Program-made: the position numbers and the translations under genes
Shown: one piece after another, positions 1 to 29,152 of the stretch
Layout: the number at the start of each line of letters is the position of its first letter
Numbering within the stretch: the stretch's first letter is position 1
From: a virus
Direction: 5' to 3' (one strand)
DNA length: 29,152 nt
Virus record (IMG/VR): IMGVR_UViG_3300002906_000006
Location: 1-29,152 of that record
The notes under the pieces: generated by a model
What the model saw: only the letters and a program-made list of their open reading frames with translations
What the model was told of the DNA's origin: nothing
The model's database searches: none

Positions 1-2
1 TA

Positions 3-80
3 GCCCATAGGCTTAAGCATCAGGGCTATCCATTTCATGTGGCCTATTACATTATCTTTGGCAAATGGCCTCTTAAATGA
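3..80 (+). CDS. C-terminal end of an unknown protein (cut by window edge)
   Basis: One frame is open from the left edge to a TGA at 78-80 and encodes about 25 residues ending in FGKWPLK. The residues (tyrosines, histidines, hydrophobic pairs) look protein-like, and it lies in the same direction as the next genes. It is too short to identify and could be chance. Confidence 0.3.
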   Translation, partial: AHRLKHQGYPFHVAYYIIFGKWPLK

Positions 81-142
81 CGCGTGGTTCGGAAAAGGAC
101 GTTTAAAAGCTGCAAATGACGATTACTTTGAAGGAATCTCAC

Positions 143-460
143 ATGAAAATTTTCTTGTTAGCTGTCTTCGCGGTATGTATAGGCTTTGGTATCGGCTCAG
201 GATATGAGCGTGGAAGGACCAATGCCTATGAATATCGACTAGTAGAGGCAATCTTATCCTGTGCTAATGGTGCAGGATTCACGATTACCATTGGTCCGGA
301 TGAATTCGAAGTGCAATGTGTGCGTATGCTCCCTGACAAACACGAGTGGAGATTTGAGCAATACCGCCGGATCGAACGTTTACGTCGTGCCAGTCAAGCT
401 CAAGTGGGACGGCTGGACATATCTAGCGCTTCTCAATCGCAACAAAGTTCGGTTCGATGA
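143..460 (+). CDS. Small membrane-anchored protein of unknown function
   Basis: I place the start at the ATG at 143 rather than at 116, because GAAGGA lies just upstream and the protein then begins MKIFLLAVF, a hydrophobic segment of about 20 residues (signal anchor or signal peptide) ending near GIGSGYERG. The remaining 80 residues are soluble and contain two cysteines. The last 25 residues are rich in Ser, Gln and Arg and overlap the next reading frame, so the tail may be only an overlap product. I do not recognise a family. Confidence 0.5.
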   Translation: MKIFLLAVFAVCIGFGIGSGYERGRTNAYEYRLVEAILSCANGAGFTITIGPDEFEVQCVRMLPDKHEWRFEQYRRIERLRRASQAQVGRLDISSASQSQQSSVR

Positions 461-599
461 ACTCAGTCGAACAGATGAGCGTATCGTTATTGCATTCCCT
501 AGCGAAGAAGATTTATCGATAGGACAAGGCATTTGGTACAACCTTACAGGGTTTAAAGATATCGGTATTTGGAAACACGACCAAGTCGAAAGGAAGTAA
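387..599 (+). CDS. Hypothetical protein, about 70 aa
   Basis: The frame has a protein-like composition from about position 387 (KLKWDGWTYLALL, then ERIVIAFPSEEDLSIGQG) to the stop at 599. Upstream in the same frame the translation looks like a shadow, so a GTG at 387 is the best start. It has no good ribosome binding site and overlaps the preceding gene by about 74 bases, so it may depend on translational coupling. No family recognised. Confidence 0.45.
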   Translation: MPVKLKWDGWTYLALLNRNKVRFDELSRTDERIVIAFPSEEDLSIGQGIWYNLTGFKDIGIWKHDQVERK

Positions 600-604
600 T
601 TACT

Positions 605-1054
605 TTGGCAGTCCGAGCGTCGCAGGCGTTTGCCGCATTCCGCCAATCTCTCGTATCCGAGCTGTCCAACAAGGTATATGAAGAGCTTCAGCCGCATTTC
701 AATGCCGAAGCCGAAGATATCCGCCGCAGATATTCCGATTCCGTCAAGGATGCAGCCGATGCCAATACGGAAAACTCTAAAAAGAAACTATTGGAGTTAG
801 CAGAGAGCAACAAAAAGGCGAGAATTCTCGATCTTGCCAAGCGCAAGAACGATTTTATTGCATCGCTAAAAGTCCGGCTGAATCTCGAAATTACAGAGCG
901 CTTAACGGAATACAAGGCCGAAGTATTCGAAGAGAAAGAGCCAAGAGAGGGCAAACCAGATCGTATCGTCAAGAAGGCGAAGTTTCCGGACGGTTCAATG
1001 GCCAAAGTACCACAAAATCTCTACATCGATTACTCTGGATTCCAAAGGGTTTAA
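605..1054 (+). CDS. Charged, probably coiled-coil hypothetical protein
   Basis: The start is TTG at 605, eight bases after AGGAAG at 591-596. It gives a 149-residue protein, very rich in Lys, Glu, Ala and Arg, with long helical stretches (residues about 20-115) that look like a coiled coil, followed by a more mixed C-terminus ending in YIDYSGFQRV. No catalytic motif is visible. It opens a run of small early-type genes and could be a structural or host-interaction factor, but I cannot name it. Confidence 0.65.
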   Translation: MAVRASQAFAAFRQSLVSELSNKVYEELQPHFNAEAEDIRRRYSDSVKDAADANTENSKKKLLELAESNKKARILDLAKRKNDFIASLKVRLNLEITERLTEYKAEVFEEKEPREGKPDRIVKKAKFPDGSMAKVPQNLYIDYSGFQRV

Positions 1055-1055
1055 G

Positions 1056-1211
1056 ATGTCAAAAGTTGTAATTATCTCCATAATCCTTGGTGGATTATGG
1101 GGATGGTTTGCAGTAAATATATTCCCAACTTTCACATCGGCTGTGATAGCTTCATTTATTGGTGGAATCATTATTGGTTTCATTGTACCAACAGTTATGG
1201 AGAATCTGTAA
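1056..1211 (+). CDS. 51-aa membrane protein with two predicted helices
   Basis: ATG at 1056 follows the previous stop by one base, with AAGGG a few bases upstream. The product starts MSKVVIISIILGGLWGWF and has two hydrophobic segments separated by a short NIFPTFTS turn, ending VPTVMENL. It looks like a helical-hairpin membrane protein. Function unknown. Such small proteins in early phage regions often act on host membranes, but nothing here shows that. Confidence 0.55.
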   Translation: MSKVVIISIILGGLWGWFAVNIFPTFTSAVIASFIGGIIIGFIVPTVMENL

Positions 1212-1213
1212 AG

Positions 1214-1348
1214 ATGGAACGTTTTACCGATGCCGCCAAGCGGCTATACGCTTTTGCAACCACGAATGCATGGGCTAAGTTGGCCTTATTTGTCGTGGTA
1301 TGTGTCCTATTGACGATTGGTTTTGTGCTGGCCGCACGTGGTGCGTGA
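1214..1348 (+). CDS. 44-aa single-pass membrane protein
   Basis: ATG at 1214 gives MERFTDAAKRLYAF, then a hydrophobic helix (LALFVVVCVLLTIGFVL) close to the C-terminus. The basic N-terminus suggests a cytoplasmic N-terminus. It is packed between the two-helix protein upstream and the next gene, which starts inside its stop codon. No family recognised. Confidence 0.5.
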   Translation: MERFTDAAKRLYAFATTNAWAKLALFVVVCVLLTIGFVLAARGA

Positions 1349-1548
1349 TAGCACGTAGGATTTCACGGGACTCGTTCTTTAGCTTCATCGAAGAACGAGT
1401 TTCCAGTACTGATTTGTCGCAAACTGGTAGCATATTCATGGATCGGTTCTTTCCGGGTTGTCCTGATCCGGATATCACTGAAGAATCCGATTTTGATCGG
1501 GTAACTTCTCTAATCGACGAACGTTACGTCGCCCAGAAGGAAGTCTAA
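1345..1548 (+). CDS. Hypothetical protein, 67 aa
   Basis: A GTG at 1345 overlaps the TGA stop of the preceding gene (GTGA), a typical coupling arrangement that recurs in this genome. The product is acidic at its C-terminus (ESDFDRVTSLIDERYV) and has a CPDPD turn in the middle. No recognised domain. Confidence 0.5.
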   Translation: MIARRISRDSFFSFIEERVSSTDLSQTGSIFMDRFFPGCPDPDITEESDFDRVTSLIDERYVAQKEV

Positions 1549-1566
1549 GCTTTATTCCTGTAGTAC

Positions 1567-1583
1567 CCTAGTTCCTTAGGAGG
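1567..1583 (+). promoter_or_regulatory. Small hairpin overlapping a strong Shine-Dalgarno
   Basis: CCTA at 1567-1570 can pair with TAGG at 1577-1580 around a six-base loop. The downstream arm contains the first bases of AGGAGG (1578-1583), the ribosome binding site of the TTG-started GNAT-like gene at 1588. A run of six T follows. With only four base pairs it is weak both as a terminator and as a translational switch. Confidence 0.2.
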
Positions 1584-1587
1584 TTTT

Positions 1588-2046
1588 TTGGGTAAAATCG
1601 ATCCCATCGCCGGGAATGATCTACTTCAAGCATTGAATGTTGCTCTTCAAGGGCAATTTCAAAGTAGATTTTATCGTGATACCAATTTTGGCAATAACAA
1701 TCAAGGTTGGTTTATCACGGAAAAGGACGGCAAATTTCTCGTTCGAAATCTCTCAGGCGCGGTAGCAACATTCTCGCTGGAGGAACTGCCGGGATGTTGT
1801 GGCGTAATCGTAAGCTATTACAGCGAGGTAGAACTCGCCTACCGTAAACTCGGTCTTGGGGAATTACTTCTTAAGGTGCGCATGGATGCGTGCCGGGTTA
1901 TGAAATACGGGCAGATGCTGGCAACGGTAGTAGCTGGCAATCAAGCCGAAGAGAAACTCTTGGATTGTCAAGGGTGGCTCAAGGTCAAGGAATTTCGCAA
2001 TCCAAAGACACAGAACATAGTGCAAACTTATTTGGTGAATCTGTAA
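1588..2046 (+). CDS. GNAT-fold acetyltransferase-like protein with GCCG motif
   Basis: TTG at 1588 is preceded by AGGAGG. The 152-residue protein has GCCG at residues 69-72 in front of a hydrophobic strand, then RKLGLG (86-91) followed by a long helix, which matches the acetyl-CoA pyrophosphate-binding motif A of GNAT enzymes (R/Q-x-x-G-x-G/A). Next come a strand with AGNQ and a closing GW-K-x-x-x-F-R-N segment. It is the member of the local GxCG set that keeps the cofactor motif most clearly. GNAT-like enzymes occur among amidoligase-associated phage genes, so it may acylate the cassette's product. Substrate unknown. Confidence 0.65.
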   Translation: MGKIDPIAGNDLLQALNVALQGQFQSRFYRDTNFGNNNQGWFITEKDGKFLVRNLSGAVATFSLEELPGCCGVIVSYYSEVELAYRKLGLGELLLKVRMDACRVMKYGQMLATVVAGNQAEEKLLDCQGWLKVKEFRNPKTQNIVQTYLVNL

Positions 2047-2478
2047 ATGGTTAAGTTCGTCCATGTTCGTCAAATCGACGATAAGGGCAATTTGTTGACC
2101 AATGGTGGTCTAACGGTTGCCTATACAGCTACACTGAAAGATATCATGGTGTCACATGCCCAATGTAGTTATCTGGACAATTTCAACTATCGTGTTGGTC
2201 GCCAAATCGCTGCTGGCAGGCTTCGGAAATATGGAGCCGAGGAGGTGTTGGAACGGAAAGATCCTCTGTCTCGTGCAGTGTTGGATTGGGCTGCCAAAGA
2301 GATTTTCTTTACGCCCATCGAAATCAAGTGGAACGAAGTACACAAGCGATGGGAATCAACTTTCGAATCGTTGGAAGCGAATACATTCGAGCTGGAACCC
2401 CGTAAAGGGGTTCCAGCCGCTGCTAATGAAGTTATTCCTGATGTAGAGGGACCGTGTAAGGATTGTGCAATCGTCTGA
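2047..2478 (+). CDS. Hypothetical protein, 143 aa, C-terminal CxxC
   Basis: ATG at 2047 directly follows the previous stop. The N-terminal half contains a CSYLDNFNYRVGRQIA segment like those of several small phage proteins I cannot name. The C-terminus ends GPCKDCAIV, a CxxC that could bind metal or be redox active. It sits between the GNAT-like gene and the class I amidotransferase-like gene, so it probably belongs to the same operon. Function unknown. Confidence 0.65.
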   Translation: MVKFVHVRQIDDKGNLLTNGGLTVAYTATLKDIMVSHAQCSYLDNFNYRVGRQIAAGRLRKYGAEEVLERKDPLSRAVLDWAAKEIFFTPIEIKWNEVHKRWESTFESLEANTFELEPRKGVPAAANEVIPDVEGPCKDCAIV

Positions 2479-3143
2479 AGATCTATAGCGCGCTATATCC
2501 CGCCTTCTATCCATTCGACAAATGGTGGCCAGATGCAACCAATATTTCTCTTAAGCATGGGCACTTGCCTGATGATGATGATGGGTTCCTTGTTCTGTGG
2601 GGTGGTGGTGATATTCATCCTAGTTGGTATAACAGAACTAATGTGGCATCTCAGGTCTACGATAAGCCGAGCATTCGTGATGAACAAGAAGTTCGGATGG
2701 CTGCTCACGCTATTAAGTTGGGTCTTCCAATTCTTGGTGTATGTCGGGGGGCTCAGTTTGGGTGTGCTCTTGCTGGAGGTATTCTTGTCCAACACGTATC
2801 AGGCCATCAGTCAGATCATTACATGAAAACCGTGGAGGGTAAGCGCATTGTCACTTCATCCCTCCATCATCAAATGATGTATCCTCTCAAAGTCGAGCAT
2901 GAGCTCCTCGCGTGGAGCGAGCCTTCTAGAAGTGGCGTATACAAGGGACTCACCAAGGATGAACTAAAAGCATTCGTGGACAAGGAAGGGAATGTCAAAG
3001 AACCAGAAGTAGTTTGGTTCCCGACAGTCAAGTGCCTCGCCGTACAAGGCCATCCCGAATTCATGGATCATGATTGCGACTTCAATAAATATTTGCAGCA
3101 GAAAATGGAACACTATGGCCTATATAAACGCAAAATCTCTTAA
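2463..3143 (+). CDS. Class I glutamine amidotransferase-like (peptidase C26-type) hydrolase
   Basis: The protein has the class I glutamine amidotransferase triad: the nucleophile Cys at about residue 94 in GVCRGAQ, and His and Glu at about 197 and 199 in QGHPEF. WGGGDIHPSWY (46-56) resembles the oxyanion region of gamma-glutamyl hydrolases and PuuD-type gamma-glutamyl-GABA hydrolases. Its length (226) suits a stand-alone C26 enzyme. The likely role is to hydrolyse a gamma-glutamyl amide or supply ammonia, opposite to or alongside the amidoligases downstream. The start is uncertain: TTG at 2463 is the only ordinary start and AAGGA lies too close to it, while a CTG at 2475 would overlap the previous stop. 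Confidence 0.8.
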   Translation: MCNRLKIYSALYPAFYPFDKWWPDATNISLKHGHLPDDDDGFLVLWGGGDIHPSWYNRTNVASQVYDKPSIRDEQEVRMAAHAIKLGLPILGVCRGAQFGCALAGGILVQHVSGHQSDHYMKTVEGKRIVTSSLHHQMMYPLKVEHELLAWSEPSRSGVYKGLTKDELKAFVDKEGNVKEPEVVWFPTVKCLAVQGHPEFMDHDCDFNKYLQQKMEHYGLYKRKIS

Positions 3144-3675
3144 CGAGATGTTTAAGGGAGCTAAACTTGATTTGGAAGATGTATTTCCGGTAATTGCTGT
3201 CGAGTCTGCTCTCTCGCGCGGTAAAACCTTTGCGCCATTACTTTCTACATACTTTCAGATTTGGTTGGCAAAAAAGGCTGGTGATAATGCAACCATTCGG
3301 AAACGTCTATTATGTAGCGCGGCGATCGAGCTTTTTACCGGTAACTGCGGCGCTAAAGCAATTTCAGCCATCAATTTATCGACATCGGGAACTGGAATAC
3401 CTGGATTCGATGATAAATTGAAATATCATATGCTATTCATGTTTGAAAATTACTTATATACAATGATGGAATGTAGTCTTGTCGTGGGTTCTGACAATAG
3501 TGATGGATTATCTATTGCCAATGTAAAACGTCACGGGAAGAACTATAAATTTGGCAATAAAGTTTGGAATTCTCGTTATGAAAATGAGGATCATACTATA
3601 CGTCTTTTCTACAAGGATTTATCCGAGCAGAGGAAAGAATACGCAGACGAACACAAAAACTGGCGCGATCTCTGA
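3115..3675 (+). CDS. GxCG-motif protein, first of a tandem paralogue pair (GNAT-like?)
   Basis: I choose ATG at 3115 (MAYINAKSLNEM) over the upstream start at 3070, whose extra residues read as shadow of the hydrolase. The 186-residue product has FTGNCGAKAIS (about 74-84), then a helical stretch, a strand with LVVGSDN, and a closing YKFGNKVWNSRY...RLFYKDL. The next gene has the same elements in the same order, so the two are tandem duplicates. The strand, helix, strand, helix, strand-strand order resembles the C-terminal half of the GNAT fold seen in the gene at 1588, but no clear acetyl-CoA motif remains. Function unknown. Confidence 0.6.
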   Translation: MAYINAKSLNEMFKGAKLDLEDVFPVIAVESALSRGKTFAPLLSTYFQIWLAKKAGDNATIRKRLLCSAAIELFTGNCGAKAISAINLSTSGTGIPGFDDKLKYHMLFMFENYLYTMMECSLVVGSDNSDGLSIANVKRHGKNYKFGNKVWNSRYENEDHTIRLFYKDLSEQRKEYADEHKNWRDL

Positions 3676-4243
3676 GTTAGCAATCCCAGCGGATTTAGCT
3701 AAGTTCGCCCCATCCTTCGCATTTAAATTTACTGAAGTTGCTAAACCAACACTCAAGATTGTGTTGAATGGTGATCGACAGAATAGTGACATCAAGTGGA
3801 ATGCTTGGTCTGGACGACTTGCAATCCAACTTTCAAATGGTGATCAAAAAATTGCCGACGTATTTAATTGTGAAATAAATCCATTCACTGGTAATTGTGG
3901 TATTAAAGCTATTAGTCATGTTTACTTTGCAGCAGATCAAGCAATGTCTGCCAAAGATCGTAAATCATGGCGCGCGCGGGTTCTGACAATGGTGGAAGGA
4001 TTTCTCTACCATGTCTGTAATTGTGGTTTAGTAATTGGCTCCGATAACAATGCTGGTGGCTCGTGGAGCACTGGAGGAACAGTTAAAGAGTTTGGCGTGG
4101 ATTACACATTTTCTAATTGGGTATGGAATCCTAATTACACGTGGTCCAAAGGTCATAAAGTACAAGTATTTTCAAAAGAGTTGGTCGGACGGAACTATCC
4201 CGATGAAACATGGAGACCACTCCCGATTCAATTCACAAAGTAA
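3578..4243 (+). CDS. GxCG-motif protein, second of the tandem pair
   Basis: The conserved part (about 3,665 to 4,243) contains FTGNCGIKAIS, LVIGSDNNAGG, VWNPNY and KVQVFSKEL, each with a counterpart in the gene just upstream. There is no ATG, GTG or TTG at the expected boundary near 3,670. The nearest start with a plausible ribosome binding site is ATG at 3578 (GGAA eight bases upstream), which overlaps the previous gene by 98 bases and adds an N-terminus that looks like shadow translation. The start, or an unusual initiation or frameshift event, needs experimental support. Confidence 0.55.
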   Translation: MKMRIILYVFSTRIYPSRGKNTQTNTKTGAISELAIPADLAKFAPSFAFKFTEVAKPTLKIVLNGDRQNSDIKWNAWSGRLAIQLSNGDQKIADVFNCEINPFTGNCGIKAISHVYFAADQAMSAKDRKSWRARVLTMVEGFLYHVCNCGLVIGSDNNAGGSWSTGGTVKEFGVDYTFSNWVWNPNYTWSKGHKVQVFSKELVGRNYPDETWRPLPIQFTK

Positions 4244-5031
4244 ACGTTACTGTAGGTGCAGACCCTGAGTTCTTTCTAGCTCATAAATTTACACCAATTT
4301 CAGCCGTAGGTTTGATTGGCGGTACTAAAGCATCCCCCGCTCCTCTTGGTCGTGAAGGATTCTTCGTACAAGAGGACAATGTGGCCGTGGAATTCAACAT
4401 TCCACCGGCTAAAGACCTCAATTCTTTTGTCGAAAGTATTGAGTGGTCTATTCAAACTATTCGTGAAACCATTAACAAGAATGGACTTTCGATGCGTATT
4501 ACTGCATCGGAGTATTTTAATCCCACGGAACTAGAATCCCCGCAGGCAAGAACATTCGGCTGTGATCCCGACTATAGCGCATGGACTGGTGACGTAAATC
4601 CAAAACCGCAAGCCAAAAACGACCGGCTGCGTACTTGTGGTGGTCATATCCATGTAGGTTGGGAAGATGTCGATAAGGATCATCATCTTTTCCGTCGTAG
4701 AGTAGCGCAAGCCATGGATTTGTATTTAGGAGTACCATCAATCATCATGGACGTCCAATGGGCAAGGCGTGAACTATACGGTAAAGCAGGGGCGATGCGT
4801 ATGCCACCATACGGCATCGAATATCGCACCCTCAGTAACTTCTGGCTTCGTAAGACAGAATTAGTGCAATGGGCCTACGCCCAAACTATCCGCTCGTTTA
4901 ACTATGTTTGCCAGACCAAGAATTGGAAAACGTTGGATTCCTTGCAAGGCGATATCGTCAGTACCATCAACGGCAGTAAGTACGATACCGCTAAGCATAT
5001 GTGTAAGGATCTGGAGCTTGCCATCGTATAA
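4210..5031 (+). CDS. Amidoligase, phiEco32-like COOH-NH2 ligase type
   Basis: The 273-residue protein carries the signatures of the phage COOH-NH2 ligase family related to glutamine synthetase: GADPEFFL (16-23), EDNVAVEFNIPP (55-66), RTCGGHIHVGWED (141-153) and EYRTLSNFW (204-212). In this fold the acidic residues and the HxH segment are expected to bind Mg-ATP, and the enzyme joins a carboxylate to an amine with ATP hydrolysis. It overlaps the previous gene by 34 bases and the next by 14, inside the amidoligase operon. A second, different amidoligase lies at 5676. Confidence 0.85.
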   Translation: METTPDSIHKVNVTVGADPEFFLAHKFTPISAVGLIGGTKASPAPLGREGFFVQEDNVAVEFNIPPAKDLNSFVESIEWSIQTIRETINKNGLSMRITASEYFNPTELESPQARTFGCDPDYSAWTGDVNPKPQAKNDRLRTCGGHIHVGWEDVDKDHHLFRRRVAQAMDLYLGVPSIIMDVQWARRELYGKAGAMRMPPYGIEYRTLSNFWLRKTELVQWAYAQTIRSFNYVCQTKNWKTLDSLQGDIVSTINGSKYDTAKHMCKDLELAIV

Positions 5032-5686
5032 AGAAACAGCAGACGATTTAAATCGCAAATATCTTGGATGTTTCATCTATTACGACAGTAAATTAGTGTA
5101 TTGTCGCCAGTTTGAGCAGGACGGCAGTAATATCGTTGGTCAATTACAAATAGCTGGTATGAAAGAGAAATATCAGCTCGTTGAAATTGATCCATCTAAA
5201 TTTGTAACAATTGATTTGGCATCTCAATGGTTTAATCTATCAGACGAGGCCCGTAAGAAACAGTCATTGGAGCTTACCGGTTGGAAGTACGTGCGTAAAG
5301 CACATCGTCAAAATAAGAAAGGTATTTCTAATGAAACAGCATATGTTGCGTCATTCATGGGTCCGGTATTTAAACTGGTAGCTAAACCATATCGTGATCC
5401 GGTCTTTACGGCCGAATTGATAAATGATGTTGTTCAAGGAAAATACCCTTCTTACAAAGAGGGGCTAAATGCTTGTCCCGCGTCTGGGACAATTGCCCTA
5501 TCACCTGCCTTTGCCATCGGTTTAAGCCATATTAGCAAAGATAAATTTCTTATCATGTCTCAATTTGGATTTGTTGGTGAATGTGATGCGAATGTCATTG
5601 AAGTTCACCATAAAGGCTCTCTGCAAGAAATACAAGACTATGTACGTCGGAATCGTGAATCCATAGAGGTGCGATTTGCCGGCTAA
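5018..5686 (+). CDS. Unknown protein between the two amidoligases
   Basis: TTG at 5018 has AAGGA at 5005-5009 at ideal spacing, so I reject longer versions whose N-terminus is a shadow of the amidoligase. The 222-residue product begins LPSYKETADDLNRKYLG and contains mixed strands and helices (GCFIYYDSKLVYC, KFLIMSQFGFVGECD, SLQEIQDYVRRN). No nucleotide-binding motif is visible. Overlapping start and stop codons with both neighbours suggest that it is made with the two amidoligases and may be their partner or substrate-handling protein. That role is inference from position only. Confidence 0.7.
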   Translation: MPSYKETADDLNRKYLGCFIYYDSKLVYCRQFEQDGSNIVGQLQIAGMKEKYQLVEIDPSKFVTIDLASQWFNLSDEARKKQSLELTGWKYVRKAHRQNKKGISNETAYVASFMGPVFKLVAKPYRDPVFTAELINDVVQGKYPSYKEGLNACPASGTIALSPAFAIGLSHISKDKFLIMSQFGFVGECDANVIEVHHKGSLQEIQDYVRRNRESIEVRFAG

Positions 5687-7019
5687 TTGGCCACCACAAC
5701 AAAACTTTGGTTTGGTAAATCTCGGCCAAGAGGCCCAGGCTCCGACGCCTCTACTTATTCATCCGCAAGGCCAAGGTGGTATTGCGGCGGCTATAGCATG
5801 GCAAGATGAGGCAGTTAATGGTAAAAAAAGACAGAAACTTCCAGTGGATGAGAATTCCACGGTGGGTGAAGTCTTTGGTGTACATGCACCAGAGAAAGTA
5901 TCTATTGGAACTGCCGAAGAATTTATTCGGTTAAATCGTATTGTAATCGAGCATCCGTATGTATTTTCTGATCCAAAATCTTTGGTAGGTTTAGAGATCG
6001 AGATCGAGAATGTAATGTATATTAATCCCAATATCCCATTGGCCTTTTGGCAGATAGCCGAAGACGGCTCTCTCCGTAATAACGGGCGAGAATTTAAGAC
6101 GCTAGCTCTACAACTCACAATGTTGGAGCCGGCTCTTAAACAGTTGGCTGAAGGTCTAAATCCGAATGTGGACTTTAGTGTTCGCACTAGCGTTCATGTA
6201 CATCAAGATATTCGTGGCATGAGTATGGGGCAACTTACCGGACTCTTGCTAACTTATCTTTCCGTCGAAAGTTTGTTGTTTAAGTTCGCCGGGAATAATC
6301 GCCGCAACAATATCTATTGTGTGCCGTTGATTGATACCGATGTAATTGGTCGGATGTCCAATCAACAACAAATGATTGAAATGCTGCGTACTATTGCTGG
6401 TCACTGGCATAAGTATACCGCAATGAATCTCTTGCCAATTCGCACGTTTGGCACAGTTGAGTATCGACACATGCCAGGAACCTTGGATGTGAAGAAGCTA
6501 CTCATTTGGGTTGATTTGCTGTCAAGACTCAAGATATTTGCGTACAAACATGATTTCCGAGAGTTGGTGGATACCATCAATGGTCTCAATAGCAACAGTC
6601 GATATAAAGAGTACGTAGAGTCTGTGTTCGGGGATATTACCGGATATTTGGATCTAAGTAATCTTCAATTAGATATGGAGAGGGGGGTATTCATGGTTAA
6701 GAATGCCACCATCGCCAATCAGTTTCACGAGAAAGTCATCAATTCTCCATTGCTGCCAGAGTCTCAAGTTGGAACCATTTGGCATCAAAAGACTATTGAT
6801 GAATTAATTGGTGATCCAAAGAAAGTAGTGTTGTTTAAACAAGTGTGTTCCGGTTACTGGCCAGGACAAGATCTTGTGAATCTATATAACATGATGACGG
6901 TGAACTCGCATTCTCGTCAAGAATATCTTTCCGCGATCTCACCAGTACACCGAAAACTGCTTAAGGCAGTATTAACACCAGGAGAATTGTCTGAAGATTA
7001 CACCGGAATGGGCTTTTAA
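5676..7019 (+). CDS. Amidoligase family enzyme (GLEIEIEN type)
   Basis: TTG at 5676 follows AGAGGT. After about 95 residues of variable, Gln/Pro-rich leader, the catalytic region shows GLEIEIEN (105-112), DGSLRNNGREF (130-140), TSVHVHQDIR (171-180) and VEYRHMPGTLD (261-271), the ordered motifs of the amidoligase_2 branch of the glutamine-synthetase fold. Such enzymes form amide or isopeptide bonds with ATP. The rest (about 290-447) is helical and probably a substrate domain. Its stop is directly followed by the ATG of the class II amidotransferase, which could deliver ammonia to it. Confidence 0.88.
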   Translation: MPANWPPQQNFGLVNLGQEAQAPTPLLIHPQGQGGIAAAIAWQDEAVNGKKRQKLPVDENSTVGEVFGVHAPEKVSIGTAEEFIRLNRIVIEHPYVFSDPKSLVGLEIEIENVMYINPNIPLAFWQIAEDGSLRNNGREFKTLALQLTMLEPALKQLAEGLNPNVDFSVRTSVHVHQDIRGMSMGQLTGLLLTYLSVESLLFKFAGNNRRNNIYCVPLIDTDVIGRMSNQQQMIEMLRTIAGHWHKYTAMNLLPIRTFGTVEYRHMPGTLDVKKLLIWVDLLSRLKIFAYKHDFRELVDTINGLNSNSRYKEYVESVFGDITGYLDLSNLQLDMERGVFMVKNATIANQFHEKVINSPLLPESQVGTIWHQKTIDELIGDPKKVVLFKQVCSGYWPGQDLVNLYNMMTVNSHSRQEYLSAISPVHRKLLKAVLTPGELSEDYTGMGF

Positions 7020-8441
7020 ATGTGTGGCATCGTAGGACTCATTGCTAAACAGAAAAGCGGTTTCTACGGAATCCATGCTGAATTGTTTAGTCGAATGTTG
7101 GAGTTTGATTCAATTCGAGGGGAAGATTCGACTGGTGTATTTGGTGTCGATAGCTCTAATCGGGTCGATATTCTCAAAGGTGATTCGGATGGTTACATGT
7201 TCACCAGAGCAGATGACTATCAGAAGGGATTTCGCCGGAAGATTACTGAGCGTTACCATATCGTTGTTGGGCACAACCGGAAAGCCACATCAGGCAAGAT
7301 TACTCCGGAGAATGCCCATCCATTTCGTGAAGGTAAAATCATTCTTGTGCATAACGGCTCTGTCCGGAATCTGGAAGAGGTAAAGGATGCCGGTAAAGCG
7401 AAAGATATTGAAGTCGATAGCCATGCCCTCGCACATCTATTGGCCAAAAAGAAAGCGAAAGATGCCCTCGAATCCATTAACGGCGCTTTCGCGCTTGTCT
7501 GGTATGACGTTGATACCAAGACAATCAATCTTGCCCGGAATGATGAGAGACCACTCGCACTTATCGAATACCATGATTGCTGGGTTATATCATCGGAGTT
7601 TGGCTTACCGCTCTGGCTTAATCGTCGCGAGCAGCGTAAAGAACTTAGTACCCGGGATGTACCCACCGATAAAATCCTGACGTGGCACTTGAGTGATCTT
7701 GGAGCCAATCCGAAGGAACTTGCGTGGGATGAGTACGCAGCCTACAAGGCCACTCCGATAGGAGCAGCCTATAATGTTGTAGGTAATCCGGAACCGATCG
7801 TATCGAATGCTGGCCATATGTCGAGTTGGCCAAAAAAGCCAGCTCCTATGCAACCCATGTTTCAACGCCTTCCTTTGCAGATTGTTGCGAGTGGGAAGGG
7901 GAGGGTGGATCGCTCAACCATCCTAAAAGAAGGTGCCGACTTACTGGTGACGTTTGATGATGACAAAGAAACACAACATGGCGGTTGGGAAGCCATGGGT
8001 TCTCCGATCTTCGAAGGAACGAAAGACGAGAATATCATCATTAGATGGCCGATGACCCGGGAATACTGGGACAAGACAGGCTCCGACATGGTACATCGCT
8101 ATAACTTCTTCCATGCACGTATCAGGGCTGTGGGCCAAGCTCACGGCGTGCCACTGGTATTCGTGCATGAAGTCAAGCCTATATCCATGATTCGGTCATT
8201 TAATGGAGAGTTATTCAATAGTGATGAAGTTAAAAAGATTCTATCGGTAGGTTGTGCACGGTGTAAAATACCCATCCATTCGGATGATGCAGAACGTACT
8301 GTGATCAAACGCAAAGAGGATGCCAGTTACAGTATTCTTTGTGGCGGATGTCTCGCCGACAGTATCAAAGAGGCTCAAGTGAGCCCGATTGCCGAGAAAA
8401 CTGCCAAAGAGAGAGGATATGAAATCCCAACATTACATTAA
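7020..8441 (+). CDS. Class II glutamine amidotransferase with C-terminal zinc ribbon
   Basis: The protein starts MCGIVGLI, so Cys2 becomes the N-terminal nucleophile of an Ntn-type amidotransferase. GHNRKATSGK (84-93) and LVHNGSVRNL (109-118) match the glutamine-binding Arg and the HNG loop of GlmS, PurF and AsnB glutaminase domains. This domain ends near residue 230. The following 240 residues have no recognisable synthetase or isomerase and end with CARCKIP...CGGCLAD, a four-cysteine zinc ribbon. It is therefore a glutaminase feeding ammonia to a separate ligase, most simply the amidoligase immediately upstream or the ATP-grasp enzyme downstream. Confidence 0.9.
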   Translation: MCGIVGLIAKQKSGFYGIHAELFSRMLEFDSIRGEDSTGVFGVDSSNRVDILKGDSDGYMFTRADDYQKGFRRKITERYHIVVGHNRKATSGKITPENAHPFREGKIILVHNGSVRNLEEVKDAGKAKDIEVDSHALAHLLAKKKAKDALESINGAFALVWYDVDTKTINLARNDERPLALIEYHDCWVISSEFGLPLWLNRREQRKELSTRDVPTDKILTWHLSDLGANPKELAWDEYAAYKATPIGAAYNVVGNPEPIVSNAGHMSSWPKKPAPMQPMFQRLPLQIVASGKGRVDRSTILKEGADLLVTFDDDKETQHGGWEAMGSPIFEGTKDENIIIRWPMTREYWDKTGSDMVHRYNFFHARIRAVGQAHGVPLVFVHEVKPISMIRSFNGELFNSDEVKKILSVGCARCKIPIHSDDAERTVIKRKEDASYSILCGGCLADSIKEAQVSPIAEKTAKERGYEIPTLH

Positions 8442-8442
8442 G

Positions 8443-8550
8443 ATGGAAAGAGAAATCGATTACTTTGTAAGTACAGGTGTAATGACTCCGGTGTTTAGAC
8501 AACTCATAGGTCTTTCAATCAAATATGTTATGAAAAAGATTGGATTATGA
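8443..8550 (+). CDS. 35-aa mini-protein
   Basis: ATG at 8443 comes one base after the amidotransferase stop, and its TGA overlaps the ATG of the ATP-grasp gene (ATGA). The product starts MEREIDYFVSTGVMTP and ends with an amphipathic basic helix (IGLSIKYVMKKIGL). The arrangement strongly suggests translation. It may only couple the two enzymes' translation, or be a small partner. No family recognised. Confidence 0.45.
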   Translation: MEREIDYFVSTGVMTPVFRQLIGLSIKYVMKKIGL

Positions 8551-9335
8551 AACGATATAATCGTGCCATCATCTATCCACACGGCCCATCCAATGGTGCC
8601 AGAGCACTTGCACAGTCGCTCGGGACTATCTGTGTACGTGCTACAGGCACGTATAAGGTCCGTGAAGGTGATTTAATAGTTAACTGGGGGTCAGGCAGAC
8701 TCCCCAACTGGTGGAACCCACGTGCTCTCGCTCAATGTCTCAACAAACCACAATATGTTTCCAATGCATCGGATAAAGTACGGACCTTTGCTCTACTTTC
8801 TGCCGTTCGTGTACCTGTGGTGGAGTTCACGTCTAGCCGAGCTGTGGCTCGGTCATGGCTGGAATCCCCTAGATTTGGGAAAGATCTTAATGCTGTCGTG
8901 TGTCGTACTCTTACCCGTGCTAGCGAGGGCCGCGGAATTGTGCTGGCTAAGACGCCGGCTGAAATAGTAAGTGCGCCCTTATACACGCGTTACACGCCAA
9001 AGACGGCGGAATTCCGTATCCATACATTCCGCAAAGGTGGTGTCATCGACGTTCAACAGAAAAAGCGTTCGTCGGAATTCGTGGACGAAGGGACGAACAA
9101 ATACATTAGGAATCATTCAAATGGTTGGGTTTTCTGTCGTGAAGGTGTATCCGCTCCGAAAGAGGCGCTAAATGCTGCTGAGTCTGCAATCCTTGCCTGT
9201 GGTCTCGATTTTGGTGCTGTGGATCTCGGGTATCATCCTAACTATGGTGTTTCTGTATATGAAATTAACACTGCACCGGGACTTGAAGGCACTACTCTAC
9301 AGAGCTATCGCGATGCACTCCGCAACCATTTCTAA
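8547..9335 (+). CDS. ATP-grasp ligase
   Basis: The 262-residue protein has the ATP-grasp layout: an N-terminal domain with GDLIVNWGSG, the central strand with Arg (VVCRTLTRASEGRGIVL), then TAEFRIHTFRKG and VIDVQQKKR, and the Mg-binding end DFGAVDLGYHP...VYEINTAPGLEGTT with Asp, Glu and Asn in place. The closest general type is a D-ala-ligase/RimK-like carboxylate-amine ligase. It would activate a carboxylate as acyl phosphate and couple an amine. Linked by ATGA to the small ORF after the class II amidotransferase, it completes a set of three ATP-dependent ligases. Confidence 0.88.
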   Translation: MKRYNRAIIYPHGPSNGARALAQSLGTICVRATGTYKVREGDLIVNWGSGRLPNWWNPRALAQCLNKPQYVSNASDKVRTFALLSAVRVPVVEFTSSRAVARSWLESPRFGKDLNAVVCRTLTRASEGRGIVLAKTPAEIVSAPLYTRYTPKTAEFRIHTFRKGGVIDVQQKKRSSEFVDEGTNKYIRNHSNGWVFCREGVSAPKEALNAAESAILACGLDFGAVDLGYHPNYGVSVYEINTAPGLEGTTLQSYRDALRNHF

Positions 9336-9810
9336 GCCCGCTCCGGCTAAGTCAGGAGCTTCTAATGTAGCGTGCGCGCTTAATGCATCATATGATGTCG
9401 CTCTTCGGCGTCGAACTTTTTCGAATCAAGCCAATGCGTATGGATCAATCCTAACCGATGGCAAAGTAAAGATACCAGTCAATAAAGTTGGAACTCTTGG
9501 ATGTTGTGGTATTAGCGAGTTAAATATGGTATCATTAGGTACTGCCAAAACTGTGAGTGATGACGATGATTTTGAAGAAGTGGCTGCCAAATACATCCGG
9601 GCGTCTACAAACGGTTATGCCGACAATCGAATTCTGATCGTTGGACTTCCAATCGAGAACATGAATGGACATGCTAGTGGTTATGATTTCACATTCTACA
9701 ATCGCCTACTCAAGGTACTCTTGAAGTTTGGGTTCCGGCAAGTCGGCAAAAAGTATGAGAATATGAACTCCCACAACAAAGTAGTAGTTCTCACTGCGCA
9801 GTTGCCATAA
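9313..9810 (+). CDS. GCCG-motif GNAT-like protein
   Basis: ATG at 9313 (MHSATISKPAPAK) overlaps the ATP-grasp gene by 23 bases. The longer frame from 9172 is a shadow. The 165-residue product has GTLGCCGISELNM, then an Asp-rich loop (SDDDDFEE), a helix, the strand NRILIVGLP, and a closing FGFRQVGKKYENMNSHNKVVVLTAQ. The GCCG motif and the Gly-Phe...Asn...VVL ending match the proteins at 1588 and 14633, so I place it in the same GNAT-like set, without an obvious acetyl-CoA loop. Confidence 0.6.
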   Translation: MHSATISKPAPAKSGASNVACALNASYDVALRRRTFSNQANAYGSILTDGKVKIPVNKVGTLGCCGISELNMVSLGTAKTVSDDDDFEEVAAKYIRASTNGYADNRILIVGLPIENMNGHASGYDFTFYNRLLKVLLKFGFRQVGKKYENMNSHNKVVVLTAQLP

Positions 9811-10049
9811 TGGAATCTTTGTTTCTGCCCAAAAACTATCGAGTTGTAAAGAACCAACTCGGTCAGTATTGGGTACAAAAGAGAATTATTTTCTGGTTTG
9901 ATTGGAATTATAATTGGTGGCAGGATAGCCATCCTAAATTTCATACATATTCAGCCGCGTTCGATGCTGCTGCTACAGAAATATCTCGACGATTTTGGGA
10001 AAAACACAACAATAAACGTCGTAGAACTATAAACGTGGTATATAAATGA
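9810..10049 (+). CDS. Trp/Tyr-rich hypothetical protein, 79 aa
   Basis: The start ATG overlaps the previous stop by one base (TAATG). The product is rich in aromatic and basic residues (YWVQKRIIFWFDWNYNWW; EKHNNKRRRT at the C-terminus), which suits a small nucleic-acid or protein-binding factor. No motif recognised. Confidence 0.6.
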   Translation: MESLFLPKNYRVVKNQLGQYWVQKRIIFWFDWNYNWWQDSHPKFHTYSAAFDAAATEISRRFWEKHNNKRRRTINVVYK

Positions 10050-10249
10050 AATGCAGCGCGTGTGATAGCACTCTTACTGATTTCGAAGCTACTCGAAAGC
10101 GGGCGGATAATGAAAAATATATTGATCTATGTAATGTTTGCTGGGCTCCTTTGGCTGGCCTTATTGAAGTCCTCGAAAGATACGACCTATATGAAGGAGA
10201 CTACGAAGCAGAATTTACCGAAGCAACCAGAGGAGTGGTTGATGAGTAA
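10046..10249 (+). CDS. Small zinc-ribbon protein
   Basis: ATG at 10046 overlaps the previous stop (ATGA). The 67-residue product begins MKCSACDSTLTDFEATRK and has a second CNVCW 25 residues later: two CxxC pairs, the layout of a zinc ribbon. Similar small proteins are common beside podovirus replication genes. A regulatory or DNA-binding role is plausible but not shown. Confidence 0.7.
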   Translation: MKCSACDSTLTDFEATRKRADNEKYIDLCNVCWAPLAGLIEVLERYDLYEGDYEAEFTEATRGVVDE

Positions 10250-10526
10250 AGGTGGAAAAGTTCGGTGCAAACGATGTGGTTGTACCGAGAAACTCAAGAA
10301 GTTCAAAGGTTGTAAACAAATGGATTGCCCTGTTGTCGAAATGGTTAATACCATGCGCAAGGCTAGTAATGTCCCATCCGTGGGACAACAATCCGATCCT
10401 ATTACCGAGAAATCTCTATCTTTTGATGTTATACGAGAACACTTCAAGAATCAAAAGATACGTATTAGTAAGAGTGAGGAAGTTGCGGATGTACCTGATG
10501 AAGGTCCGCCATTTAATTCCTACTAA
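10242..10526 (+). CDS. Cys-rich zinc-binding hypothetical protein
   Basis: ATG at 10242 (MSKGGKVRCKRCGC) overlaps the previous gene by eight bases and has AGGAG just upstream. The longer frame from 10062 reads the previous gene out of frame. Cysteines in CKRCGCTEKL...GCKQMDCP can form one zinc site. The C-terminal half is hydrophilic and acidic. Its stop directly precedes the primase start, so it may be a replication accessory protein. Confidence 0.6.
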   Translation: MSKGGKVRCKRCGCTEKLKKFKGCKQMDCPVVEMVNTMRKASNVPSVGQQSDPITEKSLSFDVIREHFKNQKIRISKSEEVADVPDEGPPFNSY

Positions 10527-11393
10527 ATGGACATGCATTCGTCTGGCCGGGCTAAGCATGAAGCATGCCCTGCTTGTCGTGCTCGTGGTGCAGATCAGCG
10601 TGGGGACAATCTTGGCCGGTATCCTGATGGTCACGCTTGGTGTTTCTCTTGCGGCTACTACGAAGGTACAGATGCGGAGAAGCGAATGTTTTCCGTCCTC
10701 AGAGCTGGACCAGAGTGGCGTCGAAAAGAACTGGACTCCGAAGAAGGATTTTTGCAGTTTCCCACCGATTTTTCTCGCTACATTCCACAAGCACCAATGG
10801 AGTGGCTCAAAAAATATGGTATAGTGAATCAAGAGATCATCAAACATCGGTTCGGATGGTCCGAAGAAAGAAAGATGCTCATTATGCCGGTATTCGATAC
10901 GGATAATAGGGTGAAAATGTGGCAAGGCCGTAATTTCAATATAACTAATACTGAATTAAAATACTTGACAAAAGGCCCAAAATCTGATATAGTACATATC
11001 GTATGGCCGGAAGGCTATAAGTTAGTAGAAGAAACCTTCAAAGGTATTACTCGTGTAGTAATCGTGGAAGGCTTATTGGATGCCATCAAGGTTGGTCGGG
11101 TAACACCAGCCGTACCTCTGTGGGGGTCTAAAGCCCCCCTACAACTGCTCAGGAAGCTCTCCAAGCAGTTTGAACGGTTGGGGGTGTGGTTGGATAGCGA
11201 CAAGACGGCAGAAGCCGTCAGAACGGCTATACGGGCTTCCCAGTACATGCACAGTTATGTCATAAGTACCAATTCTGATCCGAAGGAGTATTCGGAAGTT
11301 GCCATTAAATTCTGTGTTACCGAAGGTGATAAGGATAAGGCGTTCAAGATGAAGGATGACGGCTTCCAGATGATTGGGGCACAGCGAGGGTGA
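10527..11393 (+). CDS. DNA primase (T7 gp4A-like, zinc finger plus TOPRIM)
   Basis: The N-terminus has a four-cysteine zinc-binding domain (Cys14, Cys17, Cys39, Cys42: CPAC and CFSC), used by T7-type primases to recognise the priming site. The TOPRIM fold follows, with VVIVEGLLDAIK (Glu182) and GVWLDSDKTA (Asp224, Asp226) for metal-dependent RNA primer synthesis. At 288 residues it contains only the primase half. In T7 the helicase is fused behind it, while here the helicase is a separate gene 1.5 kb downstream, after the nuclease and structured RNA. The ATG directly follows the upstream stop. Confidence 0.88.
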   Translation: MDMHSSGRAKHEACPACRARGADQRGDNLGRYPDGHAWCFSCGYYEGTDAEKRMFSVLRAGPEWRRKELDSEEGFLQFPTDFSRYIPQAPMEWLKKYGIVNQEIIKHRFGWSEERKMLIMPVFDTDNRVKMWQGRNFNITNTELKYLTKGPKSDIVHIVWPEGYKLVEETFKGITRVVIVEGLLDAIKVGRVTPAVPLWGSKAPLQLLRKLSKQFERLGVWLDSDKTAEAVRTAIRASQYMHSYVISTNSDPKEYSEVAIKFCVTEGDKDKAFKMKDDGFQMIGAQRG

Positions 11394-11932
11394 GAATCTT
11401 TCTGGATATGGATGGAGTCCTTGCGGACTTTAAAACCAAGAAGGTCGAGGTATTTGGCACTGATGATATAGACGATCACCAGATGTGGGAAGTCATCTGG
11501 GACAAGTATCCACGCTGGTTCCTAGATCTTGAAATGATGCCGGATATGTGGGATTTACTTCACTTCCTGATGTACGATCCGAGTGGTAAGTACAAAGGAC
11601 ACGACCTTTGCGTACTGACGGCTTTACCAGCGAAACGGTACGAGAAGGCAATCACGGTAGTCCACCAGAAGCGTAGGTGGCTTAACGAACAGATTGGTGA
11701 TATTCCGATGATAGCCTGTATACGCAGACACAAGGCGGACTATGGAAACAAAGATTCAATACTCATAGACGATGACAAAGGTAACGTTAATGCTTTCCGG
11801 AAGGCAGGTGGCATAGTCATCCTGCATACATCAGCAAAAGAAACCATCAAAGAACTAGAGAAGTTGTTACCGACGAAAGGACAAGTGCCTAACGACGTAC
11901 CTAAAGATCATTGGGTACGTCTAAAAGAGTAG
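11390..11932 (+). CDS. HAD-family 5'(3')-deoxyribonucleotidase
   Basis: GTG at 11390 overlaps the primase stop (GTGA). The protein begins MRIFLDMDGVLADF, the HAD motif I with nucleophile Asp6 and acid/base Asp8, then LTALPAKR (motif II Thr/Ser region) and SILIDDDKGN (motif IV acidic pair). Length and motif order match phage and bacterial NT5C-type deoxyribonucleotidases, which dephosphorylate dNMPs. With the deaminase-, diphosphohydrolase- and deoxyribosyltransferase-like genes downstream it forms a nucleotide-pool toolkit. Confidence 0.85.
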   Translation: MRIFLDMDGVLADFKTKKVEVFGTDDIDDHQMWEVIWDKYPRWFLDLEMMPDMWDLLHFLMYDPSGKYKGHDLCVLTALPAKRYEKAITVVHQKRRWLNEQIGDIPMIACIRRHKADYGNKDSILIDDDKGNVNAFRKAGGIVILHTSAKETIKELEKLLPTKGQVPNDVPKDHWVRLKE

Positions 11933-11961
11933 TTGACAAATCTGTAATTCAATGTTATACT
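11933..11961 (+). promoter_or_regulatory. Consensus sigma70 promoter for the nuclease/RNA island
   Basis: TTGACA at 11933-11938 and TATACT at 11956-11961 are separated by exactly 17 bases, an almost ideal housekeeping promoter starting right after the stop codon of the HAD gene. Transcription would begin near 11968 and run through the nuclease and the structured RNA. Confidence 0.85.
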
Positions 11962-11988
11962 ATACGTATTCATTCAGGAGTTGAGATT

Positions 11989-12015
11989 TTGGTACTTTTA
12001 CTTGAGGGTCAATGA
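11989..12015 (+). CDS. Possible 8-codon leader peptide
   Basis: TTG at 11989 lies eight bases after AGGAG (11976-11980). It would encode VLLLEGQ after the start and ends at a TGA that overlaps the nuclease ATG (ATGA). The arrangement suits translational coupling, but an ORF this short can arise by chance. Confidence 0.25.
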   Translation: MVLLLEGQ

Positions 12016-12362
12016 GAGAAGGATCGTTCGATAGACCAACAGAGTTCGAGGTTCAATCTGTAGCATTTAGCACGTTACGTGGAAAGTTTCCATATGTTCG
12101 TGGTGAGTACAAATATAAGCATCCTCTCAAACGTGGTGCTAGGTTTGACATTGCTATTTTTGATTCTAATAAAGCATTGAAGTTAATTATTGAAGTAAAA
12201 AAGTCAAAGAAAAATCCCAATAGAAAGACTGCTACAAAGCAGCTCGATCATTACAAGGACATTACCAATGTGCCAGTTATGCACATTCGGGGCATGGATG
12301 AGGCATACAGAGCTAAAGAATTAGTTGATGATTTCCTAAAAGCAAGTAACCTAGTTATCTAG
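12012..12362 (+). CDS. PD-(D/E)XK nuclease-like protein
   Basis: The 116-residue product has GARFDIAIFD (Asp46) followed by LKLIIEVKKSK (Glu61, Lys63), the core of the PD-(D/E)XK nuclease fold, preceded by a helix with Glu residues that could complete the site. It resembles the small nuclease domain at the N-terminus of type I restriction R subunits and some stand-alone or homing enzymes. It is the only gene between the consensus promoter and the structured RNA. It may mobilise this island or cut competitor or host DNA. GAGGG lies just upstream of its ATG. Confidence 0.7.
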   Translation: MREGSFDRPTEFEVQSVAFSTLRGKFPYVRGEYKYKHPLKRGARFDIAIFDSNKALKLIIEVKKSKKNPNRKTATKQLDHYKDITNVPVMHIRGMDEAYRAKELVDDFLKASNLVI

Positions 12363-12418
12363 GATGATCGTTGGTGTCCCATTCCGTTGAGTCATGGACA
12401 CATCTGGCCCGGCACTAA

Positions 12419-12485
12419 TTGCGACTGATGAAGCTGTACGAGCAGAAACTAGCATGCTACCACCTACCCTATGCTAGTCTCGCGG
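12419..12485 (+). ncRNA. Type I hammerhead self-cleaving ribozyme
   Basis: All core elements are present in order. Stem I is GCGA 12421-12424 with TCGC 12480-12483, extended by two G-T pairs. The core CTGATGA is at 12425-12431. Stem II is GCT/AGC, 12433-12435 with 12441-12443. GAAA is at 12445-12448. Stem III is eight pairs, 12448-12455 with 12471-12478, and the cleavage triplet GTC is at 12477-12479. Cleavage is predicted between 12479 and 12480. The open end is in stem I, hence type I. One departure from consensus is an A-A opposition at the base of stem II (12432 with 12444), where G-C is usual, which could slow the reaction. Confidence 0.88.
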
Positions 12486-12595
12486 AGTCACCCCTGCCGG
12501 GGAATAAATGGTGACCTAGGACGGAAACTTTTGTGGGTTACTCACTTAACTGGTTGACCCGACCAGTATCAGCCTGACCACGGCTGTAGAGAATA

Positions 12596-12689
12596 TCTAT
12601 TTTTGTCGGTGTGCGACTGGGAGTGCTCAGTTTAAAAGTTCCTCTCCAAAAGGTCATAACTGGTGGCCTAGTCGGGCGATAGAAATAGA
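12596..12689 (+). other. Nested long-hairpin domain of the structured RNA
   Basis: Three helices nest without crossing: 13 pairs (12596-12608 with 12677-12689, two of them G-T), 8 pairs (12614-12621 with 12667-12674, one G-T) and 6 pairs (12627-12632 with 12658-12663, one T-G). GGTCA at 12652-12656, in the apical region, is complementary to the TGACC in the loops of both hairpins at 12549-12586, so a kissing or pseudoknot contact is possible. Confidence 0.7.
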
Positions 12690-12837
12690 ATGTATTGCAA
12701 GGAGTTAGTCGGCCTGCCTGACTGGCGTCGGAGTGACAACACTCAGCGGGTGGTTGCTCGGAGCCCTATCCCCTTTCTTTCATTAGGAAAGGATTATGGA
12801 TGCAGTCCGGGTAGTGTTCAAGCCACATTCGTCCTTG

Positions 12838-12862
12838 GAGGGTTCGATCCCCTCGCTCCTCA
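12838..12862 (+). other. tRNA-like T arm at the end of the structured RNA
   Basis: GAGGG 12838-12842 pairs with CCCTC 12850-12854 around the seven-base loop TTCGATC. Together they form the universal tRNA T-arm context GTTCGATCC, followed by seven bases (GCTCCTC) in the position of an acceptor 3' strand and an A where the discriminator would be. No complete cloverleaf precedes it. The best partner for the acceptor strand is AAGGAGT at 12699-12705 (five Watson-Crick pairs plus one G-T), over 130 bases away. Confidence 0.5.
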
Positions 12863-12871
12863 ATTATCTTC

Positions 12872-12900
12872 TTGACGTTGATGGGAAGCTATGGTACAAT
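12872..12900 (+). promoter_or_regulatory. Sigma70 promoter for the helicase gene
   Basis: TTGACG at 12872-12877 and TACAAT at 12895-12900 have a 17-base spacer. The expected start of transcription, near 12907, is only about four bases before the helicase ATG at 12911, so this transcript would be almost leaderless. Confidence 0.7.
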
Positions 12901-12910
12901 AATAAGGGCA

Positions 12911-14182
12911 ATGATCAGCATTCCAGAAATCGCAATACTCAAGCATCTACTTGCGGTAGACAACTACAACAAGTATATCCGGTATATCGATATCTCCAAG
13001 GAATACCGAGAGCTATCGATCCTCTATCACACACTAGAAGCACTTCATCTGAAGTTTCCTGAAGTAGATAAGTCCGTCGATGAACTAGAGACATACGCTG
13101 CAGTCTGCTATCCGAATCTTGGTAAGTCGGAGAGAGACGCTATTGGAGACCTTTGTGAGCAAATCCGTACTACACAGATTAGCGATTCAGTTGCCAATGA
13201 GCTTCTGGCAACTATCCGTACACGAGCAGGAGCACGTGCTCTCGCGCTTGCTGCCTTCGAAGTCTCAGAGGGCCGCCGTGAGTCGTCGGCGCTTAAAGAA
13301 ATTTATGAAACAGTTAGTGAGCAATCTGACCTAGAGCAGGAACAACTAAGTGAGTCCAAGAATTTCGTTACTGACCGACTGGATGTTCTACACGAGCATA
13401 CGGTTAAGTCTGGGGGTCTCTATTGGCCTCTCCGTTGTCTTAACTTGTCTCTTGGGCCTCTTAGGCGTGGGGATTTTGGTTTTGCTTTTTCTAGGCCAGA
13501 AACTGGAAAGACAACGTTCCTATCTCATGCAGTTACCCACATGGCGTTCCAAGCTGCCGATCAAGGACTTGGACCAATCTGCTGGTTTAACAATGAGGAG
13601 CAGGGAGAGAAGGTCCGCGTTCGGACGTTCCAAAGCACCCTCGGCTACACCACCGACACCCTATTCCGGGACATAGAAGGTAATCAGAAGAAATACGATG
13701 ACCTCACGAAAGGTCTCATTAGAATCTACGATGATGCCTCTATCCATCGTAGAGACGTGGAATCTATTGTGGAGCAATTGGCTCCTAGTCTCATCATCTT
13801 CGACCAAATCGACAAGATTAAAGGATTCGATGCAGATAGACCAGATCTGGTATATGGTCGGATCTATCAATGGGCTCGGGAGCTTTCCAAGTCATATTGT
13901 CCTTGCATTGGGGTTTGCCAAGCAGACGGCACTGGAGAAGGTGTCAAGTGGCTCACCATGGGACATGTGGCAGAAGCCAAAACTTCTAAACAAGCGGAAG
14001 CTGATTGGATTCTTGGTATTGGCCGTTCTAATGAAGGCGGCACAGAAGATGTCAGGTACTTCAACATATCCAAGAACAAACTTATGGGTGATGCGAAATC
14101 CGATCCAGAACTCCGGCACGGGCGCTTCGATGTCTACATTAGACCACAGGTAGCAAGATACGAAGATTTACTAGAGGATTGA
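12911..14182 (+). CDS. Replicative DNA helicase, DnaB/T7 gp4B-like RecA-fold ATPase
   Basis: The 423-residue protein has an N-terminal helical region of about 150 residues and then a RecA-type ATPase: LRRGDFGFAFSRPETGKTTF, with the Walker A GKT at 199-201 in the DnaB-style context (R-P-x-x-GKT), and SLIIFDQIDKIKG as Walker B. The later GVCQADGTGEG and KTSKQAEADWILGIGR segments resemble the Gln switch and arginine-finger regions of DnaB helicases. It should unwind the fork as a hexamer with the separate primase at 10527. ATG at 12911 is preferred over 12872, which lies inside the promoter. AAGGG lies three bases before it. Confidence 0.85.
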   Translation: MISIPEIAILKHLLAVDNYNKYIRYIDISKEYRELSILYHTLEALHLKFPEVDKSVDELETYAAVCYPNLGKSERDAIGDLCEQIRTTQISDSVANELLATIRTRAGARALALAAFEVSEGRRESSALKEIYETVSEQSDLEQEQLSESKNFVTDRLDVLHEHTVKSGGLYWPLRCLNLSLGPLRRGDFGFAFSRPETGKTTFLSHAVTHMAFQAADQGLGPICWFNNEEQGEKVRVRTFQSTLGYTTDTLFRDIEGNQKKYDDLTKGLIRIYDDASIHRRDVESIVEQLAPSLIIFDQIDKIKGFDADRPDLVYGRIYQWARELSKSYCPCIGVCQADGTGEGVKWLTMGHVAEAKTSKQAEADWILGIGRSNEGGTEDVRYFNISKNKLMGDAKSDPELRHGRFDVYIRPQVARYEDLLED

Positions 14183-14183
14183 A

Positions 14184-14615
14184 ATGTACGATAAAGCGTA
14201 TTATCAAAGAAACAAAGATAAATATATTTTACAATCGCGTAAATGGAGAAAGTTGAATCCTAAGAAAGTTAAAGATGTACTAGAGCGATCACGGAAAAAC
14301 TTTCCTGAGCGCAAATTATTCAATAATGCCAAAGCTAGGGCTAAAAAATCAGGATTAGAATTTACTATACTGATAACAGATATTAAGATTCCGAATATTT
14401 GTCCGTTGCTTGGAACTAAATTGGATGCATGGGGACCATTGGACGGTTGTCCATCATTAGATAGAATTGATAACGGCCGTGGGTATACTCCAGATAATAT
14501 TTGGGTAATATCTACTCAGGCCAATCGTATGAAAAATACTGCATCAAAGTCTGAATTGATTACATTCGCAAAATCTATTCTTAACGAATTTCACGAAGAC
14601 ATTCTTGACGATTAA
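14184..14615 (+). CDS. HNH-type homing endonuclease-like protein
   Basis: The 143-residue protein has a Lys/Arg-rich N-terminus that begins YDKAYYQRNKDKY, and a C-terminal core with CPLLGTKLD, SLDRIDNGRGYTPDNIWVIS and ANRMKN. This is the pattern of a common phage HNH-family endonuclease in which DRID takes the place of the first His. GAGGA precedes the ATG, and it begins one base after the helicase stop. Its AT-rich codons (AAA, AAT, ATT) differ from the helicase, which suggests arrival as a mobile homing gene. It interrupts no reading frame. Confidence 0.75.
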   Translation: MYDKAYYQRNKDKYILQSRKWRKLNPKKVKDVLERSRKNFPERKLFNNAKARAKKSGLEFTILITDIKIPNICPLLGTKLDAWGPLDGCPSLDRIDNGRGYTPDNIWVISTQANRMKNTASKSELITFAKSILNEFHEDILDD

Positions 14616-14632
14616 CCAACAGGAACTTCACA

Positions 14633-15037
14633 ATGGCTAAGGCCAAAACCGTAGTACTTTTCGACGCCCGCGATTCCACCACCACCGAATACTTCCCAGG
14701 CTGCTGCGGCATTTCGGTTATTTACGATCTGTCGGCAGCCGAATACGCTGCTCCGATTACGGCAGCAGAAGAGCGGCGACTGACAAAGATCACCGGCGGA
14801 ACAGATGACGATGCCGCCGACAAAGCACAGGAAACTCTCGACGAAGCCCGTGAAACAGAAGATACCCAAGAGTCAAACGATGAAATGTTCGAAGAGACCT
14901 CGCTAGTGTTAGCGTCTACCATTCCGAGCCAAAAGACCGAAATCGCTGTTCTGGCAGCCAACGGCTTCAAGAAACTTACTTCATTCAGGAACCAAGGTGG
15001 TAATGTCGTAACCCTGTGGGGCCGTATTAACAAGTGA
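14633..15037 (+). CDS. GCCG-motif GNAT-like protein with acidic insertion
   Basis: The 134-residue product has YFPGCCGISVIYDLS near the N-terminus and ends NGFKKLTSFRNQGGNVVTLW. Both ends match the GNAT-like proteins at 1588 and 9313. The middle (about residues 55-90) is an Asp/Glu/Thr-rich, probably disordered insertion (TDDDAADKAQETLDEARE) where the others have the helix-strand of the fold. No acetyl-CoA loop is seen, so it may be a non-catalytic paralogue. AGGAA lies upstream of the ATG. GC-rich codons contrast with the HNH gene before it. Confidence 0.6.
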   Translation: MAKAKTVVLFDARDSTTTEYFPGCCGISVIYDLSAAEYAAPITAAEERRLTKITGGTDDDAADKAQETLDEARETEDTQESNDEMFEETSLVLASTIPSQKTEIAVLAANGFKKLTSFRNQGGNVVTLWGRINK

Positions 15038-15046
15038 GAGGAACAG

Positions 15047-15238
15047 TTGCCAAAAAACTCCGGAAGCAAGCCAACGGATCAAAACTTGCCTACAAATGGG
15101 CTAAAAGACTCTACAAAGCCAGAAAGCAAGGGCGAAATATATAAAACATTGCCGTGCGATCACATGCACCATGGATATTGTGGTTACTGTGGTTATGATG
15201 ATCCGTTTGACTTCTACGAGGATGCTCTAGGTGGCTGA
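15047..15238 (+). CDS. Small Cys/His-rich protein
   Basis: TTG at 15047 follows GAGAGGAAC. The first half is polar and low in complexity. The second half has CDHMHHGYCGYCGYDD, enough Cys and His for one zinc site. A GTG-started membrane ORF begins within its last codons. Function unknown. Confidence 0.5.
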   Translation: MPKNSGSKPTDQNLPTNGLKDSTKPESKGEIYKTLPCDHMHHGYCGYCGYDDPFDFYEDALGG

Positions 15239-15347
15239 AACCATTGTGGGTTGGGCAGGTGTATGTTTAGCAGTGGTCACTGTTTTTGTTGTTTGTGTTC
15301 TGCTACTTGCACTAACATATGTACTCCTCACCGGCCGGCGGCTATAA
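15231..15347 (+). CDS. 38-aa single-pass membrane protein
   Basis: GTG at 15231, nine bases after GAGG, starts a frame that overlaps the previous stop and encodes AETIVGWAGVCLAVV after the start, followed by a long hydrophobic helix and GRRL at the C-terminus (positive inside). It overlaps the next gene by 29 bases. The clean membrane helix argues that it is translated. Confidence 0.45.
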   Translation: MAETIVGWAGVCLAVVTVFVVCVLLLALTYVLLTGRRL

Positions 15348-15525
15348 GGTGGGTAAAGTTTTTGTTGCATTGGCAGGCTATGATTATGAAGGTGAGGCAG
15401 TTTTTGGGGTATTTACTACAAAAGAATTAGCTCAAAAACATTTGGATACTATTGATTCAAAATATTTTGATAGTCGAATGATTCATGAATATGAACTAGA
15501 TGTTGGTGAATCGTATCCTGGATGA
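15319..15525 (+). CDS. Hypothetical protein, 68 aa
   Basis: ATG at 15319 (MYSSPAGGYKVG), or possibly GTG at 15349, starts a compact alpha/beta-looking product with VFVALAGYDYEGE and VFTTKELAQKHLDTI. No family recognised. The stop overlaps the deaminase-like start (ATGA). Confidence 0.55.
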   Translation: MYSSPAGGYKVGKVFVALAGYDYEGEAVFGVFTTKELAQKHLDTIDSKYFDSRMIHEYELDVGESYPG

Positions 15526-15911
15526 CAATCCGTGTCGCGACGCTTGAAGCACGGAAGAGTATATTCTATAGGGCCCGAGTTGGCGCTGTGGTTTCTCGTA
15601 GTGGGCGGGTCCTCAGCCGCGGCCACAATTTTATCGGGAACACCCGCTACGTGGATCGACCCTATAAGGAATCTACCCATGCGGAAGTCTCCGCGATATC
15701 AAAGCTCCTCAAAGAAAATCGTGCTCATGAACTTGTGGCTTCCGTTCTTTTTGTTAGTCGCATCGGTAGGAACGGTAATTGTAGAATGGCAGCCCCTTGC
15801 GGAAATTGTGCGGCACTTATTCGATCCGTGGGTATTAAACGCGTTGTTTACACTGTAGATGCGAATCAAGTGATGAAAGAAACGATTCGCAACGGACACG
15901 AAGGTGCCTAG
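15522..15911 (+). CDS. Cytidine/deoxycytidylate deaminase-family protein
   Basis: ATG overlaps the previous stop. The 129-residue product has the zinc motif of the deaminase superfamily: THAEVSAI (His53, catalytic Glu55) and APCGNCAALI (Cys93, Cys96). VGAVVSRSGRVLSRGHN is the usual N-terminal strand pair. The family includes dCMP deaminase, cytidine deaminase and other nucleoside or base deaminases. The short length cannot separate these. It fits with the other nucleotide-metabolism genes in the window. Confidence 0.8.
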   Translation: MTIRVATLEARKSIFYRARVGAVVSRSGRVLSRGHNFIGNTRYVDRPYKESTHAEVSAISKLLKENRAHELVASVLFVSRIGRNGNCRMAAPCGNCAALIRSVGIKRVVYTVDANQVMKETIRNGHEGA

Positions 15912-16348
15912 TGCCGATACCTGCCATTCCCAAAAGATTTGTTGAAGTTACCTTAAAAGGCACGGGAGAAGTGAAAGCTTTCCCTATTTATTCGGATGAT
16001 CCAAATGAACACTGGGTAGTAATGCGGGAGGAAATAGGTATGTCCAATTGGGAGTCTTGGCGAATTACGGCCAATACTCTCATCCCGTGGGCTAATACGG
16101 AAATGCAGACCCTAAAAGCATCGTCTGACAAGAAACCACGGTTTATCATCATGCGTACCCGTCTCGATAACTTCGAAACGGATATCATCCGGTTTATGAT
16201 AGATGAAGAAGAACTAACCAAGTTTCTTCATCGTAGTAACAAAGCATTCAGTGAGAAATATTTTAATCTATTGTTTACGTATCGAGAGATCGGTCATATG
16301 GCAATCCGTACTGTCGATCTTAATGGTTATCTACGAACACTTAAATGA
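15911..16348 (+). CDS. Hypothetical protein, 145 aa
   Basis: GTG at 15911 shares a base with the previous TAG (TAGTG). The product has an N-terminal strand-rich part (RFVEVTLKGTGEVKAFPIY, HWVVMREE) and a helical C-terminal part. No motif recognised. The next gene starts within its stop (ATGA). Confidence 0.6.
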   Translation: MPIPAIPKRFVEVTLKGTGEVKAFPIYSDDPNEHWVVMREEIGMSNWESWRITANTLIPWANTEMQTLKASSDKKPRFIIMRTRLDNFETDIIRFMIDEEELTKFLHRSNKAFSEKYFNLLFTYREIGHMAIRTVDLNGYLRTLK

Positions 16349-16533
16349 GGATTTATGGAGCCAAGGGTACGCGCTTTAATTTTGCTGATCGAAAGGTCAC
16401 ACAGGAGTCGATCAAATGGTTCGGGGTCGAAAGCGAGAGGGACCTATGGCTCGATCATATCTCCCCACTCTGGGACATCACTGAGCCAAAGAATCTGGAA
16501 GTTCCTCTGCCGGAAATAGATGTCCGTGAATGA
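16345..16533 (+). CDS. Hypothetical protein, 62 aa
   Basis: ATG at 16345 overlaps the preceding stop. The product starts MRIYGAKGTRFNFADRK and is acidic at the C-terminus (LPEIDVRE). It overlaps the P-loop gene by 14 bases. No family recognised. Confidence 0.5.
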   Translation: MRIYGAKGTRFNFADRKVTQESIKWFGVESERDLWLDHISPLWDITEPKNLEVPLPEIDVRE

Positions 16534-16909
16534 CCCTAAGGTGCTCTACATCATCACCGGCGTGCCGGGGAGTGGTAAGTACACCTTGGCAACAATGCTC
16601 GCGCTACAGGAGCTTGTAGACTGTGTGTACGTGGAGAACAGCTTTGAGAAAGACAATACCCCGGATGATTCGTATGAAGCAGCCGCTTCTGCCATGGCAG
16701 CTAGTCGTAATATTGCTTTGTCTACCGAGTTTGATCCGGGACGTTATCGTGCTCTTGCAGTCCAGTTTAAATATGATATTGTTGAGATTGTCATGAAGAG
16801 TACATTCGAAAAGGATACTGGTACGTTGGATAAAGTTACGCCAGCGGAGATGAATAAATCGAAGTTAGAGCTTCAAAAGAGGCTTTCGGAAGATTGGGCA
16901 TTACTGTGA
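16520..16909 (+). CDS. Small P-loop NTPase/kinase-like protein
   Basis: The N-terminus reads VLYIITGVPGSGKYTLA (residues 8-24), a kinase-type P-loop after a hydrophobic strand. The usual Ser/Thr after GK is Tyr here, which should weaken Mg binding. At 129 residues it is short for a nucleotide or polynucleotide kinase and lacks a visible lid or Walker B, so it may be a trimmed or regulatory relative. A GTG start at 16526 is also possible. Confidence 0.6.
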   Translation: MSVNDPKVLYIITGVPGSGKYTLATMLALQELVDCVYVENSFEKDNTPDDSYEAAASAMAASRNIALSTEFDPGRYRALAVQFKYDIVEIVMKSTFEKDTGTLDKVTPAEMNKSKLELQKRLSEDWALL

Positions 16910-17100
16910 CATGTAAATCCGGGTGGTTAGAATGTATCTGTTTCTGCGGAAACTATAATGATTTTTCTACACCAGTAGAAGATATTCCGGGAATTATGTC
17001 ACCTATTCCAACAATAACAAAAAAGATAAATGGAAAAACAAAAAAGATACGCAATAATCGATATCGAAGCAACGACTTTCCAAAAAGGAAGTCCGTATAG
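16906..17100 (+). CDS. Hypothetical Cys-containing basic protein, 64 aa
   Basis: A GTG at 16906 overlaps the previous stop (GTGA). The product has CKSGWLECICFCGNY near the start, a possible zinc knuckle, and a Lys/Arg-rich tail that overlaps the polymerase gene by 71 bases. The tail may be only the overlap, and the gene is uncertain. Confidence 0.4.
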   Translation: MTCKSGWLECICFCGNYNDFSTPVEDIPGIMSPIPTITKKINGKTKKIRNNRYRSNDFPKRKSV

Positions 17101-18232
17101 TGCACGTAACAAACTCTGTTGTATCGGTATTAGTACCAATGGTATTTCTCATTGCTTGGATATCGAGTACTCCGGCAGACCCTATGCTGCCGCCATACGA
17201 ACAATTAAAGGAATTCTCGATCAAGTCGATATTATTGTTGGGTTTAATCTTAAGTATGACCTGGGTTGGTTAAAAAGATACGGCATCCGACTTGATCCTG
17301 GTCGGCATAGTATTTGGGACTGCCAGCTTGCTGAATTTGTGTTGGATAATCAGTCCAGAGCCTACCCAAGTCTGGCTGATTCACTCAGCAAATATATGCT
17401 TCCTGCTAAGTCTGATGTTGTTGCTCACGAATACTGGGAGCAAGGCTTGGATACACTTCAAGTCCCGTGGGACATCCTTAGTTCGTACAATATTACGGAT
17501 CTGGAGGTAACGGATGCACTGTACCAGAAACAATTGCAGCTTGTGCCTGACTCGAAGCGGAGTCTACTTAAGTTGCAAAACCAAGACCTGCTTGTACTGC
17601 TTGATATGGAGTTTAACGGCATCCGGTTCGACACTGGAGCTATGGCGAAAGAGGCGGAACACGTCCAAGCCTCAATGCTTCAAGTGGAAGCGGAGCTACA
17701 AGGATTTATTGATCATTGGCCTCGCTTTAATTGGGACAGCGGGGATCACCTATCTAGTCTATTGTATGGTGGCACAGTCTCGGTTGATGTAGCCACACCG
17801 TACGAAGCTGTCGCAAAGTCTGGCGAGTTAAAAGGCCAGACTGTAGTCAGGAACCGTTGGGAAACGGTAAGTAAGATCTTCCCCCGTCTAGTGGAACCTC
17901 TTGACGGATCAGAGCTTAAAAAGAGCACCGAAGGTGCCGGCTACTGGTCCGTCGAGGAATCAACACTCAGACAGCTTAGAGCTGATAAAAAAACTAAGAG
18001 GCTAATTGAGCTACTTCTAACTCGTTCTGAGTTGGAAAAATACCTCTCCACCTATCTAATTGGCATACCAGCACATGCCATCAAGTACGATTGGCAGGAC
18101 GGATTCATCCATGGGACATTCAACCAATGCAGAGTCGTAACAGGAAGGCTGTCGTCAGAAAAGCCGAATCAACAAAACTTCCCAAAAGAGATAGACCAAT
18201 TCATCGTAAGCCGATTTACACCTTCGGCCTAG
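17030..18232 (+). CDS. DNA polymerase, family A, N-terminal part (3'-5' exonuclease and thumb)
   Basis: The 400-residue ORF carries the DnaQ-like proofreading domain: IIDIEATTF (Asp11, Glu13, Exo I), GFNLKYDLGWL (Exo II) and YNITDLEVTDALY (Tyr153, Asp157, Exo III). A thumb region follows, then TGRLSSEKPNQQNFPK, the segment that precedes motif A in family A polymerases. It continues IDQFIVSRFTP and stops at TAG 18230, about five residues short of the catalytic Asp of motif A, which is in the next ORF. The protein must pair with the product at 18297 to make an active polymerase. Confidence 0.85.
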   Translation: MEKQKRYAIIDIEATTFQKGSPYSARNKLCCIGISTNGISHCLDIEYSGRPYAAAIRTIKGILDQVDIIVGFNLKYDLGWLKRYGIRLDPGRHSIWDCQLAEFVLDNQSRAYPSLADSLSKYMLPAKSDVVAHEYWEQGLDTLQVPWDILSSYNITDLEVTDALYQKQLQLVPDSKRSLLKLQNQDLLVLLDMEFNGIRFDTGAMAKEAEHVQASMLQVEAELQGFIDHWPRFNWDSGDHLSSLLYGGTVSVDVATPYEAVAKSGELKGQTVVRNRWETVSKIFPRLVEPLDGSELKKSTEGAGYWSVEESTLRQLRADKKTKRLIELLLTRSELEKYLSTYLIGIPAHAIKYDWQDGFIHGTFNQCRVVTGRLSSEKPNQQNFPKEIDQFIVSRFTPSA

Positions 18233-18234
18233 CA

Positions 18235-18303
18235 TATCCTAAACCAGAAGGAGGAGCATACTGCGGTATTTGTGATGGACCGTGGCCATGTAAATATTGT
18301 TAA
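18235..18303 (+). other. Insert between the polymerase halves with a four-cysteine motif
   Basis: Between the stop of the N-terminal part and the start of the C-terminal part, a third frame reads YPKPEGGAYCGICDGPWPCK and ends YC-stop at 18303. The four cysteines (CxxC-x6-CxxC spacing class) look like a zinc knuckle, but no start codon is close to it. It may be the end of a small inserted gene or chance. Confidence 0.3.
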
Positions 18304-19040
18304 TACATGCGGACGTACGTGGATTAGAAGTGGTCACTGCAGCCTATCTCTCCAGAGATAAGACGCTAATGGATGAAGTACTTAATAACAAGGACTTTCA
18401 TGCGGACAACCAAAAACTCTTCAAACTACTCGAAAGACGAATCGCCAAGATCTTCATCTTTAAACTCATTTATGGCGGAACACCCTTCGGCTACTCTGTT
18501 GATCCTATGTTCAATCATCTTAGCAACAGTGTTCATTTTTGGACGAAACTAGTTGATCAGTTCTACGAGAAGTATTCTGGCGTTAAGAAATGGCATGAGG
18601 AATTGGTACGCAAAGTCGTTGATACGGGTCGGCTTATTATGCCTACAGGCCGCGAATATCACTATCCCCGTCAAGATGTTGTCAATCGACTCTGGTACTG
18701 GCGACCCAAGATTCTTAATTATCCGGTACAGGGTACGGGCGCCGATATTGTCTGTATCGGACGTGTCACTGCGGCTAAGCGACTTGCCACAATGTACGAC
18801 CGTGGAAGAGTCCTCTGGCAATCTACTGTGCATGATTCGATTGATTTAGATGTTGACTTTGATGAGCAAGGAGCGTATAATATAGCTTATGAAATAGAGA
18901 AGTCTTTTAATGATGTGCCATTAAACTTTTACAGGCTTTTTGGAGTTAACTTCGATTTACCGATCAACGTTGAAGTAACTTACGGACCCAACTTAGAAGA
19001 TCAAAAACCATATGCAAGCAATCACAGTACTAGCAAGTAA
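18297..19040 (+). CDS. DNA polymerase, family A, C-terminal catalytic part (palm and fingers)
   Basis: The first possible start is TTG at 18297, because a TAA in frame ends at 18293. The product opens with motif A, LIHADVRGLEVV (Asp6 and Glu11 in the T7 D-x-x-G-L-E form), then motif B RRIAKIFIFKLIYGG (47-61) and motif C VLWQSTVHDSIDLDV (catalytic His-Asp at 179-180). The 247 residues are a palm-fingers half without a thumb. No good ribosome binding site is visible, so coupling to the upstream frames is likely. See the finding on the split polymerase. Confidence 0.82.
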   Translation: MLIHADVRGLEVVTAAYLSRDKTLMDEVLNNKDFHADNQKLFKLLERRIAKIFIFKLIYGGTPFGYSVDPMFNHLSNSVHFWTKLVDQFYEKYSGVKKWHEELVRKVVDTGRLIMPTGREYHYPRQDVVNRLWYWRPKILNYPVQGTGADIVCIGRVTAAKRLATMYDRGRVLWQSTVHDSIDLDVDFDEQGAYNIAYEIEKSFNDVPLNFYRLFGVNFDLPINVEVTYGPNLEDQKPYASNHSTSK

Positions 19041-19518
19041 AGTATCAGAAGCTGTCGCTAAGACAGGTAGAAGCTATAAGATTTGTGAACTCAACTATAA
19101 AACCGAGGAAGGCAAGGTCAAGGGTATGCGTATCTTTGGTTTTGGTCCTCAAAAGTCGGTATTCGATATAGCGGCTAAGTCCGAGAAAGGTGATGTTCTT
19201 AATGCAGTTTTTGAACAAGATGACAAAGGCTATTGGAGGTTTGGTAACTTGGAAAGCACAGGCCAAAAACGGGAGGCTACAGTTGAAGCTGTCGCTCCTC
19301 AACCGAGCACTCCAAGTCGGAGTGGCAATTGGGAAACAACCGAAGAAAGGGCTGCTAGACAAATCCTTATCGTCCGACAGTCCAGCGCTTCCACTGCAGT
19401 AGCTCTATCCGAAGCTAACAAGTCTAAGTCCTCAGTAGAGGATATTATCAAAGTAGCTAAAGAGATTGAAGCTTACGTATTGGGTAAACCAGCAGTCCAG
19501 TCCGGCGAGGTAGAGTAA
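19012..19518 (+). CDS. Probable single-stranded DNA-binding protein
   Basis: ATG at 19012 overlaps the polymerase end by 29 bases. The first 90 residues are strand-rich with GMRIFGFGPQKSVFDIAAK and GYWRFGNLE, which suits an OB-type fold, followed by a Thr/Ser/Pro linker, a helix and an acidic tail (SGEVE). The position right after the polymerase and the tail layout fit an SSB of phage type. Sequence similarity to a named SSB is not clear to me. Confidence 0.5.
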   Translation: MQAITVLASKVSEAVAKTGRSYKICELNYKTEEGKVKGMRIFGFGPQKSVFDIAAKSEKGDVLNAVFEQDDKGYWRFGNLESTGQKREATVEAVAPQPSTPSRSGNWETTEERAARQILIVRQSSASTAVALSEANKSKSSVEDIIKVAKEIEAYVLGKPAVQSGEVE

Positions 19519-19719
19519 ATGCTTAGAGAGGCATTCAAGGTAGTCATCAATCACGATAGCGGCTATCCGCACATCGTTAAGGTTGAGATTACCGATCTAG
19601 ACGGAGTGTCGTGGCGAGAAGCCAAGAAACAGCTTCGTAACTGGTTTCTTGATCAAGCCTATACACTTCGTAGTTTGAATCAAAAATCTTATTTTGAGGT
19701 ACACAATAATGTGGGATGA
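19519..19719 (+). CDS. Hypothetical protein, 66 aa
   Basis: ATG directly follows the previous stop. The product starts MLREAFKVVINHDSGYPHIV and has a WREAKKQLRNWFLDQA helix. No motif recognised. Confidence 0.55.
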   Translation: MLREAFKVVINHDSGYPHIVKVEITDLDGVSWREAKKQLRNWFLDQAYTLRSLNQKSYFEVHNNVG

Positions 19720-19957
19720 TCAAGAACTAGGAGAAACCGGAATGGGTAAAACCCGTGGTCGTAGTCTAAGCGTTTATATCACCGAGAAAACCAAGTATAA
19801 CAAAGATGAGAACAAATATGAACCAACCGGTAAATTCTCAGTATCAGTAACTTCCTCGGATACCGTAGATGGTGTTACCACCAGTAAGGGTACCAGTAAA
19901 GAGACCGAGACGTTTGCAGATGCCGAGAAACTAGTCGAGACTTTCCTCGCTAGCTAA
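19709..19957 (+). CDS. Hypothetical protein, 82 aa
   Basis: ATG at 19709 (MWDDQELGETGMGK) with AGGT upstream is preferred over TTG at 19694. The product is Thr/Ser/Lys-rich and strand-like (SLSVYITEKTKYN, KFSVSVTSSDTVDG) with a short acidic helix at the end. Unknown function. Confidence 0.55.
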   Translation: MWDDQELGETGMGKTRGRSLSVYITEKTKYNKDENKYEPTGKFSVSVTSSDTVDGVTTSKGTSKETETFADAEKLVETFLAS

Positions 19958-19963
19958 ATATTT

Positions 19964-20443
19964 ATGGCCCGCAAGAATCAATTTTCACCGAGACAATATA
20001 CAAATACTACGGCTAGTTGTAGTAAATGTAAATCAATGAAGCCTTTTAGCGAATTCTCCAAGGACAAGGGCTATCCAAGGGGAATTGGCTATTGGTGTAA
20101 AATTTGTGCGAATATAAACGCAAAAATACATCATAGATTACGTGTCAATGATCCGGAAATTAAATGGAAGTATTCCAGTCGCTATATTAAATCTCGATAT
20201 GGCATATCTTATGAACAATATATAGAAAAACTAGCTGATCAATTATTCGAATGTGCTATTTGTGGAACCTTCCTTGGATGGAAAACCGGATCAAATGTAC
20301 ATTTAGATCACGATCATAAAACAAATAAATTACGAGATTTTTTATGTGGTCATTGTAATCGCGGCCTTGGATCGTTTTTCGATGATCCAAAGCGTCTGGA
20401 TAATGCTATTGCGTATTTAGAAAGGCATCAATGCTCGCTTTAA
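19964..20443 (+). CDS. Endonuclease VII-like (His-Me finger) nuclease
   Basis: The 159-residue protein has two CxxC pairs in the first 50 residues (CSKCKSMKPFSEFSKDKG and CKICA) and, from about residue 107, CAICGTFLGW, then HLDHDHKTNKLRDFLCGHCN and GLGSFFDDP. This matches the recombination endonuclease VII family (T4 gp49-like), with the catalytic DHD and structural cysteines. Family members include Holliday-junction resolvases and free-standing homing enzymes. Here AT-rich codons, the extra zinc module and insertion between unrelated genes favour a homing-type gene. T7-type endonuclease I at 21383 already offers resolvase activity. Confidence 0.8.
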   Translation: MARKNQFSPRQYTNTTASCSKCKSMKPFSEFSKDKGYPRGIGYWCKICANINAKIHHRLRVNDPEIKWKYSSRYIKSRYGISYEQYIEKLADQLFECAICGTFLGWKTGSNVHLDHDHKTNKLRDFLCGHCNRGLGSFFDDPKRLDNAIAYLERHQCSL

Positions 20444-21219
20444 TTGATGCGGATTTGGTTGCGTGGCGGTGTGCGTCAGTAGTAAAAGATAACAGTATTA
20501 ATATTGCCAAATGGCAAACAGATCAAATGGTGTCTCGTATTCTTGAAGAAACCGATGCTACTGATTGGAAGTTATTTCTATCTGGAGATAACAATTTTCG
20601 TTACAAGTTATTTCCCGACTATAAAGCCAATCGGAAGTATATGGTCCGACCACAACATTTGGAAGCTCTTCGTGAGCATCTGGTCCTTGAATGGCAAGCA
20701 GAGGTTACTGATGGATACGAAGCCGATGACGCCATTGGGATTCGTTCGCAGGAAAAGTCGGAACAAAGCAAGGTTATTGTGAGTATAGATAAAGATCTGC
20801 GCCAGCTCGCTGGAAGTCACTACCACTTTGTTAACAGACAGTTTCTGGAAATCTCTGAACTTGATGGATGGCGCAACTTTTATCTATCTCTTCTCATGGG
20901 AGACACCGCCGACAATATTTCGGGGTGTCCGGGGATTGGACAGGTTAAAGGAACACGAGCCTTAGAGTACCTATTCAAGCCGGAAGATATGTACGCTGCT
21001 TGTAAGCGGATGTACGAGAAAGCTAAAGTATCAATCGAACAAATGCATCTAAACGCGCAACTATTGTACATCTGGAGACAACAACAAGACTCGTGGAAAC
21101 CACCACAACCAGCAAATATCACCACTATTACAAAACCAGAGCAGGCAGTACCGCCATCGTCTTTACCGAGTACGCCGGATATCTCTTCGGAGCCTATTCC
21201 GGAGGAAGTGGTAACTTAG
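20431..21219 (+). CDS. 5'-3' exonuclease / flap endonuclease (T7 gp6-like)
   Basis: The 262-residue protein shows the FEN metal-site motifs in order: LIDADLVAWR (4-13), FPDYKANR, YEADDAIG, VSIDKDLRQLAG and LLMGDTADNISGCPGIGQVKG, the last being the helix-hairpin-helix entry. It should remove RNA primers or degrade 5' ends during replication and recombination. The last 45 residues are Pro/Thr/Glu-rich and overlap the next gene, so they may be dispensable. ATG overlaps the end of the endonuclease VII-like gene by 13 bases. Confidence 0.85.
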   Translation: MLALIDADLVAWRCASVVKDNSINIAKWQTDQMVSRILEETDATDWKLFLSGDNNFRYKLFPDYKANRKYMVRPQHLEALREHLVLEWQAEVTDGYEADDAIGIRSQEKSEQSKVIVSIDKDLRQLAGSHYHFVNRQFLEISELDGWRNFYLSLLMGDTADNISGCPGIGQVKGTRALEYLFKPEDMYAACKRMYEKAKVSIEQMHLNAQLLYIWRQQQDSWKPPQPANITTITKPEQAVPPSSLPSTPDISSEPIPEEVVT

Positions 21220-21323
21220 AAGGTTGGTATCCGGCACGTTGGAACTTAGATGGTCTATTTATGGAAAATGCTCAAACTGCACTAGATTTAGTGCTTCCTG
21301 AAGCGGAGAAACTAGCGGCATAA
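21093..21323 (+). CDS. Hypothetical protein overlapping the exonuclease
   Basis: A GTG at 21093 starts a 76-residue product whose later part (TEYAGYLFGAYSGGSGNL, YPARWNLDGLF, QTALDLVLPEAEKL) looks like a folded protein. It overlaps the exonuclease gene by 127 bases in another frame. A later, non-standard start cannot be excluded. No family recognised. Confidence 0.5.
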   Translation: METTTTSKYHHYYKTRAGSTAIVFTEYAGYLFGAYSGGSGNLEGWYPARWNLDGLFMENAQTALDLVLPEAEKLAA

Positions 21324-21325
21324 AG

Positions 21326-21382
21326 ATGGAATTCTTTATCAGTATCTGTCTAATAATTGTTCTATTTCTGATGATTGACTAA
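21326..21382 (+). CDS. 18-aa hydrophobic micropeptide (tentative)
   Basis: An ATG at 21326 encodes MEFFISICLIIVLFLMID and stops directly before the next ATG. It is entirely a membrane-helix sequence. No clear ribosome binding site, so this is tentative. Confidence 0.3.
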   Translation: MEFFISICLIIVLFLMID

Positions 21383-21775
21383 ATGGCTAAATATCGATCA
21401 AAGTTTGAACTATCTGTTGCATCTATCCTAAGGAAAAAGAAACTTGGGTTTCAATACGAAGCCGAAAAGTTCCACTTCATCCAGCCAGCAAAACACCGGA
21501 CCTACACCCCCGACTTCAAGTTACTTAATTCTGGTATCTTTGTGGAATCGAAAGGGAAGCTCACGGCAGAGGAACGCAACAAACTTCTCTGGATCAAAGA
21601 ACAGCACAAGAATCTCCCGTTTGTCTTGTTATTTATGCGGGCAAAGAATCCCATCAGAAAAGGGTCTCCAACATCTTATGGAACTTGGGCATCAAAGAAT
21701 GGATTTATTTGGTTTGATTGGGAAACAGACAAGGAAGGATTCATAAAATACCTTGAAGATCACAGCCAGCGCTGA
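21383..21775 (+). CDS. Endonuclease I, Holliday-junction resolvase (T7 gp3-like)
   Basis: The 130-residue protein has the active-site pattern of T7 endonuclease I: Glu9 in SKFELSVAS, Asp44 in YTPDF, and Glu55 with Lys57 in VESKGK, a PD-(D/E)XK-type site in a protein of the expected size. The enzyme resolves branched DNA before packaging and in T7 helps break down host DNA. ATG follows the preceding TAA directly. Confidence 0.88.
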   Translation: MAKYRSKFELSVASILRKKKLGFQYEAEKFHFIQPAKHRTYTPDFKLLNSGIFVESKGKLTAEERNKLLWIKEQHKNLPFVLLFMRAKNPIRKGSPTSYGTWASKNGFIWFDWETDKEGFIKYLEDHSQR

Positions 21776-21790
21776 AAGCGCAGCGCAGTA

Positions 21791-22000
21791 ATGAAGATTA
21801 CTGCTATTATTGAAAAAGAGGACGGTACTTTCGAATACACCGCAGAACTTAGTCAGATGCAGCATCAGTTCCTGCTTGAATACGCTATTAGAGATTTGAT
21901 ATCCAAAGGTCTCATTCCATTCCACACACCAGAAGGACAGCAAGACAGCAATGTACTCATCGTCAGTCCAATCTATGACAAAGATGAACCAAAACACTGA
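21791..22000 (+). CDS. Hypothetical protein, 69 aa
   Basis: ATG at 21791 starts MKITAIIEKEDGTFEYTAEL, a strand pair followed by a helix (QHQFLLEYAIRDLI). Its stop shares a base with the next ATG (TGATG). Unknown function. Confidence 0.6.
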   Translation: MKITAIIEKEDGTFEYTAELSQMQHQFLLEYAIRDLISKGLIPFHTPEGQQDSNVLIVSPIYDKDEPKH

Positions 22001-22191
22001 TGAAGGGTGATTGGATAGATAACTACATTGCTCAGATCGGAGACGGTTGGTTAGCCTTCGATGATGAGCAGAGTGAGATCGGATTCTACGATACCTATGC
22101 CGAAGCGGTTGATGCAATACGAAACTATTCCTACTCCTTAGAGTTGGAAGATATGGAAGAAAATGACAACGAAACATCTGATAATTCCTGA
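22000..22191 (+). CDS. Small acidic hypothetical protein, 63 aa
   Basis: The start shares one base with the previous stop. The product (MKGDWIDNYIAQIGDGW, FYDTYAEAVDAIRNY) ends in a very acidic tail (ELEDMEENDNE) that overlaps the phosphoesterase start by 29 bases. Unknown function. Confidence 0.55.
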   Translation: MKGDWIDNYIAQIGDGWLAFDDEQSEIGFYDTYAEAVDAIRNYSYSLELEDMEENDNETSDNS

Positions 22192-22903
22192 TTGTCAAGT
22201 AAAACCAAATGTAGATATCTCATATCTCGAATGGGTCGGAAATTACATCGAAACTAAGCGCCCAGATGTAATCGTCTGTATCGGGGACTTTGCGGATATG
22301 TATAGTCTTAATAAATATGATGCTGGTACCAAGTCATATGAAGGATCTCGATACAAAGACGATTTGGCATCCGCTCATGAAGGTATGAATCTTCTCACCA
22401 AACCGTTCCGAAAGAAAGGAAAGTACAAACCGAGAATGGTTCTTACTCTCGGCAACCATGAAGATCGAATCACAAGAGTCGCCAACAGCGACCCCAAACT
22501 CTCCGGAACCATTCAAATGTCAGACCTGCAGTACGAGGATTTCGGATGGGAAGTGGTGCCATATCTTGTGCCCATCGTTATCGACGGAATTGCCTATGCC
22601 CATTACTTCACTTCTGGTGTCATGGGACGTCCTGTACCAAACGCCAAGCAACTCGTCATCAAGAAACATATGTCTGCGACAATGGGTCACGTCCAGAATT
22701 GGGAGATTCACCGAGAAGTACGGGCTGACGGTCGTGCAGTCATTGGTCTTTTTAGTGGTAGTTGCTATCTTCATAATGAGGATTATCTGGGGCCTCAAGG
22801 GAATACTTATGACCGCGGTATCTGGGTAAAACATGAAGTATCCGAAGGTAGTTATCATCCACTATATGTTAGTCTCCCGTATCTTGCAAGTAAATACTCC
22901 TAA
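22163..22903 (+). CDS. Calcineurin-like metallophosphoesterase
   Basis: The 246-residue protein has the metallophosphoesterase metal motifs: IPDCQ (Asp10, in place of the usual D-x-H), GDFADM (41-46), LGNHED (96-101) and MGHVQNW (about 174-180). The Gln in place of the first His is also seen in some phage members of this superfamily and may change metal use. The substrate (nucleic acid, nucleotide or protein phosphate) cannot be read from the sequence. It starts inside the preceding gene and ends inside the next. Confidence 0.8.
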   Translation: MTTKHLIIPDCQVKPNVDISYLEWVGNYIETKRPDVIVCIGDFADMYSLNKYDAGTKSYEGSRYKDDLASAHEGMNLLTKPFRKKGKYKPRMVLTLGNHEDRITRVANSDPKLSGTIQMSDLQYEDFGWEVVPYLVPIVIDGIAYAHYFTSGVMGRPVPNAKQLVIKKHMSATMGHVQNWEIHREVRADGRAVIGLFSGSCYLHNEDYLGPQGNTYDRGIWVKHEVSEGSYHPLYVSLPYLASKYS

Positions 22904-23048
22904 GTATTGGATTAGATTTCACATCCATGAATGTCCGGTATGCGGCAGAGGTGATGAATACAGAGAAAGAGTCTATGGATCAAAACCAAACAATTTACAA
23001 GAACGATACAAGTACGAAATTGCTTACGACTGGTGTGACGTCATCTGA
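22884..23048 (+). CDS. Small zinc-knuckle protein
   Basis: The readable part is HIHECPVCGRGDEYRERVYG and a tail ending YDWCDVI, close in style to short phage proteins with one CxxC and a terminal DxC. The start is uncertain: TTG at 22884 overlaps the phosphoesterase end by 20 bases. A longer ORF from 22833 would be mostly shadow. Confidence 0.5.
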   Translation: MQVNTPKYWIRFHIHECPVCGRGDEYRERVYGSKPNNLQERYKYEIAYDWCDVI

Positions 23049-23394
23049 AATTGATCCGAATGGTAAAACCCAACATGAACTTGGAGCTAAACTCGATGCT
23101 GGTAAACCGGCTGTCTTTCGTGGTTTGCTTGATTATTTTCCGCGTGGGTGTACCGCTGTTGCGGAAGTCTCAACTCTTGGTGCAAAGAAATATGCATGGA
23201 AAGGTTGGGAACATGTTCCTGACGGCATTAATCGCTATGGAGACGCCCTTGCTCGCCATTTATTGGCGGAATGTACAGAGGGTCTCTACGACAATGGACC
23301 GAAAGGGATTGGGGTTTTGCACGCTGCCCAGGTAGCTTGGAATTCATTAGCACGTCTAGAGTTGATTATCCGAGAGCAAGAGAAGAAAAAATGA
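23035..23394 (+). CDS. dATP/dGTP diphosphohydrolase-like protein (DUF5664-type)
   Basis: The core reads GAKLDAGKPAVFRGLLDYFP, followed by VAEVSTLGAKKYAWKGWEHV, DGINRYGDALARHLLAE and HAAQVAWNSLARLEL. This is the all-alpha pattern of the phage family annotated as dATP/dGTP diphosphohydrolase N-terminal domain, related to MazG-type enzymes, with Glu and Asp residues for Mg binding. I prefer GTG at 23035 as start because earlier codons overlap the conserved zinc-knuckle gene, but ATG at 22975 is possible. It would adjust purine dNTP pools. Confidence 0.75.
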   Translation: MTSSEIDPNGKTQHELGAKLDAGKPAVFRGLLDYFPRGCTAVAEVSTLGAKKYAWKGWEHVPDGINRYGDALARHLLAECTEGLYDNGPKGIGVLHAAQVAWNSLARLELIIREQEKKK

Positions 23395-23549
23395 ACATGG
23401 CCCAATGGTTCATGGTTGTTCAAATTATCACTTGTGTAGGAGGAGCAGTAGGTTTTACGTTAAATAAACAACCTTGGCACGGTCTAGTGTGGTTCTTCTA
23501 CGGCTTGGCTAATATCGGCTGGCTTATGGCGGCATCAGGAAAAGCATAA
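23391..23549 (+). CDS. 52-aa two-helix membrane protein
   Basis: ATG at 23391 overlaps the previous stop (ATGA). Two hydrophobic helices (QWFMVVQIITCVGGAVGF and LVWFFYGLANIGWLMAA) flank NKQPWHG. Unknown function. It is too far from the lysis genes to call it a holin. Confidence 0.6.
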   Translation: MNMAQWFMVVQIITCVGGAVGFTLNKQPWHGLVWFFYGLANIGWLMAASGKA

Positions 23550-23794
23550 TGCCATACATTCGAAAAGAATTACGAGAAGTAATTCTACGTGCCGAGAAAT
23601 TCCCCGGCTCATCTGGAGAACTTAATTACAAACTAACTATGGTATGTATTGATTATCTTGAGAAGATGGGTACATCATATAATACTATGAATGATATTGT
23701 GGGGGCATTGGAGCTTGCTAAGCATGAGTTTATCCGACGTAAAGTCAATGATTACGAAAATGAAAAAATCAAAGAGAATACAGATGTATATTGA
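23549..23794 (+). CDS. Conserved phage hypothetical protein (DUF6899-like)
   Basis: ATG shares one base with the previous stop (TAATG). MPYIRKELREVI, SSGELNYKLTMVCIDYLE, MNDIVGALELAKHEFIRRKV and the acidic ending match my memory of a small all-alpha protein family found in many phages. No function is known to me. Confidence 0.65.
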   Translation: MPYIRKELREVILRAEKFPGSSGELNYKLTMVCIDYLEKMGTSYNTMNDIVGALELAKHEFIRRKVNDYENEKIKENTDVY

Positions 23795-23870
23795 TAGAAC
23801 TGCTGCATCTGCTACTGGATGTCTAATTGGCAATGCTATACTTTACTACCTCATAAAAGGAATACATTGA
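23784..23870 (+). CDS. 28-aa hydrophobic mini-protein
   Basis: ATG at 23784 encodes MYIDRTAASATGCLIGNAIL followed by YYLIKGIH, ending at a TGA that overlaps the next gene's TTG. It looks like one short membrane helix with small residues. The overlaps on both sides support translation. Confidence 0.4.
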   Translation: MYIDRTAASATGCLIGNAILYYLIKGIH

Positions 23871-24265
23871 AAATTTACACGGCCGCGAGCTTCACTGAGC
23901 AGAAGCGTATTAGACAGCAGAAGGAACAACTTATCCAACTAGGACATACTGTTACAGCCTCATGGTTGGAAGAACAAGTGAAACCTGAAGGGATGACTGA
24001 TGAGCAGTTTGGTAAGAAAATGGCAGCTAAGGATCTACAGGAAATTGCTACTGCCGATTGTGTCATCCTTGATCTAGAAGCTCCTTCTAAGACGAGTGGT
24101 AAGATGGTGGAGTGGGGCTTTGCCCTAGCTAAGCACAAGTTATGTTACGTGGTTGCTCCAGATGGTACATTCACCAATGGTCACATCTTTCTAATGCTCG
24201 CTGATAATCGCTTCGCTACGTGGGATGAATTATTTATTCATTTTAAAGAGAATCATAAAATCTAG
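23867..24265 (+). CDS. Nucleoside 2-deoxyribosyltransferase-like protein
   Basis: TTG at 23867 overlaps the mini-ORF stop and has AAGGA at proper spacing. It replaces the upstream ATG at 23819, whose residues are shadow. The 132-residue product has KIYTAASFTEQKRI at the N-terminus, DLQEIATADCVILDLE in the middle and GKMVEWGFALAKHK, where the Glu matches the catalytic Glu of nucleoside 2-deoxyribosyltransferases. These enzymes move deoxyribose between bases, and relatives hydrolyse nucleotides. It fits the nucleotide-pool group. Confidence 0.72.
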   Translation: MKIYTAASFTEQKRIRQQKEQLIQLGHTVTASWLEEQVKPEGMTDEQFGKKMAAKDLQEIATADCVILDLEAPSKTSGKMVEWGFALAKHKLCYVVAPDGTFTNGHIFLMLADNRFATWDELFIHFKENHKI

Positions 24266-24273
24266 GGAAATAT

Positions 24274-24678
24274 ATGTCATTTGATCCGGCTACAGCACTA
24301 TTAGATTTTGGTTCTAAAGTACTCGATAAGTTTTTTCCGAATGCTGATGACGCGGCAAAAGCGAAGGCTGCACTTGCAGAACAAATGTTGCAAGGGGCTT
24401 TTGCTGAAGATTTAGCACAAATTGCAGTTAACGTAGAAGAAGCTAAAAGTACGGATAAGTATACATCGCGCGCAAGACCAACTATTATGTGGATTTGTGC
24501 TGGTGGTTTGGCTTATGCAACCGTAGTTCTTCCCGTATTTGAATTCTTTGCTAAAGTAGTATTTGGATATGAAGGTGATTTTCCAATGATTGATTGGGCC
24601 CTTCTCTCACAAGTTATGATTGGTATTCTTGGTCTAGGAGCTATGCGAAGTTTTGATAAGGCTAAAGGTACAGGATAG
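24274..24678 (+). CDS. Holin, 3TM family (GTA/phage type)
   Basis: The 134-residue protein has an amphipathic Ala-rich N-terminal helix (ADDAAKAKAALAEQMLQG), then KYTSRARPTIMWICAGGLAY, a hydrophobic helix, FAKVVFGYEGDFPMIDW and a final helix LLSQVMIGILGLGAMRSFDKA. The RPTIMW and GLGAMRSFDK segments are typical of the 3TM holin family. It should form the membrane lesion for lysis, and it opens the block of probable lysis genes. Confidence 0.82.
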   Translation: MSFDPATALLDFGSKVLDKFFPNADDAAKAKAALAEQMLQGAFAEDLAQIAVNVEEAKSTDKYTSRARPTIMWICAGGLAYATVVLPVFEFFAKVVFGYEGDFPMIDWALLSQVMIGILGLGAMRSFDKAKGTG

Positions 24679-25164
24679 ATGACTACCATAGTGGCGGTTA
24701 AGAATCGAATGTTAGCCGATTCCAAGGTAACTCTCGGTAAAGGTTATTCCTATCCGACCACCAAAATCATCAAAGCCCGTAATATGTTAGTAGGGGCGGC
24801 TGGTCATGCCGGAGATTGTTCCAGATTTCTTGAGTGGGCAACCGAGGATTTCCGGCAAAAAGCTAAACCTAAGTTTGAGTGTCCAGATGGGCATGAAGAT
24901 GCTATTGATGGATTAGTCGTTAAATTAGACGGTATCTTTTATTTCTGTCCATCATATCCCTCCCCAGAGAAGATCAATGCTGAGTTTTATGCTATTGGGA
25001 GCGGTTCTAAGGCTGCCAGAGCAGCGATGATACTGGGGGCTACCCCTGAGAAGGCCATGGATATTGCGTGTCTCGTAGATGACTATAGTGGTTCTCCTAT
25101 TCTTATTTTGGAGTTAGACAATGGCAAAGAAAAAATCAAACAAGACGATATACCAGCTTTATAA
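24679..25164 (+). CDS. Ntn-hydrolase (proteasome beta/HslV-like) protein
   Basis: The ATG directly follows the holin stop. The product begins MTTIVAVKNRMLADSKVTLG, so removal of Met would expose a threonine as in HslV and proteasome beta subunits (TTIVxV...D.xxT). YPTTKIIKARNMLVGAAGHAGDCSRF and FYAIGSGSKAARAAMILGA are the matching strand and GSG-helix segments of that fold. At 161 residues it is near HslV size. A protease or amidohydrolase that acts during late infection or prohead maturation is possible. No unfoldase partner is in the window. Confidence 0.72.
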   Translation: MTTIVAVKNRMLADSKVTLGKGYSYPTTKIIKARNMLVGAAGHAGDCSRFLEWATEDFRQKAKPKFECPDGHEDAIDGLVVKLDGIFYFCPSYPSPEKINAEFYAIGSGSKAARAAMILGATPEKAMDIACLVDDYSGSPILILELDNGKEKIKQDDIPAL

Positions 25165-25402
25165 GGTCAATTGGACAGATGCCGCTGTTTGGAATGGTTG
25201 GAGAGATCTTCAACGGTTGGATGATTTAAATGGTGCTGAAGTCACTACCATTGGTTTTCTAGTACGTCAAACTAAAGATATTGTATGTCTTAGTCCCACT
25301 CTAACCCGAGACGGTTCGACGAGTAGCACTTGGCAGATTCCACGAAAGTGGATCAGTAAGATGACGAAAATCAAAGGATACACGGTAGAATACATATCAT
25401 GA
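25121..25402 (+). CDS. Hypothetical protein, 93 aa
   Basis: ATG at 25121 overlaps the Ntn-hydrolase end by 44 bases. The Lys-rich start is followed by a compact Trp-rich body (VNWTDAAVWNGWRDLQRL, TWQIPRKWISKM). Its TGA overlaps the next ATG. Unknown function, in the same block as the lysis genes. Confidence 0.6.
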   Translation: MAKKKSNKTIYQLYKVNWTDAAVWNGWRDLQRLDDLNGAEVTTIGFLVRQTKDIVCLSPTLTRDGSTSSTWQIPRKWISKMTKIKGYTVEYIS

Positions 25403-25818
25403 AACTAAAACTAATGAGAACTAAATTGGGGGAAGTTATCACGAACGGACAACTCTATATCGAAGGGGAGTATTTTTGCTTCACTTTAGAGGATAAAGTT
25501 CGTGAGCAGGATGGTGTATCTGTCGAGAAATGGAAAGTGCAAGATCAGACTGCTATTCCTCGTGGGATCTATGACGTAGTTCTTGAGGATAGCCCACACT
25601 TTGGTACCGACACGCCAACAATCTTGAATGTACCGGGTTACAAGTATATTCGTATGCATAGTGGTAATACCGATAAGGACACCGATGGATGTATCATTGT
25701 GGGGTATAGGCTTAATGATGCTGGTATTATCATACCTGGGACTTCACGTCCGGCCTTGGCTGATCTTCGTAAGAAACTCAAAGGCGCCCAGGATAAGATC
25801 ACGATACAAGTCGTTTAA
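25399..25818 (+). CDS. DUF5675-like protein, possible cell-wall enzyme
   Basis: The 139-residue product has the pattern FCFTLEDKVRE, AIPRGIYDVVLEDSPHFG, YIRMHSGNTDKDTDGCIIVG and a final helix, which I associate with the DUF5675 family often next to holins. The His...Gly-Cys arrangement recalls the L,D-transpeptidase HGC motif, so action on peptidoglycan is possible but not shown. ATGA links it to the gene before. It ends 20 bases inside the convergent minus-strand gene. Confidence 0.7.
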   Translation: MKLKLMRTKLGEVITNGQLYIEGEYFCFTLEDKVREQDGVSVEKWKVQDQTAIPRGIYDVVLEDSPHFGTDTPTILNVPGYKYIRMHSGNTDKDTDGCIIVGYRLNDAGIIIPGTSRPALADLRKKLKGAQDKITIQVV

Positions 25819-26026
25819 GAAACGCAGTAAACGATGACCACGGAAGAGTTACAACAGCAATGCCGACAGTCACGAGCACGCTCCCAAACTTGGCTACGGC
25901 CTCAAGAGCAGCAAACTTCTCGTCGACTCGCTGTTGTAGCGACTCCAACTTAACTTGCATAGCCTTCTGATCTGCTCCTAGTTCTTCCACCTTGGCTACC
26001 AAGTAGCCTATTCGTTCTTCTAGCAT
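25799..26026 (-). CDS. Coiled-coil plus membrane-helix protein (XhlA-like)
   Basis: On the minus strand an ATG at 26026, after GGAGG, gives 75 residues: a heptad-like coiled coil (VEELGADQKAMQVKLESLQQ to about residue 45) and one C-terminal membrane helix (FGSVLVTVGIAVVTLPW). The layout resembles haemolysin XhlA or some lysis accessory proteins. It ends inside the 3' end of the DUF5675-like gene. Translation is coupled to the gene before it (TGATG). Confidence 0.65.
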   Translation of the reverse strand: MLEERIGYLVAKVEELGADQKAMQVKLESLQQRVDEKFAALEAVAKFGSVLVTVGIAVVTLPWSSFTAFLKRLVS

Positions 26027-26334
26027 CACATCCTCCGATTCGATACCAAACCTTGCAGTCCCGGTAGTTGATTCCATTGGCCCTGTCCTTGTTGTTGGGC
26101 AATATTATTATTCTGACTAGCTATACCCATCTGAGAACTATTGAGTAACTGATCCATTTGTTGCCTACGGAGTTTCTTATAGATCTCAAACAGGGCTGCA
26201 GCATGCTGTGGATACTGTTTTGCCATTAGCATCATTGCCAGATTATCGTGGTAATTAGACATCTGATTACCATACTCATGGCTTTGCGCCGCATCCCACG
26301 ACTGTGTAGGTCGTGGTGTATAGATATTTGGCAT
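26026..26334 (-). CDS. Gln/Asn-rich hypothetical protein, 102 aa
   Basis: ATG at 26334 overlaps the stop of the large upstream gene by one base (TAATG on the minus strand). The product is helical with MLMAKQYPQHAAALFEIYKK and a Gln/Asn-rich second half (SQNNNIAQQQGQGQW). Its position after a large virion-type protein suggests a minor structural or assembly role. No family recognised. Confidence 0.6.
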   Translation of the reverse strand: MPNIYTPRPTQSWDAAQSHEYGNQMSNYHDNLAMMLMAKQYPQHAAALFEIYKKLRRQQMDQLLNSSQMGIASQNNNIAQQQGQGQWNQLPGLQGLVSNRRM

Positions 26335-29152
26335 TATTTAAGCTCCTGCAATAGCTGATAAATCTTAGCCTGTTTACTGGACTTCACGTGACCTTGCATC
26401 TTGACTTGCGGTTCTACTAATCTAGATTTAAGTCCTTCTCGAATACCTTTGAGAATCTCATCATGAGTAAAACCTTCTTCTACCATCTTTGAGATAAGAT
26501 CATGATTATCGCGCTTATCATTCAAAAGACGATCTACAATCTCTTTCTTGGTATCAGCAAATCTAGTAGTACGTTCCTGTCCAGCTCTCTCCGCCACGAA
26601 ACTCTCAGTCTTGTATGTAGCTTCTGGCAAGGTATAAGTACCCAATCTCCGAGCTTGCCAATCCTCGGGAGTTCGATTATACTGAGCAGCACCACCAGCA
26701 TTACGCTCATATGGCACACCATCAGGCGTATGTCTACGTTCGATATCAGCCCAGTTCCACCACGGAATAGGAGTAGAACGGGGGGATACGCCCTTCATCG
26801 CTTCACGTTTCTCAGTTTCTGTGGCACGATCAAATTGATCCTTCGCGCCGATATAACCCGCATTACCGAGGTTCCACCAGAAGTTCACTCCCGGGGCAAA
26901 CGAACCAGTTAAGGTTGGTGCAGAGAATGTAGCACCTAGGTTGAGACCATTCTCGAATCCAGTGGCTTTGCCAATCATATCACCAGCAAGACCATACCGT
27001 ACATTCTTGTCCTTGACGTGGGACATCACAAACTCCGTCATACTCGGAATCTTCCAACCAAAGATCTGATTCAGCCAGTGAGTCAGTACATCCCCTTCCT
27101 TCATACCTATAATACCCATCAAACCACCTAGCATAAGATTAATGGCCATAAACTCTGCCAGAGGTATAATATGGCCAGGTTTACCTTCCATAATCCCTTT
27201 ACCCGAGTGTTTAAGGTATTCTTTGAGCATACCTGCCCAAGTGGTCGGATAGTTCTGGAGTGGAGATAGAGCTTGTCCAATATCTGAACTACGACTAAAC
27301 ACATGAGCTTTCTCGTAGTAGCGATTAGTGACCATGTATTTGTCGGTCAGTTCTTTGGCCACGTGATAAATCTCTTTATCATCCTTGGCGATGGTATCAT
27401 AACTCATCTCTCGCAAAAGCTTCACGGCAAAGAGCCCGGCAGGTTTACGCACTACATGCTTCTCCAAAGCCTGATTAGTAGAGATTCCAGTTAGATGATC
27501 TACGGAGGTAGAACGTGCATCTTTAAGCACGTCTCCAGTTGCATAGTTACCATAGTCATATTTGAAACTGGCTTCAATGGCACCAATTTTCTCCAACTCC
27601 GCACGATCCTTAATGAAGTCTCCGGTAGCTCCCCGAACAAGATCATTGTAAGTAGAGAACATCGCCTTTTCTATAGCCATCTCTATCTCGAGATTACCCA
27701 TACCTTTCTGTTGCATGAGCATTCTCATGGCAGGTCTCATAAAGGTATGTTGGAAGATCTGTGCCGTAAGGTACGGGAAGTTCCAGAAACCAATAAGGAG
27801 GGTAGTACCCGCCCTATTACCCATCTTGATAAAATCGTTGGTAAATCGTCTTGGCAGGCTGAGTTGTCCAAGAGTCCCTACTTTTAAAGTACCACGAATA
27901 AAACCACTAATAACATCAGAAACGGCTTCCATGGCTTTATTAGCACCACCACGAGCCGTATCCGTAGATTCTAAAGCATACGCTCTAGCACGTTGGTGAG
28001 GACCATTCTCTGGGGTAATATCAACAATATCATTATAAAGCTTATCAAGCTGGCGATGAGCTAGGTATTCGTAGGCATTACGGATGTACTCCTCTGAAAC
28101 ACGTTCATAGTCGTGCAGAGGCTTCGCAGGATCATACCAAGTACCTTCCCCGGTACCAGCAGCACCCTCAAACTGACGACGCTTCATACCGTGTTTAGAG
28201 AAGCCAGAACGCCTAAAGGCTTCAGCAAGAGCCTTAGCAGCCGGGTCTTTGGTTTCCTTCTCTAACTGACGGAGGATGATCTCGAGAGATTCAAAGTCAA
28301 CACCGGGCTGCCGTTTACGCTCAACAGAACTAATATCGTATTCCGGATGCTCTTTTTGGAGCTTCTCTAGTTTAGGTTCAAGATAACTACCCATGACCTT
28401 TACGGTCTCTCCAGTACCTTTATGTTTAAAGAATGTAAGGTAAGCACCATCGTATTCAGCAGGAGACCAGTAGTTAGGTAACTCAGCAATAGGTTCTCGT
28501 CCTTCAGCTTTAAGGAACTTGTTAATGTCTGCCAGAACTACTTTATTAATACGCACACGATCCATATAGGATCGAAGTTGAGTATCAGTCAATGGATGGC
28601 CGTGTAGTTCTTCTGCTCGTTTCTGGACAAGTTCAGGTGTCAGGAAACCGGGCTCATTATTGAAAGATTGCCCGATTTCATTAACTTGCTGTCGCTCCGT
28701 AGTATTGAGCTTCTTCCATTCGTAGTTATAGGTACCGGGTTCAGGTTTCTTGTAACTAGCACCATGAAGTAGGTCCGCAGCTTGTTGCTGCGCCATATTC
28801 TTGATGCGGTGAATGTTACTTGAAGCCCATGATAGTAGTGGATGATCAGAGGCTACAAATCGCCCATTGATTATCTTACCAATAACGTGCTTACCGAGCA
28901 CTCCGATATCTTTAAGATTAACAGTATTGGCTAGGATGTCTTTAATCTCCTCAGCGGAGCGATCATCTATATATTGATTTCGAATACCCTTTAAACCCGG
29001 ATTAGCATCTAGGACTTCTTTGATGTGCTTTTGTGGGTGCCCAGACAGGATAGGAGCAAGATCAGGTTTATTACCTTCATAGACAGCTCTAATCACGGAA
29101 TCTAGCAGGACAATACCACGGCCTTCCATCTCTTTCTTAAATTGCTCATATT
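26334..29152 (-). CDS. Very large internal virion-type protein (N-terminus beyond window)
   Basis: The minus-strand frame is open from the right edge to a TAA at 26334-26336. About 939 residues are visible and no stop lies upstream in the window, so the ATG at 29129 is unlikely to be the true start. The protein is mostly helical with long charged stretches (residues about 100-330 of the visible part) and several hydrophobic segments (LLIGFWNFPYLTAQIF, INLMLGGLMGIIGM). This matches large internal core or ejection proteins of podoviruses rather than a soluble enzyme. No lytic transglycosylase motif is seen in this part. A tape-measure-like role cannot be excluded. Confidence 0.65.
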   Translation of the reverse strand, partial: YEQFKKEMEGRGIVLLDSVIRAVYEGNKPDLAPILSGHPQKHIKEVLDANPGLKGIRNQYIDDRSAEEIKDILANTVNLKDIGVLGKHVIGKIINGRFVASDHPLLSWASSNIHRIKNMAQQQAADLLHGASYKKPEPGTYNYEWKKLNTTERQQVNEIGQSFNNEPGFLTPELVQKRAEELHGHPLTDTQLRSYMDRVRINKVVLADINKFLKAEGREPIAELPNYWSPAEYDGAYLTFFKHKGTGETVKVMGSYLEPKLEKLQKEHPEYDISSVERKRQPGVDFESLEIILRQLEKETKDPAAKALAEAFRRSGFSKHGMKRRQFEGAAGTGEGTWYDPAKPLHDYERVSEEYIRNAYEYLAHRQLDKLYNDIVDITPENGPHQRARAYALESTDTARGGANKAMEAVSDVISGFIRGTLKVGTLGQLSLPRRFTNDFIKMGNRAGTTLLIGFWNFPYLTAQIFQHTFMRPAMRMLMQQKGMGNLEIEMAIEKAMFSTYNDLVRGATGDFIKDRAELEKIGAIEASFKYDYGNYATGDVLKDARSTSVDHLTGISTNQALEKHVVRKPAGLFAVKLLREMSYDTIAKDDKEIYHVAKELTDKYMVTNRYYEKAHVFSRSSDIGQALSPLQNYPTTWAGMLKEYLKHSGKGIMEGKPGHIIPLAEFMAINLMLGGLMGIIGMKEGDVLTHWLNQIFGWKIPSMTEFVMSHVKDKNVRYGLAGDMIGKATGFENGLNLGATFSAPTLTGSFAPGVNFWWNLGNAGYIGAKDQFDRATETEKREAMKGVSPRSTPIPWWNWADIERRHTPDGVPYERNAGGAAQYNRTPEDWQARRLGTYTLPEATYKTESFVAERAGQERTTRFADTKKEIVDRLLNDKRDNHDLISKMVEEGFTHDEILKGIREGLKSRLVEPQVKMQGHVKSSKQAKIYQLLQELK

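Follow-up and report, generated by a model that had tools for sequence, protein, structure and literature searches.

GOLLD and ROOL are phage and prophage RNAs of unknown function that are commonly located near tRNAs. Hammerhead ribozymes (HHRs) have been characterized from phages and prophages, including PaP3, Bcep176, and prophage HHR arrays, and prophage HHRs have been reported to flank genes (Perreault et al. 2011, PMC3088659). The same study determined that a U-U opposition at positions 10.1/11.1 is active and is the best of the mismatches, and that the core undergoes a natural compensatory change from C3-G8 to U3-A8; the text of PMC3088659 contains no mention of A-A at 10.1/11.1. Theta ribozymes, which are HDV-like, are associated with tRNAs (PMC10879173).

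The stretch of DNA analysed here, referred to as the window, is a 29,152-base IMG/VR phage record in which a sequence-only reading had placed a type I hammerhead within an intergenic region. The type and the location are right; the element lies in the gap between a PD-(D/E)XK-like ORF that ends at 12362 and a DnaB-like helicase ORF that starts at 12872, and all of the hammerhead parts were found in the exact order that had been reported (Table 1). The description is incomplete, however, because it misses the larger RNA, conserved and pseudoknotted, into which the HHR is optionally inserted.

Table 1. Coordinates of the phage RNA and of its hammerhead insert in the window (A1, alignment A1; R1, covariance model R1)
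Feature	Position	Strand	Remarks
Complete phage RNA (pseudoknotted core and HHR insert)	12369-12526	+	Model R1, full length
Conserved 5' CGUUG (consensus CGUKG)	12369-12373	+	A1 and parse of 67 copies
Hairpin Pa	12374-12401 (GTGTCC 12374-12379 with GGACAC 12396-12401)	+	6/6 pairs in the window
Pk 5' strand TTCCGTT, in the Pa loop	12382-12388	+	Pseudoknot with 12520-12526
AUCUGGCCCGGC	12402-12413	+	Near invariant in A1; Pc 5' strand: CCCGGC 12408-12413
Type I HHR insert	12419-12485	+	Every part at the coordinates reported earlier
HHR stem I	12419-12424 with 12480-12485	+	4 Watson-Crick and 2 G-U pairs
HHR core strand CTGATGA	12425-12431	+	
A12432 opposite A12444 (positions 10.1/11.1)	12432-12444	+	Next pair out is G12433-C12443
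HHR stem II	GCT 12433-12435 with AGC 12441-12443, loop GTACG	+	
HHR core strand GAAA	12445-12448	+	
HHR stem III	12448-12456 with 12470-12478, from A12448-T12478 outward	+	8 Watson-Crick and 1 G-U pair
HHR cleavage triplet GTC	12477-12479	+	
Predicted HHR cleavage bond GUC^U	12479/12480	+	1 nt 5' of CGCGGA
Conserved CGYGGA (CGCGGA in the window)	12481-12486	+	A1
Pd	12487-12515 (GTCACC 12487-12492 with GGTGAC 12510-12515), enclosing GCCGGGGAATAAAT 12496-12509	+	6 pairs
Pc 3' strand GCCGGG	12496-12501	+	Second pseudoknot, with CCCGGC 12408-12413
Pk 3' strand GACGGAA	12520-12526	+	7 Pk pairs in the window

The window HHR features the A15.1-U16.1 pair (A12448-U12478) and the UH cleavage site by which hammerheads are recognized, and its three stems of 6, 3, and 9 pairs with an open stem I are those of type I. 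The Watson-Crick pair of the class at 10.1-11.1, which is highly conserved, is replaced by A12432/A12444. This opposition, which the sequence-only reading had singled out as a departure from consensus, is expected to slow cleavage; it is not taken to exclude HHR membership because active exceptions such as U-U are known. Alone, the pattern CTGANGA..GAAA..GTC is at chance level, with 0.76 expected per window and occurrences in 54 of 100 shuffles. When the three stems are required, however, the 18 pairs of the HHR are reached in 0 of 15,009 shuffles of the entire window that preserve dinucleotides, on both strands (96 type I/III matches of any kind), and the earlier statement that the joint occurrence is unlikely by chance holds in this form. 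The HHR fold has an energy of -15.2 kcal/mol and the MFE of the identical 76 nt is -15.9 kcal/mol, so that the fold is near the predicted energy minimum but is not that minimum. No loop-loop contact of the type that speeds natural HHRs was identified.

A covariance-model scan had been suggested as a check, with a score below threshold counting against the hammerhead. The Rfam hammerhead models (RF00163, gathering cut-off 34 bits) gave no match in the window, even at E 10, nor on an 86-base stretch; this sub-threshold result is uninformative because all 7 sister HHR loci scanned are also below the Rfam threshold, the best at 28.7 bits. The only Rfam model that aligns to the window HHR is RF02125 (JPX_2; 12415-12449, 11.2 bits, chance level), whose consensus CUGAUGAGGCUAGGAGGUUGCAGAAAC looks like a hammerhead core with stem II. 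Taken together, the window HHR is a variant within the known hammerhead class, and the comparisons support its reading as a type I hammerhead with predicted cleavage.

Evidence for the larger RNA came from blastn. A search with the window gap (E <= 10) returned weak matches that start at the predicted cleavage site. They lie in gaps that carry no annotation in Arthrobacter phage Constance and Enterobacter phage SDFMU_EhYP, each with its own type I hammerhead; the stem sequences differ and the surrounding sequence is common. The phage RNA contains four near-invariant stretches, CGUKG, AUCUGGCCCGGCA, CGYGGA, and GCCGGGGAAUAAMU, and runs in the order CGUKG, Pa, a loop with Pk, Pa', AUCUGGCCCGGC (Pc), a variable insert, CGYGGA, Pd, GCCGGGGAAUAAMU (Pc'), Pd', C(U)A, and Pk'. 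These elements form two interlocked H-type pseudoknots, Pa with Pk and Pc with Pd. The HHR occupies the sole variable loop, between GGCA and CGYGGA, and its stem I in the window overlaps the conserved CGYGGA. Pa, Pd, and Pk, by which members of the family are recognized, are all formed in the window with 6, 6, and 7 pairs, respectively.

Copies were gathered by scanning viral contigs with the 15-base core GCCGGGGAATAAMTG, and their frequencies, which concern the matches listed, are biased for this reason. The upstream CG.GGA motif is also present in 98 of the 125 matches in the loci fetched (among the matches listed). At least 80 distinct copies were parsed, mostly from phage contigs: 72 linear, 7 permuted, and 1 incomplete. 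Covariance model R1, built from 37 other copies with the window left out, matches the window at full length over 12369-12526 (85.3 bits, E 8.4e-23), and this match is an independent test because the window is absent from the model, although it does carry the 15-base pattern with which the copies were gathered.

Pa is 98.6% paired and Pd 99.5% paired in the 37 copies, and in each helix 5 of the 6 pairs have changed on both sides. Contiguous loop-tail pairing of 6-10 pairs was found for Pk in all 67 parsed copies, where the copy-by-copy parse selects the best pairing; the 58.5% recorded for Pk in the 37-copy covariation table is an underestimate because MAFFT misaligns Pk. Pc is 100% paired in alignment A1, though nearly invariant there, and compensatory changes are found outside the 37-copy set in Gaia, phiGD24-3, Mwe-JY26, and Pappous, which carry the variants CCCAGC/GCUGGG, CCCGAC/GUCGGG, and CCCGCC/GGCGGG. 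In the 37 aligned copies, again with the window left out, 87.4% of cells are paired versus 70.4% after shuffling, 187 cells are changed on both sides versus 68.6, and the covariation score is 0.471 versus 0.159 +/- 0.011, a value equalled in 0 of 500 shuffles; the score is lower in every slid control. At the level of sequence comparison, the proposed helices Pa, Pd, and Pk covary strongly, and Pc is supported by compensatory changes in distant copies.

The HHR is present in 46 of the 72 linear copies and in all 7 circularly permuted ones, and 26 linear copies are without it (among the matches listed). The predicted cut lies 1 nt before CGYGGA in 58 of 58 distinct HHRs among the matches listed, all in one slot of one RNA with CUGANGA and GAAA intact, which strengthens the type I reading. 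The invariance of CUGANGA is partly by construction because the scan required it; a less biased figure is that an intact HHR core is missing in only 2 of the 48 long inserts of linear copies (matches listed). One of these two, L117, resembles a decayed HHR, and no second ribozyme type was found in the long non-HHR inserts. Positions 10.1/11.1 are G-C in 31 of the 58 HHRs, A-A in 22 (the window included), U-U in 4, and C-A in 1, and the next pair out is G-C in all 22 A-A HHRs (among the matches listed). The A-A opposition is a recurrent natural variant. In the Mycobacterium phage Gaia (L214:3001-3144) the core sequence of the HHR is UUGAUAA, which represents the compensatory change from C3-G8 to U3-A8.

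The permuted copies are found in EhYP-like phages, Pectobacterium phage Pappous, a Bordetella trematum contig, and lambdoid prophages. They feature the 3' half, then a joining hairpin CCCUAA..UUUAGGG, then the 5' half, with the HHR at the 5' end and the predicted cut at the same bond as in the linear copies. The EhYP flanks AGAGCACTG and CAGTGCTCT pair across the element, and an outer helix of up to 19 pairs, present in some linear copies, is the counterpart of the hairpin by which the two halves of the permutants are joined.

The family extends over phages and prophages of Actinobacteria, Proteobacteria, and Cyanobacteria, together with contigs binned as Spirochaetes and Gemmatimonadales. Carriers in which the RNA is unannotated include Arthrobacter, Mycobacterium, Microcystis, Pectobacterium, and Enterobacter phages as well as E. 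coli lambdoid prophages, the latter in 15 of the 5,426 genomes of E. coli. In every complete phage record searched, the RNA is present as a single copy per genome; permuted copies give two matches in this search, and an extra 17-nt match in Gaia is at chance level. A blast search of the window region against plasmids returned nothing.

tRNA genes are located within 1.5 kb in 26 of 80 copies (matches listed), 180 of them on the same strand and 0 antisense. In some tRNA arrays the downstream tRNA begins 20-23 nt past AAUAAMU, a span that is nearly all Pd' and Pk'. The RNA is flanked by tRNA-Ser and tRNA-Trp in phiGD24-3 and lies immediately 3' of tRNA-Ser in Gaia, within a tRNA cluster in Mwe-JY26, and just 5' of tRNA-Met in Pappous; it is found 3' of the capsid genes (the capsid-to-tail gap) in a T7-like phage, between Q and the holin gene in the E. 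coli lambdoid prophages, and in the replication module in the window. At least 3 tRNAs are nearby in 6 of 46 HHR copies versus 12 of 26 HHR-free copies (matches listed; Fisher p 0.004, with a threshold picked post hoc and copies that are not independent), and for at least 1 tRNA the p value is 0.07. Two contigs with a copy also carry other RNAs: a sub-threshold YrlA (Y RNA-like, 45 bits, cut-off 69) lies immediately 5' of the RNA in a phage contig (L136:1982-2122), and a class A RNase P RNA (266 bits) lies within the tRNA array of a viral-classed contig (L090:2968-3382).

In the window, about 330 more noncoding bases with many potential hairpins (12527-12862) lie between the RNA and the helicase promoter-like sequence, and neither relatives nor Rfam families of this segment were found. 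Within it, at 12838-12854 (to 12862), GAGGGTTCGATCCCCTC followed by GCTCCTCA exactly resembles a tRNA T-arm and acceptor 3' strand. No tRNA or tmRNA was detected here by ARAGORN or Rfam, manual pairing with candidate 5' halves (12483 or 12694) was unconvincing, and viral contigs gave 0 matches to either the exact T-arm or the near-exact HHR patterns; the segment may be an att site, the remnant of a tRNA, or a tRNA that is strongly altered. An isolated T-arm of this kind (GAGGGTTCAAATCCCTC) also lies 3' of the RNA in Constance. The promoter-like TTGACG..TACAAT is at 12872-12900, just 5' of the helicase, and TTGACA..TATAAT occupies the equivalent position in the relative L002. A conserved position of the RNA beside the helicase was rejected, since in L002, the closest helicase relative, primase and helicase are nearly adjacent and the RNA is absent; 0 of 80 relatives carry a copy.

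We consider it probable that 12369-12526 encodes a discrete double-pseudoknot phage RNA, presumably acting in trans, that is nicked by its inserted HHR. The RNA would be made within a longer phage transcript, in which the HHR would cut at 12479/12480 during or after transcription; the upstream piece would then end in a 2',3'-cyclic phosphate, and the downstream piece would begin with a 5'-OH. The Pc and Pk helices are expected to hold both pieces together, so that the RNA would work as a nicked molecule of two pieces. In the permuted copies of E. coli lambdoid prophages, EhYP, and Pappous, a cut at the same bond would trim off a leader, and the product would be a single piece whose 5' end is the same. 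In dense tRNA arrays the RNA often lacks an HHR and may be released by tRNA-processing enzymes instead. The family can do without cleavage, since 26 of 72 linear copies have no HHR (matches listed). The broader proposal is more tentative: an unnamed and widespread class of phage RNA that exists as a self-nicked two-piece molecule, with natural circular permutants reaching the same 5' end by a different route, so that phages would have evolved one functional RNA in two topologies around a ribozyme.

Other readings assign the function differently. The RNA may be a cis-acting element, such as a riboswitch, attenuator, or processing or stability element, for a downstream gene or tRNA, as its compact pseudoknotted fold and invariant loops, its position just 5' of tRNAs in several arrays and after the Q gene in lambdoid prophages, and the terminator-like stem that the EhYP copy follows would suggest. 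We hold this to be unlikely, as the downstream genes (tRNAs, holin, tail gene, helicase, HNH) share no function, the promoter-like TTGACG/TACAAT at 12872/12895 separates the window RNA from the helicase, and neither a terminator nor a start-codon switch was found. Control of one gene type in cis is further argued against by the differing neighbours, which range from tRNA arrays to the Q-to-holin gap, the capsid-to-tail gap, and the replication module.

The function could instead reside in the hammerhead itself, which would serve in mRNA processing, a role proposed for prophage HHRs, and the pseudoknots would be only a scaffold for its fast folding and cutting. The intact HHR in 7/7 permuted and 46/72 linear copies (matches listed), the overlap of its stem I with the conserved CGYGGA, and the known gene-flanking prophage HHRs (PMC3088659) are consistent with such a role; however, the whole conserved core is kept in the 26 linear copies that have no HHR (matches listed), which indicates that it is maintained independently, and makes this account quite unlikely. 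At the opposite end, the HHR would be a selfish or neutral insertion without a role, tolerated since it cuts within a loop and leaves pieces that remain associated. Its variable presence, the decayed HHR-like insert of L117, and its more frequent absence from dense tRNA arrays (at least 3 tRNAs, with the post hoc threshold and non-independent copies given above) would fit, but the near absence of long inserts lacking an intact core (2/48, matches listed) and the retention of the HHR at the same bond in all permuted copies render it decidedly improbable.

Many unrelated bacteriophages carry the larger RNA, often inside tRNA gene clusters, and the HHR is only a plug-in part of it. Orphan phage hammerheads are thereby tied to a definite molecular context, which shows why Rfam fails to detect them. 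The RNA occurs once per genome and lies within tRNA arrays and late-operon leaders or near them, which suggests that it has a genuine role in infection. Two features are directly testable, the circular permutation of a non-tRNA RNA and the A-A that recurs at the most conserved position of HHR stem II, and the E. coli lambdoid prophages carrying the RNA offer a laboratory system.

In comparison with known systems, it is the larger RNA and its architecture that seem new, and not the hammerhead. No Rfam 15 family matched the larger RNA in scans of the window, its parts, and sister loci, which returned nothing relevant, and no published description was found in a literature search whose reach excluded preprints and most subscription journals, so that an earlier name may exist. 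A group I intron was rejected as there was no Rfam match and its core signatures were not seen. The phage-RNA HHRs share with type I hammerheads of RF00163 the CUGANGA and GAAA strands, A15.1-U16.1, the UH cleavage site, and three stems with an open stem I; they differ in having A-A or U-U at 10.1/11.1 in 26 of 58 (matches listed), a short stem II, and a position embedded in a pseudoknotted RNA, and the Rfam model is blind to the window copy. The phage intergenic location is shared with the HHRs of Perreault et al. 2011; kinship with those of PaP3 and Bcep176 was rejected because, unlike the window, neither has a copy of the larger RNA by model R1. PaP3 also has a gene annotated 'ribosomal protein S6 glutaminyl transferase', a phage family (phrog_2599) that is strongly matched at 8547-9335 of the window. 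The core has no Rfam match to GOLLD or ROOL, which are much larger. An HDV-like Rfam match was likewise absent from the window and the sister loci scanned, a result that covers theta ribozymes only if they are modelled in Rfam 15. Theta ribozymes are similarly phage-encoded, pseudoknotted, and adjacent to tRNA genes, and the theta element self-cleaves. In the phage RNA the predicted self-cleaving part is an HHR, many copies have no ribozyme, and the order of the core helices differs from the nested double pseudoknot of HDV.
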